Virus record (IMG/VR): IMGVR_UViG_3300046782_000096
Location: 1 to 63,557 of that record
From: a virus
DNA length: 63,557 bases
Direction: 5' to 3' (one strand)
A program made the translations under genes and the position numbers. Below, in pieces: positions 1 to 63,557 of this stretch (position 1 is its first letter; the number at the start of each line of letters is the position of its first letter). The notes under the pieces are model-generated. The model made no database searches. It was not told the origin of the DNA and was given only the letters and a program-made list of their open reading frames with translations.

Positions 1-137
1 TCTATGTTTGTTAAGTCAATGGGCTTTGGATCATTTAAATTTAATACAGGACAGGTAGAGGCAGGAGTAACATTTCAAAGTAATACTAGTTATGGTGTTC
101 AAGGAACGATAAGTGTTAGTACAATACCGGGAGATTT
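1..137. repeat. Terminal direct repeat, left copy (circular join)
   Basis: These bases recur at 63421-63557 in direct orientation. The only difference is position 127 (C here, A at 63547). The repeat lies inside one open reading frame that continues across the join, so it is best read as assembly overlap of a circular or circularly permuted genome. A real short terminal redundancy is less likely. The mismatch changes a Pro codon (CCG) to Thr (ACG). Confidence 0.9.
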
Positions 138-339
138 TGAAGACACAACATCAGTTTGTAAAGGATCAGCAGTTAGTATATCAAGTAAAGCTGGAACTAG
201 AGCAACATGTAAACTACAATTGAATACAGATTATTTCTTAAATATATCCAATGCAAATTACTTCCCACCGCATGAAACTATGTGTGAAGGTGGTAACCAA
301 TGTAATATAGCTTGGACTGTCTATAGCTACGGAAACTAA
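1..339 (+). CDS. C-terminal part of a secreted protein (continues from 63022-63420)
   Basis: The frame is open from base 1, and the same bases at 63421 onward lie in frame inside the gene that starts at 63022, so this is the 3' half of that gene. Joined across the circle the protein is about 246 residues: a signal peptide, a Pro-rich linker and a C-terminal domain rich in Ser, Thr, Gly and Asn with several Cys (for example the CEGG..C pair near the end). The first ATG here (position 4) is internal and not the true start. I do not recognise the family. The next gene begins 11 bp downstream after a weak ribosome site. Confidence 0.8.
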   Translation, partial: SMFVKSMGFGSFKFNTGQVEAGVTFQSNTSYGVQGTISVSTIPGDFEDTTSVCKGSAVSISSKAGTRATCKLQLNTDYFLNISNANYFPPHETMCEGGNQCNIAWTVYSYGN

Positions 340-350
340 AGGATAGTGTT

Positions 351-740
351 ATGCCCACCCCAAAAGTAGAAGATGTAATTAACAAGTTTATAGAACTTAG
401 GGAAAAGCGTTCTGAAATTAAAAAGAAGTATGAAGAAAAGGATTTGGTTTTGAAAGACGCTATGGAGAAAATTGAAGTATTCCTCTCTCGATACTTAGTT
501 AAAGAGGGACTTCAAAGTGCTAATATTGGACTCTATACAGCTTACTTTGCCAAAGAGTATAAAGTGGGTTGTGCAGATTGGCCCAATTTTTGGTTGTGGA
601 TGGCTACCAATAACCGTTGTGACATGACGGAAAAACGTGTAGCCGTTGGTGTTATTAAAGACTATTTGGAAGAAAAGAAGGAATTGCCGCCGTTTGTCAA
701 TTTAACCGTTGAAAAAGTTGTCCGAGTGAGGAGAGTATAA
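351..740 (+). CDS. Conserved small phage protein, N-terminal coiled coil
   Basis: 129 aa. Residues about 10-50 are rich in Lys and Glu with heptad-like spacing (predicted coiled coil), followed by a Trp-rich segment (DWPNFWLWM) and a C-terminal YLEE..ELPP motif. Proteins of this shape are common in the replication regions of tailed phages, without an assigned function that I can name. Its stop overlaps the next start (TAATG at 738-742), so the two are probably translationally coupled. It opens the block that leads to the ssDNA-binding and primase-helicase genes. Confidence 0.75.
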   Translation: MPTPKVEDVINKFIELREKRSEIKKKYEEKDLVLKDAMEKIEVFLSRYLVKEGLQSANIGLYTAYFAKEYKVGCADWPNFWLWMATNNRCDMTEKRVAVGVIKDYLEEKKELPPFVNLTVEKVVRVRRV

Positions 741-1048
741 TGGCTAGCAAAAAGAAACCGTCAAAGAGAATCCATGCAGAAGGTCCAGAAGTAGGCGCGG
801 TTATAGACCGGGCTATAGAGCGTATGGGAAAGGAACAAGAAACATCAAAGAATCTTGAACCGGGCTTGCACGTTCGCCGGTATAGAGTGGCACCAGAAGG
901 CAAAGTACATTACTCCGTTGTTAGAGTAATCGGAGTGGATCGTGGTCATGGTATGTTTATTAAAGTCTATGTTCTCTGTGAAGAATGTAACGTTAAACTT
1001 ACCAATTACGAAATTGAAACCAGTGACTTCCAGAGGATAGGTGAATGA
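740..1048 (+). CDS. Hypothetical phage protein
   Basis: 102 aa with a Lys-rich N-terminus and a C-terminal half containing a single CEEC pair, a possible half metal site. Overlaps by one base with the upstream gene (TAATG) and by four (ATGA) with the downstream gene, so it is part of one translationally coupled operon. No family recognised. Confidence 0.7.
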   Translation: MASKKKPSKRIHAEGPEVGAVIDRAIERMGKEQETSKNLEPGLHVRRYRVAPEGKVHYSVVRVIGVDRGHGMFIKVYVLCEECNVKLTNYEIETSDFQRIGE

Positions 1049-1479
1049 GTACTAAACCTGTTAAACCAGCAGCACCTAAAGAAAACATGACTACTTACCT
1101 TCTTAATATGAAAGATGGTACAAGGCAAAAGATTACTTGTCCTACAGAATGGACTGTTACATTTGGTCCATTAACACCGGGTACTAAGGATTCAAACAAC
1201 GGACATTTTGGGATCGCACTTAGAATTAGGGATGGACAACGCCAGAAGGCAGTCTTTACCGGTGTTGAATCATTCCGAGATATGTCAATGGCGATTGAAA
1301 CGGAAGTAACTAAGACTAAAGAAGAAACGTTTTATCGGGATGAAGATGGTGAAAAGAAACAGGTTATTGTCCAAGGTGCTATTAAAGAGTGGACTAATCC
1401 TGATGCACCGGGAGTACGAGAAGTACCAACAAGTAACATGCCTAAAGTCTTAAATGCACTGGAGGTGCAACGTGGATAA
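1045..1479 (+). CDS. Hypothetical phage protein
   Basis: 144 aa, start overlapping the previous stop (ATGA). The N-terminus is Pro/Lys-rich and the middle has alternating hydrophobic and charged residues consistent with beta strands. There are no membrane segments and no recognisable catalytic motif. It lies two genes upstream of the putative ssDNA-binding protein, so a DNA-metabolism role is possible from context only. Confidence 0.7.
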   Translation: MSTKPVKPAAPKENMTTYLLNMKDGTRQKITCPTEWTVTFGPLTPGTKDSNNGHFGIALRIRDGQRQKAVFTGVESFRDMSMAIETEVTKTKEETFYRDEDGEKKQVIVQGAIKEWTNPDAPGVREVPTSNMPKVLNALEVQRG

Positions 1480-1780
1480 TGACCAGTTAGAACAAGCTAT
1501 ACAAGACAAGGGTTTAACCGCGCCACGTATTACTGTAGATCATATTAAGTCTATAGTACACTCTGTATATTATCATGTTCCACCGGCTACCACCCTTACA
1601 CTTTGCGTTTTAACACTTAAAAATGGTTTTACGGTAGTAGGCCAAAGTGCTTGCGCTCATGCAGCTAATTTTGATCGTGAATTAGGTGAACGGCTTGCAC
1701 GGGATGATGCCGAAAATAAGATTTGGGTACTGGAGGGTTACTTACTCCGTGATCGTCTTTTCAATAGCAGGAGTGTTTAA
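1472..1780 (+). CDS. N4 gp49 / Sf6 gene 66 family protein
   Basis: 102 aa. The core has the family pattern: TLTLCVLTLKNGF, then V.GQSACAHAANFD, then G..LARDDAENKIW..EGYLL. This family (Phage_gp49_66) is widespread in phages and its function is unknown. I chose the GTG at 1472 over an upstream ATG at 1454 because GGAGGTG (1461-1467) sits at correct spacing and the family begins near here. It overlaps the upstream gene by 8 bp and is followed closely by the putative ssDNA-binding protein. Confidence 0.85.
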   Translation: MDNDQLEQAIQDKGLTAPRITVDHIKSIVHSVYYHVPPATTLTLCVLTLKNGFTVVGQSACAHAANFDRELGERLARDDAENKIWVLEGYLLRDRLFNSRSV

Positions 1781-1781
1781 C

Positions 1782-2840
1782 ATGTCACAAGAAATTAGTT
1801 TGTTTGACCAACCCACACAGTTGCCGGCATATTTGAGTGCCTTTGATAGTAGTCTTGGTACTGATATGGCTCTAGGTGGTTTCTCTGGAAACCGTATTGG
1901 TTTGAAAGGTAGTCGGTTCCGTTTGTTAGTTAATGGTCAAGAAGAAGCTATTCTTGAAACGTTTCATCTGGACATTATCATTGTTGGTGCATCGCCGGGT
2001 GTAGGCCGCATTTTCTTTGGTGGTAACTATGATCCTGATGAAAAAGCGCATCCGCTTTGCTATAGTGCCGATGGCATAACACCGGGAGCAGACGTAATTA
2101 ATCCTCAGTCTGTTAAGTGTGCTATTTGTCCACAGAATGAGAAGGGTAGTAAAATTACACAAGAGGGTGTTAAAACCAAGGCGTGTAATTACTTTAAACG
2201 TCTGGTAGTTGCACTGGCAGACGGTAGCGATCCTGAACATCGTTTGTTTAGACTGGACGCAAAAGCAATGACCATTTTTGGTGAAGGCTTGCCAGCGCAG
2301 AATAAGTTTACTCTTAATGAGTATTCTAAGAAATTTTCTACGCGGGGTCTTGATCCAGCTAAATTTGTTACTCGTTTGTCTTTTGATCCAGAGAGTTCTG
2401 TACCTAAATTGTACTTCTCTCCTCTTCGTGTTATTACTGAAGATGAAGTGCCGTGGGTGATGGACTTAGTACATAGTGAAGATACTAAGATTAATGCTAC
2501 TATTACCGCTATTACTGATGCTTCAGACGCAGAAGCGGAGGCACCAGCAGCGGCGCAGCCAGCCCCGGCAGTCAAATCGAACGCTAGCGCCCCTGCCGCG
2601 ACCGTAGCGCCCCGCGCAGCCCCCGGCCTTACGCCTAAGATCGTGACCACCGGCAAGCCTGCTGCGCCTGCTCCTGTGGCCGCACCGGTAATTGTAAAGA
2701 CAGCACCACTAGCAGCAGTTAGACCCGCAACACCGGCACCGGCAGTAGCGGCACCAGTACAAGAGATTGGCGCAGCGGATGATGTAGACTTAAATGATTT
2801 TTTGAAGAATCTAGAGCTAGATGAAAGTAGGAGTGCATAA
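1782..2840 (+). CDS. Putative single-stranded DNA-binding protein
   Basis: 352 aa, ATG at 1782 preceded by CAGGAG. Residues 1-250 form a folded core with a zinc-site-like set of residues: HPLC, then KCAICP about 25 residues later, then AC before a KRLVVA strand. This is followed by an Ala/Pro linker (about 250-330) and an acidic tail (DDVDLNDFLKNLEL). A core, flexible linker and acidic tail is the architecture of phage and bacterial ssDNA-binding proteins that recruit partners through the tail. It lies two genes upstream of the primase-helicase, which fits. The linker is encoded by an abruptly GC-rich patch (about 2555-2690). The function call is inference. Confidence 0.5.
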   Translation: MSQEISLFDQPTQLPAYLSAFDSSLGTDMALGGFSGNRIGLKGSRFRLLVNGQEEAILETFHLDIIIVGASPGVGRIFFGGNYDPDEKAHPLCYSADGITPGADVINPQSVKCAICPQNEKGSKITQEGVKTKACNYFKRLVVALADGSDPEHRLFRLDAKAMTIFGEGLPAQNKFTLNEYSKKFSTRGLDPAKFVTRLSFDPESSVPKLYFSPLRVITEDEVPWVMDLVHSEDTKINATITAITDASDAEAEAPAAAQPAPAVKSNASAPAATVAPRAAPGLTPKIVTTGKPAAPAPVAAPVIVKTAPLAAVRPATPAPAVAAPVQEIGAADDVDLNDFLKNLELDESRSA

Positions 2841-3190
2841 TGAGTGAAGTATATGACTTGCAACAGAAGTTGCAGGAGCTGGCTGCAATGTCTAATGTTT
2901 CGCTCAAGAACTTTAAATCATTGCACCATGTTTCTTATGTTACTCTGTATCAATTTATAAAAGAACCAAGTCTTGCAAGGCCGCGCACTCTAACGAGTGT
3001 GCGGTTAATTTGTGAATTTTTATCTTCTGCACTTAAAGCCCGGTTACTACCACTACCAAGAGATAACAATGTTGATGTTAGTCATGCCATAAATGTATTG
3101 TATGAACGTTGGTGGGCTAATGGAAAGAAGTTTCCTGAGCGGCTAGAAACAAACGGAGTAGAACCTACAGTAAGTAATCAGGGAACTTAA
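2840..3190 (+). CDS. Small helix-rich protein, possible HTH
   Basis: 116 aa, coupled to the preceding gene by TAATG. Residues about 10-65 (LQELAAMSNVSLKNF.....SYVTLYQFI) resemble the helix-turn-helix layout of small phage regulators, with a second helical half. No catalytic motif. It sits between the putative ssDNA-binding protein and the primase-helicase, so it could be a replication accessory or a DNA-binding regulator. The HTH reading is tentative. Confidence 0.6.
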   Translation: MSEVYDLQQKLQELAAMSNVSLKNFKSLHHVSYVTLYQFIKEPSLARPRTLTSVRLICEFLSSALKARLLPLPRDNNVDVSHAINVLYERWWANGKKFPERLETNGVEPTVSNQGT

Positions 3191-3203
3191 TAGGAGAAAG
3201 ATA

Positions 3204-6104
3204 ATGCTGGACTTTCTCAGGACCGTCTTACCTAAAGACGGGCCTTTCTGTATTGCTTACCGAAACAAGGAAAGAAAGGGATTTTTTCACCGGGTAGGTA
3301 AAGATCATTTAGCGGCTGCTAAACTATCAGCATGGGGCGCAATAAGAGGATGGGACGTTTATTTCTGTATCTCTAGTCTTAAAGCGCCTGAATGGGTAGA
3401 TGCTGCCGGAAAACCGCATAAACGTAAAAAAGAGAATTGTGCTAAAACGGGGGTTCTAGTTCTTGATGTGGATATCGGAGCTAGTGCAAGCAAATATCAT
3501 ACGAAAGATGAAGCACTAGAAGCATTAACTAAATTTACAACAGCACTTGACTTTAAACCACCGCTTATTGTAGATAGCGGATATGGTTTGCATGTCTATT
3601 GGCTAATTAAAAACCCAATGGACTCAAAAAAATGGGAAATATTAGCAGACTATTTTAAAAAGATAGCGATTGTACTTGATCCGAAATTAACAGCGGACAC
3701 TACTCGCATTGCAGATTCAGCGGGAGTTCTGCGTGTACCGGGAACTAGAAACTATAGAAAGACAGACGATCCACAAGGAGTAAAACTATTACAATTTACA
3801 GAAGATGGTGATACTGCATTAGACATATCTAAAAAACTATTTACAAAAGGGCGTGAACTTAATATTGCTGTTATTAGACCAAAAGCAAAACAATTAATAC
3901 CTGCTGCTAGTTCTAAGCTCGCTAGTGATTTAGGCTTAGATGTTCCGCATAATATAGATGCAATAATGCAAAAATGCAACTGGATGCGGAGATATGCAGT
4001 AGATATTAAAATAGCATCTGAAAGTGAATGGTATGCAGTTCTTGGACTTCTAAAACACTGTTATCATCCAAAAAAGACGGCGCGAGAATTAGCACACTAT
4101 TTTTCACGGGGGCATCCCGGTTATAGTGAAGAGGAAACAGATCGCAAATTTGAACAAGTAAGACTAGCGCAATCTGGTCCATCCATGTGTGCTAGATTTG
4201 GTAAAATTGTACCAGAACGTTGTGTGGGTTGTAAGTTTGCTTCTATGGTAACTTCACCAGCGCAACTAGACCAAGTAGATTTACCAGATGATAGACCCAT
4301 ACTGATAGAAAAACCTTATAAGGATATTAATGGTCATATATCTAAGTTTGTAGCAGAAGCACTACCTATGCCACAACCTTATTTTAGAGGTAAATCAGGT
4401 GGCATCTATATGAACTTAGATGGTCATAGTGTAAATCCTAATCAAGATGATACTAATACTGTTAGGAAAATTTACGAGTATGATATTCTGCCGCTTGCGA
4501 GGTTACAAAACGAAGATACTGGAGAAGAAGAAATAGAGATAATACTATACTTACCAAAGGATGGACAGAAAATAATCAGAGTTCCTATTGAGTATACTAC
4601 AGAACCTAAGCGATTTGCAACGTACCTTGCTGCTAGGGGTGTATTACTAAAACAACATGAGATTTTGCCTCTTATAAACTACATGATTGATTATATTAGA
4701 CTGATACAAAAGACAAGCGAAGCAAGGGGAATCTATACTCGTTTTGGCTGGCGGCATCCACAAACACCTGATCCTATATTTGTTCTAGGTGATGGAGTAA
4801 TTAAAGCAGATGGTACGTTTATTCCCGGTGGTACGGCTAATTGGTTACAAGAACTAAAACAGTTTGCTTCTGCTACAGGAAACATTACTGAATGGAGAAA
4901 AGCATTTGAAATTAATTTACAATATTCAATACCAGCCTACCAGTTTACTATGATGCTAGGGTTTGCCTCTCCATTATTTGCTTTAACACCATATAGTGGA
5001 ATGATGTTTAATATCCTTGGTGCTGGTGGTATCGGTAAATCTACTGCATTGAAATTTATGACCAGTATTTGGGGTAAGCCTACATATACTCATATTCTTC
5101 AAAAGGATAACAGTATACCTGTTTTTAATAAGATCGGATATCTTAACTCGCTACCGGTAGCTTATGATGAAATTACTAATTTGCCTGCGGACCAAACTGC
5201 CGACTTGGCTTATAGCATCACTGAGGGAAGAGGTAAAGAAAGAGCTGACCGCTCAGGTAACACTAAAATTAATTTCATCAAATGGTCCACCATACTTGTA
5301 TCGTGCTCAAATTTATCCCTCTACGAAAAAATCGGACTTGCAAAAAAAGGCAATACTGCTCCTGCTTATAGAATTTTTGAAGCAAAAATTGAAGAAACCG
5401 TTAAAGAGGAAAACAGGCTCAAAATAGAAGAAGCCATACGTATATTAGATAGTAATTACGGAGTTGCAGGCAGAATGTTTATGCAGTATGCAGTATCACA
5501 TAATACAGAGATTATAGAAAAACTAGTAAAAGAAGAAGAGAGAATAAGTGTAGAGTTCGGATTAAAAAATGTAGAACGTTTTTGGGGAGGTATGTTTGCT
5601 GCTGTAAGTGTTAGCATGGATATCTGCCATGAGCTAGGTATACATAGTTTTGAGAAAGAAAAAGTATTACAATGGGCGCATAAAGAAATAACTAGCACTA
5701 GGGGTAATCTTGTAGAATCCCAAGGTGATGCACTCAGTATTTTTACTGACTATCTTAATAGTAATCTACATGCAACCATATACGTAATAGATGGACGTGT
5801 TACCGCACATGGTATAGCTAATACACCTAATAAAGAATTACATATACGATTTGAGAAAAAGAATGGTAAATTTACATCTGGTTATATATCTTCGCAAGCT
5901 TTCAAAAGATACTGTATAAATAACAAAATAGAATATGGATGGTTTAAAGAAGAACTAAAACAACTAGACATGATAATAGCGGGTATAACATCTAAACGTC
6001 TAGGCGCAGGAACAGATTTTTTTACTTCGCCAATTAACTGTTTAAAGTTAAATTTAGAGTCACCACACTTTGACCAGAGTATAATACAGGAACCAACACA
6101 ATGA
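3204..6104 (+). CDS. Bifunctional primase-polymerase / replicative helicase
   Basis: 966 aa. The N-terminal domain is an archaeo-eukaryotic-type primase (PrimPol): metal-binding D88 and D90 in LDVDIG, and H130 in the SGYGLHVYW motif. A middle Cys set (C..F.....RCVGC) suggests a zinc finger. The C-terminal half is a D5/DUF927-like AAA+ helicase with Walker A GAGGIGKST (K612), a downstream YDEI acidic pair as Walker B, and a VSCSN sensor-like motif. It should prime and unwind at the phage fork, working with the family A polymerase at 55.6 kb. RBS AGGAGA precedes the ATG. The start of the next gene overlaps its stop (ATGA). Confidence 0.88.
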   Translation: MLDFLRTVLPKDGPFCIAYRNKERKGFFHRVGKDHLAAAKLSAWGAIRGWDVYFCISSLKAPEWVDAAGKPHKRKKENCAKTGVLVLDVDIGASASKYHTKDEALEALTKFTTALDFKPPLIVDSGYGLHVYWLIKNPMDSKKWEILADYFKKIAIVLDPKLTADTTRIADSAGVLRVPGTRNYRKTDDPQGVKLLQFTEDGDTALDISKKLFTKGRELNIAVIRPKAKQLIPAASSKLASDLGLDVPHNIDAIMQKCNWMRRYAVDIKIASESEWYAVLGLLKHCYHPKKTARELAHYFSRGHPGYSEEETDRKFEQVRLAQSGPSMCARFGKIVPERCVGCKFASMVTSPAQLDQVDLPDDRPILIEKPYKDINGHISKFVAEALPMPQPYFRGKSGGIYMNLDGHSVNPNQDDTNTVRKIYEYDILPLARLQNEDTGEEEIEIILYLPKDGQKIIRVPIEYTTEPKRFATYLAARGVLLKQHEILPLINYMIDYIRLIQKTSEARGIYTRFGWRHPQTPDPIFVLGDGVIKADGTFIPGGTANWLQELKQFASATGNITEWRKAFEINLQYSIPAYQFTMMLGFASPLFALTPYSGMMFNILGAGGIGKSTALKFMTSIWGKPTYTHILQKDNSIPVFNKIGYLNSLPVAYDEITNLPADQTADLAYSITEGRGKERADRSGNTKINFIKWSTILVSCSNLSLYEKIGLAKKGNTAPAYRIFEAKIEETVKEENRLKIEEAIRILDSNYGVAGRMFMQYAVSHNTEIIEKLVKEEERISVEFGLKNVERFWGGMFAAVSVSMDICHELGIHSFEKEKVLQWAHKEITSTRGNLVESQGDALSIFTDYLNSNLHATIYVIDGRVTAHGIANTPNKELHIRFEKKNGKFTSGYISSQAFKRYCINNKIEYGWFKEELKQLDMIIAGITSKRLGAGTDFFTSPINCLKLNLESPHFDQSIIQEPTQ

Positions 6105-6319
6105 GATACGATATAACACCAACGGAAAGACTAGGACCGGGTAGTCCTTTATCAGATGCAGGATTCCTAAATGATATGCCGCGAATGTTGATACAGCTTA
6201 AACGACCAGCGGAAGAGGTTAAAAACTTATTAATAGCAATGAAACTTATTGCAGAATATCTAGATGGGATTAAAGATAGAAAAGCGTTGCTTGAAGCAAG
6301 AACACACATAAACTACTAA
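6101..6319 (+). CDS. Small hypothetical protein
   Basis: 72 aa, overlapping the helicase stop by four bases. Largely helical and charged C-terminus (residues 25-65), with a Pro/Gly-rich start. No recognised family. It ends 7 bp before the tRNA gene. Confidence 0.65.
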   Translation: MRYDITPTERLGPGSPLSDAGFLNDMPRMLIQLKRPAEEVKNLLIAMKLIAEYLDGIKDRKALLEARTHINY

Positions 6320-6326
6320 AAAACTA

Positions 6327-6411
6327 GCCCCTATGACGTAATTGGTAGCCGTGATGGACTTAAAATCCATTGGCGTTAGCCGTGCCGGTTCGACTCCGGC
6401 TAGGGGCACCA
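6327..6411 (+). tRNA. tRNA-Leu (anticodon UAA), CCA encoded
   Basis: 85 nt. The acceptor stem GCCCCTA (6327-6333) pairs with TAGGGGC (6401-6407). The anticodon stem ATGGA/TCCAT encloses loop CTTAAAA with anticodon TAA. A type II variable arm (TGGCGTTAGCC) and a T-arm with GGTTCGACTCC follow. Discriminator A and CCA are encoded at 6408-6411. It reads UUA, a codon used heavily by this AT-rich phage, and lies between protein genes on the same strand. Confidence 0.95.
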
Positions 6412-6427
6412 CTATAGGAGAATGAAA

Positions 6428-6640
6428 ATGGAACCGTGGCAAGAGAGAGTAATACAAGAGAAAAAAGAACTGGATGAAAAAATAGAGAAGTTAAAAAAGT
6501 TTATAAAAAATGCACCAGAAAAATTAGCAACTGAAACAGAGATGTTAAGATTAGAAGTACAATTTACGATAATGCAAAGCTATTCTAATATACTGGATGT
6601 ACGTATTAAATCTTGGGAGAAACCAAATGATAACGGATAG
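6428..6640 (+). CDS. crAss001_48-related small phage protein
   Basis: 70 aa. The pattern EPWQERVIQEKKELDEKIEKL followed by a helical segment and Y.NIL..RI matches the small family known as crAss001_48-related, common in phages and of unknown function. ATG at 6428 is preferred over 6422 because AGGAG (6416-6420) is then correctly spaced. Begins 16 bp after the tRNA. Confidence 0.7.
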   Translation: MEPWQERVIQEKKELDEKIEKLKKFIKNAPEKLATETEMLRLEVQFTIMQSYSNILDVRIKSWEKPNDNG

Positions 6641-6794
6641 AATAAACAAAATTAAAAAAGTTATAGAAGAACAGTTACCTAATTGTGAAATTGATTTACG
6701 AACTATGGATAATGAAACGGAAAGAAGTTTTATTTTACAGATTAGAGTTACAGTCCCATTAACATTTGTAATGGAGATAGCACATGAGTCCTAA
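6627..6794 (+). CDS. Small hypothetical protein
   Basis: 55 aa starting inside the previous gene (14-bp overlap) at an ATG preceded by GGGAGAAA. Helix followed by two predicted beta strands. No family recognised. It overlaps the next gene by 11 bp. Confidence 0.6.
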   Translation: MITDRINKIKKVIEEQLPNCEIDLRTMDNETERSFILQIRVTVPLTFVMEIAHES

Positions 6795-7125
6795 ATGGCA
6801 AAATGAAGCCGCAAAAATACATGCGGCTTTAACAAAACACTTATTTGTTACATGGGATGAAGAAGATAAACGCTTTTTAGCTTTAGCGTTATGTGGTGAA
6901 GCGGGGGAATTGGCTAATCTAGTTAAAAAACAATGGCGCGATGGGTTTAACCCTGAACGACGCCACGAAATAACTATGGAGTTAGCAGATATACGAATTT
7001 ACTTAGAGTTACAAGCTATTGCTTATGGTGTAGACCTAGATACTATTTGTGAACACAAATTAGCTGAACTGTACAAACGTTGGCCGGATAAGCTTAACTC
7101 TTCCACTTCCGCCATAAAGGTTTAG
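6784..7125 (+). CDS. MazG-like nucleotide pyrophosphohydrolase
   Basis: 113 aa, all helical. The two metal-binding pairs of the MazG fold are visible: EAGE (E39, E42) and ELAD (E66, D69), 24 residues apart. Such phage enzymes hydrolyse (d)NTPs or ppGpp-like nucleotides and are thought to clean or reprogramme the host nucleotide pool during infection; the substrate here is unknown. Last gene before the structured gap at 7126-7260. Confidence 0.85.
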   Translation: MSPKWQNEAAKIHAALTKHLFVTWDEEDKRFLALALCGEAGELANLVKKQWRDGFNPERRHEITMELADIRIYLELQAIAYGVDLDTICEHKLAELYKRWPDKLNSSTSAIKV

Positions 7126-7153
7126 AACCGGAAGATTGGGCCTTAGATTTATC

Positions 7154-7220
7154 AGCCCGGTGGAAGTCACACCCTACTCTTTGGGGTATACCAATTTTCA
7201 AGGCGAAAGCCGGGCTTTTA
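7154..7220 (+). terminator. Possible terminator or structured RNA
   Basis: AGCCCGG (7154-7160) pairs with CCGGGCT (7210-7216), immediately followed by TTTT. Two smaller helices are possible inside: ACCC...GGGGT near 7171-7188 and GGC-GAAA-GCC at 7203-7212, the latter competing with the outer stem. It lies between the MazG-like gene and the last rightward gene, so it could end most rightward transcription before the convergent point. The long loop makes a classical terminator uncertain. Confidence 0.4.
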
Positions 7221-7260
7221 CACACCGCTAACATAGTATGACTTTGTTTAGGAGTTGAAG

Positions 7261-7599
7261 ATGGCATATGATTACCGTCCAGAAGTAGATGAATCTTCTA
7301 AGTTTGAAATTACCAATGAAGTTGATGCTGAACTTATGAAAGATTTAGAGGTAATAAAAGAAAAACATGGTTTTAGTAGTATGATACTTATAGCCACTAC
7401 ATGTACAGAAGACAAATCTAGTTCTAAAATTGCACTTATAGAAAATCGTAGAGAACCATTCTTTTTACTGGAATGTGCAGTCTCTATGCAAGAGTACTAT
7501 TTAGAAAGAGAAATTAAAGTTTACAAACAACGTATAGAAAAAGTACATGGTATAATGGCTCAAATTGAAAAAGTGTTTACCCACCCTAAAGATAATTAA
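7261..7599 (+). CDS. Last rightward gene, hypothetical
   Basis: 112 aa. ATG at 7261 with AGGAG at 7250-7254 is preferred over an in-frame TTG at 7255. A mixed alpha/beta N-terminal half is followed by a coiled-coil-like C-terminus (YLEREIKVYKQRIEKV). No family recognised. Its stop (7597-7599) overlaps the stop of the convergent giant virion gene on the other strand (7596-7598). Confidence 0.7.
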   Translation: MAYDYRPEVDESSKFEITNEVDAELMKDLEVIKEKHGFSSMILIATTCTEDKSSSKIALIENRREPFFLLECAVSMQEYYLEREIKVYKQRIEKVHGIMAQIEKVFTHPKDN

Positions 7600-10500
7600 T
7601 GTTCTAATCTAGCAGCTTGTTTAGAGAAGTCTTCTTGTATTTTACTCCAATCTCTTTGGACCGCAGCAAGTCTGGAAGTTTTAATTGATCCAGCTAAAAG
7701 AGCATTACTAGTTATAGCTTTTACAGCCTTGCTGTGTTCTCTTGATGCTTTTATAAACTCTTTATCTAAATCTACTTTTTCTTGAATTGAATCTGGAACA
7801 TCCTTATCTTGACTCTTCAATAACTCTGCTTCTTTCTTAGCGTCTTCTAAACCAAGTTTACTTTGATAGTATTCTTTACCTGCCGCGAATTTTAGATCGT
7901 GGTTAAATATAGCAGAAAATACAGTAGCTTGAGACTCATCTACATCTAATCCCGCTTCCCGTATTTCTTCTTTTTCTACGTTCTTAAATAAAAGGTTAAG
8001 TACACCGGGATCATAAGACGATAATAAATGTCTAAGTGTTTCTGGATATACGTCTAAACCAATACTACTACGTAAACCACGCGCCCAAGTTTTATACATA
8101 TCACCGGTAGTCAATCGTCCAGCTTCAGAAGCGTATCCCTGAGTGTATTGTGGTGCCTCATGGATTTGTGATCCAAAAGCGGTTTGATTAAGGAAAGACT
8201 CATAACCGGGCCTAGCGATCGACGGCACCAACGCCCCGGCCAGATCGGCGGCAATCGTACCACTATCAGCACCCTCTTTACTCTCTATCGGATGCAACGG
8301 ACTAACGTTTTCTAATAGTAGATTCTTTAGTGTCCTACCAGCACTAGCCGCTGTTGTATCCCCCTCCGCAAGTCTAGTAGCCAACATACTTATTCCCCAT
8401 GCCAATCTAGGCATACCTAAACCTATTGGCAATTGGAATGGTGTATTTTCATCCCAAGGATTTGGTAAAACTACATTCTTAGCTAACGCATCATCGCTAA
8501 GCTTCTTAGCTTTATCATCTCCCATTATAGCCTTAACTGCTGCATACGCGCCAGCGGTACCTACTCCCATAAGCATCATACCCATAGCTGCACGCTTTGG
8601 TTCAATCTGTCCTTTCTCATTTTTAAGAGCAGACATTAATGCATCTAAACTAGTAATACCCACACGACTAAACGCAAACCAGCTATTTAAAATACGGCTA
8701 CCTTCTGAAGTCTGTTGATAGTCCAAAAGCCGCTTAGAGTAAAATGCCGCTTCTTTATCACTCATACCTTTAGCTAACGCAGACTCAAATGCAGCCACGC
8801 GACCCGCCATCATAGACCCGGTAGCAACTGCATCTTGAAAAGCTACTATATTCTTTAATCCACGTTTAATACTGTTAATTGTTCCCGGTTCCTGTCTATG
8901 CATCTCATCTCGTAATTTTTCTAATTTTTTAGCATTACTAAATTCATCACGAAAATTAAATCCACCACCAGCTTTCTCTAACCGATATAGTTTACCAGCA
9001 AAAGAATTTGGATTTGCTAAAGCATATTTTTCCATGTCTCCAATAGTAGCCGCTTCTGGAAGTACTCTATCCCATTTTAAATAAGCTGCCCATGCACCCA
9101 TAGGCCCGCCATATTTCATATAATTACCGATATAGCCCGGTATTAATTCTGATTTTCCCTGAAGCGCCATCATAGCCGGAATATATAAAGCATCGCGTAT
9201 GGCTGCATTAACCATAGCAAACGATGGTGACATTGCTGTATGAACACGACCATACGCCCCAGTTACTTTACCTATTCCTTTATGTAAACCCTCTAATGAT
9301 ACTGGGTTTTGCGATTCTTTAATCGCTCGCAGTTGTTGTGAGTCTTCTGGTAAAGTAATTACATACCGTTTATTTCCTTCATTATGTATAATTGATCTTG
9401 GTCCAGCAGCTACTTTTTTCATTTCACCTAGTAACTTACCACCCTTAATAGCATCTTCAGCTATATTGTCCATATCAAAAGAATGTACAGTTGCATTTAA
9501 CTTTTGATTTGGGTCTTGAGCCATATTTAGTAATACTTTAGTAGCTTCATTATCTGCTGCATCTTTAGATGAAAACAGCAGTTTATTAAAAATAGCTTGA
9601 ACAGGATCATCTATTGGTGTCTCTCGACCAGCATAAGCCATGCGATCAAAAGCACCTAACGGACTACCAAATACTTTTTGTGGTACTCGTATATCCTCAT
9701 CTGCCCAATCAGATTTAGGCATATAATATGGATTATCTTGCGCTCTCTGTTGTCGTACATCCGCCTCAGAGAAAGACCCACTCCGTAATTGATTCTCTGT
9801 TATACGCCTTCTAAGTTTATGAAATGCTTTATTAAAATCTTCTCCCATAGCATCAGAGAAACCTGCTTTATTGACACCTTTAATCGCTTTATATGCTTCT
9901 ACATTATTCATTCCCGTTATTGGGTCTACGTGTTGTTCTAACTTAGCCCCCGGTGCATCTACAATTGCTTTAAGCGCATGTAAATAATTACCAGTGAACG
10001 TACCCCGCCGCATTGCTAACTTAAGCGGAATACGCTTTGCGTCCGCTTCTGGTGTAAGCTTAATATTTTCTAATTCATATTTATCATTTGTTTTAAGAGC
10101 ATCTTTGCCTCTAATCCATTGAGAAAACATAGCCATATACTGACCTTCAGACATTCCATGTTTTTTAGATGCTGTTCTTAAAGCGTCCATAATAGGAGCA
10201 ATATAATTAGCTCCATCAGTATCTATTTCATGTTTCTGTCGCCCACGAAGTACAGTAAACGCCATGTACCCGTTTTTATCAGTTGTTACTTTAATACCAA
10301 GTCGTTCTAAATGCTCATTATAATTCTTTAAAGGCTCTATGGTATTAGACGCATATTGAAGAAACTTCTGTACCGCAGTTGGTTTTAGCGAATCCGGTCC
10401 TCTATTTAGTAAAGCTTTTCCGGTAGCTATTAACGACGGTGGTCTTTTCTCCCATTCTTTCGCTGCTTCTTTAGCCTCTTCCGCTGTAGTTATTGTTGGA

Positions 10501-13500
10501 CGAGAGAAACTAAGGTCTGTTTTACCAGTAAGTCTTTCATGCAGTTTTTGCAGTAAACTTGCTCTTTTAGGTTGATATTTTGCTAAAACATCCAAAAGTT
10601 TGTTGTTAAATGCTTCTACATCATTTAAATAATCTTTAGCACCTAAATGTCCTTTTCCGCCAACAAGTGAACGTACAAATTTTAAAAAGGCACTAACAAT
10701 TCTACCAAATACAGTAGGATTACGTTGTGCTAGCTTATTCAAAAATGCTTCATCGGTAAACGCATCACCTGTTAGATTAGCAACCATTTCTTCAATAGCT
10801 TTTTCAGTTTTTATATCTCCATAACCTTGATTTTCCCGCAGATGTTCTGCATAGTCTACTATTCTAGCATTTTGACGGTGCAACTCACGTACAAGTTCTT
10901 TGTATAATGCTGGATTCTCTTTTGCTAAATGGTGTATAAATTCGTGTGCTGCTATTGCTGTAGCTGGATGCGATGCAGTAGAACTAATCCATATATTTCC
11001 ATCACTATCAGCCATACCTTCAACTTTTGATATATGCGGTGTAAGATTTTTAAATACTCTAATCGAATGTCCTACAGCTTCTTTCCACCGATTTACTACA
11101 TCTCTAAGTTCTGGAGACAATGAATTAGTACGAATTTCTTCAAATTTTACATTGCTATTTTTCCCCGGCTTTGTAGCTTCTATATATTCTTTAAACATTT
11201 TCGACAACTTATTCGCAGCAGTTGTAGGCTGCGATATAAGATCAGAACGTACACCTAACTCACCCGATTTTGGATGCCCCGGTCCTCTATCCTCTAATAA
11301 CGCTAAATCTAATTTTGGTTTGGCGGATTTATTTTTGGCCGCCGCCCCGGCCTCACCTTTTTTTGGTATTGTCTTTTTTGGTGCCGGTGGTTGTTTCTTT
11401 AACTCATTTTTAGGCGGAACCTTTTTTCTTTCCGCATCTCTTTTAGCTGCATTAGCTTTTTCTTTCTGCCTAGCTGCCTCTTTCTTAGCTTCATCTGCCG
11501 CTGCCTTTGCCGCATCTTCTTTCTTTTTTTCCGCTAATGTTTTCTTTTGTAATGGTTTAGTTTTCTTTAACTTATCAGCTTCTTTCTGTGCCTTATCTGC
11601 CGCAGCTTGTGCATCCGCCGCTGCCTTATCAGCCTTATCTACTACCTTTAACGCCTCTTTATATTCCGCTTGCCGCCGCTGATAGTTAGTTTCTTCATCT
11701 TCTGCTTGTGCAGTTTCTTCAGCTTCTATTCTCGGATGCTGTCTATCATATTCATCTTGACGTTTTTTATACGCCTCTTGTTCTGCTGCTTCTCTTTCCT
11801 TTTCAGCCGCAATTCTCTTTTTCGCTTCTTCTGCAATACTATCCCTCTTAGCTGCATCAGCTTCTCTAAGTAAAACATTCTGTAATCTAATCTTAGGATG
11901 TTTATCCCGTTGTGCTACACGTTCTGCAAAGACATGTCTAACAGTACGCTTTTTTGCTGGATCAAGATACTCACCCGCTTTTGTTCTAATATCATTTTTT
12001 GATGGTGAAGAATCCGGTTTATCTTCCAGTAACTCACCAAGAGCCTCTACTTCTCTTGTATCTTTAGGATCAACTTCATGCAGTCTAATAAGCTCATCTG
12101 CTTGTCTTTCAATTTGCTCCTTTACTGGGTCTTGAGTTTTATATATTTCTCTCGCCCTAGTAAGTGCCGCCCGTAGTATTCCCAATGGATACCGAACGTC
12201 CATATGTGGCGCAGTTACTATTTCATGGTCAGAATACTTTGGACCCGGTTTAGTTGCTTTAAGTGTTTCAGCACGAGTTAAAGGTTCTGGTTCACTCTTA
12301 GCACCAGTTAACTCTTTTTCAAGTCTCGCTATTGTTTCTTTAAGATCACTTATATTTCTTTCAACTCTTGGTAAATGCTGTTTAGAACCTTCGCTCTTAG
12401 AATACTGTACATGACTAGCTTGTTCTGAAGCTAGTAACTTCTTAAATGTATCAATACTACGTTGTATAGATTCAGCACTTCTCGGTGCTGGTTGAGCTTT
12501 TAAAACATTAGTTGCCGCCGGTGGTTGTTCTACCGGTTTTGTTTCTCCTGTTTCCACTGGTGTTTCAACTGCACCCGTTGTACCTGTTGCTATTTCAGTT
12601 TCAAGTTGTTTTATTTGTCTAGCATAATCATCCATTGCAAGAGTTGTTGTTTTTGTACCAAATTTATCATGTATTTCTTTTGTATGAGCAGCTAATTTAG
12701 CTTTTAATTCCGCTAATTGCGCTTCTTTACCAGTTGCACCCGCTGTACGCTTTCTACCTGCATCTATAACATCTTGTGCCTGCTTTAATGACAGATTATC
12801 AATAAACGCATCTTTATACCCAAGTGATTTTAACTCATCTTTCATTTCTTGAGTAACAGCACCACCAATTTCTGCCTCTGGTCCAGTACCATTCGCTATA
12901 TGATCTTTTGCCTCATCTAAAGACATTTCTTTAAATATTTGGGCATCATCCCAACCCAGTTCTTTTAACTGAGCTAACATCTCTTTTGTAATACCAGTAT
13001 CACCAATACCACCGGGCATTCCCGCTAGCATTTTATCAGCCGCAATTGTGGCGTCACTTCTAACTGGTTGTCCAGTTTCTGTTGGTGGTCCACCCGGTGG
13101 TGTAACCGGTGCAGTTTTCTTTGCTGCTGCTTCTGCTTCTATTTGCGATGTTTGTTGTTCTGTTTTAAGTTCAAGTATTTTATCATCTATAGCTTTAATT
13201 CTAAGTTCTGCTTCATGTGCATAATCAGGGTTACCATTCTGTAATCTAACTTGTTTTTCACGTTCTATATTTAACTTATCTATTAAAGCACTATTATCTA
13301 CTACCTTTGGTGCAGTTGATTCCGGTGCTACTCCCGGTGCTGCTTGCGTACCTCCAGCATGTCTTTCACGCCACTGAGTAGTAAAATCTGCTTTAGCTTT
13401 ATCTCTATCAGCTTTAGATACACCATCAGCATCTAGTCTTTCATTTAATTCTTTTAATGCTGAATCTAGTGCAACATCTGCCATTGCTGGCGAAGTATCT

Positions 13501-15122
13501 GGTGCTGCTGCACTCTTATCAAATACCTCTTTAAATACCGCTTGTGCTTCTAGATTAAGGTGTATACTTGGCGTAACGGTAAAGCCTCCTGCCGCCGCGC
13601 CGCCCCCACCCGCGCCCGCAGCACCCGCACCACCCTCCGCGCCCGCTGTAGCCGTTCCTGTTGCCTTCTCAGGGGCTTTCTCCCCGGCGCGCAGACCACC
13701 CGGCACACCCAGTATCGAACCTGCGGCACCAGCCTCTTCATAAGCTTGTAACGCTTCTGGACTAGCTAAGTCTTCTCCACGACCTAAACGACCAGCCGCA
13801 GTACCTGCCACATTAGCAGTAGCCGCAGCAGCAGCACTCTTACCAGTACGAGTTAAAATATTACCAGTATAACCACCGGGACCACCACCAAATGCACGTT
13901 TAATTCCCTTAGCTTCAACAGCTAATGGTAATGCACCTTGTGCAAAACCACCTGTAGCAGATTTTAAAACATCTATACCAGAAGGTGTTTCACCTTTCTC
14001 CATACCCGCAGTAACAGTTTGACCCGCACTACTAATAGCACCCTGTGCGCCAAATGTACCAACCTCACCTACTGTTGCCGCAGTTTTACCAACAGTTGAA
14101 CTTACAAAGTCTTTTACTGCTTGTTTACCAGCCAATTCAGCCGCTGCCGCTGTACCACCTTCTGCGAGAACTTTATCAGCCGCTATTTTAGCTGCCTTAC
14201 CAGCAAGAGAGTCCGCAGCAGTACTGCCTAACATTGTAACAGCTTTAGTAGTAAGACCTTTAGCTACTTTACCAACACCACCACCTAAAGCAAGAAATGG
14301 GATAACTTCTCCTATAACACCACCTGCCCAATCAGTCCAACTAGCTCTATCATTCATTACATCATGGAAACTCGGTGTACCATGCTTCTGTTGATACGCT
14401 TCTATTTCTTTTTGACTCGCTATTGATTTTGACGCTGACTCCATGTCAGTCTTACCGGGTCCATACATTTGATATATTAAATTCGCTTTATCAGCAGTAG
14501 CACCTAAATCAGCTACAGCATTTTTTGCACCTTGAAGCATATTACCAAAAAATCCCGATGACGCTGGTGGTGCGCTAGTCCTTGATTTAAACTTTGCTTC
14601 TTCTGCGGCTATTCTATTTCTTACTTGCGGTAAAAAATTATATACATCATTTTTAAAATCTGCTATCATCGCTTTCTTTTTATCTGCATCTAATGTTATT
14701 CCTTGAGAAGTAGCAGTACCTAAAATATCTTCCATATACGGTTTAACATAAGAATATATATCGCTATCTTTCAGATTAGCAGTAGTATTATGTCCATTCT
14801 CATCGCTTAATAATTGCTGTACAACATATTCTTCAAATCTTGGAGCTTTTATAATTGGTTGCTGTATCGGTGGCTTATTCAAACGTCCACCACGACCAAC
14901 TGTGTAGCCGGGTTGTATATAACCAGCAGTATGTTGCGGTGGAGTAGGCATAGCACTTGGTGGTGCTGGACCATATTGTGTTGGTTGTGGAGCAGCACTA
15001 GTACCATCCATTTGAGATGGTGTACCAGCACCAAAACCTCCTCCCGGTCCACCATAGGGATTAGGCGCAGTATTTAAATTATCTAACTCTACATGCGGAA
15101 TATAGGAGTTTGTATCATCCAT
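7596..15122 (-). CDS. Giant internal virion / ejection protein with HExxH metalloprotease motif
   Basis: 2508 aa, start ATG preceded by AGGAATT. The N-terminus is Pro/Gly-rich; residues about 240-460 are Ala/Gly-rich with hydrophobic stretches; about 510-1000 is mostly helical. A long Lys/Ala/Glu coiled coil (about 1090-1270) precedes an HEFIHH motif (H1393, E1394, H1397) with downstream EEM acidic residues, typical of zinc metallopeptidases. Residues about 1600-2200 resemble the large polyvalent (LPD38-like) virion proteins, ending with a hydrophobic segment near 2170 and a charged C-terminus. Such proteins are packaged in podovirus heads and injected with the DNA. A GC-rich patch encodes residues about 462-509. 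The LPD38 resemblance is by eye. Confidence 0.85.
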   Translation of the reverse strand: MDDTNSYIPHVELDNLNTAPNPYGGPGGGFGAGTPSQMDGTSAAPQPTQYGPAPPSAMPTPPQHTAGYIQPGYTVGRGGRLNKPPIQQPIIKAPRFEEYVVQQLLSDENGHNTTANLKDSDIYSYVKPYMEDILGTATSQGITLDADKKKAMIADFKNDVYNFLPQVRNRIAAEEAKFKSRTSAPPASSGFFGNMLQGAKNAVADLGATADKANLIYQMYGPGKTDMESASKSIASQKEIEAYQQKHGTPSFHDVMNDRASWTDWAGGVIGEVIPFLALGGGVGKVAKGLTTKAVTMLGSTAADSLAGKAAKIAADKVLAEGGTAAAAELAGKQAVKDFVSSTVGKTAATVGEVGTFGAQGAISSAGQTVTAGMEKGETPSGIDVLKSATGGFAQGALPLAVEAKGIKRAFGGGPGGYTGNILTRTGKSAAAAATANVAGTAAGRLGRGEDLASPEALQAYEEAGAAGSILGVPGGLRAGEKAPEKATGTATAGAEGGAGAAGAGGGGAAAGGFTVTPSIHLNLEAQAVFKEVFDKSAAAPDTSPAMADVALDSALKELNERLDADGVSKADRDKAKADFTTQWRERHAGGTQAAPGVAPESTAPKVVDNSALIDKLNIEREKQVRLQNGNPDYAHEAELRIKAIDDKILELKTEQQTSQIEAEAAAKKTAPVTPPGGPPTETGQPVRSDATIAADKMLAGMPGGIGDTGITKEMLAQLKELGWDDAQIFKEMSLDEAKDHIANGTGPEAEIGGAVTQEMKDELKSLGYKDAFIDNLSLKQAQDVIDAGRKRTAGATGKEAQLAELKAKLAAHTKEIHDKFGTKTTTLAMDDYARQIKQLETEIATGTTGAVETPVETGETKPVEQPPAATNVLKAQPAPRSAESIQRSIDTFKKLLASEQASHVQYSKSEGSKQHLPRVERNISDLKETIARLEKELTGAKSEPEPLTRAETLKATKPGPKYSDHEIVTAPHMDVRYPLGILRAALTRAREIYKTQDPVKEQIERQADELIRLHEVDPKDTREVEALGELLEDKPDSSPSKNDIRTKAGEYLDPAKKRTVRHVFAERVAQRDKHPKIRLQNVLLREADAAKRDSIAEEAKKRIAAEKEREAAEQEAYKKRQDEYDRQHPRIEAEETAQAEDEETNYQRRQAEYKEALKVVDKADKAAADAQAAADKAQKEADKLKKTKPLQKKTLAEKKKEDAAKAAADEAKKEAARQKEKANAAKRDAERKKVPPKNELKKQPPAPKKTIPKKGEAGAAAKNKSAKPKLDLALLEDRGPGHPKSGELGVRSDLISQPTTAANKLSKMFKEYIEATKPGKNSNVKFEEIRTNSLSPELRDVVNRWKEAVGHSIRVFKNLTPHISKVEGMADSDGNIWISSTASHPATAIAAHEFIHHLAKENPALYKELVRELHRQNARIVDYAEHLRENQGYGDIKTEKAIEEMVANLTGDAFTDEAFLNKLAQRNPTVFGRIVSAFLKFVRSLVGGKGHLGAKDYLNDVEAFNNKLLDVLAKYQPKRASLLQKLHERLTGKTDLSFSRPTITTAEEAKEAAKEWEKRPPSLIATGKALLNRGPDSLKPTAVQKFLQYASNTIEPLKNYNEHLERLGIKVTTDKNGYMAFTVLRGRQKHEIDTDGANYIAPIMDALRTASKKHGMSEGQYMAMFSQWIRGKDALKTNDKYELENIKLTPEADAKRIPLKLAMRRGTFTGNYLHALKAIVDAPGAKLEQHVDPITGMNNVEAYKAIKGVNKAGFSDAMGEDFNKAFHKLRRRITENQLRSGSFSEADVRQQRAQDNPYYMPKSDWADEDIRVPQKVFGSPLGAFDRMAYAGRETPIDDPVQAIFNKLLFSSKDAADNEATKVLLNMAQDPNQKLNATVHSFDMDNIAEDAIKGGKLLGEMKKVAAGPRSIIHNEGNKRYVITLPEDSQQLRAIKESQNPVSLEGLHKGIGKVTGAYGRVHTAMSPSFAMVNAAIRDALYIPAMMALQGKSELIPGYIGNYMKYGGPMGAWAAYLKWDRVLPEAATIGDMEKYALANPNSFAGKLYRLEKAGGGFNFRDEFSNAKKLEKLRDEMHRQEPGTINSIKRGLKNIVAFQDAVATGSMMAGRVAAFESALAKGMSDKEAAFYSKRLLDYQQTSEGSRILNSWFAFSRVGITSLDALMSALKNEKGQIEPKRAAMGMMLMGVGTAGAYAAVKAIMGDDKAKKLSDDALAKNVVLPNPWDENTPFQLPIGLGMPRLAWGISMLATRLAEGDTTAASAGRTLKNLLLENVSPLHPIESKEGADSGTIAADLAGALVPSIARPGYESFLNQTAFGSQIHEAPQYTQGYASEAGRLTTGDMYKTWARGLRSSIGLDVYPETLRHLLSSYDPGVLNLLFKNVEKEEIREAGLDVDESQATVFSAIFNHDLKFAAGKEYYQSKLGLEDAKKEAELLKSQDKDVPDSIQEKVDLDKEFIKASREHSKAVKAITSNALLAGSIKTSRLAAVQRDWSKIQEDFSKQAARLEH

Positions 15123-15131
15123 AGATAATTC

Positions 15132-15512
15132 CTAAACTTCGTCAACGATCCGGCGCAATGCCGAACGTACTAAATCTCTACCATAACCACGATATGTTGC
15201 AATATCTTTAGAAGAAGACTTATCTATAAGAGCCATTGGCTCTATTTCTTCAGCAACTAAAGTAGGTTTTTTACCATACATGTCAGCTATATGTTTACTA
15301 TTTTTAGATACAGGTTTTGCTTTAATACCCTTATCGCCAACAGTTACATACGCTTTTTTAATACCATCTACATCACTAGGCGAAACATACTCAAGGTAAT
15401 TGTACAGAAGCTTGGTTGTTGCCGCCCGTTCTATGAGGGTTCGCCCCTTGGATGTATTTGTTAAATCTTTCCCCTGCGGGGTTATCTCCGGCTTGTAAGA
15501 TTGAGTGGACAT
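15132..15512 (-). CDS. Small virion-module protein overlapping the transglycosylase gene
   Basis: 126 aa. If it starts at the ATG at 15512 it overlaps the upstream transglycosylase-like gene by 122 bp in another frame, which is large for this genome. No good downstream ATG keeps most of the protein, and both frames look coding in the overlap. Mostly charged and helical, no known motif. It lies directly upstream of the giant ejection protein (9-bp gap), so it may be a chaperone or minor internal protein. Confidence 0.65.
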   Translation of the reverse strand: MSTQSYKPEITPQGKDLTNTSKGRTLIERAATTKLLYNYLEYVSPSDVDGIKKAYVTVGDKGIKAKPVSKNSKHIADMYGKKPTLVAEEIEPMALIDKSSSKDIATYRGYGRDLVRSALRRIVDEV

Positions 15513-16149
15513 ATTCGCTCACCGTTTGTGGTTTTCTACCTGATTTATAAACTAAATCACTACCATCAGCATTTTTAATATTATCATTCCAAACTGCGGG
15601 ATTATGTGCTAATCCCGGTTGATAGTGATTAGCTATTGCTTTATAAGGATCATTACCGTGTTTAGCTAATGATAATGCTAAATCAGCCCGCATTTTTTCT
15701 TCTTGTATTTCTGGCGGCGCATCCATTGCCCTTGGATATCCCTTATAATTATTCCATGTTCCTTCCGTATATTGATATAAACCAGAAGCACTACTATCAC
15801 CATGATTATAAGGTAATCTATCTTTTTTACCCGGATAATTTTTAGGATCACCACCAGATTCTACTGCCTTAAATTTTGGTAATAAATAATCAACTATATC
15901 ATTTGGTGTTGTATCTGGATGTATACCAAAACCATTTGGTCCAATACCTTTTTGCGTAGGATACGCCTGTTGTGGCACTTGTTGTGATATAGGTGGTGGC
16001 AACCCTCTTGGTGCATTAGCAGGACTCGGTGGCGCACCCGATGGACTACCATAAGGCATAGAATGATCTGAAGGCATAGGTGGCGGCAATGCAGACGCTC
16101 CCGGTGCTTGTCCCGGTGTTGGTGAACTACCATAAGGCATAGGATTCAT
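15391..16149 (-). CDS. Virion-associated lytic transglycosylase (SLT-like)
   Basis: 252 aa. A Pro/Met-rich N-terminal 60 residues is followed by a lysozyme-like domain: AVESGGDP with candidate catalytic Glu97, then SASGLYQYTEGTW at about 120-133 (the SxxGxxQ-type motif of SLT enzymes), then A..NHYQPG. In podoviruses such domains sit in ejected proteins and open the peptidoglycan for DNA entry. Coupled to the upstream gene by a four-base overlap. It is the only peptidoglycan-cleaving domain I can identify in the genome. Confidence 0.85.
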   Translation of the reverse strand: MNPMPYGSSPTPGQAPGASALPPPMPSDHSMPYGSPSGAPPSPANAPRGLPPPISQQVPQQAYPTQKGIGPNGFGIHPDTTPNDIVDYLLPKFKAVESGGDPKNYPGKKDRLPYNHGDSSASGLYQYTEGTWNNYKGYPRAMDAPPEIQEEKMRADLALSLAKHGNDPYKAIANHYQPGLAHNPAVWNDNIKNADGSDLVYKSGRKPQTVSEYVHSILQAGDNPAGERFNKYIQGANPHRTGGNNQASVQLP

Positions 16150-17315
16150 ACACCACCTACTGTTCGCTTAACTTGTCCCCTCACTCTATCTGTATTATAT
16201 GGACTTACAGGCATATCATCAGGAGTTTTTGTTGGAACCCACGGTGGCGTTACCGATCTTGGAACAGTAATAGGCTGTCCTACCGTTACCGATGGTGTAC
16301 CATATTGTTTTGTTGCCGGATGACTTACCGCTGTACTATATCCAACTTCTGGATTTGTTTCAACTGCACCTTCTCCCGGTCCACTAAAACCATATGCATC
16401 ATTAGGTGTTTGAAGTGAAGTACGCTGCTCTACAGGTGCAAATGGTTCAGGTGCATAATCTTGTCCTTTTAAAAATTGACTCGTAATATCTGGTAATCCA
16501 CTATAATTTGATTTAAGGCTAATTGGTGATTGTGATTGTCCCGGTACTATTGTTCTAGGTATTGCTGCTTGTGCTGGCACTCCACCTGCTACTGTTCCTG
16601 TTTGCGTAGGCGTTACTAATGCTCCTGCCGGTGCTGTAGGCGCTGCTGGTGGTTGCGGTGGTCCTGTATTAGTTGCTCCCGGTCCTGTTCCATCAGCCCA
16701 TCTAAATCCTCCTGTTTTTCCCGGTGTTGGTACTGGCATACCCGGTCCCGATTGTCCTCGCTGTGATTGCCCACTATCATCTTCTTCTTCCCCTAAACCG
16801 GGATTTAACATTCTACCAAGACTCATTCCAGTTGTTGGGTCTACATTACCAGACCCACCATATGGGTATCCAGCATACGGTGACCATCCAAATTTATGCG
16901 TATCCCCCGCAGATAATATACCTTTAAACCCCAATACTGGATTAATTTTTCCTGATGCTACTCCCGTTGCCCAAATACGCTCTGCTGGTTTTAAATTATT
17001 AAAATTCAGATTTACCTTACCACCAGTCATTTGAGAAACGTAATCGCTAAATTCTTTTTGGGCACCTGCATCTCCCATCATTGCAAAATTTGCTATCATT
17101 TGCATATGAGCTGTTTGAGTCGCAAGTTGTCTTTGTTGTTCTTCTTGTTCAACTTCTTTCTGTCTATGTGGCATATACCATTTAGCAAATTCAGCATTTA
17201 AATCTGAATCTCTAAAAGTACGTTGCGCTGTAGCTAAATCAATAGCCTGTTTTTGTCCTTCCTGCTGTCCTTGGACGTAGGAGCCAAATGGATTAGCATA
17301 AACTATATTAGCCAT
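16146..17315 (-). CDS. Putative internal virion (ejection) protein, Pro/Gly-rich
   Basis: 389 aa. The N-terminal 100 residues are helical and Gln/Ala-rich (EQEEQQRQLATQ), followed by a long Pro/Gly/Thr-rich low-complexity region (about 180-389). The position between the transglycosylase and the next helical virion protein suggests an ejection-complex component like the T7 gp14-16 or P22 gp7/16/20 sets. No family recognised directly. Confidence 0.7.
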   Translation of the reverse strand: MANIVYANPFGSYVQGQQEGQKQAIDLATAQRTFRDSDLNAEFAKWYMPHRQKEVEQEEQQRQLATQTAHMQMIANFAMMGDAGAQKEFSDYVSQMTGGKVNLNFNNLKPAERIWATGVASGKINPVLGFKGILSAGDTHKFGWSPYAGYPYGGSGNVDPTTGMSLGRMLNPGLGEEEDDSGQSQRGQSGPGMPVPTPGKTGGFRWADGTGPGATNTGPPQPPAAPTAPAGALVTPTQTGTVAGGVPAQAAIPRTIVPGQSQSPISLKSNYSGLPDITSQFLKGQDYAPEPFAPVEQRTSLQTPNDAYGFSGPGEGAVETNPEVGYSTAVSHPATKQYGTPSVTVGQPITVPRSVTPPWVPTKTPDDMPVSPYNTDRVRGQVKRTVGGV

Positions 17316-17325
17316 AATAAATCTC

Positions 17326-18219
17326 CTACGCTACATTCGCTGCTCGGTTTAAGTTTTCATTAGATTGTTCTACTTCACCAGCTTTACCTTCTCTACCTTT
17401 ATTATAATCTTTTACATCATATTTTTCTCTATAGTTTTTAAGGTCTTGTGTAAATTGTTCTCTACCAGCCATAGTAGCAAGTCCATTAGATAATTGACCA
17501 AACTGACCAGCCTTTTGTGCTCTTACTTCACTAAGACCCTTAACAGAAGTAGCTAAACCTTCTCGCGCAGCATTACCAACATGAATACCTATATTAAGTA
17601 TTTCAGCTTGATGAGCATGACGTTGTTCATCATACATCATTTTACGATTATCCTCAAATCTAAATCCTAAATTCCATCCTTCAAGTTCAGAATTAAAACG
17701 TGCTATTGCGAATTTGTAATCAACTCTTCGTCCATGTCCTACATTATAGCGTCCTACTTTACGACGTGTATTTAACCATTCTCTATCTAATTGAAATGCT
17801 GCCTTAGATTGACCGCGACCAACAGCAGCACGATAATCTAACTGTCCAAATTGAGGAGTGTAAGTTCCAGCAGTATAATAAGGACGATTTCTAGATTCAG
17901 CTAAAGAATCACCTAAGTATTTTTTATATCCTTGAAATGTTCCTGCCGGTGCAGTTGGTGGATTAGGTAATAAAAATCCATCATTATCTACACTTTCGCT
18001 AAGTACCCCTCTTTCCCAAAAATTAAAGTCTTTACTATTTTCGTTATAATATCCTCTTGCTAAAGTTACATCTCTTTCAAGTTGTAATACTTGTTCAAAA
18101 GCAGTAAGACCAGCAGCAACATTAGCTCCCATTGAAAAAGCAGAAACAGCCGGATTACTACTTCTAGCTGGTGATTCAGTTGTCCATTTAGAAGTAGTAG
18201 AAGCTTCTGGACTAGCCAT
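17326..18219 (-). CDS. Putative internal virion protein A (paralogue of the next gene)
   Basis: 297 aa, helical and Ala/Arg-rich. Near the C-terminus it carries GLATS, 19 residues, then NGLATMAGR. The protein from the adjacent gene (18212-18949) has the same signature with identical 19-residue spacing (GLATS...NGLATHAGY). This suggests an ancient tandem duplication. A role in the ejection complex is inferred from its place next to the transglycosylase. Starts inside the end of its upstream neighbour. Confidence 0.72.
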   Translation of the reverse strand: MASPEASTTSKWTTESPARSSNPAVSAFSMGANVAAGLTAFEQVLQLERDVTLARGYYNENSKDFNFWERGVLSESVDNDGFLLPNPPTAPAGTFQGYKKYLGDSLAESRNRPYYTAGTYTPQFGQLDYRAAVGRGQSKAAFQLDREWLNTRRKVGRYNVGHGRRVDYKFAIARFNSELEGWNLGFRFEDNRKMMYDEQRHAHQAEILNIGIHVGNAAREGLATSVKGLSEVRAQKAGQFGQLSNGLATMAGREQFTQDLKNYREKYDVKDYNKGREGKAGEVEQSNENLNRAANVA

Positions 18220-18949
18220 GATATTTATTACTCTCTAAAAAGAAATTATTCATAAGAATAGGATTTGTACCTAAATCATTTTCTAAAGCTTCTTGCATAC
18301 GGCGATAACCGGCATGAGTTGCAAGACCATTTGCTATTGTATCTAGTGAACTAGTAAGTTGCCCTTGTGCTGTATCAAATATTTCAAAACTAGTAGCTAA
18401 TCCACGTTCTATTGCATATCCCTCTTTAGTTCCAAACTGTAATGCACCTATTTGACTAGCCCAACGACGTTCATTTAAAACGTCTCGTTTATGTTCTTCA
18501 TACCGATTCATGTAGCTATTCCAATCATCTAGTACACAAGCTAAATCCATTGCATAACTGCTTGTATCCAATGTAAGAGCGCCATATGGGCTATATCGTC
18601 TTGCATATCCTTGCCAATAACCAGCAACACTATTACTACCAATAGCATTTATACGAAATGATAATTCTGAATTAAATAAATACCACGCACCGGGAGGGAA
18701 ATAACCACTTCTAAAAGTTCCTACATAATCAGGTACATAAAATGGAATACTAAATTGCTCATAAGTAAACGGTCCTTCTCCTTGTGTTTCAAATGTATTA
18801 AAATAAAATTCTCGTAATTGATAGTAGTGTGAATAATAACTAATAGATATTCTAGTATATTCTTCTTGAACTGATCTAAGTCTTGCTGCAATTATAATTG
18901 CAATACCCGATTGTATTGCATCTGAAGCAATTTTACCCCAATCAGCCAT
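18212..18949 (-). CDS. Putative internal virion protein B (paralogue of the next gene)
   Basis: 245 aa. ATG at 18949 is chosen over the preceding GTG (18952) because GGAG lies at good spacing, and its ATG overlaps the upstream TGA stop. The N-terminal 30 residues are moderately hydrophobic (AIIIAARL), followed by a Tyr-rich segment. The C-terminus carries the GLATS-x19-NGLAT signature shared with the protein from 17326-18219. Probable member of the ejection apparatus. Confidence 0.72.
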   Translation of the reverse strand: MADWGKIASDAIQSGIAIIIAARLRSVQEEYTRISISYYSHYYQLREFYFNTFETQGEGPFTYEQFSIPFYVPDYVGTFRSGYFPPGAWYLFNSELSFRINAIGSNSVAGYWQGYARRYSPYGALTLDTSSYAMDLACVLDDWNSYMNRYEEHKRDVLNERRWASQIGALQFGTKEGYAIERGLATSFEIFDTAQGQLTSSLDTIANGLATHAGYRRMQEALENDLGTNPILMNNFFLESNKYHG

Positions 18950-19467
18950 CACATTCTCCGTAAAAGGGGTTCAAAAGCTTGTTTCATTTCAAGAGATACT
19001 TTACGCATCTCTGGATAACCTTTTAAACAGAATACTATAGCGGGAAGTAGTTCAAGCCAACAATTACAACAATGGTATTCTAAATTTTTCCATAACGGTT
19101 CGTTTTTTATTTGCAATTCTTGAGCATCTGTGAATGCATTAACTGCTGCATTCATAAGAGGAACTAAATACGTAGCATTTTGAACCCAAAAGGTATTTGT
19201 GTTAAGTACAAATACTAAATCAGCTATTGCTATCTGACTACTAAAATTTTGATAATTAGACATAACTCCAAAAGCATTAACTAAACTACATACAACCTCA
19301 ATAGCAGCAGTAGCGTTAGCCATTTTACGAATAAAATCAGGTGAACTACGCTCTTGGTCAGTAGGCTTTAATGGTATTAAATAATAAGTTGCTAATTCTC
19401 GCGTTTTAGCAGCAGTACTAACTAATACTGATTCATATTCCTCTCTACTAGGCGATAGCACTTGCAT
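18949..19467 (-). CDS. Hypothetical virion-module protein
   Basis: 172 aa, helical, with several hydrophobic stretches (IAIADLVFVLN, LLPAIVFCL) and a CCNCW cluster near residue 132. Starts inside the end of the nozzle gene (20-bp overlap, GAAGAGG ribosome site). It could be a minor tail or internal protein; no family recognised. Confidence 0.65.
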   Translation of the reverse strand: MQVLSPSREEYESVLVSTAAKTRELATYYLIPLKPTDQERSSPDFIRKMANATAAIEVVCSLVNAFGVMSNYQNFSSQIAIADLVFVLNTNTFWVQNATYLVPLMNAAVNAFTDAQELQIKNEPLWKNLEYHCCNCWLELLPAIVFCLKGYPEMRKVSLEMKQAFEPLLRRM

Positions 19468-21346
19468 TGGTAGCCTCTTCTATTAAATCCTGATAAGAAG
19501 TTGAAAGATGAACTTCTTCAACTACAGCTTTACCTTCTAACTTTATTTCCCATTCTAAACATTTATGTTGATGGGGTATTCTAAACGGTTTACTATGACC
19601 AACTTGACGAGTAAATATAAAATCAGGATTACCTATTCTACCTGGCCCTTGTCCACTTGTTCTATAACCATACAATGTTACTGTTAAAGCTCCGCTATTA
19701 TCATTAACTATTTTCATTCCAGCAAATGTTGTAAGTCCCGGCATTACATAACGCTTAGAAAGCCACGTATACGGAGCTAATGGCGATGAGTCATATCCAT
19801 ATCCCGGTAAAGGAAATGTATATATAACATTATCAAATGCTATAAAAAGTCCTTTTCCAGTAGTTACACTATCAACAAAATTACCATGTGGTATATCTAT
19901 AGTAACTAACTGTCCTAATGGAAACTCTTGATTACTTGGTGAAGGCTGATTAAGTATATATCCATTAATTTGACTATTTCCATTATTCACAAAACCAAAA
20001 TAATTACCATTCCACCATGCTGCATGTTTTGCATCAGATAGTTTTAAACCTATAAATGAATTAAAAATAGGAAAAGGTACAATTAAATCATCACCGGGAC
20101 TTGCTACAGATTTAGATGTAACTCTATCATCATCTGAAGTTAAAGCAATAAGTCCATCTACTGAAGCATACATAGCCCCAAAATTAGTAGTAACCATTGT
20201 ATTTGGAATACATGCATATTCGTTAGCAAATCTTCTAACTTGCATATTAAGAACTTCAGTTTCACCTGCTTCTACTCTTATATGATATGATGTATTTTGT
20301 GTACCTATAAATATATCATCATAATAAACTGCAACTCCTGTTACTGCTTCTGGTAAACTTATAGTATTCTGCATCGGCCATGCATGATTCATATACCGTT
20401 CTGAAAACTGTATAACACAAGGTGCGCCAAGTGCGCTACCAAAAACACCAGAAGAGCTATCATATCTCGCTAAAACATTCCATCCACCTTCTGTCTGACC
20501 AAAGAAAATAGCCGATTTATTTGGGTCTGATGGCGGCGGAATCCATTGATCGCTAATTAGTAAATCACCTTGTATTTCAGAAGAATTACCAGCATCATAA
20601 AAACTAAATGAGCTACTAGCTACCCCCACGTTACCTATAAAATGAAACCCAGTTTCTAAAGGATTACCTAACTGTTCTGCTGTATCAAATCCCGGTATAC
20701 TTCTGTATACATTTATTGAAGTTATACCATATTGTAATATTTGCGCTCGATCTATTGTAGCATTTAACGTAATACCATCACCTTCACATATAAAATTCCC
20801 ATATTGATCTTTAGTTAGTTGTTCAAATACTGTTGGTGGTCCTTCTTGATTAAAACACACAGCCGTTATAGCATACGTCCGTGATATTGGGTATACACTA
20901 GCATTTCCTTTTGATATATTAAAATTATAAGACATAACATTAGGTGCCGGAGCACCTAAATACACAATTTTAGGGTTATTTGTAGTACCACCCGGTATAT
21001 AATGTCCTAAATATGTATTACCTGCTGGTGCTCTTTTAAAAATACCAGATATGTAAGCGCTATTAAAAGGCTCTCCAATAGTCATTACCGCATTAGCAAA
21101 ATAATAATCAGAACTAAATCCTAATGGTTGTCCAGCAACAGCAGCTAAACTATTAACAGTAGGATTTTTATAAAGTCCAGCCGGTGTATTAGAAAGATTT
21201 ATGATTGGTTTCCATTGTGGCATAGGATGTAACCAACCATCCCATAATAAACAATTATGAGCTACTTGAGCATGATCGTTTGCAAGTTCTTTTGGATTTA
21301 CTTGTGGTAGTAAACCTGCAAACCGAGTTATACGAATACTTGCCAT
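19448..21346 (-). CDS. Tail nozzle / tubular protein (beta-propeller, P22 gp10- or T7 gp12-like)
   Basis: 632 aa. The opening RITRFAGLLPQVNPKEL..DHAQVAHNC is characteristic of podovirus tail-nozzle proteins, and the body is almost all beta with repeated aromatic/Gly motifs expected of a propeller. The segment FGAMYASVDGLIAL matches the conserved core of such proteins. It would form the distal part of the short tail tube beneath the adaptors. It lies directly downstream of a fibre gene and upstream of the internal proteins. Confidence 0.78.
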   Translation of the reverse strand: MASIRITRFAGLLPQVNPKELANDHAQVAHNCLLWDGWLHPMPQWKPIINLSNTPAGLYKNPTVNSLAAVAGQPLGFSSDYYFANAVMTIGEPFNSAYISGIFKRAPAGNTYLGHYIPGGTTNNPKIVYLGAPAPNVMSYNFNISKGNASVYPISRTYAITAVCFNQEGPPTVFEQLTKDQYGNFICEGDGITLNATIDRAQILQYGITSINVYRSIPGFDTAEQLGNPLETGFHFIGNVGVASSSFSFYDAGNSSEIQGDLLISDQWIPPPSDPNKSAIFFGQTEGGWNVLARYDSSSGVFGSALGAPCVIQFSERYMNHAWPMQNTISLPEAVTGVAVYYDDIFIGTQNTSYHIRVEAGETEVLNMQVRRFANEYACIPNTMVTTNFGAMYASVDGLIALTSDDDRVTSKSVASPGDDLIVPFPIFNSFIGLKLSDAKHAAWWNGNYFGFVNNGNSQINGYILNQPSPSNQEFPLGQLVTIDIPHGNFVDSVTTGKGLFIAFDNVIYTFPLPGYGYDSSPLAPYTWLSKRYVMPGLTTFAGMKIVNDNSGALTVTLYGYRTSGQGPGRIGNPDFIFTRQVGHSKPFRIPHQHKCLEWEIKLEGKAVVEEVHLSTSYQDLIEEATNASAIA

Positions 21347-21347
21347 A

Positions 21348-22712
21348 TCAAAAGTTCTTAGTTACACTAGCGTAATAACTACCAAGTATCCCTACAAGCG
21401 GTGTAGTTTTTACTGTTAATGATGTTGCTAAAGACGTTGGACCATTTATTTTCCATTTAAGATTTTTTAAACTACCCACTACAGTAGATGTACCTGTTAA
21501 AAGAGTAGAACTATCAAAAAGACCCACACCAAAAGATTGTACTACAGTTGGATTCGCTGGATCGTATGATTCTACATATAAATCTATTAATACAGATTTA
21601 CCCGCAGCTATAACAGGTATTGGAATCACAAAAGATGGAATTACATTAGTATAAGCGGCTGAAGAAAGAGTATTTTGAACCCCGACTACATCAAAAGATG
21701 CTGGAGTATTGATAATCGCTAAAGCAGATACTACATTACTAATACCTGCTGGAGTAACCGCTTGCGTATTATTAGCAGGATCATTTGACGCAGCAGTTGG
21801 AGCTAATGCTACTAAACCTTGTTGTGAGACACTAGCTGGTGCAATATTAATTGTTAAAACACCAGCCGTTGGACCACCAATAGTTACGCCACTAGTACTT
21901 GTACCAACACTTGTAATTAATGAACCAGCAAACGCTATAACTTGACCATATGCGTTAAGCTGTATACCGCCATAAGTACCCGCACCGGGACCAACAGGTG
22001 TAAGTCCAACAGTTGGATTAACATTTGGAGCAGCACCAGAAATTGTAATACCCGGACCAGCAACAAGATTAGTTACAGTGCCAGTACCACCGGGAGTTAT
22101 TGTAGATGCAATTGTAAAATTAGGATACGTACCGGATATAGAAATACCCGCACCTGATGTAAGTACTACACCATCAACATTTATATTAAAATTATACGGA
22201 CCACCTGTAACTTCAGCAATACCAGTACCAGTAAATGTAAATGGAGTACCAATACTAGTTTGGGAAATTAAAACATCGTATGGCCCCGGTCCAAAAGTAA
22301 CATCAATACCAGCACCAGCAGTAAATGTCCATGCTGGTGAATCGACATTATAAGCAGGACCACCAGTAACTGTACTTCCGCCACTACCAGTTAATGTAGT
22401 CGATCCACCGGGGGCAACATCACCAATACCGGCTGTAGTCCAAACAAATCTAACTTGTGATCCAGCAGCAAGTGGTACGGCTACAGTGCCATCCTGCCCA
22501 CGTACTACATCAGCAGCACCAGCAGTTACACTAACAATATTCATTACTTCATAACCAACACCATCAGTTACAGATACTGCGGTATAGTAACCCCCCGCAA
22601 GCTGTGTTGAAAGCATAGCAATGACAGATGCAGGTAATGCTATCTGCGATGCCCCAACAGCCGTGTATGCTGTGGTATTAGTTATAAGATTTTGAAGGGC
22701 TTTAAAAGTCAT
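21348..22712 (-). CDS. Tail fibre / receptor-binding protein
   Basis: 454 aa, dominated by Gly/Thr/Val/Pro beta repeats (GPGI.ISG, GAGI.V.FGPG) typical of trimeric phage fibres. A short N-terminal adhesion-like domain (residues 1-90) probably attaches to the tail, and a compact C-terminal beta domain is probably the tip. Stop and next start are separated by a single base, so expression is coupled to the nozzle gene. Confidence 0.7.
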   Translation of the reverse strand: MTFKALQNLITNTTAYTAVGASQIALPASVIAMLSTQLAGGYYTAVSVTDGVGYEVMNIVSVTAGAADVVRGQDGTVAVPLAAGSQVRFVWTTAGIGDVAPGGSTTLTGSGGSTVTGGPAYNVDSPAWTFTAGAGIDVTFGPGPYDVLISQTSIGTPFTFTGTGIAEVTGGPYNFNINVDGVVLTSGAGISISGTYPNFTIASTITPGGTGTVTNLVAGPGITISGAAPNVNPTVGLTPVGPGAGTYGGIQLNAYGQVIAFAGSLITSVGTSTSGVTIGGPTAGVLTINIAPASVSQQGLVALAPTAASNDPANNTQAVTPAGISNVVSALAIINTPASFDVVGVQNTLSSAAYTNVIPSFVIPIPVIAAGKSVLIDLYVESYDPANPTVVQSFGVGLFDSSTLLTGTSTVVGSLKNLKWKINGPTSLATSLTVKTTPLVGILGSYYASVTKNF

Positions 22713-22720
22713 GGCTATGC

Positions 22721-23101
22721 CTACTGAGAATAGGGAGAAAACACAGTATTATTGTCACCAACCAGCATCTCAATTGAGCCGCACGGATTACCCCTAATTA
22801 CCACATCCCCTACGTAATAACCCGGTGCAGCTTCTTTAAGTAAATCATCAATAAAGAATTGAACATCAATACCCTGTATATGATATGCGGGATATTGTAT
22901 AAAATACTGTTTATCAGGTATAAGTCCTTTTCGATATACATTCATTACAATGTCATTTACAGTTAAATTAGTACAAAATATACAGTCAACACAACCTAAA
23001 CAAGCTGCACAACTACAATTACAGCCTGTAAGTTTCATAGAAGCACCGACTATATTAGTATCGGCATTAACATAAGGAATCTTAACTTGTGTTTGTAACA
23101 T
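22721..23101 (-). CDS. Cysteine-cluster structural-module protein
   Basis: 126 aa. ATG at 23101 overlaps the upstream stop (TAATG), which decides the start. Residues about 25-45 contain seven cysteines in 17 positions in the pattern C-x-C-x-C-x2-C-x2-C-x2-C-x2-C, very unusual for a virion protein. The rest is a compact alpha/beta domain with one more Cys. It lies between the neck/tail adaptor and the fibre, so it may be a metal-binding or disulphide-stapled tip or plug. Function unknown. Confidence 0.7.
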   Translation of the reverse strand: MLQTQVKIPYVNADTNIVGASMKLTGCNCSCAACLGCVDCIFCTNLTVNDIVMNVYRKGLIPDKQYFIQYPAYHIQGIDVQFFIDDLLKEAAPGYYVGDVVIRGNPCGSIEMLVGDNNTVFSPYSQ

Positions 23102-23787
23102 TATCGACCCCCACCCGGCCAATAACCGGCACCACCACCCCATCCACGATTAGCTGGACCAACCCAAGGATTAGTTTTTGCAATAGATGTTGTACCAAAA
23201 GCACGGTCTGCTTCAGCACGACACCGAACTTTTTCCTTTCGGAACTTTAACTCGTATCTATCTGCTTCTTTTGGATTATACCAATTCGTATTAGGAAGTG
23301 CTATTAAAGTAGAAATAGCACCATATGCTATTCCTTGCACCCACTGTTCATATAAATAGTTATCTAAAACACACGAATCTTGTTTAGGTGCAACAATCGC
23401 TTCAACTTCTAATCCTTGCGGATCATCTTTATTCGGTGGACGGCGTAAATGTATCATTGTAGGTGAAGTCATTTGATACAGATATGCACCTATTCCAGCC
23501 GGTAATTTAGCTGTAACTGGCGTATAATCCCAACGTTCGTCTACAGTAACTCGTTTTATTCGTATTATATTATAATTACAATCAGTAATAAGCTGATAAT
23601 CTTGTACACCCTTTTGTAAATCGTATTTATTTATATCGTGTATAATACCTGACCAATTGCATAACTCTATTGCCGCCATACGAATATGATGTAAAATTAA
23701 CTCCGGTGGCGCACCAATTACATACGGTACTACATATGGCAATGCCGCATCCCAAGAAAGAGTAGCATTTGGATTAATAAAACTCAT
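23101..23787 (-). CDS. Head-tail connector / tail adaptor protein
   Basis: 228 aa. The layout is N-terminal helix pairs (MAAIELCNWSGI), then a beta insertion, then a long C-terminal helix with many Arg/Lys/Glu (YELKFRKEKVRCRAEADRAFG) and a Gly-rich tail. This is the pattern of podovirus tail-tube or adaptor proteins (T7 gp11 / P22 gp4-like). Coupled with neighbours on both sides by short overlaps. Confidence 0.65.
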   Translation of the reverse strand: MSFINPNATLSWDAALPYVVPYVIGAPPELILHHIRMAAIELCNWSGIIHDINKYDLQKGVQDYQLITDCNYNIIRIKRVTVDERWDYTPVTAKLPAGIGAYLYQMTSPTMIHLRRPPNKDDPQGLEVEAIVAPKQDSCVLDNYLYEQWVQGIAYGAISTLIALPNTNWYNPKEADRYELKFRKEKVRCRAEADRAFGTTSIAKTNPWVGPANRGWGGGAGYWPGGGR

Positions 23788-24509
23788 GGCACTCTCGCTT
23801 TAGTCATTTGGTTAGAACCACCTTGACCAGCAAATGTTCCTGAATTATATTTAGTCTCTTGCGAGAACTTCACACCTAACGAATTATAAAACTTTTTATA
23901 AAATGCTGTACTTTCAGCTTGGGATGTTGCTGATTCAGTATCAACTTCAAATGCTTTTGCCGCTATAAAGAAACCTAACGCTGTAAGATACACACTGTCT
24001 ATTACAACAGTAACATTAGGGTCTGTATATGCAACTGGAGCAAGCACCATTGTACCCGTTACTTTTATTGTTGTTGGAAACCCTATTGGTACCATCGGTG
24101 TTACATAAAAATTCTTTGGGTCTTTTACATCATAAGCATAAGATAAAATACGAAAACTATTTTGTCCACCACTTGGCAAACACGGCTTTTTAGAAAATGC
24201 CCGCATTAACTGTAAATCACACTGAGTAATAGGCTCCCCCGGACTATAATTTGACGTAAGACTCATTGCGTCAATAGATTTTAATAACCTATATCTAGGG
24301 TCTAATACTTGTCTATATCTCCCTGTAATTATATTCAAATCTGCCGTTTCTAAAAAGGCATCCGGTCTATAATTATTAATCTCTAATAATCCTTTATTCA
24401 TATAGTCCATTAGATCATTCTGAGTCCATCTTGTAAAAGCGTTCCCCGCCTCTTGGTCATTAAGAGGCGAGGATGATACAGAAGTAATAATTTGCAGCCC
24501 GGTAGACAT
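23784..24509 (-). CDS. Phage adaptor protein (DUF6682-like)
   Basis: 241 aa. N-terminal WTQNDLMDYMNKGLLEINNYRPDAF is typical of a widespread adaptor family that binds beneath the portal, followed by a beta region and a C-terminal helical hairpin ending in Gly/Ser. Overlaps the neighbouring genes by one to four bases. Family assignment from memory of the pattern. Confidence 0.65.
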   Translation of the reverse strand: MSTGLQIITSVSSSPLNDQEAGNAFTRWTQNDLMDYMNKGLLEINNYRPDAFLETADLNIITGRYRQVLDPRYRLLKSIDAMSLTSNYSPGEPITQCDLQLMRAFSKKPCLPSGGQNSFRILSYAYDVKDPKNFYVTPMVPIGFPTTIKVTGTMVLAPVAYTDPNVTVVIDSVYLTALGFFIAAKAFEVDTESATSQAESTAFYKKFYNSLGVKFSQETKYNSGTFAGQGGSNQMTKARVP

Positions 24510-24811
24510 TATCCTATCCGTTCTTGTGGTAATGGACCTTCGTAATTAACAGCCCTATCACGTTCAAAAGGACTCTTCTTTACTTTCTTTGGCTTGATAA
24601 TCTTAGTTTCATTACCAGCCGCATCACGCCTAAAAATCTCTACATCTTCACGTTTTGCACCTTCTCTTTCAAATGGATATACGCGACCAGACTCAATATG
24701 TCGCATATAAAGACCAACACTTAATACCGTTGGCCCACCAATATCCAAACTATTATCAACTAAATTTTTACGGTTAGAAATTACTACTCTTGCAATATTT
24801 GGCTGATCCAT
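24509..24811 (-). CDS. Small structural-module protein
   Basis: 100 aa, basic C-terminus (KIIKPKKVKKSPFERDR). First gene after the intrinsic terminator that follows the capsid genes, so it is probably expressed at a lower level than the capsid. No family recognised; may be a neck or head-completion protein. Confidence 0.6.
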   Translation of the reverse strand: MDQPNIARVVISNRKNLVDNSLDIGGPTVLSVGLYMRHIESGRVYPFEREGAKREDVEIFRRDAAGNETKIIKPKKVKKSPFERDRAVNYEGPLPQERIG

Positions 24812-24829
24812 TGTAAAATCCTCTTGTTT

Positions 24830-24861
24830 AAAAAGGAGGGAGCCGGGATGCGACCCCCTCC
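24830..24861 (-). terminator. Intrinsic terminator after the capsid genes
   Basis: On the minus strand GGAGGG (24861-24856) pairs with CCCTCC (24840-24835) across a 15-nt loop and is followed directly by TTTTT. It falls in the only clear gap between the capsid pair and the connector genes, consistent with stepping down transcription after the most abundant product. Confidence 0.7.
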
Positions 24862-24878
24862 ACTACCACCCCACTTAC

Positions 24879-25463
24879 TCAGTTCATCATACCACTTTGG
24901 AAATTAAAGTACACTGGTGTAAGTGTGATACTAAAAGCAGACCACACATTTGGCGTTGGAAGCGCCGTAACTACAAGATCAACAATATCCGGTGCTGTAA
25001 AAAGATGCTGCATACCAGCAAGAATAGTACCAAAATTGGTAATAGCCGCACCACTATTATAAGGTACAAACCCAGTTGTTGGAGTAACGTGTGGATCAAG
25101 AGCAGTAACCAAATCTTGTGCTACTCCACGTATCCGAAGTTTAAATGTACCACCCGTACCTGCAATGATACTATTTACCTTATACCAAAGACCAAAAAAC
25201 AGAGAGTTTGAAGGAATAACAACAGCTCCAAACGCATCACCATTAACAACCGCACCAGTAACTAAATTCTTCCTTAGAAAATAACTTAACGCTTTATCAT
25301 TAGTAAAATCCAGAGTACGCGACGCACCATATACAACTGGATGTTTACTCGGTGGTGCTAAATTCGACGTATTTGCCGAACTAAAAGGAGCCGCTGGAAA
25401 GATAGCCCAATCAGTATTTTGCTGACGAGGACCACCCAAATACAACTCATATACACTAGCCAT
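24879..25463 (-). CDS. Probable head decoration / minor capsid protein
   Basis: 194 aa, beta-rich with Gly/Ala/Pro loops and no charged helices. It starts 12 bp after the major capsid gene and ends just before a terminator, so it shares the highly expressed capsid transcript. The position and beta-rich composition suggest a decoration or fibre-like head protein; no motif confirms it. Confidence 0.55.
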   Translation of the reverse strand: MASVYELYLGGPRQQNTDWAIFPAAPFSSANTSNLAPPSKHPVVYGASRTLDFTNDKALSYFLRKNLVTGAVVNGDAFGAVVIPSNSLFFGLWYKVNSIIAGTGGTFKLRIRGVAQDLVTALDPHVTPTTGFVPYNSGAAITNFGTILAGMQHLFTAPDIVDLVVTALPTPNVWSAFSITLTPVYFNFQSGMMN

Positions 25464-25475
25464 GTCTATCTCCTA

Positions 25476-26411
25476 TCAGCTAAAGCGGGCATAGAGTGCT
25501 GCAACACCTTTCGGGTACAGTACTTTAAAGCCATACACCGCTAAACCTTGATAGTAGCGGTCCCATGAGTCTTTATCTTCAATTACGCGCGTTTGGTCAA
25601 TCTGTGCAGCAAACGCAGTTGCCATCTTAACACCGGCAATAACTTGATAGCAGTTCGCACTAACAGCCGCATCAAAGAACGGTGGTAAGAAGTTAGAAAT
25701 ATAGATATTAAATCCGGCAACATTGGGCGGCAAACGCCCGTTAATCATCGGAGAAATATCCATACCGGTTAAATACGCAGCGCGTAAGTCACTATTCAAG
25801 AGCGTAGTATATGCAATAGCTGGCATCACTACATAGCGGTTCTCTCGCGGCGCACACTGTTCATCTAAAACACCATGCAGGTAAGTAAGCACCTGATTAA
25901 TGTTAGACGATGTAACAGCTACCGGATTACCTGTAGCTCCAAGATTATACGCATGAGATACATAACCCGCAGACGTACCCGCATTATCTAAGTCTACATC
26001 CATATAAACAGATGCAAACAAAGACGTATCAATTGCTTGCGCTAACCGATACGCAGCACGCTTCAGGAAACTCTCACGCCAAGACGGCCAATTACAAATC
26101 TGCTTCTCATCAATCTGACTAATGACCATACTAAAGTCCTTAGCCTTATCAATAACAAGCGTAGTCGGCTCACTATCAATCGTATCATGTACAATCGTGC
26201 CACCTTTCTCGTAGTCACGAATGGTAACTTCAGGCTCACGCCAGAACGTTACTTGGTCACCACATTTTTCAATAGTACCACTATATTCTGTAGTACTAAT
26301 CTCGCCATAGACACTAGAGCAATAAAACAACTCCAGCAAGTCCATGCTGAACATCGGTGATATAAGGTTACCACTATATTGAGGGTAACTAGATGCTACG
26401 GCAACGGCCAT
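25476..26411 (-). CDS. Major capsid protein (HK97 fold)
   Basis: 311 aa, of a size usual for podovirus coats. It has a pattern of hydrophobic beta strands with a spine-helix-like region (RESFLKRAAYRLAQAID), a central ENRYVVMP.IAY.LL segment and the C-terminal VYGFKVLYPKGVAALYARF, all typical of HK97-type capsids. The preceding gene has scaffold composition and the following gene is a probable decoration protein. Confidence 0.88.
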   Translation of the reverse strand: MAVAVASSYPQYSGNLISPMFSMDLLELFYCSSVYGEISTTEYSGTIEKCGDQVTFWREPEVTIRDYEKGGTIVHDTIDSEPTTLVIDKAKDFSMVISQIDEKQICNWPSWRESFLKRAAYRLAQAIDTSLFASVYMDVDLDNAGTSAGYVSHAYNLGATGNPVAVTSSNINQVLTYLHGVLDEQCAPRENRYVVMPAIAYTTLLNSDLRAAYLTGMDISPMINGRLPPNVAGFNIYISNFLPPFFDAAVSANCYQVIAGVKMATAFAAQIDQTRVIEDKDSWDRYYQGLAVYGFKVLYPKGVAALYARFS

Positions 26412-26421
26412 GATTTAGTCC

Positions 26422-27390
26422 TCATGCATTAAAATCAATTCGACCTTCTGCCTCAGCTTCTTTAAACAGTTTATCCCACTCATCGCGTACTTGCTTAGTA
26501 ATTTTGCCTTTCACAAAATCATCACTGACCTTTTTACGGTCAGATAATTTAAGCATTGGCTTTCGACTCCCGTTTAAGTTTACAGGAGGAGCGCCACCGC
26601 CAAGATTAGGAGTAACCATTGCAGCTAAGGCATCCTTAGAGGGTTTAAAACCCCCAAAAATTTCAACTATGGTATCTAAATCCCGATCCACATGTGCCTG
26701 CGCTAACATGTCATAGACAGTCTTGCGCGAGTATGGAGCCTTTGTAGCAATATACTGTTTCCATTCATCACTTGCGACTATATCATCGAAGTGCTTAATT
26801 CTAGACTTTACGTGCGACATAAACTGTTCTTCACTGGTCGATGTTAGATCAGTTTGAACACGAGTATTTGCTTCACGTAACTCTTTCAATTCTTTTTTAA
26901 TATCTGCCATAGCGGCAGAAGTTTCACCTTTTGCTATCTTACGGGCTATCTTGGTGATTACACCTTGAGATTCGCCATATGTTGCTAACTCTTCTTCCGT
27001 TAAATCATCAGGATCAGGAATCGCCGGTGGTGGCGGTAGGGCTTCACGTACCTCCTTTAATTCCTTCTCTAATCTTTCACGTTCTGCTTTCTCTCTTTTC
27101 AGAGTCGGTTCTAAACTATCAATAACACCCTGCAAAGACTTCCATCTTTGCTCGTTTTTCTGCGCTTCCGCTTTCCACTGCTGCTCTAACGTAAGCTCCG
27201 GTTTTGTCTCTACTGGAGCCGGTGTTGGTTCTGGTATTGGAGTTACTACAGGTGGTTTAGCCGCTGGACCATCCATATGTGGAATAACTACTTCTTTCGG
27301 TTGCACAACTTCAGCCGGTGGTGTTTCACCAGCTAGTTGTGCTCTTAAAATCTCTCGCTTTTGAACCATTGCTTGCGGTAAACCCGGCAT
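26422..27390 (-). CDS. Capsid scaffolding protein
   Basis: 322 aa, about a third Glu/Lys, with a Pro-rich N-terminus (residues 20-70), a long coiled coil (about 75-190) and a basic helical C-terminus typical of scaffold capsid-binding tails. Immediately upstream of the major capsid gene (10-bp gap). It should direct procapsid assembly and then leave or be degraded. Confidence 0.85.
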   Translation of the reverse strand: MPGLPQAMVQKREILRAQLAGETPPAEVVQPKEVVIPHMDGPAAKPPVVTPIPEPTPAPVETKPELTLEQQWKAEAQKNEQRWKSLQGVIDSLEPTLKREKAERERLEKELKEVREALPPPPAIPDPDDLTEEELATYGESQGVITKIARKIAKGETSAAMADIKKELKELREANTRVQTDLTSTSEEQFMSHVKSRIKHFDDIVASDEWKQYIATKAPYSRKTVYDMLAQAHVDRDLDTIVEIFGGFKPSKDALAAMVTPNLGGGAPPVNLNGSRKPMLKLSDRKKVSDDFVKGKITKQVRDEWDKLFKEAEAEGRIDFNA

Positions 27391-27392
27391 GT

Positions 27393-27614
27393 CTATTCTC
27401 CACTAGGCTCTTTAGCTTTAAGAGCCTCTAGTAATGAATCAATTTCCAATGCCCTACCTTTAATTTCTAAAAAATTTTCAGGTAAAGCACGCCTAAACGC
27501 ATCATTTAACTGTTGCTCTCTCTCACGTAGTATTTCTGCCAAAAGTTCAGCAAAATTAGATCGAGCAAAATGCTCTATCTTTCTTGCTTGGTTTGGCGTA
27601 ATACGGTATTTCAT
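27393..27614 (-). CDS. Small helical protein upstream of the scaffold
   Basis: 73 aa. ATG at 27614 overlaps the preceding TGA (ATGA), preferred over an upstream in-frame start. All helical and charged (ILREREQQLNDAFRRAL). Probably a small assembly protein; no family recognised. Confidence 0.65.
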   Translation of the reverse strand: MKYRITPNQARKIEHFARSNFAELLAEILREREQQLNDAFRRALPENFLEIKGRALEIDSLLEALKAKEPSGE

Positions 27615-27820
27615 CCGCAGGTTGCACAACCAGCAGACTTCTTACTATTACGCTGTTCATTATTACCGGGATTCTTACCTAAGAAAGAACCACCCGATTT
27701 AGCACCACCAACAGTACCACCAAAACCACCCTTCCAAATCTTGGAAGTATCACCACGCGCCTGTGGTGTCCACATAGAACTACCACTTGTTGAGGCATTT
27801 GGCATTAGACCCTTACCCAT
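27611..27820 (-). CDS. Gly/Ser-rich small protein
   Basis: 69 aa, disordered-looking (GGFGGTVGGAKSGGSF), ending CATCG. It has a strong ribosome site (GAGGAG before ATG) and is coupled to the next gene, so it is likely real despite low complexity. Function unknown; small Gly-rich proteins occur at this place in other podovirus head modules. Confidence 0.6.
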   Translation of the reverse strand: MGKGLMPNASTSGSSMWTPQARGDTSKIWKGGFGGTVGGAKSGGSFLGKNPGNNEQRNSKKSAGCATCG

Positions 27821-27863
27821 TTCATTTACTCCTCAGTTATGAGCTTTCGCCCGGTTAAGCTAA

Positions 27864-29450
27864 TTACGCCAAATCTATTGACGTAGTAGTTACTAAATTT
27901 CTATAGCATCTATATCTAGCATCACCAGAACCAACACCACTTTGATCTGGACCAAAAACAGTTAACCCAATCCATTTTGCTCTATTTCGTAAAAAGTCTT
28001 CTGGAGTATCAGGATTATGTGTATATGGTAAACCTGACGCCGGTATAAGCGTATTTCCACCAGCGCTATAAGGATTAGTAACTATAGTAAGTCTTGACCC
28101 TAAAGATGCAATTTTCATTGCTACAGATGGTGGTGAATGATCTTTTATATTAACATTACTAAAAGCTAAATTCGCTGCAAATCCTGCTTGTCCCATAGGT
28201 TTTCCAAACATTGGTATTTCTGCTAATGTAATCTGACCACCACCAAATAATATAATACCAGCATGTCCAAATCCACTACCTGAAAAACCCGAAGTTGCAT
28301 TACCTGTCTTCGGCATTTCCACATTCACGGCTAAAAACGACAATACTCCATTAGATTCTATAGCGATAGACGATGGAACATACGTAGTAGGACCATCAGA
28401 TGCTTGAAACAAGCTTATTACAATTCGTGGAAACTGTATCTCTGCTGCTAAATATGGATTATTTAGTGTTCCAGATGATGCGCTATAGTCATTAATAGCT
28501 TTAATACATGGATCATCATACGGCTGAATAGTTACAAGTCTATTTCCAACTGATATTAATGTTGAATAATGTACTATACTATCAATGAATGTATGTCCTG
28601 TAACTATACTTGTATCTCTAGGTCCACCACTTATAGGAGCACTATCTGGTGAGTACGTATAAAATGTTTCCCCAAAACGTAACCATATAGTAGCTGTTGT
28701 ACCTTCCGGTATTCGATTCATCGCATGTGCAATTGAATAGAATGGTGCATCATGTGAACCATCTCCAGTAACATCATTTCCTAGTGTTGTAGATACATAC
28801 TGATTTCTAACATCAACTGGTGCTGTTATACCATAATATAAACCACCAGCATCATATTCATCTTTTTGACCAACAAGAGCAGGTGGTAAAACTGGACCTA
28901 AAGGATCATCTACAATAGAAGGTTCATCACGCATTTGTAATAAATTACTAGGATCGTTAGATATTTTTGCATATAACTTAATTGTATTTTCTACCATAAC
29001 TGGTTTAATCGTTTCAGTTTCAACAAATTCCAGCATTCCATTAGCTACAGCAAAAGCACTTAATCCAAATGACCATAAGCCTAAACCGGATTCATGGTAA
29101 GCACACGTAGTAACACCCAATCCATCCGAAAGCTGGAATGTATACTTACCGGTCATATCAATGACCAACACATTATTCCTATTTGATAACTGTACATGCC
29201 GTCCATTTAAGACCATAGGACTAGCATAGTTTTTACCATCTCTTTCGGTAGTAACTGTACAAACAGTAATAGTACTGGCATCATTCAAAAATCCATACGC
29301 TTTTACAATTATAGCTGTCTCAGATACGTCAATAATATGAGACATTAAATTCTTACTACCGGCATGAAAAATCGCATTGGGGGGCTGGTTCTCAGTCCCC
29401 TGTGGATCAACCGGTGTATTGAAAATAGGTATGCCAGTACTAATTTTCAT
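27864..29450 (-). CDS. Tailspike-like beta-helix protein
   Basis: 528 aa. Residues about 215-240 read VSTTLGNDVTGDGSHDAPF.SI..A, the hallmark entry into right-handed parallel beta-helix domains of phage spikes and pectate-lyase-like proteins, followed by about 250 residues of short beta repeats. The N-terminal 200 residues would form the attachment domain. It may bind or degrade surface polysaccharide; I do not see a definite catalytic pair. Confidence 0.65.
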   Translation of the reverse strand: MKISTGIPIFNTPVDPQGTENQPPNAIFHAGSKNLMSHIIDVSETAIIVKAYGFLNDASTITVCTVTTERDGKNYASPMVLNGRHVQLSNRNNVLVIDMTGKYTFQLSDGLGVTTCAYHESGLGLWSFGLSAFAVANGMLEFVETETIKPVMVENTIKLYAKISNDPSNLLQMRDEPSIVDDPLGPVLPPALVGQKDEYDAGGLYYGITAPVDVRNQYVSTTLGNDVTGDGSHDAPFYSIAHAMNRIPEGTTATIWLRFGETFYTYSPDSAPISGGPRDTSIVTGHTFIDSIVHYSTLISVGNRLVTIQPYDDPCIKAINDYSASSGTLNNPYLAAEIQFPRIVISLFQASDGPTTYVPSSIAIESNGVLSFLAVNVEMPKTGNATSGFSGSGFGHAGIILFGGGQITLAEIPMFGKPMGQAGFAANLAFSNVNIKDHSPPSVAMKIASLGSRLTIVTNPYSAGGNTLIPASGLPYTHNPDTPEDFLRNRAKWIGLTVFGPDQSGVGSGDARYRCYRNLVTTTSIDLA

Positions 29451-29459
29451 GTCTTATCC

Positions 29460-29819
29460 TTAAACAATTTCAGCTTTAACTAATAAATTCCAACTACCAA
29501 TCGTAATTGCTGCCGCTGCATTAGTTGAAGGATTAATAAGTGTTGGAATAGTAACAGTAAGTGCTACTGTAATATTAACATTATTAAAGCTTACTGAAGC
29601 CGATGCAGGAGCAACAAAACTAACTCTGTCACCTACTGCATATCCTATATCTGCAACAGTACATCTAAGTTCTAACCATACCTGTTTCGGACGTACTCCA
29701 AGTCCATGAGGAATTACCGTTGTAGTAGTAACTGCATATACATATTCATCTGTATAATATGAGTTTTCCGGTGCTGCATTTTCACGCCCGGTTTGACCTA
29801 CTTTTACTAATGCTGGCAT
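29460..29819 (-). CDS. Small beta-rich structural protein
   Basis: 119 aa, Val/Thr/Ala-rich beta composition throughout with no helices or Cys cluster. Located between the portal and the spike gene, with a 30-bp gap from the portal. Likely a head or spike accessory protein; family unknown. Confidence 0.6.
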   Translation of the reverse strand: MPALVKVGQTGRENAAPENSYYTDEYVYAVTTTTVIPHGLGVRPKQVWLELRCTVADIGYAVGDRVSFVAPASASVSFNNVNITVALTVTIPTLINPSTNAAAAITIGSWNLLVKAEIV

Positions 29820-29849
29820 TGTAAATTACTCCTCTCTACGGTTGTTGAA

Positions 29850-31979
29850 CTACGACCCTGAAGGCATGTTGACTGGTGTCTGGCTCCCTGCCCCGCTAGG
29901 CGGCGCGGTTGGGGCTGTAGGCGACGGCAAGCCCCCCGGCGTGCTTGGGACAGCGGATCGAGCGTCGAGCTTAGGCGCGCTGCTGGAGCCTGTTAGCATG
30001 GCATTAGCCGATGAAGGACTACCACCCGCCATACCTTGTATTAACTGCGCTATCATCTGTGGATTACCACCTACAGAACCTAGACTTGTTAAAAGCGCAC
30101 TTAGTTTATCTGGATTAGGTATAATCTCATCCACTGGTAAACCAGTAGTCTTAAGCACTTCACGTAGTAAAATCTGCATACCTTCTGCTGGTACAAGTGG
30201 TGCAACACCCGGTTGCGGTATAGCATACGGAGCAAGTGCTTGCAATAGCTCAAGAGTTTTAGCTTGTGCCAACTCACGTTGCAGAAGTCCAGTAGCGCCA
30301 CGCGCAATAACTTGAACATCTGCTTTAATATCTGGATCATCATCAAATCGCATATTCATGTTATAATAGAACGTTATTACATCTTCTATAACATCACGAT
30401 CCAAATTTAAAATACTATTCTTAATACCCTTAGCAGCATTAGCCATTAACATGCTAAGACCGCCCATTGTACGACCAGCACCCTGTGCTTGCATATTACC
30501 CATTATATACGGCGGAACACCACTTAAATCATCCGCTATTTGACTAAATTTATCCCATACTTGTAATAATTCCGGTACTACTGTGGGTATAACAAACCAA
30601 CGATAAGCAGGATTACCCTTACCTGTTGGGTCTGTTTCCACATGATATAGTTTATATGGGAATACTTCATCTGGTATTTCTCCAGCAGTTAAACGATCTA
30701 CATCAACTTCACCTACTGGACCAGACGAATAACTCATATTACGTACAATAGACCGCGCAGCAGAGTTAACTACTCTCTGCGTATCTCGTAATATGTCTGC
30801 TAAACCTTCGCCCCATAACGCGCCCGGTACTTTAACAAACGACGATGAGAATATAGGACGTGCTTGTAATGGATACGGATTAATAACCGCTTTAACAGTA
30901 TAGTTATTAATTGTCCAAATCTCGCACTCATACTGTGCCTCCGGGTCTTTTACTAATATATTACGTTCTATAAGATACTTACCCGGTATTTTGCCATTAT
31001 AAATAATTAAATCTAAAGTCTTTCGATCTAAAGTAGGCGTAAATGTGTCTTGAAGAAACTTTCTTTGATAATCCGGCCTTAGTTGTTCTTCAAAACCAGT
31101 ATTAGCATATTTTTCTAATACCGTTCTAATAGTCTCATCATTAAATCCTTGTAGTCCAAGACACAAATGTAATTCATCCATCTGTATCTTACGACGTTCT
31201 ATAAAGAACCGTCCATTCTGTGGAGTAGTACTCTCCATAGATGGATATGCATCAAATGGGCTTATTCTCCGAGATACATAAATTGTATCAACTTTTTCAA
31301 CAACTTTCTTACCATTCCATTCTAGTCTTCTTTTATTCTCTATAACCGGCGCTCGCATAAAAGCCGCTGGAAACGTACAAAAATCTTGTATAAACTCTGC
31401 AAACGCTGGACGCCAATCACCTTCTAATAACTGATCTTCTATTTTTAATTCCATTCCATCACAAGCAGACTTAGCTTTTTCTCTAGCATATTTTAAAGCT
31501 GCGTCTTTAAGCTGTTTCGCTCTAGCACGTAAATCTTCTGGTACACCTGATTGCTGTAACTCTAATTCCAGAGCGTCTACAACTTGCTCTTTCATCCACG
31601 GCGGAAGTTCTGGAATTGGAGTAGGAGATAACGTCCAAGGTTTATCTATCGCACTAAGTAAAATGTCATTAATCCAACTCTCAGCAGCCCGACACTTAAG
31701 AGCAGTAAGACCAATATATACATCAATCGCACCAACAAGTCCTGCGTCTTCTGGATCATATACATACCGTCTTGCTCTTAATGCCCGTAAAAGCCGTTCT
31801 TCTACCCCCGATACCCGGCGATACATTTCTGCTTCAATAAAAGCACTTCTTACATAACGAGCTAAATCATCTTGTATCTCCTCTTGCATTACCGGCGCTA
31901 CCGGTGTTGCCAATGGTGACACGCCTCCCGATGGCGGAGAGGATGGCATGTAACTCATACCAGCAGTTGATAAGCTCAT
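29850..31979 (-). CDS. Portal protein (P22 gp1-like)
   Basis: 709 aa, the long portal class. Residues 30-150 are helical, followed by a beta wing region ([16 protein letters not shown]) and the conserved stem and crown ([13 protein letters not shown]-type segment near 400: [19 protein letters not shown]). The C-terminal 60 residues are a Pro/Ala/Gly tail encoded by a sharply GC-rich patch (about 29875-29995). It forms the dodecameric DNA gate through which the terminase packages. The start overlaps the upstream stop (ATGA). Confidence 0.88.
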
Positions 31980-33529
31980 TGGTTATTACATCCACCTATA
32001 TAATAAAAAATAGCATTACCATCCCAAAAAAACCTAAATATTGAATTCTTTCCTGCAACTAAAGTAGCTCCCGGTGATCCATGAACACTTGCTGGAAACG
32101 TAGGAATACCCGCAACACCTGCATAAACATTAAGAGTAAGTATACCGGGATATAACGGAGGACTAAATGTAAAAGTAAGCGCAGCACTATTATTTGGAGC
32201 AATAGCCTGAATAGAACCATTATTCCAAGCAATATTACTTGTTGTGGTAGTTATACCATTATCATAAAACTGGTAATATAAATTAGCAAGTAAAACATCA
32301 GTAAACGTTTTCCGTCCAGAAGGCAATACTTGATTACCGGGAATAATTACACCACCAAAAGTTGCACTTGCTGGCTGTAAATTAAGAACTGTTCCTGATA
32401 TCGAAGCCGCATTAGCATTCGGAGTAACACCAATAGCACTAAGTGCATTAATTCCTGCACCACCGGGAAAATTTGCTGCGGTAATATTACCACTAAAAGC
32501 AGCACTACCAGCAATTTGTAGTCTATTTACGCCATCATCTACATTAGTACCTATACAAATTCGTCCAGTAGATACAGTATTTAAAACACCTGTATTACCA
32601 AAACCGTAAATAATATTTTGTATATTAAGTTGACCATTCGCTGTCGCACTAGGAAGATTAATATTGTAACCAATACATATATTTTGGGCACCAGTAGTTA
32701 CATTAACTGCACTTAAAGAACCTAATATAGTATTACTAGCCCCACTTGAAAGCGCTACACCAGCTTGATAACCAATTAAAGTGTTACTATTAGCAGTAGT
32801 TAAGCTATTACCACTAGCAGCACCTATACAAGTATTTCTATTTCCAGTAAGAGTAAAATTACCAGCAGACAATCCTAAAAACGTATTTGGTTGTACACCA
32901 CCACCAAACGTATGTAAAAGACTATTTCCACCTTGATTAATAACACCAGTAATACCATCAGAAGTAGTTTGAATTAGTTCTATTGATTTTTGTATATAAA
33001 CTGAATCATTAAATGTTTTACTTCCAGCAAACGTCTGTGCTATTGCCGTCATTACACCGGGAAAAGACTGGTTCGCTGGTTGTAAAGTTAAAACTCCTGC
33101 TGCTATAGTACCAGCAAACGCATTCGGTGCAGCCCCTACAGCAGCGAGACTCGCAATACCAGTAGCGCCAGTAGCACCGGTGGCACCTGTAGGACCAGTA
33201 GTACCTGTAGCACCAGTAGGTCCAGCACCAGTAGCCCCGGTAGGCCCAGTAGGCCCAATAGAACCAGTTGTACCTGTAGCACCTGTTGCCCCCTGTAAAC
33301 CTATTCCTGTAGCTCCTGTAGCTCCTGTTGGACCTTGTACGCCTATTCCGGTAGCGCCTGTAGGCCCGGTAGCACCTATTCCCGTTGCGCCTGTAGCTCC
33401 TGTTGGACCCGGTAAGCCTATGCCTGTAGCGCCTGTTGGACCCGTTGGTCCTGCGCCGGTAGCTCCCGTTGCGCCCGTTGCTCCGGTCGCACCTACACCA
33501 ACAGCAGGGAGCGCAGAACTACTACCCAT
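31976..33529 (-). CDS. Collagen-like fibre protein with NTxIG-type repeats
   Basis: 517 aa. Residues about 12-125 are an uninterrupted run of Gly-X-Y triplets, mostly GATG and GPTG, that should form a collagen-like triple helix. They are followed by a module [13 protein letters not shown]...LQPANQ.F.GV...F.GSKTF.D, then NTFLG/NTCIG/NTLIG/NTILG repeats like those of trimeric adhesins. A second copy of the first module follows near 370-420, then a C-terminal beta domain. Likely a trimeric head or tail fibre. Overlaps the portal start. Confidence 0.75.
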
Positions 33530-33837
33530 TACGGTTGTAACACCACATAATCAATGCCTATTAATGTGTGTCCACTAGGTGGGACTGTACTAGGCGCACC
33601 TACTGTAACCCAAGACTCTTCTACTCCTCCTGCTACATACCAGCCACGATTTTTGTATTTATAGACTGTTGCACCAGAAGTACCCGGATTAGTGGCTTCA
33701 GTACTAAATAATGAAACTCCTCCAACACCAATAAGTAAGTAACCATCATCTTTACTAGCAGTCATCTCACTACTAAAAAGCTGCGCCATAGTAGTACTTG
33801 CGCCTGCATTCTGTAAGTAGCCATCACGCGCTGTCAC
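33529..33837 (-). CDS. Small fibre-associated protein
   Basis: 102 aa, beta-rich with Gly/Ser/Thr ([21 protein letters not shown]) and a C-terminal hydrophobic strand. Overlaps both neighbours by a few bases; probably a fibre or decoration component. No family recognised. Confidence 0.6.
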
Positions 33838-34844
33838 GACAAATTCACCGGTCCATTATTCCAAGGCATAACAACTTGTCCGATTTGTATAAATTGATTA
33901 ATTGGTGTACCGGTTGCAGGATATACATCACCAGTAGCTATACCACTAGAACCAACCCACATATCTTGGAACGTACCCAGTCTACCTCTACCCCCCACAG
34001 ACATTCCACATGCAGCCATTGGAAATAAATCCCATGCCCCACTTATTTCACTTGGTATTGCAAGAGCTGACGCAGATTCCCATGATGCATTTACTGTTGT
34101 TGAAACACCATTATGGTTTGATGTTCCAGCATTAATTAATGCAAGTCCAGCACTTGGAGTAAACCCTATAACTCCTCCATTAGCATACCCCGGCGTTCCT
34201 GCTGTTGGATTTGCTAATTTATCAATAAATCCAGCCATTACAAGATTACCACCAGCAAAAATTATAATACGTGTACACTGTCCATCCGTTGTTTCTTCAA
34301 TTGTCCATCGCATTGCCAAATCAGTAGAAAAATTTGGTGTATTACTTGCTATAACTGCTACTGCATCCGTCGCAGTTGGATCATTTGAAGTAGTTCCACC
34401 AGTAAATCCAGCATTAGAAATTGCATATCTAAAGTTTTGTTGATTACCACCACTAACAGGAGATAATGAAATTAAAATCTGAGTTGTAGATAAAATTGCC
34501 GGTTGTCCTAAAACTATCCATGAATGCGCGCCGCCCGCTTGATTCCATACTAGGTTAGAATCAGTAACCCAACGATCAACACCATCACCCGGCACACCAG
34601 CAGTTACACTATTACAACTATATTTCACATTCCAAGGAAATAAACCAATAGCAAGCATCTGATTTTTAATTGTTCGCCATAATAGACGCATATCAGCAAG
34701 ATTAGCTCCTTGCGCTGCTATAAGATTGTTGCAATTAAATTGCCAACTCTTAGAGTAAACTGGAAGCGCAAAAGGAGTTATAATCGCCTTTTCTTGTGGA
34801 AGAATTAGCTTTTTATCTGGTACAATAATCTTACGGGTAACCAT
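33834..34844 (-). CDS. Structural (fibre/decoration) protein
   Basis: 336 aa. ATG at 34844 is chosen because it overlaps the upstream stop (TAATG); an earlier GTG (34865) is possible. Mostly beta, with repeated Gly/Thr/Asn loops and few charged residues, like virion surface proteins. No motif identifies the exact role. Confidence 0.62.
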   Translation of the reverse strand: MVTRKIIVPDKKLILPQEKAIITPFALPVYSKSWQFNCNNLIAAQGANLADMRLLWRTIKNQMLAIGLFPWNVKYSCNSVTAGVPGDGVDRWVTDSNLVWNQAGGAHSWIVLGQPAILSTTQILISLSPVSGGNQQNFRYAISNAGFTGGTTSNDPTATDAVAVIASNTPNFSTDLAMRWTIEETTDGQCTRIIIFAGGNLVMAGFIDKLANPTAGTPGYANGGVIGFTPSAGLALINAGTSNHNGVSTTVNASWESASALAIPSEISGAWDLFPMAACGMSVGGRGRLGTFQDMWVGSSGIATGDVYPATGTPINQFIQIGQVVMPWNNGPVNLS

Positions 34845-35815
34845 TACGGCTGTATCTCCAACCACGATCCACGGTTAGTTACTTGATCACCAGCCGTAGT
34901 AATCCAACAACGTGTAGTGAATATGCCCGCGACCGCCCCCGGTCTAAATGCTGTAGATACATCTACAGTCACTAGCGTAGCATTTAAACCAGCAGTTGTA
35001 GGCGTACTAGCTATAATCACTGGTGATCCTGCCCCGGTTTCACGTAATAAATCTCCACCTACTAAGTTTGCCCCGTTTGTTGTCTCTAATAACATGCAAA
35101 GCTTAACTATAGATGCTGCACCTAATCCCCAACTAGCATCATTCGGATCAAAATATTTAGACCCTAACGCAAGTTTAGTTGTAGCATCATACTTTGAAGA
35201 CTGTGTTGAATCACTAAAGGTAAAAGGATATTTTCTCGGAACTGGCGCGGCTGATACAGTCAAGCCACGCATGTTAAAAAAGTAACCGCTATTCGGATAA
35301 TCAGCCCATATAAGCGGTTTAGATACTTGACCTACTGCTATAGGTTCTGTAAGTGTAAGCGCTCCCGGTGTTATTGGACTTAAAAAGTAAACAGAATTAG
35401 GCGTTAAGCCTGTAAAGACAAGTAAAGTAGGATCAATGTAACCACCATAACAAATAGTAAACGTATTAGCATCTATTACGGCTACTACTATTCCTACTAC
35501 TTCAGCGTTTACTGCATTATTAGCTTGTGCTTTTGTGTAAGTACCAGCACCACTTAATCTAACAACATTACCTACCAGTAATCCATGTGCTGTCTGTATT
35601 ATATTCTCTACAAAATCAGTACCACTACCCCCGCTACCACCCCCTCCACCTGTAGTTCCTTTAACTGTTCCTGTTATAAGTGATACACCAGAACCCAAAT
35701 TTTGTAGCGCATTTACAATAAAAGCAACACTATTACCATCATTAAGTCCATTAAAACGTAATGTACCCTGTCCATTAGGGTATACTTCTCCCTCAAATAA
35801 AAGATTTAAAGACAT
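34844..35815 (-). CDS. Structural (fibre) protein
   Basis: 323 aa. A Gly-rich hinge (GTTGGGGGSGGSGT at about 54-67) separates an N-terminal domain from a beta domain containing HGL.VGN.VRLSG.GTYTKAQANNA, a motif also found in other phage fibre proteins where it forms a small beta unit. Likely a tail or head fibre. Confidence 0.62.
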   Translation of the reverse strand: MSLNLLFEGEVYPNGQGTLRFNGLNDGNSVAFIVNALQNLGSGVSLITGTVKGTTGGGGGSGGSGTDFVENIIQTAHGLLVGNVVRLSGAGTYTKAQANNAVNAEVVGIVVAVIDANTFTICYGGYIDPTLLVFTGLTPNSVYFLSPITPGALTLTEPIAVGQVSKPLIWADYPNSGYFFNMRGLTVSAAPVPRKYPFTFSDSTQSSKYDATTKLALGSKYFDPNDASWGLGAASIVKLCMLLETTNGANLVGGDLLRETGAGSPVIIASTPTTAGLNATLVTVDVSTAFRPGAVAGIFTTRCWITTAGDQVTNRGSWLEIQP

Positions 35816-36114
35816 TATCTTTGCTTAACATTCACATACACACCGCAAAGACCAGCAGTAATTGTCTTATCAAATACGTAAAATGTACCACCTTGAAGAT
35901 ATAAAGATGGAACAGTGGCAGTCAGTTTAATAGCAACACCCGCAGCATCTGTAAGCACTTTATTTGTTGACCCCGCTACAACCGAAATATTTACTACTTC
36001 TGCTGCTGCTAAATTATCTGCACTTACATGAAACCCATCACATCCCCTTGCATCAAATACAGGAGACGTTTTAGCCGCAGTCTGTGGTGAAATATAAGCA
36101 AAGTCAGCAGACAT
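35815..36114 (-). CDS. Small beta-barrel-like structural protein
   Basis: 99 aa, strong ribosome site (GGAGAGGATA before ATG). Beta-rich with two Cys and a conserved-looking RGCDGFHVS segment. The size and composition fit a decoration or minor virion protein. Coupled to the next gene. Confidence 0.6.
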   Translation of the reverse strand: MSADFAYISPQTAAKTSPVFDARGCDGFHVSADNLAAAEVVNISVVAGSTNKVLTDAAGVAIKLTATVPSLYLQGGTFYVFDKTITAGLCGVYVNVKQR

Positions 36115-36123
36115 TATCCTCTC

Positions 36124-36282
36124 CTAAATTTTACCCAATATAAGTAAAATAATAAGAATTACAACAATTAAACCTAAACCACCACTAGGAAAGTACCCCC
36201 AGTTTGCACTGTGCGGCCAAGTAGGTAACGCGCCAATAAGTATCAATATTAAAACAATTAAAAGGATAGTACCTAATGACAT
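36124..36282 (-). CDS. DUF3309-like small membrane protein
   Basis: 52 aa, preceded by AGGAGA. The sequence MSLGTILLIVLI...GALPTWPHS..WGY.PSGGLGL followed by a second hydrophobic helix closely matches the DUF3309 pattern of short proteobacterial membrane proteins. It has two transmembrane segments with the conserved PTWPHS turn between them. It lies next to a coiled-coil/membrane protein in the region where phage lysis genes often lie, so it may act as a holin-like or membrane-modifying factor; its role is unknown. Probably host-derived. Confidence 0.75.
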   Translation of the reverse strand: MSLGTILLIVLILILIGALPTWPHSANWGYFPSGGLGLIVVILIILLILGKI

Positions 36283-36291
36283 AATACTCTC

Positions 36292-36543
36292 CTATTTCAT
36301 AAATACAAACTTAACCAAAGTAGCAACAATAGCTGCCACAGCACCCACAATAGCCGCAATACTAAACAAAATTTTCCACTTTACTCTAGCTGTTGCAATT
36401 GCTGTGACAACTAATGTTTTTAGATCATTATGACTAGTGACTAAGCCATCAATCTTACTCTCTATCCTTAACTCTACTTTCTCATGGCTTTCTTCTAGGA
36501 TTTTGGTCCTAGCTTGCAAGTCAGCTATGTCTCTATCGGGCAT
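36292..36543 (-). CDS. Coiled-coil plus C-terminal membrane helix; XhlA-like holin candidate
   Basis: 83 aa. Residues 1-45 form a charged coiled coil (DLQARTKILEESHEKVELRIESKID) and residues about 57-80 a single transmembrane helix ending FVFMK. This is the layout of haemolysin XhlA-type phage membrane proteins that assist holin and endolysin. No other clear holin is present, which makes it a reasonable lysis candidate. Confidence 0.6.
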   Translation of the reverse strand: MPDRDIADLQARTKILEESHEKVELRIESKIDGLVTSHNDLKTLVVTAIATARVKWKILFSIAAIVGAVAAIVATLVKFVFMK

Positions 36544-37124
36544 TATTTAACAGCTTTCTTTACCGGACCACCCTCTGTAGGAGTCGCAGCAGGAGTATAA
36601 ATACCCTGCCGTACATCACTGATTAAAGACTCAAATGCTAATTCCTTAGCATCCGCTGGACCCTTTTCCGAACTAGTCTGTCCAAGGAAACTACTATCCC
36701 CTTCATTGAAATTAGCTGCAAAACCTAATCCTTTAAGCGCTTGTGCGCGACCCGCTACATAACCCCACACAACCGGAAGCAAACGACGACCACCAAAAAA
36801 TACACCTGCCGAAACGCAAGATAACTGGATACTACGCTTCTGTTCTTCATCAAGCTCTTTCTGATAATCACGTAGTGTCGCAGCCCATGCACAATGATTA
36901 ACAGTATCCTTAGCCCAATTAAGAGCAATCTTCTGCTGGTCCTTGGTATCCCAGTTATAAGACCCTGCAAATGCAATAACACTAGCAACACCCAATGACT
37001 GTACTAAACCTCCCGGTCCATTCGGTGCGCTCGCATATCCTACCGGATACGCCGGGTCTTGCGGTAAATCCGATACATCTTCGAGTTTCGGTAAACGCAT
37101 ACGTAAAGCTTCTACATGTTCCAT
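36543..37124 (-). CDS. Hypothetical protein with two hydrophobic segments
   Basis: 193 aa. Hydrophobic stretches near residues 38-56 and 104-128 flank a charged helical region (RDYQKELDEEQKRSIQ); the C-terminus is Pro/Thr-rich and ends in Lys. It heads a small cluster with the XhlA-like and DUF3309-like genes. It could be membrane associated; no family recognised. Confidence 0.6.
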   Translation of the reverse strand: MEHVEALRMRLPKLEDVSDLPQDPAYPVGYASAPNGPGGLVQSLGVASVIAFAGSYNWDTKDQQKIALNWAKDTVNHCAWAATLRDYQKELDEEQKRSIQLSCVSAGVFFGGRRLLPVVWGYVAGRAQALKGLGFAANFNEGDSSFLGQTSSEKGPADAKELAFESLISDVRQGIYTPAATPTEGGPVKKAVK

Positions 37125-37188
37125 GACATTAGTTCCTTTATATTAAAAGTGGGGGAAACGCGCACGGACAACCCCGGCGCGGGGTAGC

Positions 37189-37217
37189 TCCTTACCACAA
37201 AAATTGCCCCTTGTCAA
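37189..37217 (-). promoter_or_regulatory. Possible leftward promoter
   Basis: Minus-strand TTGACA (37217-37212), 17-bp spacer, then TAAGGA as a poor -10 (37194-37189). It lies in the 143-bp gap before the membrane-protein cluster. A GC-rich palindrome CCCCGGCGCGGGG follows within the presumed leader. The -35 is perfect but the -10 is weak, so this is tentative. Confidence 0.35.
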
Positions 37218-37267
37218 GCTGGAAAATCAATAACTTGGAAATTCAGTTGTCCCCGAACCCCTGCGAA

Positions 37268-37678
37268 CTACTCCGCTAGGTTTGGCCTAGCCCATACGGT
37301 CGCATCCTCACCGGGAGCATAGTAGTTTGGTCTTGTACCTTGTTTCATAAAACCATAATGCAATAATAAAGCTATTACTTCAGTACTACTCTTATGTGTT
37401 TCAGCCCATAACGTATCTATTCCTGCTTCCAGTGCTTCTTTTTTCCACTGGTTATAAAGCATTAAAGCTGCATATGGATTACTCGTTGCTATATTACGTG
37501 CATGACCTTTATCAGCTACTCCATAGCCTAAAATTTTACCATTTTCTTCAACTACCGCAACTCTATGACCAAGACGTACAGCTTGATAAAAACTAATACG
37601 ATCCCAAGGTTTAAATTTTTTGTTCTCCAGTACCATCACTTGGTCTAAGTCCTCCGGTACCATGTCTCGAATCTGCAT
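37268..37678 (-). CDS. GNAT-family acetyltransferase (RimI-like)
   Basis: 136 aa. N-terminal IRDMVPEDLDQVMVLE, central VVEENGKILGYGVAD and C-terminal LLHYGFMKQGTRPNYY...EDATVW follow the RimI-type N-acetyltransferase order. The usual RxxGxG/A acetyl-CoA loop is not visible; its place is taken by NIATSNPYAAL. The enzyme may therefore be altered or inactive. It lies between the terminase and membrane-protein genes and overlaps the upstream zinc-finger gene by 68 bp. Confidence 0.7.
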   Translation of the reverse strand: MQIRDMVPEDLDQVMVLENKKFKPWDRISFYQAVRLGHRVAVVEENGKILGYGVADKGHARNIATSNPYAALMLYNQWKKEALEAGIDTLWAETHKSSTEVIALLLHYGFMKQGTRPNYYAPGEDATVWARPNLAE

Positions 37679-37808
37679 GTTGCTCCTTACATTTCTCTAA
37701 GTGTTTAGCTATTTTACTTCTCGCATGTTTCATGTCTATTCCACGAAAAGTCAATCGCTTCATACAGTAAGGACAAGTCACTCTTTCCCAAGCTAATTTT
37801 ATGCCCAT
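37611..37808 (-). CDS. Small C2HC zinc-finger protein
   Basis: 65 aa. CPYC at residues 12-15 and H-x4-C near 36-41 (KHLEKC) make a C2HC finger; the tail is polar. Starts inside the end of terminase (10-bp overlap) without a strong ribosome site, and its end overlaps the acetyltransferase start. Possibly a terminase partner or HNH-like relic; function unknown. Confidence 0.6.
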   Translation of the reverse strand: MGIKLAWERVTCPYCMKRLTFRGIDMKHARSKIAKHLEKCKEQHADSRHGTGGLRPSDGTGEQKI

Positions 37809-39286
37809 AAGAATTTTTTCTTTGGTGCCTCATCATTGCCCATACCGTTCAACATTCTACCTGCTCGTTGAACGCCACTACCCTTTCTTACAAACAACGC
37901 TACATACTGTTCTGCATCTTGTCCATGACTATATCTATTCTTCTCTGCCTTCTCTTTATATCTAGTCGCACCTGCCATTGTGTTACTCATCTTTTCATAG
38001 ACATACCCGCCCGCACACCCCTCAATCATATACTGACAGTGCGGGGATATTAAAAAACCATCATTACGGTTTAAAAAGAAGTCAACTGCCTCTTTGCGAG
38101 GAGCAAAATTATTTGTCGGCGCTAGTTGTAACTTTAGATGAAAGTCTGCGAGAACATCAAACGCAGTTCTCTTATCTAAACCAGACCTACCCCGCGCCGC
38201 TGGATCACCTACGCAAACATAGGTATAACCAGAATATTTTTGATTTAATAAAGGCATTACATACTCCATGCAGAAGGACTCTAAATCCTCATCTGCTGGA
38301 GCTAATTCATCTATTATTCTTAATCCCCCTCTTCTAGATAACTGATTAATTATACATGCTGGATTAAGACCAAAATCCCACCCTAGTATAAGCGGTAATC
38401 CTCTTTCTCCTCTTAATATCTCCTTCGCTACATGCCGATTTTGGCTAAACTGTGGATATATAGGTTTGCCAAATAACTGTACACCATACTCATTTGCCAG
38501 CATTACCCTGATATAAGACTCAGAATTACCCTGAATCTGGTTTTTATAGTAGTTTGGAGGCAGATTTTTAAGGTTTTCAGCATCTGGATTCGGTACCCAT
38601 ATACTAGTTTTATTGTCCCAAAACACCGCCGCAGGGTACTCAAATAGCTTAAAATCGTCTAGTTTTTCCTCTCCTTCAAACAACATATACAGCCAATGAC
38701 CCACTTTTGGCCTATTTGTGTCTGCTATAATACCAGACCAAGTAGCTCCACCCTCTTTTATAGCTGGATATCGGGGTATACGACCACGTAGAAAGTCAAT
38801 TATTGCCTTTGGAACCTCTCTTACCTCGTTTATCCATGCTCCAGTAAGCTCTAAAGACAATAATTTCTTAATATCATCCTCAGTTTCCAGTGCTAAAAAG
38901 ATAAATTCTATGTCCGCTATGGTCCCATCATTTAATCTTTGTCTAAAATTCGCTCTAATCGGTACATCAAAGACTACTGGACATATATTATTCGGTACCC
39001 ATTCTTGGAAAGTCTTAATAGTTGTCGATTTTAACTCTGGATATGTGTTACGTATGATAGCCCAACGTGATTTCCTTACCCCTTGGAACGGTGCTTGCTC
39101 AAAGCCACGCATTAAAAGCTCCATAACGCATCCAGCAGACTTGCCACATCCCACTGGACCCATTAAGAACCGGTAAAGTGTATCATCATTATGAAATAAA
39201 CGGGCAGTAGGCTCTGCATCATACGTCAATAAGCCTGTCCTGCCCGTTGGTTTTAGCTCTATATTACGTGGATGAGCTGCACTCAC
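37799..39286 (-). CDS. terL: Terminase large subunit
   Basis: 495 aa. Walker A GPVGCGKS (K49), a Walker B-like hydrophobic strand (IEFIFLAL.TED) and coupling region are followed by an RNase H-type nuclease domain with ILGWDFGLNPACI as the first Asp strand and CVGDPAARGRSG as the second. This is the packaging ATPase/nuclease. Located downstream of TerS with two small genes between. Confidence 0.92.
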   Translation of the reverse strand: MSAAHPRNIELKPTGRTGLLTYDAEPTARLFHNDDTLYRFLMGPVGCGKSAGCVMELLMRGFEQAPFQGVRKSRWAIIRNTYPELKSTTIKTFQEWVPNNICPVVFDVPIRANFRQRLNDGTIADIEFIFLALETEDDIKKLLSLELTGAWINEVREVPKAIIDFLRGRIPRYPAIKEGGATWSGIIADTNRPKVGHWLYMLFEGEEKLDDFKLFEYPAAVFWDNKTSIWVPNPDAENLKNLPPNYYKNQIQGNSESYIRVMLANEYGVQLFGKPIYPQFSQNRHVAKEILRGERGLPLILGWDFGLNPACIINQLSRRGGLRIIDELAPADEDLESFCMEYVMPLLNQKYSGYTYVCVGDPAARGRSGLDKRTAFDVLADFHLKLQLAPTNNFAPRKEAVDFFLNRNDGFLISPHCQYMIEGCAGGYVYEKMSNTMAGATRYKEKAEKNRYSHGQDAEQYVALFVRKGSGVQRAGRMLNGMGNDEAPKKKFLWA

Positions 39287-39461
39287 TAAATTCTCCTGAT
39301 TCTTCCAAGTCTACTAAAAACTCTGCCAAATCCTTATCTACCTGTCTATCTTCCATTTCCTTTAGTATCCTTGCTTCCCTTGATGTTTGCACCTGACTTT
39401 TACATATGCTACGCTTACCGTTTTCCAGTCTCTTTTGCACTACGTATATTACTTCTCCCAT
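39264..39461 (-). CDS. Small hypothetical protein between TerS and TerL
   Basis: 65 aa. ATG at 39461 is preferred over a GTG at 39464 because GGAGAA lies upstream at good spacing. Charged, helical C-terminal half (ILKEMEDRQVDKDLAEFLVDLEE written in part), one Cys pair region near the end. Overlaps the terminase start by 23 bp. Confidence 0.6.
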   Translation of the reverse strand: MGEVIYVVQKRLENGKRSICKSQVQTSREARILKEMEDRQVDKDLAEFLVDLEESGEFSECSSST

Positions 39462-39571
39462 CACATTCTCCCCGTTGGGGGTCCACCGGGATTAGGCGTA
39501 AAACCACGCTTTCTACTTTTACTCTTCTCAAACTTCTCTTTTACTGTCTTACCTTTAGATTTCTTTTTCAC
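39461..39571 (-). CDS. Very small basic protein
   Basis: 36 aa from a GTG start preceded by AGGAATT. Eleven Lys in the first 22 residues and a Pro/Gly-rich end. Its stop overlaps the next ATG (TGATG). Coupling and ribosome site support it, but at this length it could be spurious. Confidence 0.45.
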   Translation of the reverse strand: MKKKSKGKTVKEKFEKSKSRKRGFTPNPGGPPTGRM

Positions 39572-39625
39572 GTCTTAATTCCTCTCTTTCGCTCTGCTCT
39601 CTCCTGCGCAGGAGTGTCTTTAGGA

Positions 39626-40342
39626 TTATCCTTGCGGTTCTTGTTCTGGCTCGAAAAGGGGGGTTTCTTGGGCTTTTGCTTCTTCATAATTCATATCCTC
39701 TTTCGGTATGGTTAAGTCAATCGCGTTTAACCCCGATCCCAAATAGTTCGTAAAGTCAAATGATACCGGTGGATTGGGATCACCTTTATGCTCTATTACA
39801 CTTGCTTTTTCTCTAACCAATCTCTCTTGCTGTTCTGGCAACAGCCCTACATTGAAATTATACGTAACCGTTGCCCCCGCTGCTATCCCCGACACGTCCA
39901 CCTTCTGACCCCATCTCTTCTGTCCAAAACCCTTTGCCATTATCCGTTTATGGTTAGCTATTTTCTCTGCTTTATCTAACTGTTTATCTGACGGTACAAA
40001 TACTTCTTCTAACTTATCCCTTGCTTCAAACATTAAGTTATCCGCTTCATGGTTTAACGCCCACTCCCATTCTGCTTTCCTCTCTGCGTCATTGTCTATC
40101 CATCGCATTAAAATATGCTGAGATATCTGTAACGCTGTCGCTATTTGTTTAGGAGAGAATTGATTTAATAATAGGTCTGTTATTATCTCCATCCCTATTG
40201 CTTCAAGATACTGTAAAGGGTGAGTATGCTTAGAATAAAAGGCGTCATAAGACCGAGGGTCAAAATGCTTAAACGGTGCCTTGTACTGTATTTTATCTAG
40301 TATCTGTAACGGAGTTTCCTTTTCTTTGACTAAAGCGTTCAT
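39626..40342 (-). CDS. Terminase small subunit (putative)
   Basis: 238 aa. Residues about 55-90 (LLLNQFSPKQIATALQIS...MRWI) form an HTH like those of TerS DNA-binding domains, followed by a helical oligomerisation region and an acidic tail. It lies just upstream of TerL. It should recognise the packaging site. Confidence 0.72.
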   Translation of the reverse strand: MNALVKEKETPLQILDKIQYKAPFKHFDPRSYDAFYSKHTHPLQYLEAIGMEIITDLLLNQFSPKQIATALQISQHILMRWIDNDAERKAEWEWALNHEADNLMFEARDKLEEVFVPSDKQLDKAEKIANHKRIMAKGFGQKRWGQKVDVSGIAAGATVTYNFNVGLLPEQQERLVREKASVIEHKGDPNPPVSFDFTNYLGSGLNAIDLTIPKEDMNYEEAKAQETPLFEPEQEPQG

Positions 40343-40665
40343 AACTCACCCGCATCCTCTGTCTCTTCTAGGGCTTCAAGAACAGTGATACGCTTTAATA
40401 AGGCATCATGTACAACTGCCGGTGTCAGACTTCTCCCTATTGATCCCCTAGCAGCCCAAAAAGACGTACCTATTGTACCGTCCATGTTCCAGACGACCAA
40501 AGCATAACCCGCTGCATGACCCTGTGACAAAAGTTCATTCTTGGCATGTTGTAAATGCCTAGTAATCTCCTCATGCGTTTTATCTGGTAGACTAGTCAAA
40601 TCTACCAATTTCGGCTTCGGTAACGGTTTGTTTTTGACTATCTTTATCTCTCTCTTTTTGCTCAT
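40339..40665 (-). CDS. Hypothetical protein upstream of TerS
   Basis: 108 aa with a Lys/Pro-rich N-terminus and an alpha/beta body containing AGYALVVWNMDGTIGTS. Overlaps TerS by four bases. A similar small protein of unknown role often occurs in phage early or packaging regions. Confidence 0.62.
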   Translation of the reverse strand: MSKKREIKIVKNKPLPKPKLVDLTSLPDKTHEEITRHLQHAKNELLSQGHAAGYALVVWNMDGTIGTSFWAARGSIGRSLTPAVVHDALLKRITVLEALEETEDAGEL

Positions 40666-40927
40666 CTAATTTCTCCTGAAACCTTGCTCTGTAATGCTCT
40701 ATGTGTAAATCTTCCAGCCACTTGCTAAACTCTCCCGGCTTGCGAACTTCAAACTCTATAACTCTTGATAAAGCTCTTTTGATTTTAGGTGCATAAAGAT
40801 TAAATTGCGGTATAGTGTTTGGTAAGAGCCTAGTGTTTTTCGTTACAGGTTTAATTAACCTATTTTCTTTCTTTAACCTTTTATACATTGCCCGCTTCGC
40901 TTTCCTTCTTGAAGATGATCTGCTCAT
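40592..40927 (-). CDS. Basic helical protein
   Basis: 111 aa. ATG at 40927 forms a TAATG overlap with the preceding zinc-ribbon gene, which decides the start over an ATG six bases upstream. The N-terminal 40 residues are Arg/Lys-rich and the C-terminus is a charged helix (KLDEQKERDKDSQKQ). It overlaps the next gene by 74 bp. Likely nucleic-acid binding; no family known. Confidence 0.6.
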   Translation of the reverse strand: MSRSSSRRKAKRAMYKRLKKENRLIKPVTKNTRLLPNTIPQFNLYAPKIKRALSRVIEFEVRKPGEFSKWLEDLHIEHYRARFQEKLDEQKERDKDSQKQTVTEAEIGRFD

Positions 40928-41103
40928 TACCATTTTCCTTTAGGACATACCTGATCTTTTAGCCAAGTCTTGCCTTCCACCACGCATAAGCATACCGAAC
41001 ATAACGAAAGAACCGCAGGAAAAGCCCTTCTGTAAAACGGACAAGTCTTACAGATTTTAAGCCTCTTTTCCCGTTCATCGTCCATTGCAAATCTAAAACG
41101 CAT
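40927..41103 (-). CDS. Small zinc-ribbon protein (DUF6171-like)
   Basis: 58 aa. The pattern RLKICKTCPF...LCSVCLC..........VCPKGKW is a compact phage zinc-ribbon family: CxxC, a second CxxC with an adjacent Cys, and a final CP.GKW. Its stop overlaps the next start (TAATG) and it begins 3 bp after the upstream stop. Likely a metal-binding early or packaging-associated protein. Confidence 0.72.
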   Translation of the reverse strand: MRFRFAMDDEREKRLKICKTCPFYRRAFPAVLSLCSVCLCVVEGKTWLKDQVCPKGKW

Positions 41104-41106
41104 CTT

Positions 41107-41514
41107 TTAACCCCTAAGTGCCGGGGGTGGCTGTGTGTCTTGTCCAGCTAAAGGAGGATCGGTTACCGCTTCTTTAGGTGCATGTCCTTTTATTAACTCT
41201 TCCGGTCCTATTGAACTTCTTACTCTACCTAATACCTCTTCTGTCTTTGCCGCCTGTCCTAACTGGTACGGCATCCACATAGCATAACCACCTTTTGCCG
41301 GTCTTTCTTTTCCTGACTCCATTTGCCAAAGAGGCACTTTAGAAATATACCTTGTTTGACCAGAAGCACTTATTACGAAAAGACTTACTTCTTCTGGACT
41401 GTGAACTGCAATTATATCTGCCTTTAAGGGATCATTATTATGCTGTTCTAAATTGTCTACGTTCTTTGGTATGTACCACACTACTCTTCCAACAGTTGGT
41501 TTAATAAAGCTCAT
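41107..41514 (-). CDS. First gene of the leftward operon, conserved phage hypothetical
   Basis: 135 aa beginning SFIKPTVGRVVWYIP, a small beta-domain family recurrent in tailed phages, with a disordered Pro-rich C-terminus. The GGAGAAT ribosome site and the promoter 32-60 bp upstream make it the head of the structural transcript. Function unknown. Confidence 0.7.
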   Translation of the reverse strand: MSFIKPTVGRVVWYIPKNVDNLEQHNNDPLKADIIAVHSPEEVSLFVISASGQTRYISKVPLWQMESGKERPAKGGYAMWMPYQLGQAAKTEEVLGRVRSSIGPEELIKGHAPKEAVTDPPLAGQDTQPPPALRG

Positions 41515-41545
41515 TGGGATTCTCCTTGGGGTGGGTCAACCGGCC

Positions 41546-41574
41546 TACGTATCACAGTTCTGCCGAGCTGTCAA
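41546..41574 (-). promoter_or_regulatory. Leftward promoter for the structural arm
   Basis: On the minus strand TTGACA (41574-41569), exactly 17 bp, then TACGTA (41551-41546). The first leftward gene starts 32 bp further. The -35 and spacing are ideal; the -10 departs from TATAAT in the same way as other promoters of this phage (TACGCT, GACGAT). It is the only obvious entry for the 34-kb leftward arm. Confidence 0.6.
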
Positions 41575-41794
41575 GGGGTTTCGAGCGCGGGGATAACGAA
41601 AAAAATTTATTTTTTAGCATATGGAGATAATGAGGACTACCGGGTTTAGCTTACCGAGATTTTAAATTATTATTTTTTGGCGCGACTCAAACCAATTGTG
41701 CGAGTTATAGAGGTACCTTCGGTACCTGTTCGGCGCTACGCGACTACGGGTCCGCATGGGGGGTCTAGTATACTAATACACAACGCCGGGTTTA

Positions 41795-41954
41795 GCCATC
41801 TATACGTCTATACGTTTAGCCATCTATATGTCTATACGTTTATACCGCTGTCCGACTGCCATTGTATACAATGTCACAACGCCGGGTTTAGCCGTCTAAA
41901 CGTCTAGCCGTCTAACAGCACCGGGAGCATATCGTTTGGCCGTCTAAACGTCTA
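41795..41954 (+). repeat. Four copies of a 16-bp iteron
   Basis: Copies fit GCCRTCTAWAYGTCTA at 41795-41810, 41819-41834, 41891-41906 and 41939-41954. The first two are spaced 24 bp apart, a little over two helical turns. A partial fifth copy (GCCGTCTAA) begins at 41907. Each is preceded by TTTAG or TTTGG. They lie directly before the DnaA boxes and may bind a phage initiator. Confidence 0.75.
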
Positions 41955-41963
41955 ATAACAACC

Positions 41964-42030
41964 TGTGGATAACCGGTGAATTGGTGATAGCATAAGCTGT
42001 TAGTAACCCTGTGGATAACCCTGTGGATAA
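41964..42030 (-). promoter_or_regulatory. Three perfect DnaA boxes
   Basis: TGTGGATAA, the reverse complement of the consensus TTATCCACA, occurs at 41964-41972, 42010-42018 and 42022-42030, all in the same orientation; the last two are 12 bp apart. Three exact 9-mers within 67 bp are not expected by chance in 63 kb. They suggest host DnaA takes part in initiation. Confidence 0.8.
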
Positions 42031-42439
42031 CTGTTTTTGTCTCCTTTTCGCAACGTGTCTAAAACCGCATAGGACGACCGGAGCGGCTCACCGGGTTTGG
42101 GGAATAGCACGGTTAGGGGTCAAATGCGCCGGCCTTGTAGAGCGTTCTAGGGGCATTAGCGTCGATTCTGATTTAGTGCAAAATAACCCTTAAACCCTAT
42201 TGCTTTTAGCTTCAATCGGAGTATTATCGGCAATGCGGGCAACTGAGCGAAAGGCTCCCCGCCTCAGAACCGGGACGCGCTGTTAGCGTTTCGGTTGCTA
42301 CGGGCTGACAACGGGCATTGGATAAATCCCCCCCTCAGCGAAATTGGTACCGGCTCTTTTACAATTCCCAAGGGTAACCGCGACTTTAACGAATAGGCGT
42401 TAAGGCGCGTTTTTGCATTCCTAAACCGGAGAGTTTCAA
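42031..42439. other. Non-coding stretch before the DUF932 gene
   Basis: No ORF with a plausible start or family is seen. Notable is a hairpin GCGGG...CCCGC enclosing GAGC-GAAA-GGCTC at about 42235-42262. GC content is higher than in the adjacent AT-rich blocks. It must carry the promoter for the first rightward gene, but I could not find a convincing -35/-10 pair. Confidence 0.5.
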
Positions 42440-43492
42440 ATGGCACACGCATTGGATTTTAGTAAGGGTTTCGCAGCAGTTGCTGCGATCGGTGGACGCA
42501 AGTCTATGTGGCATCAGAACGGGCAGGAGATTCTGCCCACTGATTCACCGGAGGATATTCAAACGAAAGCGGGCGCTGATTTTAGCGTCAAGATTGCATC
42601 CGCTAAGTTTGACCGCGAAATTGTCGGATTGGACGGTAAGCCGTTCTATCAGGAGGAGATTGCGGAAAATGTCTTTCACCTGTATCGCAGCGATACCGGG
42701 CGCGTAATGAATACTGTTACCGAACGGTATAAGCCTGTACAGCCTGCGACTATCTTTCAATTTTTCAAGCAACTGTGCGCCAAGCACGGATACCAGATCG
42801 AAACCGCAGGCGTATTGGCTAATGGTGGACGTTACTGGGTCACGGCTAACACGCGCAACGTGTTGCAGCTTCCGGGCAAGGATAAAATGCAACAGTTTGT
42901 CACCATTGCTACATCGTGCGATGGCAGTATGTCCACGGAAGGATTCACAACCGAGTTTCGAGTAGTGTGTGATAACACACTACAAAGCGCACGGCATGAC
43001 AACGTGCTAAGCGTTAAAAACCGGCACTCTACGGTTGTGGATTGGGACAAAATCAGTATTAAGCTAGAACTAGTCTCAGACGCATGGTCTAAGTTTAGCG
43101 CTCATGCGAAAGAGATGGCTAAGTTCAAGGTGAGCGAGGGGCAGGCAATGAAATTGCTGTTAAACGCTTACTACAGTTTGGATACTGAAGAGAAAGTTGC
43201 CAAATTCTTAGCGGCTGAAAAGCTGTCTGAGAAACAGGCAGCGCGCAGGGAGACTGACACAAAGCAAATGCTGAACCGGTTGCAAGCGCATCTCAATAAT
43301 GCACCGGGCGCAAAGGTCGAATCCTCAGACGGTACGCTTTGGGGAATCATCAATGCCGTGACCTACGATGTAGATCATGCAGCAGGCAAGGGCCGCACCG
43401 ATGAAGCCAAGTTTGTATCGTCACAATGGGGTGACGGTTCCAAGGTCAAAGACCGTGCTTGGACTGCGGCAGTAGCGCTGGTGACGGCATAG
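42440..43492 (+). CDS. DUF932 family phage/plasmid protein
   Basis: 350 aa. Opening AHALDFSKG.AAVAAIGGRKSMWHQNG, central TVTERYKPVQP, then VTIATSCDGSMSTEGFTTEFRVVCDNTLQSA and C-terminal AKFVSSQWGDGSKVKDRAWTAA follow the DUF932 (phage/plasmid-like, TIGR03299) pattern. The family is common on phages and plasmids and of unknown function; it is proposed to act in replication or plasmid maintenance. First gene rightward of the candidate origin and richer in GC than most neighbours. Ribosome site GGAGAG. Confidence 0.88.
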   Translation: MAHALDFSKGFAAVAAIGGRKSMWHQNGQEILPTDSPEDIQTKAGADFSVKIASAKFDREIVGLDGKPFYQEEIAENVFHLYRSDTGRVMNTVTERYKPVQPATIFQFFKQLCAKHGYQIETAGVLANGGRYWVTANTRNVLQLPGKDKMQQFVTIATSCDGSMSTEGFTTEFRVVCDNTLQSARHDNVLSVKNRHSTVVDWDKISIKLELVSDAWSKFSAHAKEMAKFKVSEGQAMKLLLNAYYSLDTEEKVAKFLAAEKLSEKQAARRETDTKQMLNRLQAHLNNAPGAKVESSDGTLWGIINAVTYDVDHAAGKGRTDEAKFVSSQWGDGSKVKDRAWTAAVALVTA

Positions 43493-43503
43493 CAGCATGA
43501 TTG

Positions 43504-43521
43504 GGGAGCATGGATGCTCCC
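43504..43521 (+). promoter_or_regulatory. CsrA-type hairpin 1 (GGGAGC-AUGGAU-GCUCCC)
   Basis: A perfect 6-bp GC-rich stem encloses the hexaloop AUGGAU, which fits the ANGGAN loop bound by CsrA/RsmA. It lies 31 bp upstream of the next ATG. A short T-run (TTTT) follows after ACC, so weak termination is an alternative. Confidence 0.6.
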
Positions 43522-43551
43522 ACCTTTTAATCCTAAATCGGAGAGTGTTAA

Positions 43552-43722
43552 ATGGCACATACCGCACAAGAAATCCGGCAAGCTATCATCAAGCTGGAAG
43601 CAATATTGGATTATTCAACTATCAAGTTGATGGTCCAAATCGAAGAAGTAAGAAGGATCGAAGTCAAGATTGCATCGCTGGAAGCGATGTTGAAACCGGT
43701 GGCAACCAATGAACCGGCTTAG
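43552..43722 (+). CDS. Small helical early protein
   Basis: 56 aa, all helical (QEIRQAIIKLEAIL.....IEEVRRIEVKIASLEAM). The leader (CCTAAATCGGAGAGTG.TAA then ATGGCACA) closely repeats that of the DUF932 gene, suggesting the gene starts were duplicated or share regulation. A CsrA-type hairpin precedes it. Overlaps the next gene by 14 bp. Confidence 0.65.
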   Translation: MAHTAQEIRQAIIKLEAILDYSTIKLMVQIEEVRRIEVKIASLEAMLKPVATNEPA

Positions 43723-43879
43723 AGTACCGCAATACTGCGGTAATCACCTGCAATCGCCTTACACCGGAGTCTGGGAAGAACGCCGCAAGGTTAGCCCGAA
43801 AGAAGCGCAAGAGTTTCTTGACAAGCTAGCAAACCGGCACATGCAGTCTGGTGGCAAGCGTAAGCGAGTCAGCAAGTAG
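43709..43879 (+). CDS. Small basic early protein
   Basis: 56 aa, Arg/Lys-rich C-terminus (GGKRKRVSK) with HTH-like spacing in the middle (SPKEAQEFLDKL). The start lies inside the end of the previous gene. No family recognised. Confidence 0.55.
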   Translation: MNRLRVPQYCGNHLQSPYTGVWEERRKVSPKEAQEFLDKLANRHMQSGGKRKRVSK

Positions 43880-43891
43880 GACTGAAACCAA

Positions 43892-43909
43892 GGGAGCATG
43901 GACGCTCCC
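43892..43909 (+). promoter_or_regulatory. CsrA-type hairpin 2 (GGGAGC-AUGGAC-GCUCCC)
   Basis: The same 6-bp stem as hairpin 1 with hexaloop AUGGAC. It lies 19 bp before the next ATG and overlaps the approach to its ribosome site. There is no following T-run, so it is not an intrinsic terminator. Confidence 0.6.
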
Positions 43910-43927
43910 GCAATTGGAGTTAAAGCA

Positions 43928-44353
43928 ATGGCACATGAATACAAAGTGGTCCAACCGACTGAGGTAATGGCGCGAGTCATGGGAACGAAGACGATAGACC
44001 AGTATTGTCACGAACTAAGCGAACAGGCTTTTAAGCTGGCAAAGCAAGTCTTCGAAGACAAAGCAAACGAAGACGGCTTTTATCCCGTTTGTCACTTTTG
44101 CGATGGAGAGTGTTTCGCGCAATGCCACGCTGACACGATAATCGCATTTAGGACTAACCCGCCGTGGCATGGGTTAGTTGATCCTCGCAGACTGCCAGAC
44201 TGGTACGAAGACAGAAACCACCAGATTGAAGCACGCATAAACCAAGCGCACCGGGCATCAAAAGTTTGCAGTAACAAGCTGATTTGGGGTCAAGACAAGA
44301 AGTCCGAAACCAAGCAGGACCGGGTGAAGAGGCTCCGCAAGAGCCGGTGGTGA
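43928..44353 (+). CDS. Early protein with Cys/His cluster
   Basis: 141 aa. ATG at 43928 with GGAG upstream (first residues MAHEYKVVQPT). CHFCDGECFAQCHAD near residues 54-68 is a candidate zinc-binding knot, and the C-terminus is Lys/Arg-rich (DRVKRLRKSRW). Last gene before a strong terminator. No family recognised. Confidence 0.65.
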   Translation: MAHEYKVVQPTEVMARVMGTKTIDQYCHELSEQAFKLAKQVFEDKANEDGFYPVCHFCDGECFAQCHADTIIAFRTNPPWHGLVDPRRLPDWYEDRNHQIEARINQAHRASKVCSNKLIWGQDKKSETKQDRVKRLRKSRW

Positions 44354-44364
44354 TGGTATACTGA

Positions 44365-44400
44365 GGGGGATCGGGAAACCGGTCCCCCTTTTTTTGTTTT
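44365..44400 (+). terminator. Rho-independent terminator
   Basis: GGGGGATCGG / CCGGTCCCCC form a 10-bp stem (one G-T pair) with a GAAA loop, followed by TTTTTTTGTTTT. It closes the DUF932 operon. Confidence 0.92.
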
Positions 44401-44445
44401 AAGTTTTACTAAATTAATATGTAGAGCAAACTAGTTTGCTCTAGT

Positions 44446-44542
44446 TACGCGCCAGCGCCAAGGTACGCGCCAGCGCAATTTAGTTTGTTTAGCTACGCGC
44501 CAGCGCGTAGCTACGCGCCAGCGATTAAAGTACGCGCCAGCG
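44446..44542 (+). repeat. Five-copy 12-bp iteron array (TACGCGCCAGCG)
   Basis: Exact copies at 44446-44457, 44464-44475, 44494-44505, 44512-44523 and 44531-44542, with starts 18, 30, 18 and 19 bp apart, all in one orientation. A decayed sixth copy (TACGCGACCGG) starts at 44552. Spacers differ. The array lies just after a terminator and upstream of the promoter for the next small-gene cassette. Three more copies occur at 45804-45857. Confidence 0.9.
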
Positions 44543-44582
44543 AAACTAAAATACGCGACCGGTATAATTGTATACTTCTGCA

Positions 44583-44729
44583 TTACTCCACCTCTTTATA
44601 GTTACACAACACCACATCTCCATTACTCCACTTGTATACATGTTCACAGTTATCACACCTAAAACTAAAATCGCCTAAGTTAATTAAGCAAATGTTGTTG
44701 ACACCGGGTCCGAAATATGAGACGATCAC
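44583..44729 (-). CDS. Possible 48-aa antisense Cys-rich ORF
   Basis: A GTG-started frame on the minus strand encoding FRCDNCEHVYKWSNGDVVLC near its end, which looks like a genuine small Cys-pair domain. There is no good ribosome site and it runs against all neighbours across the promoter at 44698. It may be a relic of a zinc-ribbon gene rather than an expressed gene. Confidence 0.25.
   Translation of the reverse strand: MIVSYFGPGVNNICLINLGDFSFRCDNCEHVYKWSNGDVVLCNYKEVE
44698..44726 (+). promoter_or_regulatory. Promoter for the small-gene cassette 44765-45705
   Basis: TTGACA (44698-44703), 17-bp spacer, GACGAT (44721-44726). The first gene starts 39 bp downstream. The -10 is weak by sigma-70 rules but resembles the TACGCT and TACGTA of the other phage promoters. 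Confidence 0.5.
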
Positions 44730-44764
44730 TGGGCAAGACCAACCAAACGAGGAGTTAAATTAAG

Positions 44765-44968
44765 ATGGCAATTAAAATACTACATAACGGCGCGATCCTT
44801 CTAGAGCGTAGATTGAAAGCAGAAGGCACAGATATCGTACTTTGTTTTATGCCAGACAACGCTCAGAAGTTTGTAACTTGGCAAATGGATTGTTCTAGCA
44901 TGGGTACGTACTGGGGACATTACTTCAACGACATAGAAAAAGCCGTAGAAGATTTCAAAACTCGTTAA
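44765..44968 (+). CDS. Small early protein
   Basis: 67 aa alpha/beta protein (KILHNGAILLERR, then W.MDCSSMGTYWGHYF.D...A..DF), resembling small phage proteins of unknown role. First gene of a four-gene cassette bounded by a promoter and a terminator and flanked by 12-bp repeats. Confidence 0.65.
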   Translation: MAIKILHNGAILLERRLKAEGTDIVLCFMPDNAQKFVTWQMDCSSMGTYWGHYFNDIEKAVEDFKTR

Positions 44969-44983
44969 TTTAGGAGAAACGCA

Positions 44984-45187
44984 ATGTCACATAGTTATGA
45001 AATAAACTGCAATTGTCCAAGATGTACAAAAGAAAGAACACGCCGCGCTATTCAATCGGCGGCAAATCCCAAACCGATTAAACCTATTCGCCGGTACAAG
45101 AAAAAAAGGACAGATGTAGCAAGCCGCGAAGAACAAAACGCTACACTACTGGAATGCGGCTATGGCGCGTGGGATGATCGGGATTAA
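44984..45187 (+). CDS. Small Cys-rich basic protein
   Basis: 67 aa. CNCPRC near residue 9 is a possible metal site; residues 15-45 are Arg/Lys-rich and the end is acidic. Ribosome site AGGAGAAA. Function unknown, possibly nucleic-acid or host-protein binding. Confidence 0.65.
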   Translation: MSHSYEINCNCPRCTKERTRRAIQSAANPKPIKPIRRYKKKRTDVASREEQNATLLECGYGAWDDRD

Positions 45188-45204
45188 TTTAACTGGAGAG
45201 TGCT

Positions 45205-45498
45205 ATGGCAACTATTAAATGTAACTATCACGTAAGACTGTTAATCAATTGGGAAGATTTGACAGATAAAGAGAAAAAGGAATTTGATTGGATGGACCAA
45301 GAAAAACAACAGAGCGCAGACTTTGTAAGATATAAAGGATGGGTGTACTATATTAATGATTTTATGGCATGTCCCAAAGGTAATGAGATGGAAGGATGGG
45401 ACGGCTATGAAGCCGATTCTTATTTTAGCGGTATCCTGCTTAAATGGCCGGATAAGTTTGATATGGATCGCGTAATAATGGCGCGTATTTATTCTTAG
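45205..45498 (+). CDS. Small acidic early protein
   Basis: 97 aa. Trp/Tyr/Asp-rich alpha/beta protein (KGWVYYINDFMAC, EGWDGYEADSYFSG), net acidic. Good ribosome site (GGAGAG). Small acidic early phage proteins often mimic DNA or bind host factors; that is speculation here. Confidence 0.65.
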   Translation: MATIKCNYHVRLLINWEDLTDKEKKEFDWMDQEKQQSADFVRYKGWVYYINDFMACPKGNEMEGWDGYEADSYFSGILLKWPDKFDMDRVIMARIYS

Positions 45499-45507
45499 GA
45501 GAATGCA

Positions 45508-45705
45508 ATGTTAGACAATTCTATCGAAGACGCAGATAGTCCAGAAGCTTTTATTAGGGCGCTGCGTAAACAAAGTGAGAAATGCATGGAAGCGAGTTTA
45601 GAACTAAGCGCAGCATGGCAGACCAGAACCGCAGGACATTTTTGGGTATTCGCCAGTCGAGAACTAGAACGCATGGCAATTAGACTGGAGAAACACGTAC
45701 CATAA
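45508..45705 (+). CDS. Small helical early protein
   Basis: 65 aa, acidic start then amphipathic helices (AFIRALRKQSEKCMEASLE). Last gene of the cassette, 28 bp before a terminator. Ribosome site AGGAGAA. Confidence 0.65.
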   Translation: MLDNSIEDADSPEAFIRALRKQSEKCMEASLELSAAWQTRTAGHFWVFASRELERMAIRLEKHVP

Positions 45706-45733
45706 TTTAGTTTTGTGCCGTTGCACCCTCCGA

Positions 45734-45766
45734 AGCGCCGCTAACATAGGGCGCTCTTTTTGTTTT
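45734..45766 (+). terminator. Rho-independent terminator
   Basis: AGCGCC (45734-45739) pairs with GGCGCT (45750-45755), followed by CTTTTTGTTTT. Closes the four-gene cassette. Its loop contains CTAACATA, which has an inverted partner (TATGTTAG) at 45869-45876. Confidence 0.82.
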
Positions 45767-45803
45767 AGATCGTTTTACCCCTAACGGGGTGGGTTTTGGT
45801 AGC

Positions 45804-45857
45804 TACGCGCCAGCGCCTAGCTACGCGACAGCGCTTTAGTTTAGTTACGCGCCAGCG
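45804..45857 (+). repeat. Second cluster of the 12-bp iteron
   Basis: TACGCGCCAGCG at 45804-45815 and 45846-45857, with a one-mismatch copy (TACGCGACAGCG) at 45822-45833. Same orientation as the first array 1.3 kb upstream, so the two clusters bracket genes 44765-45705. Confidence 0.88.
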
Positions 45858-46259
45858 GATTTATAATCTATGTTAGCGCCGGTTTTACTGCGAAGTACCA
45901 TTGCGTATATGTGCGAAGCTAACCAATTTTGTCCCCTAGTGACTTTAAAAAGTGTAATTTTTCGGCTTAACATGACCCAAATTCAGAGAGAAAAAAACTA
46001 AGTGGGGGGACAGGGGGTCCAAAGTAGAATAATGTAATGAGTTAAGTACGTATATATACCCCCGCGTGTGTCTCCTTGTATATAGTCGTATCTAACCTAG
46101 CTTAACCTTAACATCTCTGTCCCCCCCTAAGCGTGTGAGTCTTCTGCTTTTGAACGGCGACACCTCGATAAGTTTAGAGGGGACTTTATAACTCCTTGTT
46201 TTTGTTTTACTGAAATGCTAAGTCATTGATATACAAATTTACCCCCCCGCAACAAGTCC
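45858..46259. other. Non-coding stretch with G- and C-tracts
   Basis: No credible gene. GGGGGGACAG (46004-46013) has a perfect inverted copy CTGTCCCCCC at 46117-46126. GTCCCC recurs near 45933 and AGGGGAC near 46175. Further C-runs lie at 46242-46249. An AT-rich segment with TATATATA lies between the arms (about 46050-46085). This could be a protein-binding, packaging or G-quadruplex region; nothing decides which. Confidence 0.5.
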
Positions 46260-46288
46260 TTGACCCCCCGCCCGGTCTGTGCTACGCT
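46260..46288 (+). promoter_or_regulatory. Promoter for the small-gene run from 46329
   Basis: TTGACC (46260-46265), 17-bp spacer, TACGCT (46283-46288); the first gene starts 41 bp on. Good -35 and spacing, non-consensus -10. Confidence 0.5.
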
Positions 46289-46328
46289 CGATCCAACGCC
46301 ATTCCTTGGGCGAAATAGGAGTTTTAAA

Positions 46329-46601
46329 ATGGCACTTAGATTTCACAAAATAGAAGTAGATAAAAGTCTGCCCATAAGCGAAGAGACTCAAAAGGGTATT
46401 AAATTAGAAAAAGCTATGCTTAAACACGTTTGGAAAATGTACGAAGCATTCCAATTAGTGGAGATGTTACCAATAAGCCAAAGCAATCCTTGGAATAGTG
46501 CAGTTCAGTATAGAGGATTGATCTTAAGAGTTAAAAAGCTTATAGATGACTTGGCAAACAGCGAAAGAGGCAAGATTCACTTCTCTGGAGAGACAAAATG
46601 A
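46329..46601 (+). CDS. Small helical early protein
   Basis: 90 aa, ATG at 46329 with AGGAG upstream. Helical with a short N-terminal strand; C-terminal RVKKLIDDLANSERGK. First gene of a long run of tiny coupled genes. No family recognised. Confidence 0.65.
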   Translation: MALRFHKIEVDKSLPISEETQKGIKLEKAMLKHVWKMYEAFQLVEMLPISQSNPWNSAVQYRGLILRVKKLIDDLANSERGKIHFSGETK

Positions 46602-46837
46602 AAACAGCGGATATTAAAACTCTACGGATGGAAAAAGATTTTACTCCAGTTCAAGCGGTAGCAACAAAAGTCTCTAATCTTCTTTTGGACGAACTAAACC
46701 GCATAAATACAAGAAACACCGATTTTTATTATGATCGGTCAGAATATAAGCGCAGAGTAAAAGAGATTATTACACGGCATTTAATTAAGCTAAAGCAAAA
46801 ACATAATCTAAACTTCCAGATACCAAAAGAGGTTTAA
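46598..46837 (+). CDS. Small basic helical protein
   Basis: 79 aa, start overlapping the previous stop (ATGA). Lys/Arg-rich helices (YKRRVKEIITRHLIKLKQKH). Possibly nucleic-acid binding. Confidence 0.6.
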   Translation: MKTADIKTLRMEKDFTPVQAVATKVSNLLLDELNRINTRNTDFYYDRSEYKRRVKEIITRHLIKLKQKHNLNFQIPKEV

Positions 46838-46838
46838 A

Positions 46839-47015
46839 ATGATTACTACTGAAGAGATGGCAAAAGAACTAATTAAAGAAAATAAGAAAATGAAAGCGGC
46901 AATTAGCGCCACGCTGCGCCGGTCTGAAGGCAATCTTTATAGTACCGATCAATTAACCGGGGAAACGTTTTATAACATTTTAAACCAATCCATAGGCAAC
47001 ACTCATGGAAAATAA
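46839..47015 (+). CDS. Small early protein
   Basis: 58 aa, ATG one base after the previous stop with GAGG upstream. Lys-rich N-terminal helix (EEMAKELIKENKKMKAA). Overlaps the next gene by 11 bp. Confidence 0.55.
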   Translation: MITTEEMAKELIKENKKMKAAISATLRRSEGNLYSTDQLTGETFYNILNQSIGNTHGK

Positions 47016-47229
47016 GCAGTTAGACCTATTCTTAAGACCACAAGATAAAAAAGAGCAATCTAAATTCCCAAGTGAGCCTTTAATCTCTTGCTCTTGCTGT
47101 CCGGCCAGATTACCTCGTTTTTACTTCGTCGCCACACAGTGGGGGCGCTTGTGTCCAGAGTGCTACAAGAGCTATAATGACCACCGGGACCAAGGGCGCT
47201 TGCCACGGGAGTTAAGAGACTATGACTGA
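47005..47229 (+). CDS. Small zinc-ribbon-like protein
   Basis: 74 aa. SCSCCPARLPRFYF...GRLCPECY gives two Cys pairs about 20 residues apart, as in treble-clef or ribbon fingers. Basic and acidic flanks. Probable metal-binding early protein. Confidence 0.62.
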   Translation: MENKQLDLFLRPQDKKEQSKFPSEPLISCSCCPARLPRFYFVATQWGRLCPECYKSYNDHRDQGRLPRELRDYD

Positions 47230-47389
47230 TTTAAAAGAGTATAGGTTTAGTTATGTAGTGGGAGGAGTGCGGCTTAGTACTACCATTGTGGCAAATAATA
47301 TGGAAGAAGCACACGAAAAGGGAAAGAATAAAGCTTTAGAACTGTTTTCAACCGCGCATGGGTTTTTAACTGAAGAGATGGGAGATTAA
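47222..47389 (+). CDS. Small early protein
   Basis: 55 aa. Beta strands followed by a helix (YRFSYVVGGVRLSTTIVA..MEEAHEKGKNKAL), the shape of small phage proteins with an ISP/HTH-like alpha-beta fold; function unknown. Overlaps the previous gene by 8 bp. Confidence 0.58.
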   Translation: MTDLKEYRFSYVVGGVRLSTTIVANNMEEAHEKGKNKALELFSTAHGFLTEEMGD

Positions 47390-47390
47390 A

Positions 47391-47591
47391 ATGTTAGATA
47401 ACGATGGAGGATTTGCAACCCCTGTTCCGCCGGTCCCAAGCCGCGAGGTGGTAGAGGCATACTTTAAGCGCGGCCCAAAGGATGGAATGTTTATGGTTTG
47501 GGTAGCGGAAGGTCATGCCATGCTCCGCACCCTTCTCGCGGAAGTCGAGCGGTTGACTAAACTGGTCGCCGAGCAAGGGAGATTAAAATGA
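47391..47591 (+). CDS. Small protein with leader shared with the 57.9-kb nuclease gene
   Basis: 66 aa. The first residues MLDNDGGFATPV, and their codons, closely resemble MLDADGGFAKPV of the Cas4-like nuclease gene at 57900, although the rest differs. Helical C-terminus (LRTLLAEVERLTKLV). Locally GC-rich from about 47440 to 47580. Confidence 0.58.
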   Translation: MLDNDGGFATPVPPVPSREVVEAYFKRGPKDGMFMVWVAEGHAMLRTLLAEVERLTKLVAEQGRLK

Positions 47592-48019
47592 GTAGACCAG
47601 AGTTTGACGATAAGGATAGAGAGCTTCTAATTCAAAGAGAAGCTAAAAGAAGTCTTTTGATTGGTCCACAAGTGGGCGATTACGTTGTCTTTCCAGACAG
47701 TTTAGGTGGTGGAATAAGGCAATTCACCCATGACTGGGGCAAAGACATACAAACAACGGTTAGTACAATGCCAAGGAAAGATGGGACAATCCATCCCTGT
47801 GCCGGTGACGTTTCGTTTTACATTGACCGAGACGGAGAGTGTAATTTTAGTGGCAGTTTGGACAAAGCGATACCCAAAAACAAAATCTTTCCAAGCTATA
47901 ATGGAACTAACCAAGCTTTAAGATACGGCAATGTCTGGTTTTTCCACCATGACCAGCCGGGAGCGCACCGGGGCGTCCATGCAATGATTACCTTTAAGAT
48001 TTGGGAATACAAGCCATGA
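47588..48019 (+). CDS. Hypothetical early protein
   Basis: 143 aa, ATGA coupled. Beta-rich domain beginning at VGDYVVFPD with DVSFYIDRDGECNFSGSLD and an HHDQPGAHRGVH segment. The His-rich part could bind metal. No family recognised. Confidence 0.65.
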   Translation: MSRPEFDDKDRELLIQREAKRSLLIGPQVGDYVVFPDSLGGGIRQFTHDWGKDIQTTVSTMPRKDGTIHPCAGDVSFYIDRDGECNFSGSLDKAIPKNKIFPSYNGTNQALRYGNVWFFHHDQPGAHRGVHAMITFKIWEYKP

Positions 48020-48387
48020 GAGCCACACAAGCGCAATTAAAATACAGAACAAACATGGTCCAACAAGGCGTAAAACGGATTAGAATAAGGAAAGGCATAA
48101 TGAACGCGAGAATTAAAAAAGCAGAAGTAGATATTGCCCCTGAAATGAAAGGGCTTAAGGTCTTTTCTACTGAATACGAAAAACAGCTATTTTTAGCCGT
48201 GGAGAAATACCCCGGCGAGTATGCTTTTAAGGCTGATGTGGTCTTTAAAGTAGCGGAGCGTATGTGTGCTGCGTTTAAGAACAAAACGTATAATAAAGAT
48301 GGCAGAGCAGTAAAAGCAACATGTAAAGCTTTGAATATTCCTTGGACCTATACGGCAATTAACCGGTTCTTAAATGAAGGGGTGTAA
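48016..48387 (+). CDS. Hypothetical DNA-binding-like early protein
   Basis: 123 aa. ATG at 48016 overlaps the previous stop; an earlier TTG is unlikely. Basic N-terminus (KRIRIRKGIMNARIKK) and a C-terminal helical half ending TAINRFLNEGV that resembles an HTH. Function unknown. Confidence 0.62.
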   Translation: MRATQAQLKYRTNMVQQGVKRIRIRKGIMNARIKKAEVDIAPEMKGLKVFSTEYEKQLFLAVEKYPGEYAFKADVVFKVAERMCAAFKNKTYNKDGRAVKATCKALNIPWTYTAINRFLNEGV

Positions 48388-48388
48388 A

Positions 48389-48772
48389 ATGATAATGTCA
48401 GAAAAAGAGTTTAAAGTCAGGTTCCGTCCATCGGCCAAAGCGAACGGGGAATTGTTTAAATATGAAGAGATATTAGAAACACCGATAAACAAGCTTTGGT
48501 CAATTATGGAAGCGGGAGAGAAGGGAGAGCATTTAACAGCGTTGCCGGGATTAACTTACGGCATGGACAATATAGGTTTTGTCATAGCTGAAGTGCCGTG
48601 GAACGTTGGCGATGAAGTTATAGAAGCGTATTGGAAAGGACCAAAAGAGAATAAAACTACATACGAAAAAGTACTAGCCGGGGAATTAAATCTGCCTTAT
48701 CCATTCTGCCGGTATCCAGACAAGTGCGGTAAAACTGGGCGTTGTGAATCCGATCCCTGCTGTGCGGATTAA
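48389..48772 (+). CDS. Small protein with Cys-rich tail
   Basis: 127 aa. Start at 48389 (another ATG at 48395 is possible). C-terminal CRYPDKCGKTGRCESDPCC contains five Cys, a probable metal or disulphide knot. The body is alpha/beta. Confidence 0.6.
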   Translation: MIMSEKEFKVRFRPSAKANGELFKYEEILETPINKLWSIMEAGEKGEHLTALPGLTYGMDNIGFVIAEVPWNVGDEVIEAYWKGPKENKTTYEKVLAGELNLPYPFCRYPDKCGKTGRCESDPCCAD

Positions 48773-48784
48773 AGAGATAATAAA

Positions 48785-48961
48785 ATGAACCCAACAGAGG
48801 TAAAAGCAGTAAAACAAACGATTGCTGGCTTTATGATGGTATGGGCTGGCTGTTGGGTGTTTATAGATGCTTTTAACAAGGACTATTTTAGTTCAATGGT
48901 GACTGCTGTACTGGGTGCGATCTGGACAACGTATTATTTCAAATTGAGAAAACAAAAATGA
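48785..48961 (+). CDS. Small membrane protein
   Basis: 58 aa with two hydrophobic helices (FMMVWAGCWVFIDAF and SMVTAVLGAIWTTYYF) separated by a short polar loop. Overlaps the next start (ATGA). May be an early inner-membrane protein or a holin-type candidate. Confidence 0.6.
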   Translation: MNPTEVKAVKQTIAGFMMVWAGCWVFIDAFNKDYFSSMVTAVLGAIWTTYYFKLRKQK

Positions 48962-49164
48962 CAGATAAACTAAGAGAGCTAAGAATGAGAGAGCAGCAAT
49001 TAGCGGTGGCACGCAATTTAAGTGACGAAGAACTAAATGCACAGATACACCTAACCGATCCTAACCGTGATCCGAATCATAAATGCCTTTCCTGTTTTTA
49101 CTGCGCTTGTGTGGTAGTGTTAAAAGAACGCTGGTGGATACAACATAAAAAGGTGACAGAATGA
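48958..49164 (+). CDS. Small Cys-rich protein
   Basis: 68 aa. Charged helix (LRELRMREQQLAVARNL) then HKCLSCFYCACVV, four Cys in C-x2-C-x2-C-x-C, a likely metal site. Coupled on both sides by ATGA overlaps. Confidence 0.6.
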   Translation: MTDKLRELRMREQQLAVARNLSDEELNAQIHLTDPNRDPNHKCLSCFYCACVVVLKERWWIQHKKVTE

Positions 49165-49319
49165 GAAGCATAAAAATAGACAGAAAAGCGATACGGTTTA
49201 TCTATACCGGTGGGCAAACTAACGCTCATTGGAACCTAATTACTTTCCATCTAAAAATGTTCTTGCTTCTGTGCAAAGATGGGCTTGTTAATATTTGGTA
49301 TAGTAAGAGGGTAAAATGA
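49161..49319 (+). CDS. Small early protein
   Basis: 52 aa with a hydrophobic stretch (LKMFLLLC) and Lys/Arg-rich ends. Starts by ATGA overlap. Too short to classify; supported by operon coupling. Confidence 0.5.
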   Translation: MRSIKIDRKAIRFIYTGGQTNAHWNLITFHLKMFLLLCKDGLVNIWYSKRVK

Positions 49320-49489
49320 AAAACTATACGTATACGTATACAAATCACAAACTAAAAGATGACGATAAACAAAAGAAAATAGTAATAGAAGCTGATGGAA
49401 TAATAGAGGCAGATGAAATATACAAAGAAAAAACAGGCTTAGACCCTGTTAAATGTACCTATATTGGCTGTTCTGTTGGTGTAAAATGA
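49316..49489 (+). CDS. Small acidic early protein
   Basis: 57 aa. The N-terminus has the odd repeat YTYTYT, encoded by TATACGTATACGTATAC. Acidic centre and two Cys near the end. ATGA-coupled on both sides. Confidence 0.52.
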   Translation: MKNYTYTYTNHKLKDDDKQKKIVIEADGIIEADEIYKEKTGLDPVKCTYIGCSVGVK

Positions 49490-49977
49490 AGCGGTTTTAC
49501 TTCTTGAAATACCTTGGTCAAGTGTTTGCCCTTGAGCCTAAGACCCGAACCCTGCTGCAAGCCTCACCAGCGGGCGCAGGAGCGCCGCGCCTGACTATCG
49601 CGACCCTCGACACACTGGCGATCCCGCCGGGGCGCAGGCACACACGCAAAGCGGCTATCTGGGAGCTAACCCCGTTGCGGCTTTTAATAGAGTACGAATT
49701 AAATAAGAAAAGAAAGATAGGAGAACCACTAGAGGTAGTTTATCCTTATGTTACTCCATTGCCTAAACCATTGGTAGCGTTTTTATCCAGAGAAGAGTGG
49801 ACAGAGCAAAACCAAAAGGATTGGGATCAATATCAAAGAGATAAAGACAATAAGAAAAAGAAACAACAACGGGATAGGAACAGGCACCCACATCATCGCG
49901 TAATAAAACTAAGTAGTCAACAAGCTAGTTCGGCATTAGAAGGATATACCACTGTTTTAGATGAGGAGACAGAATAA
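49486..49977 (+). CDS. Hypothetical protein with GC-rich insert-like segment
   Basis: 163 aa from ATG at 49486. Residues 25-65 (Ala/Gly/Pro/Arg-rich) are coded by a sharply GC-rich patch (about 49545-49675) against AT-rich flanks. The C-terminal third is Lys/Arg/Gln-rich (DNKKKKQQRDRNRHPHH) and probably binds nucleic acid. Confidence 0.6.
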   Translation: MKRFYFLKYLGQVFALEPKTRTLLQASPAGAGAPRLTIATLDTLAIPPGRRHTRKAAIWELTPLRLLIEYELNKKRKIGEPLEVVYPYVTPLPKPLVAFLSREEWTEQNQKDWDQYQRDKDNKKKKQQRDRNRHPHHRVIKLSSQQASSALEGYTTVLDEETE

Positions 49978-50168
49978 TGTGGAATAGATTAAGGCGTATA
50001 GTAATGCGGTGGGTATGGATGAAACAATATGAAAAGTCTTTAAATGATAGAGCAGAAGTAGAACAAATACTTTTAGATGTATCTAGGGGAGTGCGGCATA
50101 TGCTTACGCCTAAAGAGTGTCGCATGTTAGCAATGAAGCTAGGTGTACCTAAAGAGTGGAGAGACTAA
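49977..50168 (+). CDS. Small basic helical protein
   Basis: 63 aa, TAATG-coupled. Trp/Arg-rich N-terminus (WNRLRRIVMRWVWMKQYE) and a C-terminal helix pair with LTPKECRMLAMKLGVP. Possibly nucleic-acid or membrane-surface binding. Confidence 0.58.
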   Translation: MWNRLRRIVMRWVWMKQYEKSLNDRAEVEQILLDVSRGVRHMLTPKECRMLAMKLGVPKEWRD

Positions 50169-50169
50169 A

Positions 50170-50370
50170 ATGCATTTTGAAATAAAGAAAGCTGGTATAA
50201 ATAGAGAGGGTAATAGTCGTTACTACTGGTTTCTTTTTGATGATGATAATCTATTTGTATGTTCTAGTCAAAGAGATTATAAAGAGCCAGAACTAGCTTA
50301 CCAAGCTTGTGAAGAATTAATAAGCACAATGCGGAACCCAAGCGAAGAAATTAAAATTCGGGTGACATAA
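50170..50370 (+). CDS. YegP/DUF1508-like small protein
   Basis: 66 aa from ATG at 50170. F-E-I-K, then YYWFLFD..DNLFVCSSQ.DY......AYQACEEL resembles the DUF1508 (YegP) strand-strand-helix unit. The resemblance is moderate. Last gene before the promoter at 50381. Confidence 0.5.
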   Translation: MHFEIKKAGINREGNSRYYWFLFDDDNLFVCSSQRDYKEPELAYQACEELISTMRNPSEEIKIRVT

Positions 50371-50380
50371 GAAAAAGTGC

Positions 50381-50408
50381 TTGACGATGGTATTGGTTGT
50401 GCTATACT
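50381..50408 (+). promoter_or_regulatory. Sigma-70-type promoter
   Basis: TTGACG (50381-50386), 16-bp spacer, TATACT (50403-50408), 32 bp before the SprT-like gene. One of the two best promoters in the window. Confidence 0.75.
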
Positions 50409-50439
50409 GAGAGGGTAAGGCAGTCTTTTGGAGAGTGCT

Positions 50440-51186
50440 ATGCGGAGAAGTTTTAAAAGATCAAACGTTGTCCCGCAATGGGCAAGAGAAATAACAGACG
50501 CAGAAGCGGGAAGCGATGTTAAAATAATCTGGTACTCCTATAAAAATGGATACCGTGGACATGGGAAAGGTAGTCCTTGGGACAAAAGAATTACGTGTCA
50601 CGCAGATGATGATAGAACAAGAGCTAGTGTGTGTTTAGTTTTACATGAGATTACCCATGTAATAACTCCGATTGACGCAGTTAGGAATAGAGAAAGATGG
50701 GCATGGCATGGTCCAGAGTTTATTAAAAGAGTAATTAAACTGTACGAGAAGTATGGTGTATTAGAATATGCTTCTAAATGGGAACACTACGCGCGAATCC
50801 GTAGCGCAATAAAGAGGTATTTACTTATGAACAAATACAAAAATGCAGGTGGTGACAGTAATACGTATGTCCAAGTCAAATGCCCGGTATGTGGCTATAA
50901 GGATATCACACAAGATAAAGCTAACTGGACTTGCTCAGAGTGTGCAGATAAAAAAGAGATGAAAGCGAGGATAATTACAGGTGCAAAAGCAATACAAGAA
51001 AGTCCAGTTACTTCAGTAGCTTTAAAGAAAGCTTTGGACACATTAATAGAACCAGTAAAAGAAACAGGTTTACTAGCTGAGTATTACCGGATGACTGGAC
51101 GCAAGCCAGAAGAACCGGCAAAGGTAATAAAAGAGTATACAGTGAATGGACTCCAGTGTAAGATAGTGAGTACCAAGAGGAATTAA
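50440..51186 (+). CDS. SprT-like zinc metallopeptidase with zinc ribbon
   Basis: 248 aa. HEITH (H69, E70, H73) followed by WHGPEF with H90 gives the three-His zinc site and HGPEF-type motif of SprT/minigluzincin proteins. CPVCGY...WTCSEC (C148, C151, C165, C168) is a zinc ribbon, as in SprT. Cellular relatives include Spartan, which digests DNA-protein crosslinks. A phage copy could clear proteins from DNA or cleave a host factor (inference). ATG at 50440 with GGAGAG upstream; own promoter at 50381. Confidence 0.8.
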   Translation: MRRSFKRSNVVPQWAREITDAEAGSDVKIIWYSYKNGYRGHGKGSPWDKRITCHADDDRTRASVCLVLHEITHVITPIDAVRNRERWAWHGPEFIKRVIKLYEKYGVLEYASKWEHYARIRSAIKRYLLMNKYKNAGGDSNTYVQVKCPVCGYKDITQDKANWTCSECADKKEMKARIITGAKAIQESPVTSVALKKALDTLIEPVKETGLLAEYYRMTGRKPEEPAKVIKEYTVNGLQCKIVSTKRN

Positions 51187-51199
51187 GAGGAGAGGTAGA

Positions 51200-51445
51200 A
51201 TGAGAATTAAAGTACCAGTCTGTGAAATGGAGATAGATGTAGAAGGAAAAACGATTTGGATTCATTCGCCGTTAGGTGCGACAGTGCTTAGAATTAAGTG
51301 CTGGAGTGGAATAGAACTAAGTAAGTGTACAGATAACCCAGTAACACATTTTGATTTAAATATAGGTTTGCCACCGGGGAATACTTACGGGGATCGTGGA
51401 GGTAGAGTTGGTATTTGTCTTGGTCCAGATGCAGTAGAGGAGTAA
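51200..51445 (+). CDS. Small beta-rich protein
   Basis: 81 aa, beta strands with two Cys and a Gly-rich loop (LPPGNTYGDRGGRVG). Ribosome site GGAGAGG. Transcribed with the SprT-like gene. No family recognised. Confidence 0.6.
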   Translation: MRIKVPVCEMEIDVEGKTIWIHSPLGATVLRIKCWSGIELSKCTDNPVTHFDLNIGLPPGNTYGDRGGRVGICLGPDAVEE

Positions 51446-51450
51446 ACAAA

Positions 51451-51597
51451 ATGGCAATCAGAAACAGGCGTCGCGGATACATTGTCAGTACCAGAGCAAA
51501 AGACGACAGTGCGAAACCGAACAGAAAGCGGCACATGGGAAATAAACACAGAAAGAAAGCAAGAAACAAAGTTAAAATGAGAAGTCATAGACATTAA
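51451..51597 (+). CDS. Very basic 48-aa protein
   Basis: 48 aa, nearly half Arg, Lys or His (AIRNRRRGY, NRKRHMGNKHRKKARNKVK), ending HRH. Ribosome site GAGGAG. Composition resembles small ribosomal or nucleoid proteins; expected to bind RNA or DNA. It lies just upstream of an RNA-like hairpin element. Confidence 0.6.
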   Translation: MAIRNRRRGYIVSTRAKDDSAKPNRKRHMGNKHRKKARNKVKMRSHRH

Positions 51598-51603
51598 TAG
51601 ACA

Positions 51604-51663
51604 GCGCGGCAGGAATGAAAGCTAACTGTTTTTGCCCCAGTTAGTGAGTAGTTCTTGCTGCGC
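51604..51663 (+). ncRNA. Long intercistronic hairpin
   Basis: GCGCGGCAGGAA (51604-51615) pairs over 12 bp (two G-T) with TTCTTGCTGCGC (51652-51663). Inside, CTAACTG (51622-51628) pairs perfectly with CAGTTAG (51638-51644). There is no T-run, so it is not a terminator. It ends 20 bp before the next ATG, so an RNA processing, stability or translational control role is plausible. Confidence 0.6.
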
Positions 51664-51683
51664 CGTCATGGCTAGGAGGATTT

Positions 51684-51878
51684 ATGTTATCAGGTGTAGT
51701 AGTTTTAAGTGTATGGGTACTTGGTTTTGTTTTACTTCTATTGGTCCCAGTACATAAGCGCTGGAAGGATGATGGTGACTGTAGAGAGGTAGTGTGGCAT
51801 ACTTTAAGAATCCCGACAAATTTAGAGCGTTTTACTTTATGGCGTTCTAAGATTTATATTAAGGAGGATGTAAAGTGA
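51684..51878 (+). CDS. Small membrane protein
   Basis: 64 aa. One N-terminal transmembrane helix (VVVLSVWVLGFVLLLLVPV) then a basic cytoplasmic tail. Ribosome site AGGAGG. Overlaps the next gene by four bases; the pair may work together in the inner membrane. Confidence 0.6.
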   Translation: MLSGVVVLSVWVLGFVLLLLVPVHKRWKDDGDCREVVWHTLRIPTNLERFTLWRSKIYIKEDVK

Positions 51879-52045
51879 AAGTGAGGCGTGAAGACCGGGT
51901 AGACTTTGACCAGACGGCCCTAGCTGTACAGGCGATGAAGGAACGCCAGAGGCAACGGGCGCGGCAGAGGGTGTTGCTGGTGATCGGTACGGTGTCCCTG
52001 CTGGTTGCCGTGCTGATCGCAGTAGGGGTGAAAATATTTTTCTAA
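51875..52045 (+). CDS. Small C-terminally anchored membrane protein
   Basis: 56 aa from a GTG start with a strong AAGGAGG site. Basic helical N-terminus (MKERQRQRARQR) and a C-terminal transmembrane helix (VLLVIGTVSLLVAVLIAVGV). Strikingly GC-rich (about 51900-52030) against AT-rich neighbours. Topology is opposite to the preceding protein; a spanin- or holin-like pair is possible but unproven. Confidence 0.6.
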   Translation: MKVRREDRVDFDQTALAVQAMKERQRQRARQRVLLVIGTVSLLVAVLIAVGVKIFF

Positions 52046-52051
52046 AAGGTG

Positions 52052-52080
52052 TTGACAACCGGAAAAGATAGGCGTAGAGT
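52052..52080 (+). promoter_or_regulatory. Sigma-70-type promoter
   Basis: TTGACA (52052-52057), 17-bp spacer, TAGAGT (52075-52080). The next gene starts 61 bp downstream after a short leader with AAAGGAAAG. Confidence 0.65.
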
Positions 52081-52140
52081 CAGCACTGAGCTAGGGGAAG
52101 ACCTTAGCCGCTACCCCTAAACAAACATAAAGGAAAGACA

Positions 52141-52548
52141 ATGGAATTTCAGATTTTCTCAAAGGTACCAGCACCCCCGCAGAAGCGTGGTCCCGGCTTT
52201 GGTGTACGTGAAAGCAAGTACCCGTTCGATAAGCTGGACGTAGACGACGTACTGGTGATCCCCGGTACGACCAGCAAGAATTTTGGTCCTACTGTTCGCG
52301 CAGCGGAGCAACGTCTAAAGGGTTTTTACTTTACTGTCCGCACCGGTCCAGTAATGGTCAAGGGTGAAGACGGTTCCGATATCGAAGTGGTCCCGGCTGG
52401 TGCCGTTGGCGTATGGCGCATTGCCGTGAAGGCTCCGCGTAAGCCGCAGAAGGCGCGCAGTGCCGAGGATAAGGCCGCTGCGACGGCGAAGGCGAAGGCG
52501 ACACGGGAAGCGAATAAGGCCGCTAAGCTGGCTGCGAAAGCCGGGTAA
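52141..52548 (+). CDS. Putative DNA-binding protein with Ala/Lys tail
   Basis: 135 aa. N-terminal domain (FGVRESKYPFDKLDVDDVLVIPG...TVRAAEQRLKGFYFTVRT....VWRI) matches a small phage/plasmid family with a SKYPF core. The C-terminal 40 residues are Ala/Lys repeats (AAATAKAKATREANKAAK) as in histone H1-like tails. GC-rich codons throughout. Has its own promoter and is followed by a structured RNA region. Confidence 0.65.
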   Translation: MEFQIFSKVPAPPQKRGPGFGVRESKYPFDKLDVDDVLVIPGTTSKNFGPTVRAAEQRLKGFYFTVRTGPVMVKGEDGSDIEVVPAGAVGVWRIAVKAPRKPQKARSAEDKAAATAKAKATREANKAAKLAAKAG

Positions 52549-52579
52549 TAGATTTAAAACAAGGATGGTACTAGACTAC

Positions 52580-52745
52580 AGGGATGGGCAAACTAAGTTA
52601 TGAATAGAGGAAAGTAGAATAGCAAGACGTGACGAAACGCCTTGTGAGTGGAGACTAAAATTAGCCTCTCATTCTACAAAAAACGGGGCAAATCAGGACA
52701 CCCTTGCGAGGGAGCTAAGTCCGCCGCACGCTGTAAGCGGCCCGG
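52580..52745 (+). ncRNA. Candidate structured RNA with multiple hairpins
   Basis: GTAGAAT (52614-52620) and ATTCTAC (52671-52677) close a three-way junction. It contains hairpin CAAG-a-CGT/ACG-c-CTTG (52623-52644) and hairpin GGAG-a-CTA/TAG-c-CTCT (52650-52669). Then GGAC-CCCT-TGCG-AGGG-GTCC (52696-52722) and GCCGC/GCGGC (52723-52727 and 52737-52741) form two more stems. No ORF spans it. The density of perfect, nested, non-overlapping helices is far above neighbouring intergenic DNA. It could be a riboregulator or stable RNA; I cannot match a known class. Confidence 0.6.
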
Positions 52746-52778
52746 TAGTGGAAGTAATTCATTAGGAGATAAAACCCT

Positions 52779-52931
52779 ATGAAGACTGAAATTGAAATTG
52801 CTATTAGAGCATTGCTAGTTAAGATGACCGCAAGTGTAACAACGGAAGAGGCTTTAAAGTTTACACAATCAATGTTAAATTTAGCTCATACAGCCGTTAC
52901 ATTAGCTGCGCTAAAGGACAAGCAAGAGTAA
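52779..52931 (+). CDS. Small helical protein
   Basis: 50 aa, AGGAGAT ribosome site, all helical (EIEIAIRALLVKM, EEALKFTQSMLNLAHTAV). Follows the structured RNA, so its translation may be controlled by it. No family recognised. Confidence 0.6.
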   Translation: MKTEIEIAIRALLVKMTASVTTEEALKFTQSMLNLAHTAVTLAALKDKQE

Positions 52932-52968
52932 GGAGTTTTTACTACCAAAACACCGGCAAAAAAAGGGC

Positions 52969-52997
52969 TTGACAAGGCTTCCCGGTAGGCGTATACA
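52969..52997 (+). promoter_or_regulatory. Near-consensus sigma-70 promoter
   Basis: TTGACA (52969-52974), exactly 17 bp, TATACA (52992-52997): the strongest promoter match seen. No ORF follows for 172 bp, but a terminator does, so it probably drives a small RNA and by read-through the next small gene. Confidence 0.82.
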
Positions 52998-53003
52998 GGC
53001 GGA

Positions 53004-53108
53004 TTCCCCGGCTCAGGATCACTCTCCGATTAAGGCCGTCGAGCGCTCCGTCTCCCCTGCGCTCCGGTCTGTGCAAGTCAAAGCACAACCCTTAGCCGGG
53101 TTTTTTTT
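53004..53108 (+). ncRNA. Candidate small RNA
   Basis: Between the promoter at 52969 and a run of eight Ts at 53101-53108. CCCGGCT (53007-53013) pairs with AGCCGGG (53094-53100) immediately before the T-run, closing the whole transcript as a terminator-like stem. A local hairpin GTGC..GCAC (about 53071-53085) lies inside. No start codon with a ribosome site. About 105 nt, typical for a phage or bacterial sRNA. Confidence 0.6.
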
Positions 53109-53169
53109 ACTAAGTTTCTAAACTAGACTCACCTAACATAATCCTAGACAACCAAAAGAGAGAAATAAA

Positions 53170-53340
53170 ATGAGCAATGCGATGACGGAATTTAAATCCT
53201 ATACCGATGCAGATAAAGTAGCTTTGCGTGAACTGACTGCTTACGCAAAAGAGAAGACTGGTAAAGACGTGAAGACCGGGGATATGATCTGTGCATTGAC
53301 ACCGGGATTGGAGACTCCAAAAGAGTTGATGGGCATCTAA
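53170..53340 (+). CDS. Small helical protein
   Basis: 56 aa. Two helices with a central KTGKDVKTGDM loop and C-terminal LTPGLETPKELMGI. The start is weakly supported (AGAGAGAAATAAA). Downstream of the putative sRNA and upstream of a terminator. Confidence 0.58.
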   Translation: MSNAMTEFKSYTDADKVALRELTAYAKEKTGKDVKTGDMICALTPGLETPKELMGI

Positions 53341-53388
53341 TCTAAACCACAACTAAAGGTAGGTGATCCTAAATCTGTTCCAAAGCGA

Positions 53389-53420
53389 AGCCCCGGCGCT
53401 TAATCCGGGGCTGTTTTATT
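53389..53420 (+). terminator. Rho-independent terminator
   Basis: AGCCCCGG (53389-53396) pairs with CCGGGGCT (53405-53412), followed by GTTTTATTTT. It separates the early small genes from the secreted protein gene; the T-run partly overlaps that gene's ribosome site region. Confidence 0.85.
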
Positions 53421-53434
53421 TTGGAGGGTTGCAA

Positions 53435-55114
53435 ATGAAAATGAAGAGAGTGTTAGCGGGGGGCTTACTACTGCTTGCTAGTAGTTTAGCTTTCGCAGTA
53501 CACAACGAAGGGGTATTAGAGTTAGATGGTAACGCTGTTAATGATCCTGCGGTACCGGGGATCGACTGGCAAGATGTTTTTCTTACTCCCGCTGTAGGTC
53601 AGAGTTTTATTAATGACCTTTTTAATTCAAGTGCTGATAATGCTTTTATCGGTGGCGGGTCCAAAGATGTACGAGATATTCCTTTATGGGGACAGACTTT
53701 AACCGGGTCACCAGACAAGGATGATTTAGAACACGCAATGGCTGCTTTATTTACCGTTAATGGTGATGAAGTAGTTTATTTTGCTGCGGATCGTGATAGC
53801 AATAACGGAGACAGTGCGATTGGTTTCTGGTTCTTTCGTTCAGCAGTAAAAGTAAATGGTAGTGGTGGGTTTGATGGAGTCCATACCGTAGGGGACATTT
53901 TAGTTACGTCCGATTTTCTACAGGGTGGCGGCGCTTCTGTAATCAATGTGTTTAAGTGGGTGGGTGGTGCTAATCCATTATCACTTTTGGCCCATTCTGA
54001 AATTAAGAATGGCGTACCGATTGGCGGGACCGTTGATCCTGTAACGGGATTGTTCTGTATTAGCAGCGATATTGCTTGTGCAGTAACAAACAAAGCCGCT
54101 ACACCGGCACCTTGGTCTTATACGTTCAAAGGATCGGCTCCCCCTAATACATTCCCACAAGGTACATTCTTTGAAGGTGGAGTTAATCTAACGCAGCTTT
54201 TAGGTGGGTCTGAGTGCTTTAGTAACTTTCTTGTAATGACCCGTACCTCTGCTAGTACAACGGCACAGCTAAAAGATTTTGTTTTAGGACCGTTTAAGAA
54301 TTGTTCTATCGCAGTGTCTAAAACTTGTAACGTAACTCGTTTAACCACTGCCTCAGACAATACGTCTCTTCTGTACTCTGTGGACTATTCTGGAACGGTA
54401 ACAAATACGTCTGATGGTTCTTTACCGATTGGTACGATTATCACTGTGCGGGATGATGTTGGAACACCGGACCCGGCGACTAGTGACGACCAAAGTCAAT
54501 CATTTACTTTAGCTGCGCCATTAGCTAAGAATGGAACACAAGCTTTTACTGGTAGTTTCTTTAGCAATGACAATCCGCCACATAATACTGTCTATGCAAC
54601 AGCGGCATTTAGTGGCAATTCGCTAACAGCTAACTTTAGTATTGACTGTTCTCCGCTTTCCTTAAGTCCAGCTTTATCAGTGACCAAGGTTTGCGGTACA
54701 CCGGCTGGTGCGCCGGGAGTAGAGTTAGTCCTTAGTGGTGGTAAATTAGTTACACAAGTAAATGTTTCTGGTACTGTATGCAATACTAGCACTACGGCAG
54801 GTTTAAATCTATCGGTAACTGTAGCCGATGACGCAGTAGGTATTGCTAATCCGCCCGATCCAACGCAATTGTTTAATGGTACGTTAGTACAAGGTGCTGT
54901 TGGTACACCGGGGCGTTGCGCTGATTACACGTACAGCTATCAGCCTACAGCAGGCGACGGTAACACGACACCGGCAAGCGTGGCAATGTTTAGCGATACG
55001 GTAACGGCAATGGGTAGTAGTCCTGCGCTGCCAGCGGCACAACAGCCTACAGCTACGGCAACGGCACACTGTGCAGTATGTCCATGCAATGGGTTGAATT
55101 GTCCTACTCCGTAA
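53435..55114 (+). CDS. Secreted protein with signal peptide and beta-sandwich repeats
   Basis: 559 aa. ATG at 53435 with GGAGGG upstream; an upstream in-frame start would cross the terminator. The signal peptide MKMKRVLAGG...LAFA is followed by a mature domain starting VHNEGVLELDGNAV, a pattern seen in secreted bacterial proteins. Residues about 315-520 hold two Cys-containing beta-sandwich repeats (SKTCN....VDYSGTVTNTS and TKVCG....VNVSGTVCNTS), and the end has CAVCPCNGLNC. It should be exported to the periplasm or beyond. Such cargo is unusual in a phage replication region and may alter the host surface or be a virion adhesin. Confidence 0.75.
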   Translation: MKMKRVLAGGLLLLASSLAFAVHNEGVLELDGNAVNDPAVPGIDWQDVFLTPAVGQSFINDLFNSSADNAFIGGGSKDVRDIPLWGQTLTGSPDKDDLEHAMAALFTVNGDEVVYFAADRDSNNGDSAIGFWFFRSAVKVNGSGGFDGVHTVGDILVTSDFLQGGGASVINVFKWVGGANPLSLLAHSEIKNGVPIGGTVDPVTGLFCISSDIACAVTNKAATPAPWSYTFKGSAPPNTFPQGTFFEGGVNLTQLLGGSECFSNFLVMTRTSASTTAQLKDFVLGPFKNCSIAVSKTCNVTRLTTASDNTSLLYSVDYSGTVTNTSDGSLPIGTIITVRDDVGTPDPATSDDQSQSFTLAAPLAKNGTQAFTGSFFSNDNPPHNTVYATAAFSGNSLTANFSIDCSPLSLSPALSVTKVCGTPAGAPGVELVLSGGKLVTQVNVSGTVCNTSTTAGLNLSVTVADDAVGIANPPDPTQLFNGTLVQGAVGTPGRCADYTYSYQPTAGDGNTTPASVAMFSDTVTAMGSSPALPAAQQPTATATAHCAVCPCNGLNCPTP

Positions 55115-55128
55115 TAGTTCTAGAACCG

Positions 55129-55146
55129 GGGCGCAAGGATGCGCCC
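55129..55146 (+). promoter_or_regulatory. CsrA-type hairpin 3 (GGGCGC-AAGGAU-GCGCCC)
   Basis: A perfect 6-bp stem with hexaloop AAGGAU, the preferred AAGGA form of CsrA/RsmA sites. 18 bp before the next ATG, beside its TAGGAG ribosome site. The stem sequence differs from hairpins 1 and 2 while the loop motif is kept. Confidence 0.62.
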
Positions 55147-55164
55147 ACTAGGAGTTAAATCTAA

Positions 55165-55368
55165 ATGACTAAGCCTTTTGCGTTCTTTAATAGAGATAAC
55201 GGGTCACTTAGATTTGAAACTTTGCGTGAATTAAGAAATGCTCGTATAGGTGAGCCAAGAGAGATATCGCTTTATACTCAGGAACAGGTAGATACATTAC
55301 TGAATGAAATTAAAGGACTAAAGGAACTAGCGGGTACTAATAATGTAAAACGCTTACCCTTTGACTAG
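55165..55368 (+). CDS. Small protein upstream of DNA polymerase
   Basis: 67 aa, mixed helix and strand (LRFETLRELRNARIG, EQVDTLLNEIKGL). TAGGAG ribosome site beside a CsrA-type hairpin. No family recognised. Confidence 0.62.
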   Translation: MTKPFAFFNRDNGSLRFETLRELRNARIGEPREISLYTQEQVDTLLNEIKGLKELAGTNNVKRLPFD

Positions 55369-55378
55369 GAGTAAACTA

Positions 55379-55540
55379 ATGATTATTGCACTTAGTTTGT
55401 TAGTATGTATAATTGGTCTTCTAATGTATGCTTTATCAGCTAATCCTAAGCTGGTCCGTGTAGGTGAAATTATGTTCGCTGCTGGTCTATTAGCGTTCCT
55501 TATAAACGCTAGAGAAATTTTACAGGTAATAGGACATTAA
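55379..55540 (+). CDS. Small two-helix membrane protein
   Basis: 53 aa. Helices IIALSLLVCIIGLLMYALSA and MFAAGLLAFLINAREIL flank the short loop NPKLVRVGEI. The pattern is recurrent just upstream of phage polymerase genes and has been seen in many podoviruses, function unknown. AGGAG ribosome site. Confidence 0.68.
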   Translation: MIIALSLLVCIIGLLMYALSANPKLVRVGEIMFAAGLLAFLINAREILQVIGH

Positions 55541-55561
55541 CAAGAAAGGACCATCCCACTT

Positions 55562-57466
55562 ATGATTCCTATATTTCTAGATTTTGAAACACATTACTCG
55601 AAAGAGTATTCGCTTAAGCGAATGTCAAATCAAGAGTATATATACGACCCTCGATTTAAAACACATGGTTGCGGTGTGGCTATTGGCCGCGACTCTCCCC
55701 GCTGGTTTAGCGGGCCTACCTTAATAGCGCTTTTACAGCGTGCCGTGCCGGGTAATGTAGTCGTCTGCCATCATGCAGCGTTCGACGTATCTATCTTAGC
55801 ATGGCGCTTTAAACTCCGTCCTCGTTTTATAATTGACACACTGGGTATGTCGCGTGCTTTAATTGGCGAGCGCTTACGATCCCATAGTTTAGATTCAATT
55901 GCTCATTATCTACTTGGCAAAGAGAAAGGACATTATTTAGCTTCTACTATGGGAATTAAAGACTTACGGAAAGATGAAGAGGCGAAATTAGCGGAGTACT
56001 GTCTAGACGATGTTAGATTATGTCGAGAGATTTTTTATGCCTTAATTCCTTACATGCCTAAGCCAGAACTACCGGTAATAGATATGGTAGCACGCATGTA
56101 TACGGAACCTAAGCTACTTTTAGATCAAGAACTATTAATGCAATATCACTCAGAAGTAGTAGCCAAAAGACTGTGTGCATTAGATGAAGCAGGTATAGAA
56201 AATCCAACGGAAGTTAGGTCTAATCCGCAGTTTGCAGCGGCGCTACAGCGGCTAGGGGTCATACCCCCTATGAAGACCAGCCCCACGACCGGGAAGCTCA
56301 CCTATGCCTTTGCCAAGACGGATGAAGGGCTACAGGCGCTAGAGGATCACCCCGACGAACGGGTACAGGCACTGGTTGCCGCTAGACTGGAGAATAGAAG
56401 TACTTTAGCAGAAACAAGAGCAGAGAGTTTTATTACTGCTAGTCGATATGGTGAGTTACCTATTGGTTATAATTATAGTGGCGCACAAACTACACATAGA
56501 TTCTCCGGTGCTTATGGTATGAATTTACAGAACCTACCTAGAGGGGGAGCGTTACGTAAATCTATTATGGCACCAGAAGGCTATGAACTAGTAGTAGGTG
56601 ACCAAAGTCAAATTGAACTTAGAATTACTTTTGCACTGGCAATACATCTATATTTAAAACGATATCCAGATAATGGGTACGAACATTTACCAGAAGTGGA
56701 AGCATTACAAATACTAGCTGGTGGTGGCGATCTTTATGCTACGTTTGGTAGTTACATTTACCAGACAGAGATAACAAAAGAAACTCATCCTTATGAACGT
56801 CAAGTTAGTAAGAGCGCAGTTTTAGGTCTAGGTTTTGGAATGGGTAAAGATAAGTTTATCGCCTATTGTAGACAGCAGAATATTGAAATGGACGATGGAC
56901 TAGCAGCATATATAGTAAAATTTTATAGAGAAAAATACAGCTTAGTTCCGCAGTTGTGGAAATACCTTAATGACTGTTTTAAAGAGTTCTGTGCTTTTAA
57001 TGACCCAATACAGCTTTTCAATGAACCTAATATTACAATCGAATTTACTAGAACGCCACGTAGTGTAATAGCCGGTGCTGTTACTGCATGGGCTAACGAT
57101 GTATCCATAGGACTGCCGGGACAACTAAGAGTAAAATATCCTCAATTAATGTTCCATCCCGGTAGTCGCCAGTTTACTTATGAAAGAGCCAATGGAACGA
57201 CACACCTTTTCGCTGGCAAGTTCGTTGAAAATCTGGTACAGTACCTAGCGCGGCAGATCATCATGGAGCAGACCGTAAGAGTTAATCGCCGGTATCCTGT
57301 TGTGATGAGTACCCATGATGAGATAGCAGCGCTTCCAGAGAAAAGTAAAACAGAACAGTGTAAAGTTGAAATGAAAGAAATAATGGAAGAAAGAATGTCG
57401 TGGTGGCCGAGTTTACCTTTAAATGCAGATATACATAGCGCAATCAGATACGGAGAAGCAAAGTGA
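55562..57466 (+). CDS. Family A DNA polymerase with 3'-5' exonuclease
   Basis: 634 aa, close to T7-type length. The exonuclease domain shows DFET (D7, E9), HHAAFD and YCLDD (Exo III). Polymerase motif A is GDQSQIELR (D347, with Gln where Taq has Tyr), motif B RQVSKSAVLGLGFG (R413, K417, Phe in place of the usual Tyr), and motif C HDE (585-587). Replicates phage DNA with the PrimPol-helicase at 3.2 kb. Codons for residues about 237-280 lie in a GC-rich patch (56270-56395). Confidence 0.93.
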   Translation: MIPIFLDFETHYSKEYSLKRMSNQEYIYDPRFKTHGCGVAIGRDSPRWFSGPTLIALLQRAVPGNVVVCHHAAFDVSILAWRFKLRPRFIIDTLGMSRALIGERLRSHSLDSIAHYLLGKEKGHYLASTMGIKDLRKDEEAKLAEYCLDDVRLCREIFYALIPYMPKPELPVIDMVARMYTEPKLLLDQELLMQYHSEVVAKRLCALDEAGIENPTEVRSNPQFAAALQRLGVIPPMKTSPTTGKLTYAFAKTDEGLQALEDHPDERVQALVAARLENRSTLAETRAESFITASRYGELPIGYNYSGAQTTHRFSGAYGMNLQNLPRGGALRKSIMAPEGYELVVGDQSQIELRITFALAIHLYLKRYPDNGYEHLPEVEALQILAGGGDLYATFGSYIYQTEITKETHPYERQVSKSAVLGLGFGMGKDKFIAYCRQQNIEMDDGLAAYIVKFYREKYSLVPQLWKYLNDCFKEFCAFNDPIQLFNEPNITIEFTRTPRSVIAGAVTAWANDVSIGLPGQLRVKYPQLMFHPGSRQFTYERANGTTHLFAGKFVENLVQYLARQIIMEQTVRVNRRYPVVMSTHDEIAALPEKSKTEQCKVEMKEIMEERMSWWPSLPLNADIHSAIRYGEAK

Positions 57467-57759
57467 ATTATATTAAAGAGTTTCCTTTTGTACAAATGAA
57501 TGGTTCTATTAAAGTTTATAATGAACAACCGTGGTGGATGGGGTTGCCGATGCAGAAGCATGAGTACCGGGTTACTCCTCCGTCTAAGAGAAAAACTAAA
57601 GCGGAAAAGATTAGTGATACCATGACTAAGATCGGGCGCATGAACCGGGATACTCATATTACAGCGCTTTTGAGTCAAGGTATTGTTAGGCGCAAGCGTG
57701 AGACTGGCAGGGTTACTATTCGGGATGTAATAGATAAACAAGACAAAAGCTGGACTTAA
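57463..57759 (+). CDS. Small basic protein after DNA polymerase
   Basis: 98 aa from a GTG start overlapping the polymerase stop (GTGA). The central part is Lys/Arg-rich with HTH-like spacing (KAEKISDTMTKIGRMNRDTHITALLSQG, shown in part). Possibly a DNA-binding accessory factor. Confidence 0.6.
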   Translation: MNYIKEFPFVQMNGSIKVYNEQPWWMGLPMQKHEYRVTPPSKRKTKAEKISDTMTKIGRMNRDTHITALLSQGIVRRKRETGRVTIRDVIDKQDKSWT

Positions 57760-57765
57760 GGAAAA

Positions 57766-57900
57766 GTGAAAAAGATTGTATTCATGGCGTTGTTTTTTGT
57801 ACTGATAATGGCAGGATTAGCTTACTGGGACTGGCTTGTATACGGTGAATGTATACAAGCTGGTAATCCTTGGTGGTACTGTGCGAGGGTAGCCTCATAA
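57766..57900 (+). CDS. Very small membrane protein
   Basis: 44 aa from a GTG preceded by AAGGAAAA. A single hydrophobic helix (IVFMALFFVLIMAGLAYW) then a short Cys-containing tail. Its stop overlaps the next ATG (TAATG), which supports it as real. Confidence 0.52.
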   Translation: MKKIVFMALFFVLIMAGLAYWDWLVYGECIQAGNPWWYCARVAS

Positions 57901-58595
57901 TGCTAGATGCAGATGGAGGGTTTGCAAAACCCGTAATTTATACTTGGTCTTTAATAGAACAGTATGAGACTTGCCCTTTTAAAGCTTATCACCAGAATGT
58001 GATAAAAGACATTCCTTGGGTAGAAACAGTAGAAAATAAATGGGGCAATGAAGTACATAGCGCACTAGAACGTTGTGCTAGATTAAGAGTATTACCAGAA
58101 GATAGATTTAAAGAATTAAGCTATATAGCCGCAGCGTTTTTATCTGCAACTGGAGAGCTACGACCGGAAGTAAAACTAGGAGTAGATAGAAGGTTACACG
58201 CTTGTGACTTTTACGATCCAAATGTTTTTATACGAGGTAACAACGCAGACTTAATTATAGATTACGATACATGGGCTGTGGTGTGGGACTACAAGACTGG
58301 TAAAAAGAAAACCGGATCAAAACAATTAATGCTTACTGCTCTTATGGTCTTCGCCAAGTTTCCACGTTTAGAAAAATTGATATGCTCTTTTATTTGGACA
58401 CAAGCTAAGACACTAAAACCAGAAAAAGAAATTTACTATAGACACCAGATACCCGAAATGTGGAAACGCTTTCTAGTCATAATAGGAGAGATTGAACATT
58501 GTAATACAGCGAATATCTGGTACAAAAGACAGAATGGGCTTTGCCGTGCCTATTGCCCCGTAACCGGGTGTGAATACAACGGGAAACACAAATGA
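57900..58595 (+). CDS. Cas4/RecB-like PD-(D/E)XK nuclease with Fe-S cluster Cys
   Basis: 231 aa. TWSLIEQYETCPFKAYH at the N-terminus, GNEVHSALE, ADLIIDY and VVWDYKTGK (D117, D130, K132) make the RecB-type nuclease core. C25 together with C215, C219 and C224 (GLCRAYCPVTGC) is the four-Cys arrangement that holds a 4Fe-4S cluster in Cas4 and AddB. Likely the phage exonuclease for recombination, end processing or host DNA degradation. Start decided by TAATG coupling. Confidence 0.85.
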   Translation: MLDADGGFAKPVIYTWSLIEQYETCPFKAYHQNVIKDIPWVETVENKWGNEVHSALERCARLRVLPEDRFKELSYIAAAFLSATGELRPEVKLGVDRRLHACDFYDPNVFIRGNNADLIIDYDTWAVVWDYKTGKKKTGSKQLMLTALMVFAKFPRLEKLICSFIWTQAKTLKPEKEIYYRHQIPEMWKRFLVIIGEIEHCNTANIWYKRQNGLCRAYCPVTGCEYNGKHK

Positions 58596-58801
58596 GATGG
58601 AAAAACAAAATAATTCCAAAAGAGGGAGATGTTAGAGAAAGAAATGAGTTTCTTCTATTTCCAAAAACTATTAATGGAGAAACCCGTTGGCTTGAGTTTG
58701 CTATGTATCGCCAAGTTTTAAAACTGCAAAAGGGTGATATGAGAGATATGGTAGATTCAGATTTATGGTATTGGAAAAATTTAGATTGGATAACGCCATG
58801 A
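58592..58801 (+). CDS. Conserved small phage protein
   Basis: 69 aa, ATGA-coupled. RNEFLLFPKTINGETRWLEFA is a recurrent phage motif of unknown function, found near polymerase and nuclease genes. Tail rich in Trp and Asp. Confidence 0.7.
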   Translation: MRWKNKIIPKEGDVRERNEFLLFPKTINGETRWLEFAMYRQVLKLQKGDMRDMVDSDLWYWKNLDWITP

Positions 58802-59166
58802 TAAATTTAAATGCTCTTAATTACGCTCGAAACTCAGAATTTGAAAAGAGGGTTTATGGCGTTACTGGCAATGCGGGTAATGGTGTATTCGTATTTAAGT
58901 CTTGTGTGGATGGTGATCCTTTGCGTGTTATTGCTAGCGATGGCGACGGATGGGATCATGTTAGTGTGTCACGCATTGACCGGATACCCACGTATGAAGA
59001 GATGGAACAAATAGCATCTTTAATTTTTCAACCGGATGAAACAGCAGTACAATACCATGTTCCTAAAAGCGAACATGTAAATTACCATCCTTTTTGTTTA
59101 CATTGGTGGCGTCCAACAAGAGACTATCTGCCAAAACCACCTTTTATTATGGTAGCGCCAAAATGA
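58798..59166 (+). CDS. DUF7694-like phage protein
   Basis: 122 aa. Pattern GNGVFVFKS....LRVIASDGDGWDHVSVS....PTYEEM then VQYHVP.SE.VNYHPFCLHWWRP fits a common phage family of unknown role. ATG overlaps the previous stop. Confidence 0.75.
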   Translation: MINLNALNYARNSEFEKRVYGVTGNAGNGVFVFKSCVDGDPLRVIASDGDGWDHVSVSRIDRIPTYEEMEQIASLIFQPDETAVQYHVPKSEHVNYHPFCLHWWRPTRDYLPKPPFIMVAPK

Positions 59167-59462
59167 CAACGCCAGAAGGTAAAGTTAAAACAAAAGTAAA
59201 AGAAATTCTGGAGAGATATAAAATCTATTACTTTATGCCAGTCAAGCATCTATATGGCAGGGCTGGGATAGGAGATTTCATTTGTTGTGTTAACAGCAAG
59301 TTTCTAAGTATAGAAACTAAATCAAAAGATGGCACGGTAACAGAATTACAGGATGAAGATTTTAAAAACGTAAGGAAGTCAAAGGGGCTTAAACTGCTCA
59401 TTTGCAGCGAAGCTGATCTTAAGTATCTCGAAACTATAATTCAACAAATAATGGAGAGCTAA
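59163..59462 (+). CDS. VRR-NUC domain nuclease
   Basis: 99 aa, the length of stand-alone phage VRR-NUC proteins. EGKVKTKVKEIL, then GIGDFI (D38), FLSIETK (E51, K53) and T.LQDEDF (Q63) follow the family order; the usual G.PD is GIGD here. Such enzymes cut branched DNA, including Holliday junctions in related viral proteins, and would resolve replication or recombination intermediates before packaging. Confidence 0.85.
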   Translation: MTTPEGKVKTKVKEILERYKIYYFMPVKHLYGRAGIGDFICCVNSKFLSIETKSKDGTVTELQDEDFKNVRKSKGLKLLICSEADLKYLETIIQQIMES

Positions 59463-59463
59463 A

Positions 59464-59895
59464 ATGACCGCTCTTAAGCAAGAAACTAAGCGCACCGCAG
59501 AAGCAATATTTGACGTGATTAGGGATAAAGAAAGTCCTGTAAGTGCAGGAGATATAGCAAGAGAATTTAATCTTGGCAATGGGCGACACGCAGACCTTGC
59601 CCAAGCTTTAAAGCTTTTAGTGAAACAAGATAAAGTAGAAAAGTTTGGCGAAGGTAGAGGTAGTAAATATCTTATAGTAAGAGATGCTAAACCCCTTACT
59701 AAAGCAGAAGCGCAAGAACAATTAAACGTCCCTCCGGTGCCAGAAGGCAAGAAAGGTAAAGCTGTACCGGTCCATATGGTGGAGGTACCAAGGGCTACGC
59801 TTAAGGTGCTGGTGAAAGCTGTGATGCAGTGCTGTACTCCAATGGATAACACGTTACTGCGTGCTACGATGCAATGCATGGAGAAATTAATCTAA
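59464..59895 (+). CDS. Winged-helix-like protein
   Basis: 143 aa. Residues 10-72 (AIFDVIRDKESPVSAGDIAREFN...DLAQALKLLVKQDKVEKFGEGRGSKY, shown in part) have the helix-turn-helix and wing pattern of small transcription factors. The C-terminus is helical with CC. May regulate phage or host genes. Confidence 0.68.
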   Translation: MTALKQETKRTAEAIFDVIRDKESPVSAGDIAREFNLGNGRHADLAQALKLLVKQDKVEKFGEGRGSKYLIVRDAKPLTKAEAQEQLNVPPVPEGKKGKAVPVHMVEVPRATLKVLVKAVMQCCTPMDNTLLRATMQCMEKLI

Positions 59896-60353
59896 TGAAC
59901 GCTACTTTAGAATTTGAAATTAATAAAGCAATTGAAAAATCTCTACCGTCTGAATTAGGTAATGCTTTAAAGAAACGGCTTGAAGATGCGGATAAATTTG
60001 AAACAGACTATAAAGGAATAATAGTAAAGTACGATATGGCGTTAAAAGAAAAAGGAGAATTAAAAGACCAACTAGAAAAAGCGCAAAGAGAAATAGCCAA
60101 ACATGCTGTTTTAGAAGCAAGGGAAAATGCAGTTAGGATAAGGGAAGAGAAAGCGGCTGTTACAGAATTGGAAACTAAGTTAAAAGCGGAAGAGAAGATA
60201 AGTGCCGCACTTGGTGGTGCTTTGGCTGGACTAGTACGCAATGCCGAGTATCGGACTCAAGTGTTTACTAGTGTACCTTTACCTATTGCACCGGGAGGTT
60301 ATGGTACACAAACCGGACAAGGTTCTGAAACCCGCGAACGCAAACAGGAGTAA
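59895..60353 (+). CDS. Coiled-coil protein
   Basis: 152 aa, TAATG-coupled. Residues 25-110 are charged heptads (LEKAQREIAKHAV); the C-terminal tail is Gly/Pro/Thr-rich. Structural or scaffolding partner in the replication operon; no family recognised. Confidence 0.65.
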   Translation: MNATLEFEINKAIEKSLPSELGNALKKRLEDADKFETDYKGIIVKYDMALKEKGELKDQLEKAQREIAKHAVLEARENAVRIREEKAAVTELETKLKAEEKISAALGGALAGLVRNAEYRTQVFTSVPLPIAPGGYGTQTGQGSETRERKQE

Positions 60354-60356
60354 GCC

Positions 60357-60851
60357 ATGACACGCATGACTACTAAAGAAATTGATTTACTAACCTGTGC
60401 AAGTTTAATTGCACGATTGAATACTAGTGAAGAAACACCAGAACATAAGTTATTCAAAGCTGCGTATGATTTAATCAAGGATGAAAGGTACTGGTGTAAA
60501 TATCATATGAGACAGACTGTTAAAGAAATGGAATTTAGAGCAGTAGCTGTAAAAATGCCAATGGTTATGGAGTTTGTACACGGTTCTGAAGTAATGGAAG
60601 ATTTAGATTATACTTTTGAAATGCGATATATGCCAGTTTACTTTAACCAGTTTTGTACTTATGGTGCTTTACGGGAAGCTGCCCGTAATATAGATTGTTT
60701 TAGCATAGGTAAAGTAATGGAAATAGTAATCAATGCTTTATCTGATTCTATTGGTGGTCAACGTATTGACCAGTATAATGATATGCACACTCATGCAGAA
60801 GTAATGGGTATGTTTCATAGAACCGCTGAACGGATGGGGTGGTCACTATGA
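60357..60851 (+). CDS. Hypothetical replication-region protein
   Basis: 164 aa, mixed helices and strands with four Cys and several Met-rich stretches. No recognised motif. Overlaps the next start by four bases. Confidence 0.65.
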   Translation: MTRMTTKEIDLLTCASLIARLNTSEETPEHKLFKAAYDLIKDERYWCKYHMRQTVKEMEFRAVAVKMPMVMEFVHGSEVMEDLDYTFEMRYMPVYFNQFCTYGALREAARNIDCFSIGKVMEIVINALSDSIGGQRIDQYNDMHTHAEVMGMFHRTAERMGWSL

Positions 60852-61189
60852 GTACAGCACCAGTAAGAGAGAAGATTGAACTGAATGATAAAATAATAGA
60901 CGTGATGGCTAAAGTAGCAGAAGGCAATCTAGATGCTAGTACTATCCTTGCACATCTTGTTAGTATGTACCCTACTGAGGGAATTTATACTTTACTTACT
61001 CTTAACGATATGAATATGCGCGGTCCTCAAATTGTGGTAGCGTATAAAGACTTCTGTAAAGAAGATTTAGCTAAGTTTAAAGAGGTAATTGATAACCGCA
61101 GTCAAGAGGTAGTAGATGTAGTAAACTCTATTATGGGTCATTATGCAACCGCTGTAACTCATGGAGCAAGTTTTAATGCTCGCTCATAA
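60848..61189 (+). CDS. Hypothetical helical protein
   Basis: 113 aa from ATG at 60848 (ATGA overlap). Helical with Asp/Glu and an FKEVIDNRSQEVVDVV C-terminal helix. Overlaps the helicase gene start by 14 bp. Confidence 0.65.
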   Translation: MSTAPVREKIELNDKIIDVMAKVAEGNLDASTILAHLVSMYPTEGIYTLLTLNDMNMRGPQIVVAYKDFCKEDLAKFKEVIDNRSQEVVDVVNSIMGHYATAVTHGASFNARS

Positions 61190-62714
61190 AGGTCAACTTG
61201 TAATGCAGGTAGATCAACCATATGCGGTCTTAGATGCCGTACCCCACGGTATGATAACTTATGTTAATGGCAAACAGTTTGTAGTAGTTCCACACAACGC
61301 AGATGTAGTTAAGATTCTACGTAACATAGGATTAAAGCCACCACTTGTAGAGTTAGATGGGTTTCAATTTACTGGCAAAGATAAGCCATTTGACCATCAG
61401 AAAAGTAGTACACAGTTCCTAGTCACACATAAGAGAGCTTTTAATCTTAGTGACATGGGAACGGGTAAGACCAAATCGGCTTTATGGGCTGCGGAATACC
61501 TTAAACAACATGGGGTTATTAAAAGAATCCTAGTAGCTTGCCCCTTGTCTGTAATTAGTGTATGGGAAGAAGAGTGTTGGAATACTGTACCACATAGAAG
61601 CATCTCAAGGCTATTAGGCACTAGAGAGAGGAGAATAGAGAAACTTAAATTAGGTGCGGAGATTTGCGTTATTAACCATGATGGTGTTACTACTATCTTG
61701 GATGAATTGATAGCCGCTAATTTTGACTTGCTTATCATTGATGAGGCAAGTGCATACCGGAACGCTCAGACAAGGCGTACCAAACGAGTCAAGAGGCTCA
61801 CGCTAGGCATACCGTGGCTATGGCTAATGACCGGCACGCCAGCCCCTAAAGCGCCTACAGACGCTTTCTCTTTGATTAAACTAGTTAATCCTAGTAGCTT
61901 TCCTGCCGGGTTTACATTGTTTAAAGAAATAACAATGATGAAGGTAGCCAATTTTAAATGGATACCAAGAGCAATAGCTAAAGAATTTATATATAAACAT
62001 CTTCAACCGGCGATTAGGTTTAAGAAAAGCGAGTGTTTAGATTTACCACCAGTTACGCATGTCAACCGTATGTGTGAATTGACAGAACAGCAAAAGAAAG
62101 GATTTAAGTTAATGAAAGCCCGCATGGTGATGGAACAGCATGATGGTGAAAGAATCACAGCCGCTAATGCCGCAGTTAAACTAATTAAACTAGTTCAAAT
62201 ATGCTGTGGTGTTATTAAAGATAATAATGGATTACACTATAAATTAGACTCTGCTTTTAGGTTAAAACTTCTAAATGAAATAGTAGAAGAATCAGGAAAC
62301 AAAAATATTGTATTTGTACCATTCCTTGGTGTCATGGCAATGGTCCAAGAGTATTTAAAGAAACAAGGATATAGCACTGGACTTGTAAATGGCGATGTTA
62401 GTTTTACTGAAAGGACAAAAATATTTAATGAGTTTCAGAATGGCGATACACAAGTACTAATAGCTCATCCTAGAACTGCTGCCCACGGTTTGAATTTAAC
62501 TGCATCTGCCTATGTGACGTGGTATGCTCCTATTTTTAGTGCGGAACAATACTTACAAGCTAATAACAGAATAGATCGACCGGGGCAAACTAAGAATATG
62601 ACTATAGCACATATCATAGCTACCCCTTTAGAAGCTGGTTTATATCGTGCTTTATGGGGACAAGTTAGTATGCAGCAAGCTATTTTAGAACAATACGAGG
62701 GGCTAATAAAATGA
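61176..62714 (+). CDS. SNF2-like superfamily 2 helicase
   Basis: 512 aa; ATG at 61176 with GGAG upstream is preferred over 61161. Motif I DMGTGKTKSA (K98), motif II DEAS (D189, E190), motif III MTGTPAP, and motif VI QANNRIDRPGQTKN are all present in order. It is a DNA-stimulated ATPase of the kind many phages encode to remodel branched DNA or displace proteins, likely acting with the VRR-NUC and Cas4-like nucleases. Confidence 0.9.
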   Translation: MLAHKGQLVMQVDQPYAVLDAVPHGMITYVNGKQFVVVPHNADVVKILRNIGLKPPLVELDGFQFTGKDKPFDHQKSSTQFLVTHKRAFNLSDMGTGKTKSALWAAEYLKQHGVIKRILVACPLSVISVWEEECWNTVPHRSISRLLGTRERRIEKLKLGAEICVINHDGVTTILDELIAANFDLLIIDEASAYRNAQTRRTKRVKRLTLGIPWLWLMTGTPAPKAPTDAFSLIKLVNPSSFPAGFTLFKEITMMKVANFKWIPRAIAKEFIYKHLQPAIRFKKSECLDLPPVTHVNRMCELTEQQKKGFKLMKARMVMEQHDGERITAANAAVKLIKLVQICCGVIKDNNGLHYKLDSAFRLKLLNEIVEESGNKNIVFVPFLGVMAMVQEYLKKQGYSTGLVNGDVSFTERTKIFNEFQNGDTQVLIAHPRTAAHGLNLTASAYVTWYAPIFSAEQYLQANNRIDRPGQTKNMTIAHIIATPLEAGLYRALWGQVSMQQAILEQYEGLIK

Positions 62715-63022
62715 TAGACTTAGAAGCTAAAATCATGTATCAGTTAAAGGCGATTCTTGCCGGTGAAGCTACGTTACTGGAACAAGCACATTCATTTAAT
62801 ATTAATGTGGAAAGAGTAGAAGAACAAGTGCGCCGGTTACTAGCAGAGAAAAAGATTTTTGGATCGGATGACGTAATGGATGTTATCATGGCTGGCTATT
62901 GTATAGGTCGAAAGGATCAAGCACTAGCCTCATTCGCTGACTTAGTTGGTAAAGAGAAACTACAAGAATTATTTAGTAAAGTATGTATCGAACTGGGGAT
63001 ACAACCACAGAGGCTAAACTAA
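62711..63022 (+). CDS. Small helical protein after the helicase
   Basis: 103 aa, ATGA-coupled. Helices with HTH-like spacing at 15-45 (ILAGEATLLEQAHSFNINVERVEEQV, in part) suggest a DNA-binding fold. Its stop overlaps the next start (TAATG). Confidence 0.62.
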   Translation: MIDLEAKIMYQLKAILAGEATLLEQAHSFNINVERVEEQVRRLLAEKKIFGSDDVMDVIMAGYCIGRKDQALASFADLVGKEKLQELFSKVCIELGIQPQRLN

Positions 63023-63557
63023 TGAAACGTACTCTGCTTTACTCTTTAATCTTAGCTGCAACGGCAACAAGCGCTGCTCCTGTAGTTATTATCAATGGAA
63101 CTTGTACCGTCACGCCTTCTAGTGATATTACGGTAAAAGCTGATACGGGCAATATTATAGTGACTGGTACTTTTAGCAATGCTTGTGGTAATGTTGTTAC
63201 GCCACCCCCTGTAGAGCCACCACCGGTAGAAATACCCACTGCCTGTACGGAAGGGAGTCCAGTAGGCGAATTAGGTAAATTAGGCTATGGTAGACAATGC
63301 AGCGGAAGCATTCGTACTTATAATACTAGTATGAATCCTAAACCAAAATGGGATAATACTTATGAAGGATTAATGGCTGGTCCTTGGCCCGGTAATAAAG
63401 CTCAATTTGGATGGGCTTTATCTATGTTTGTTAAGTCAATGGGCTTTGGATCATTTAAATTTAATACAGGACAGGTAGAGGCAGGAGTAACATTTCAAAG
63501 TAATACTAGTTATGGTGTTCAAGGAACGATAAGTGTTAGTACAATAACGGGAGATTT
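63022..63557 (+). CDS. N-terminal part of secreted protein (completed at 1-339)
   Basis: Signal peptide MKRTLLYSLILAATATSAAP, then a small beta domain with two Cys (GTCTV...NACGNVV), a Pro-rich linker (PPPVEPPPVEIP) and a domain beginning with two Cys (PTACTEGS..., RQCSGS). The frame continues without a break into positions 1-339. About 246 aa in total. Exported to periplasm or surface. Function not recognised; the domain after the linker could be a binding module. Confidence 0.78.
   Translation, partial: MKRTLLYSLILAATATSAAPVVIINGTCTVTPSSDITVKADTGNIIVTGTFSNACGNVVTPPPVEPPPVEIPTACTEGSPVGELGKLGYGRQCSGSIRTYNTSMNPKPKWDNTYEGLMAGPWPGNKAQFGWALSMFVKSMGFGSFKFNTGQVEAGVTFQSNTSYGVQGTISVSTITGD
63421..63557. 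repeat. Terminal direct repeat, right copy
   Basis: Identical to 1-137 except for A at 63547 (C at 127). 126 matching bases precede the difference and 10 follow. Marks the circular join. Confidence 0.9.

What the first reader, a model, noticed from the sequence alone, without database searches (positions are those of the whole stretch)
52580..52745. Densely folded non-coding region with a three-way junction and two further hairpins
Five perfect or near-perfect nested helices lie in about 130 nt without an ORF: 52614/52671, 52623/52641, 52650/52666, 52696/52719 with an inner CCCT/AGGG, and 52723/52737. They do not compete with each other. The element sits between a putative DNA-binding protein with its own promoter and a 50-aa gene. 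I cannot match it to a named RNA class, so it may be an undescribed phage RNA.
Basis: seen in the sequence. Interest (0 to 1): 0.78.

Follow-up and report, generated by a model that had tools for sequence, protein, structure and literature searches.

The report
Structured RNA between phage genes
Between two small genes of an unclassified 63.6-kb phage lies about 180 bases that fold into a three-armed junction plus hairpins, part of that fold preserved by matched mutations in the one close relative; it matches no catalogued RNA, and phages with a related-looking gene often carry unlike but equally folded RNA at the same spot.

Summary
The structure is real. All five helices exist, but two arms of the junction (and a possible 8-pair helix 52560-52567/52699-52706) each hold one A.C mismatch on the + strand. 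Over 146 nt the fold is modestly better than shuffled (z -1.46 on +, -2.94 on -); the junction alone is better (z -2.97/-4.53). The only sequence relative, IMG/VR 3300046683_000059, keeps the element, and hairpin 52723-52741 changes from GCCGC/GCGGC to ACCGG/CCGGT around an unchanged loop (chance about 5e-4). There the element continues into a 142-nt domain closed by a roughly 20-bp stem (z -5.3); the window has 16 nt instead. No Rfam match. The upstream gene shares an RESKYPFDK motif with phrog_15747 of rhizobial T7-like phages, whose copies are also followed at once by folded RNA (z to -7.5, strong covariation), with different sequences. Best reading: an undescribed, modular intercistronic RNA element of the early mRNA, probably a processing or stabilising structure, shortened in the window. 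Strand, processing and function are not shown. In passing: a likely free-standing small RNA gene (53003-53112) and a UUAAUGAC three-way-junction motif in other phages, which the window does not match.

The parts
52052..52080 (+). promoter-like site TTGACA-N17-TAGAGT in front of the 135-aa gene
   Evidence: consensus scan, 10 of 12; identical in the relative L002
52141..52548 (+). 135-aa gene with RESKYPFDK motif; weak DUF7303 / phrog_15747 resemblance
52560..52567 (.). 5' arm of a possible 8-pair long-range helix with 52699-52706 (A.C on +, G.U on -)
   Evidence: RNAalifold of the - strand alignment
52568..52601 (+). possible weak 5' hairpin (52568-52572/52596-52601, bulge 52598) around an invariant 23-nt loop; one double and one single compatible change in L002
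   Evidence: read by eye from the alignment; not in the predicted folds
52614..52677 (.). three-way junction: P1 52614-52620/52671-52677, P2 52623-52630/52637-52644, P3 52650-52657/52662-52669
   Evidence: z -2.97 on +, -4.53 on -; invariant in L002
52696..52722 (.). hairpin IV: 52696-52699/52719-52722 with inner 52701-52704/52709-52712
52723..52741 (.). hairpin V: GCCGC-ACGCTGTAA-GCGGC; ACCGG-ACGCTGTAA-CCGGT in L002
   Evidence: two double compensatory changes
52741..52756 (.). place where the relative L002 (4107-4248) has a 142-nt domain closed by a stem of about 20 bp; the window has 16 nt
52779..52931 (+). 50-aa gene that follows, with AGGAG ribosome site
   Evidence: no family match at E 0.01

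Best explanation
The stretch about 52560-52757 is an intercistronic structured RNA element of a + strand early phage mRNA. It is transcribed together with the 135-aa RESKYPFDK gene from the promoter at 52052, folds into a three-way junction followed by hairpins, and ends just before the ribosome site of the 50-aa gene. It most likely acts in cis: it separates the two cistrons, protects the 3' end of the upstream message, and in its full form (142-nt domain on a roughly 20-bp stem in the relative L002) offers a double-stranded stem for cleavage by a host nuclease such as RNase III, as T7 intercistronic stems do. It is modular: the stem-closed domain is present in L002 and missing from the window, and in rhizobial T7-like phages the content of the corresponding stem is exchanged. 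Shown: the fold signal, two double compensatory changes, the presence/absence of the module, the position, the parallel in other phages. Inferred: + strand, co-transcription, RNase III, function in cis.
For: Junction z -2.97/-4.53 and L002 extra domain z -5.29/-6.22. Two double compensatory changes in hairpin V with an unchanged loop, chance about 5e-4. Lies between co-directional genes behind a sigma-70-like promoter, with no minus-strand promoter found nearby. In phages with a phrog_15747 gene the gap right after that gene is strongly folded, and is the most structured tested gap of the genome in 3 of 4, with covariation and G.U pairs on the coding strand. T7 R1.1 and the sufficiency of a 12-bp stem for RNase III: PMC8708148.
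Against: Energy in the window favours the - strand. The window itself has lost, or never had, the long stem that would be the nuclease target; its longest helix is 7-8 bp. Only one homologue, and the junction does not vary. The gene link to phrog_15747 rests on a 23-residue motif. No expression data.
Confidence: 0.42

Rival explanations
1. A trans-acting stable phage RNA: the region is cut out of the message and kept as a small RNA (for example a decoy for a host nuclease or regulator), its content changing rapidly in an arms race.
For: Content of the corresponding stems is swapped between close relatives (RHEph02 against I38) and lost in the window against L002. One such gap holds a tRNA (NMeng1, Rfam 43.6 bits). 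A pseudoknot is conserved within one content type.
Against: No own promoter or terminator in the window. No evidence of a discrete RNA. Swapping also fits recombination in a tolerant spacer.
Confidence: 0.2
2. An antisense RNA from the - strand, acting on the message of the 135-aa or 50-aa gene.
For: Better folding on - (z -2.94 against -1.46; junction -4.53 against -2.97). A.C mismatches of P2, P3 and the long-range helix on + become G.U on -. A weak terminator-like site on - at 52703-52686.
Against: No - strand promoter found near. P2 and P3 outer pairs G52622.U52645 and G52650.U52669 favour +. In the parallel elements of other phages the + strand is the RNA.
Confidence: 0.12
3. A DNA-level element, such as a replication start or recombination site that works as folded single-stranded DNA.
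For: Module gain or loss exactly next to the hairpins; window and relative are mosaic.
Against: No GC-skew switch here. G.U-compatible changes on one strand in the parallels point to RNA.
Confidence: 0.08
4. No function of the fold: chance pairing in a spacer.
For: Whole-region z on + only -1.46; a scan of 49-57 kb gives several windows as good; hairpins IV and V z about 0.
Against: Junction alone z -2.97/-4.53; double compensation p about 5e-4; folded RNA in the matching place of other phages.
Confidence: 0.14

Closest known systems
T7 intercistronic RNase III sites (R1.1 and others)
   Same: Folded RNA between cistrons of a phage early message; in the L002 and rhizobial forms a long imperfect stem
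   Different: T7 R1.1 is one 49-nt stem (PMC8708148); here a three-way junction and several hairpins, and the window lacks the long stem; cleavage untested
Gaps after phrog_15747 genes in Cuernavacavirus, Atuphduovirus, Palo, L143, L003
   Same: Right after a gene with the SKYPF motif, strongly folded, modular, ending before the next ribosome site
   Different: No shared RNA sequence or junction motif with the window; protein homology limited to a 23-residue motif
Intervening sequences of 23S rRNA (100-200 nt stems excised by RNase III)
   Same: Variable content closed by a long stem
   Different: Sit in rRNA, not phage mRNA (PMC8708148); comparison by analogy only
GOLLD, ROOL, raiA and other large ornate RNAs
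   Same: Structured RNAs, some of them phage-encoded (general knowledge)
   Different: Mostly much larger; no Rfam match to any such model

Membership tests
Any Rfam 15 family | covariance-model score at or above the gathering score | tested here: not met
UUAAUGAC three-way-junction motif (L003, Palo, L143, L220) | three helices joined by UUAAUGA and C, found by model R1 | tested here: not met
   no meaningful match in the window, filters off
phrog_15747 gene plus folded gap | upstream gene a member of phrog_15747 | tested here: inconclusive
   E 0.041 over 22 residues; hhalign 91% over 23 residues
phrog_15747 gene plus folded gap | strongly folded gap directly behind the gene | tested here: met
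   L002 extra domain z -5.3, window junction z -2.97 on +; the whole 230-nt window gap is weaker (z -0.59 on +, -2.06 on -)
RNase III processing site | double-stranded stem of 12 bp or more | tested here: inconclusive
   stem of about 20 bp in L002, only 7-8 bp helices in the window
RNase III processing site | cleavage in vivo, lost in an rnc mutant | not testable with these tools
   needs RNA from infected cells
Free-standing small RNA gene | own promoter and terminator | tested here: not met
   none bounding the element on +; only a weak minus-strand terminator-like site 52703-52686
tRNA / tmRNA | ARAGORN or Rfam tRNA match | tested here: not met

The most novel reading that the evidence does not exclude
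The window element belongs to an undescribed class of phage RNA loci: a SKYPF-motif (DUF7303-like) protein gene followed by a modular folded RNA whose stem-closed content is swapped between phages, working as a protein-RNA pair or as a trans-acting decoy against host defence.
Probability: 0.17. Interest if true: 0.78.

Novelty: new variant of a known kind. Interest (0 to 1): 0.5.

Why it matters
Non-coding RNAs of environmental phages are hardly catalogued. If the pattern holds, one conserved protein motif marks a place in unrelated phages where structured RNA modules are kept and exchanged; infection RNA-seq in Rhizobium or Agrobacterium phages, which can be grown in the laboratory, would show directly whether these are processing signals or stable RNAs.

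Tried and rejected
Group I intron, RNase P, tRNA, HDV-like and other ribozymes considered from sequence impressions: no Rfam support. DNA patterns GTAGAATAGCAAGACG and GGGGCAAATCAGGAC in 2.9 million viral contigs: apart from the known relative, only chance hits. DNA polymerase relatives (L005 and others): no shared early region and no element. Protein scans for the 135-aa and 50-aa genes: only the one relative plus L003; genome contigs: none. Paso's gap looks tRNA-like to the eye (T-arm), but ARAGORN finds no tRNA, so not claimed. The alignments behind searches use arms chosen by hand with artificial spacers, so their counts support those structures but are not blind; the further copies found by model R1 (L003 623-683; L220 4357-4420, fetched by a pattern containing the junction letters) were not used to build it.

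Full report
What is there. The window is a 63,557-base virus record. Long ORFs at 42-63.5 and 0-7 kb run mostly on the + strand, the block at 7.6-41.5 kb on the - strand. Between a 135-aa gene (52141-52548) and a 50-aa gene (52779-52931) lie 230 non-coding bases. Over 52600-52745 the + strand folds at -40.1 kcal/mol (z -1.46) and the - strand at -44.9 (z -2.94). The junction alone (52612-52679) has z -2.97 and -4.53; hairpins IV and V together are at chance level.

Homology. There is one sequence relative, IMGVR_UViG_3300046683_000059 (L002/L004, record G001), about 97% identical here but mosaic overall. It keeps the element. Its differences are informative: in hairpin V (52723-52741) all four substitutions fall on the stem and all pairs stay intact (G-C to A-U, C-G to G-C), the 9-nt loop ACGCTGTAA being unchanged. 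For four random substitutions in 19 nt the chance of at least two double changes with all pairs kept is 5e-4. The outer of the two pairs sits at the edge of the alignable sequence, a caution. The junction is identical in both, so covariation is silent on it. A weak 5' hairpin (52568-52601) also shows one double and one single compatible change around an invariant 23-nt loop, but it was read by eye and is not in the predicted folds.

Modularity. Straight after hairpin V the relative has 142 nt where the window has 16 (52741-52756). Those 142 nt form a domain closed by a stem of about 20 bp, ending just before the shared ribosome site, z -5.29 on + and -6.22 on -. The window therefore holds a shortened version, or the relative an extended one.

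Parallels elsewhere. The 135-aa protein shares the motif P..R...FG.RESKYPFDK with a protein in L003 and, through it, with phrog_15747; full-length homology is not established. phrog_15747 genes of Rhizobium, Agrobacterium, Nostoc and Stappia Autographiviridae are followed at once by a non-coding gap that is mostly strongly folded. In Atu_ph03, RHph_I38 and Alfirin this is the most structured tested gap of the genome (z+ -4.3, -7.4, -5.7); in X3_9 it is among the top three. In Cuernavacavirus and Palo the gap holds a 26-bp stem, 11 pairs of which show double changes; the stem encloses different contents. A loop-to-strand pseudoknot (UUGCCG/CGGCAA) is kept through a C-G to A-U change in Alfirin. 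L003, Palo and L143 have a three-way junction with invariant UUAAUGA and C joints and nine double changes in 16 pairs; a model built from them finds further copies right behind stop codons of other genes (L003 623-683, L220 4357-4420). The window is not a member of that motif.

Strand. In the parallel elements the coding strand is the RNA: G.U cells clearly outnumber A.C cells in the 26-bp stem and energies are lower on + in most. In the window the signals conflict: better energy on -, three A.C against two or three G.U in the shared helices on +. Gene direction and the promoter favour +.

Mechanism. The best reading is an intercistronic mRNA element that separates and protects cistrons, with a nuclease-cleavable stem in its full form. 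In T7, R1.1 is such a stem, and a single set of recognition boxes in a 12-bp stem suffices for RNase III; 100-200-nt stem inserts in 23S rRNA are excised by the same enzyme (PMC8708148). Everything beyond fold, conservation, position and modularity is inference.

Verdict. Observation confirmed; interpretation partly supported; a new, small, orphan structured RNA with an interesting wider pattern around it.

Noticed in passing
window 52968-53112, + strand: Likely free-standing small RNA gene: TTGACA-N17-TATACA promoter, then about 105 nt folding into a closed multi-arm structure (z -5.40) whose end pairs with its start and runs into eight U; RNA part identical in L002, no Rfam match, no other copy found in viral contigs.
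   Followed up: partly
window 51600-51668, + strand: Second intercistronic structure: long stem with an inner hairpin (z -4.39), unchanged in the relative; another candidate processing site.
   Followed up: partly
L003 4317-4374 and 623-683; L134 (Rhizobium phage Palo) 1211-1273; L143 1459-1521; L220 4357-4420: Undescribed three-way-junction RNA motif with invariant UUAAUGA and C joints, covarying helices, placed behind stop codons in several phages.
   Followed up: partly
L127 3472-3706, L130, L131, L134, L121 (gaps after phrog_15747 genes): 26-bp covarying stem enclosing exchangeable content; one content type has a conserved loop-strand pseudoknot UUGCCG/CGGCAA, compensated in Alfirin.
   Followed up: partly
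window 51186-51188 and 51590-51593: The relative L002 carries extra small genes exactly here (about 160 and 270 nt), so this early region gains and loses small modules.
   Followed up: no
L005 1890-2150: Structured-looking non-coding stretch beside tRNA-like genes in a distant DNA-polymerase relative, seen while reading; not folded.
   Followed up: no
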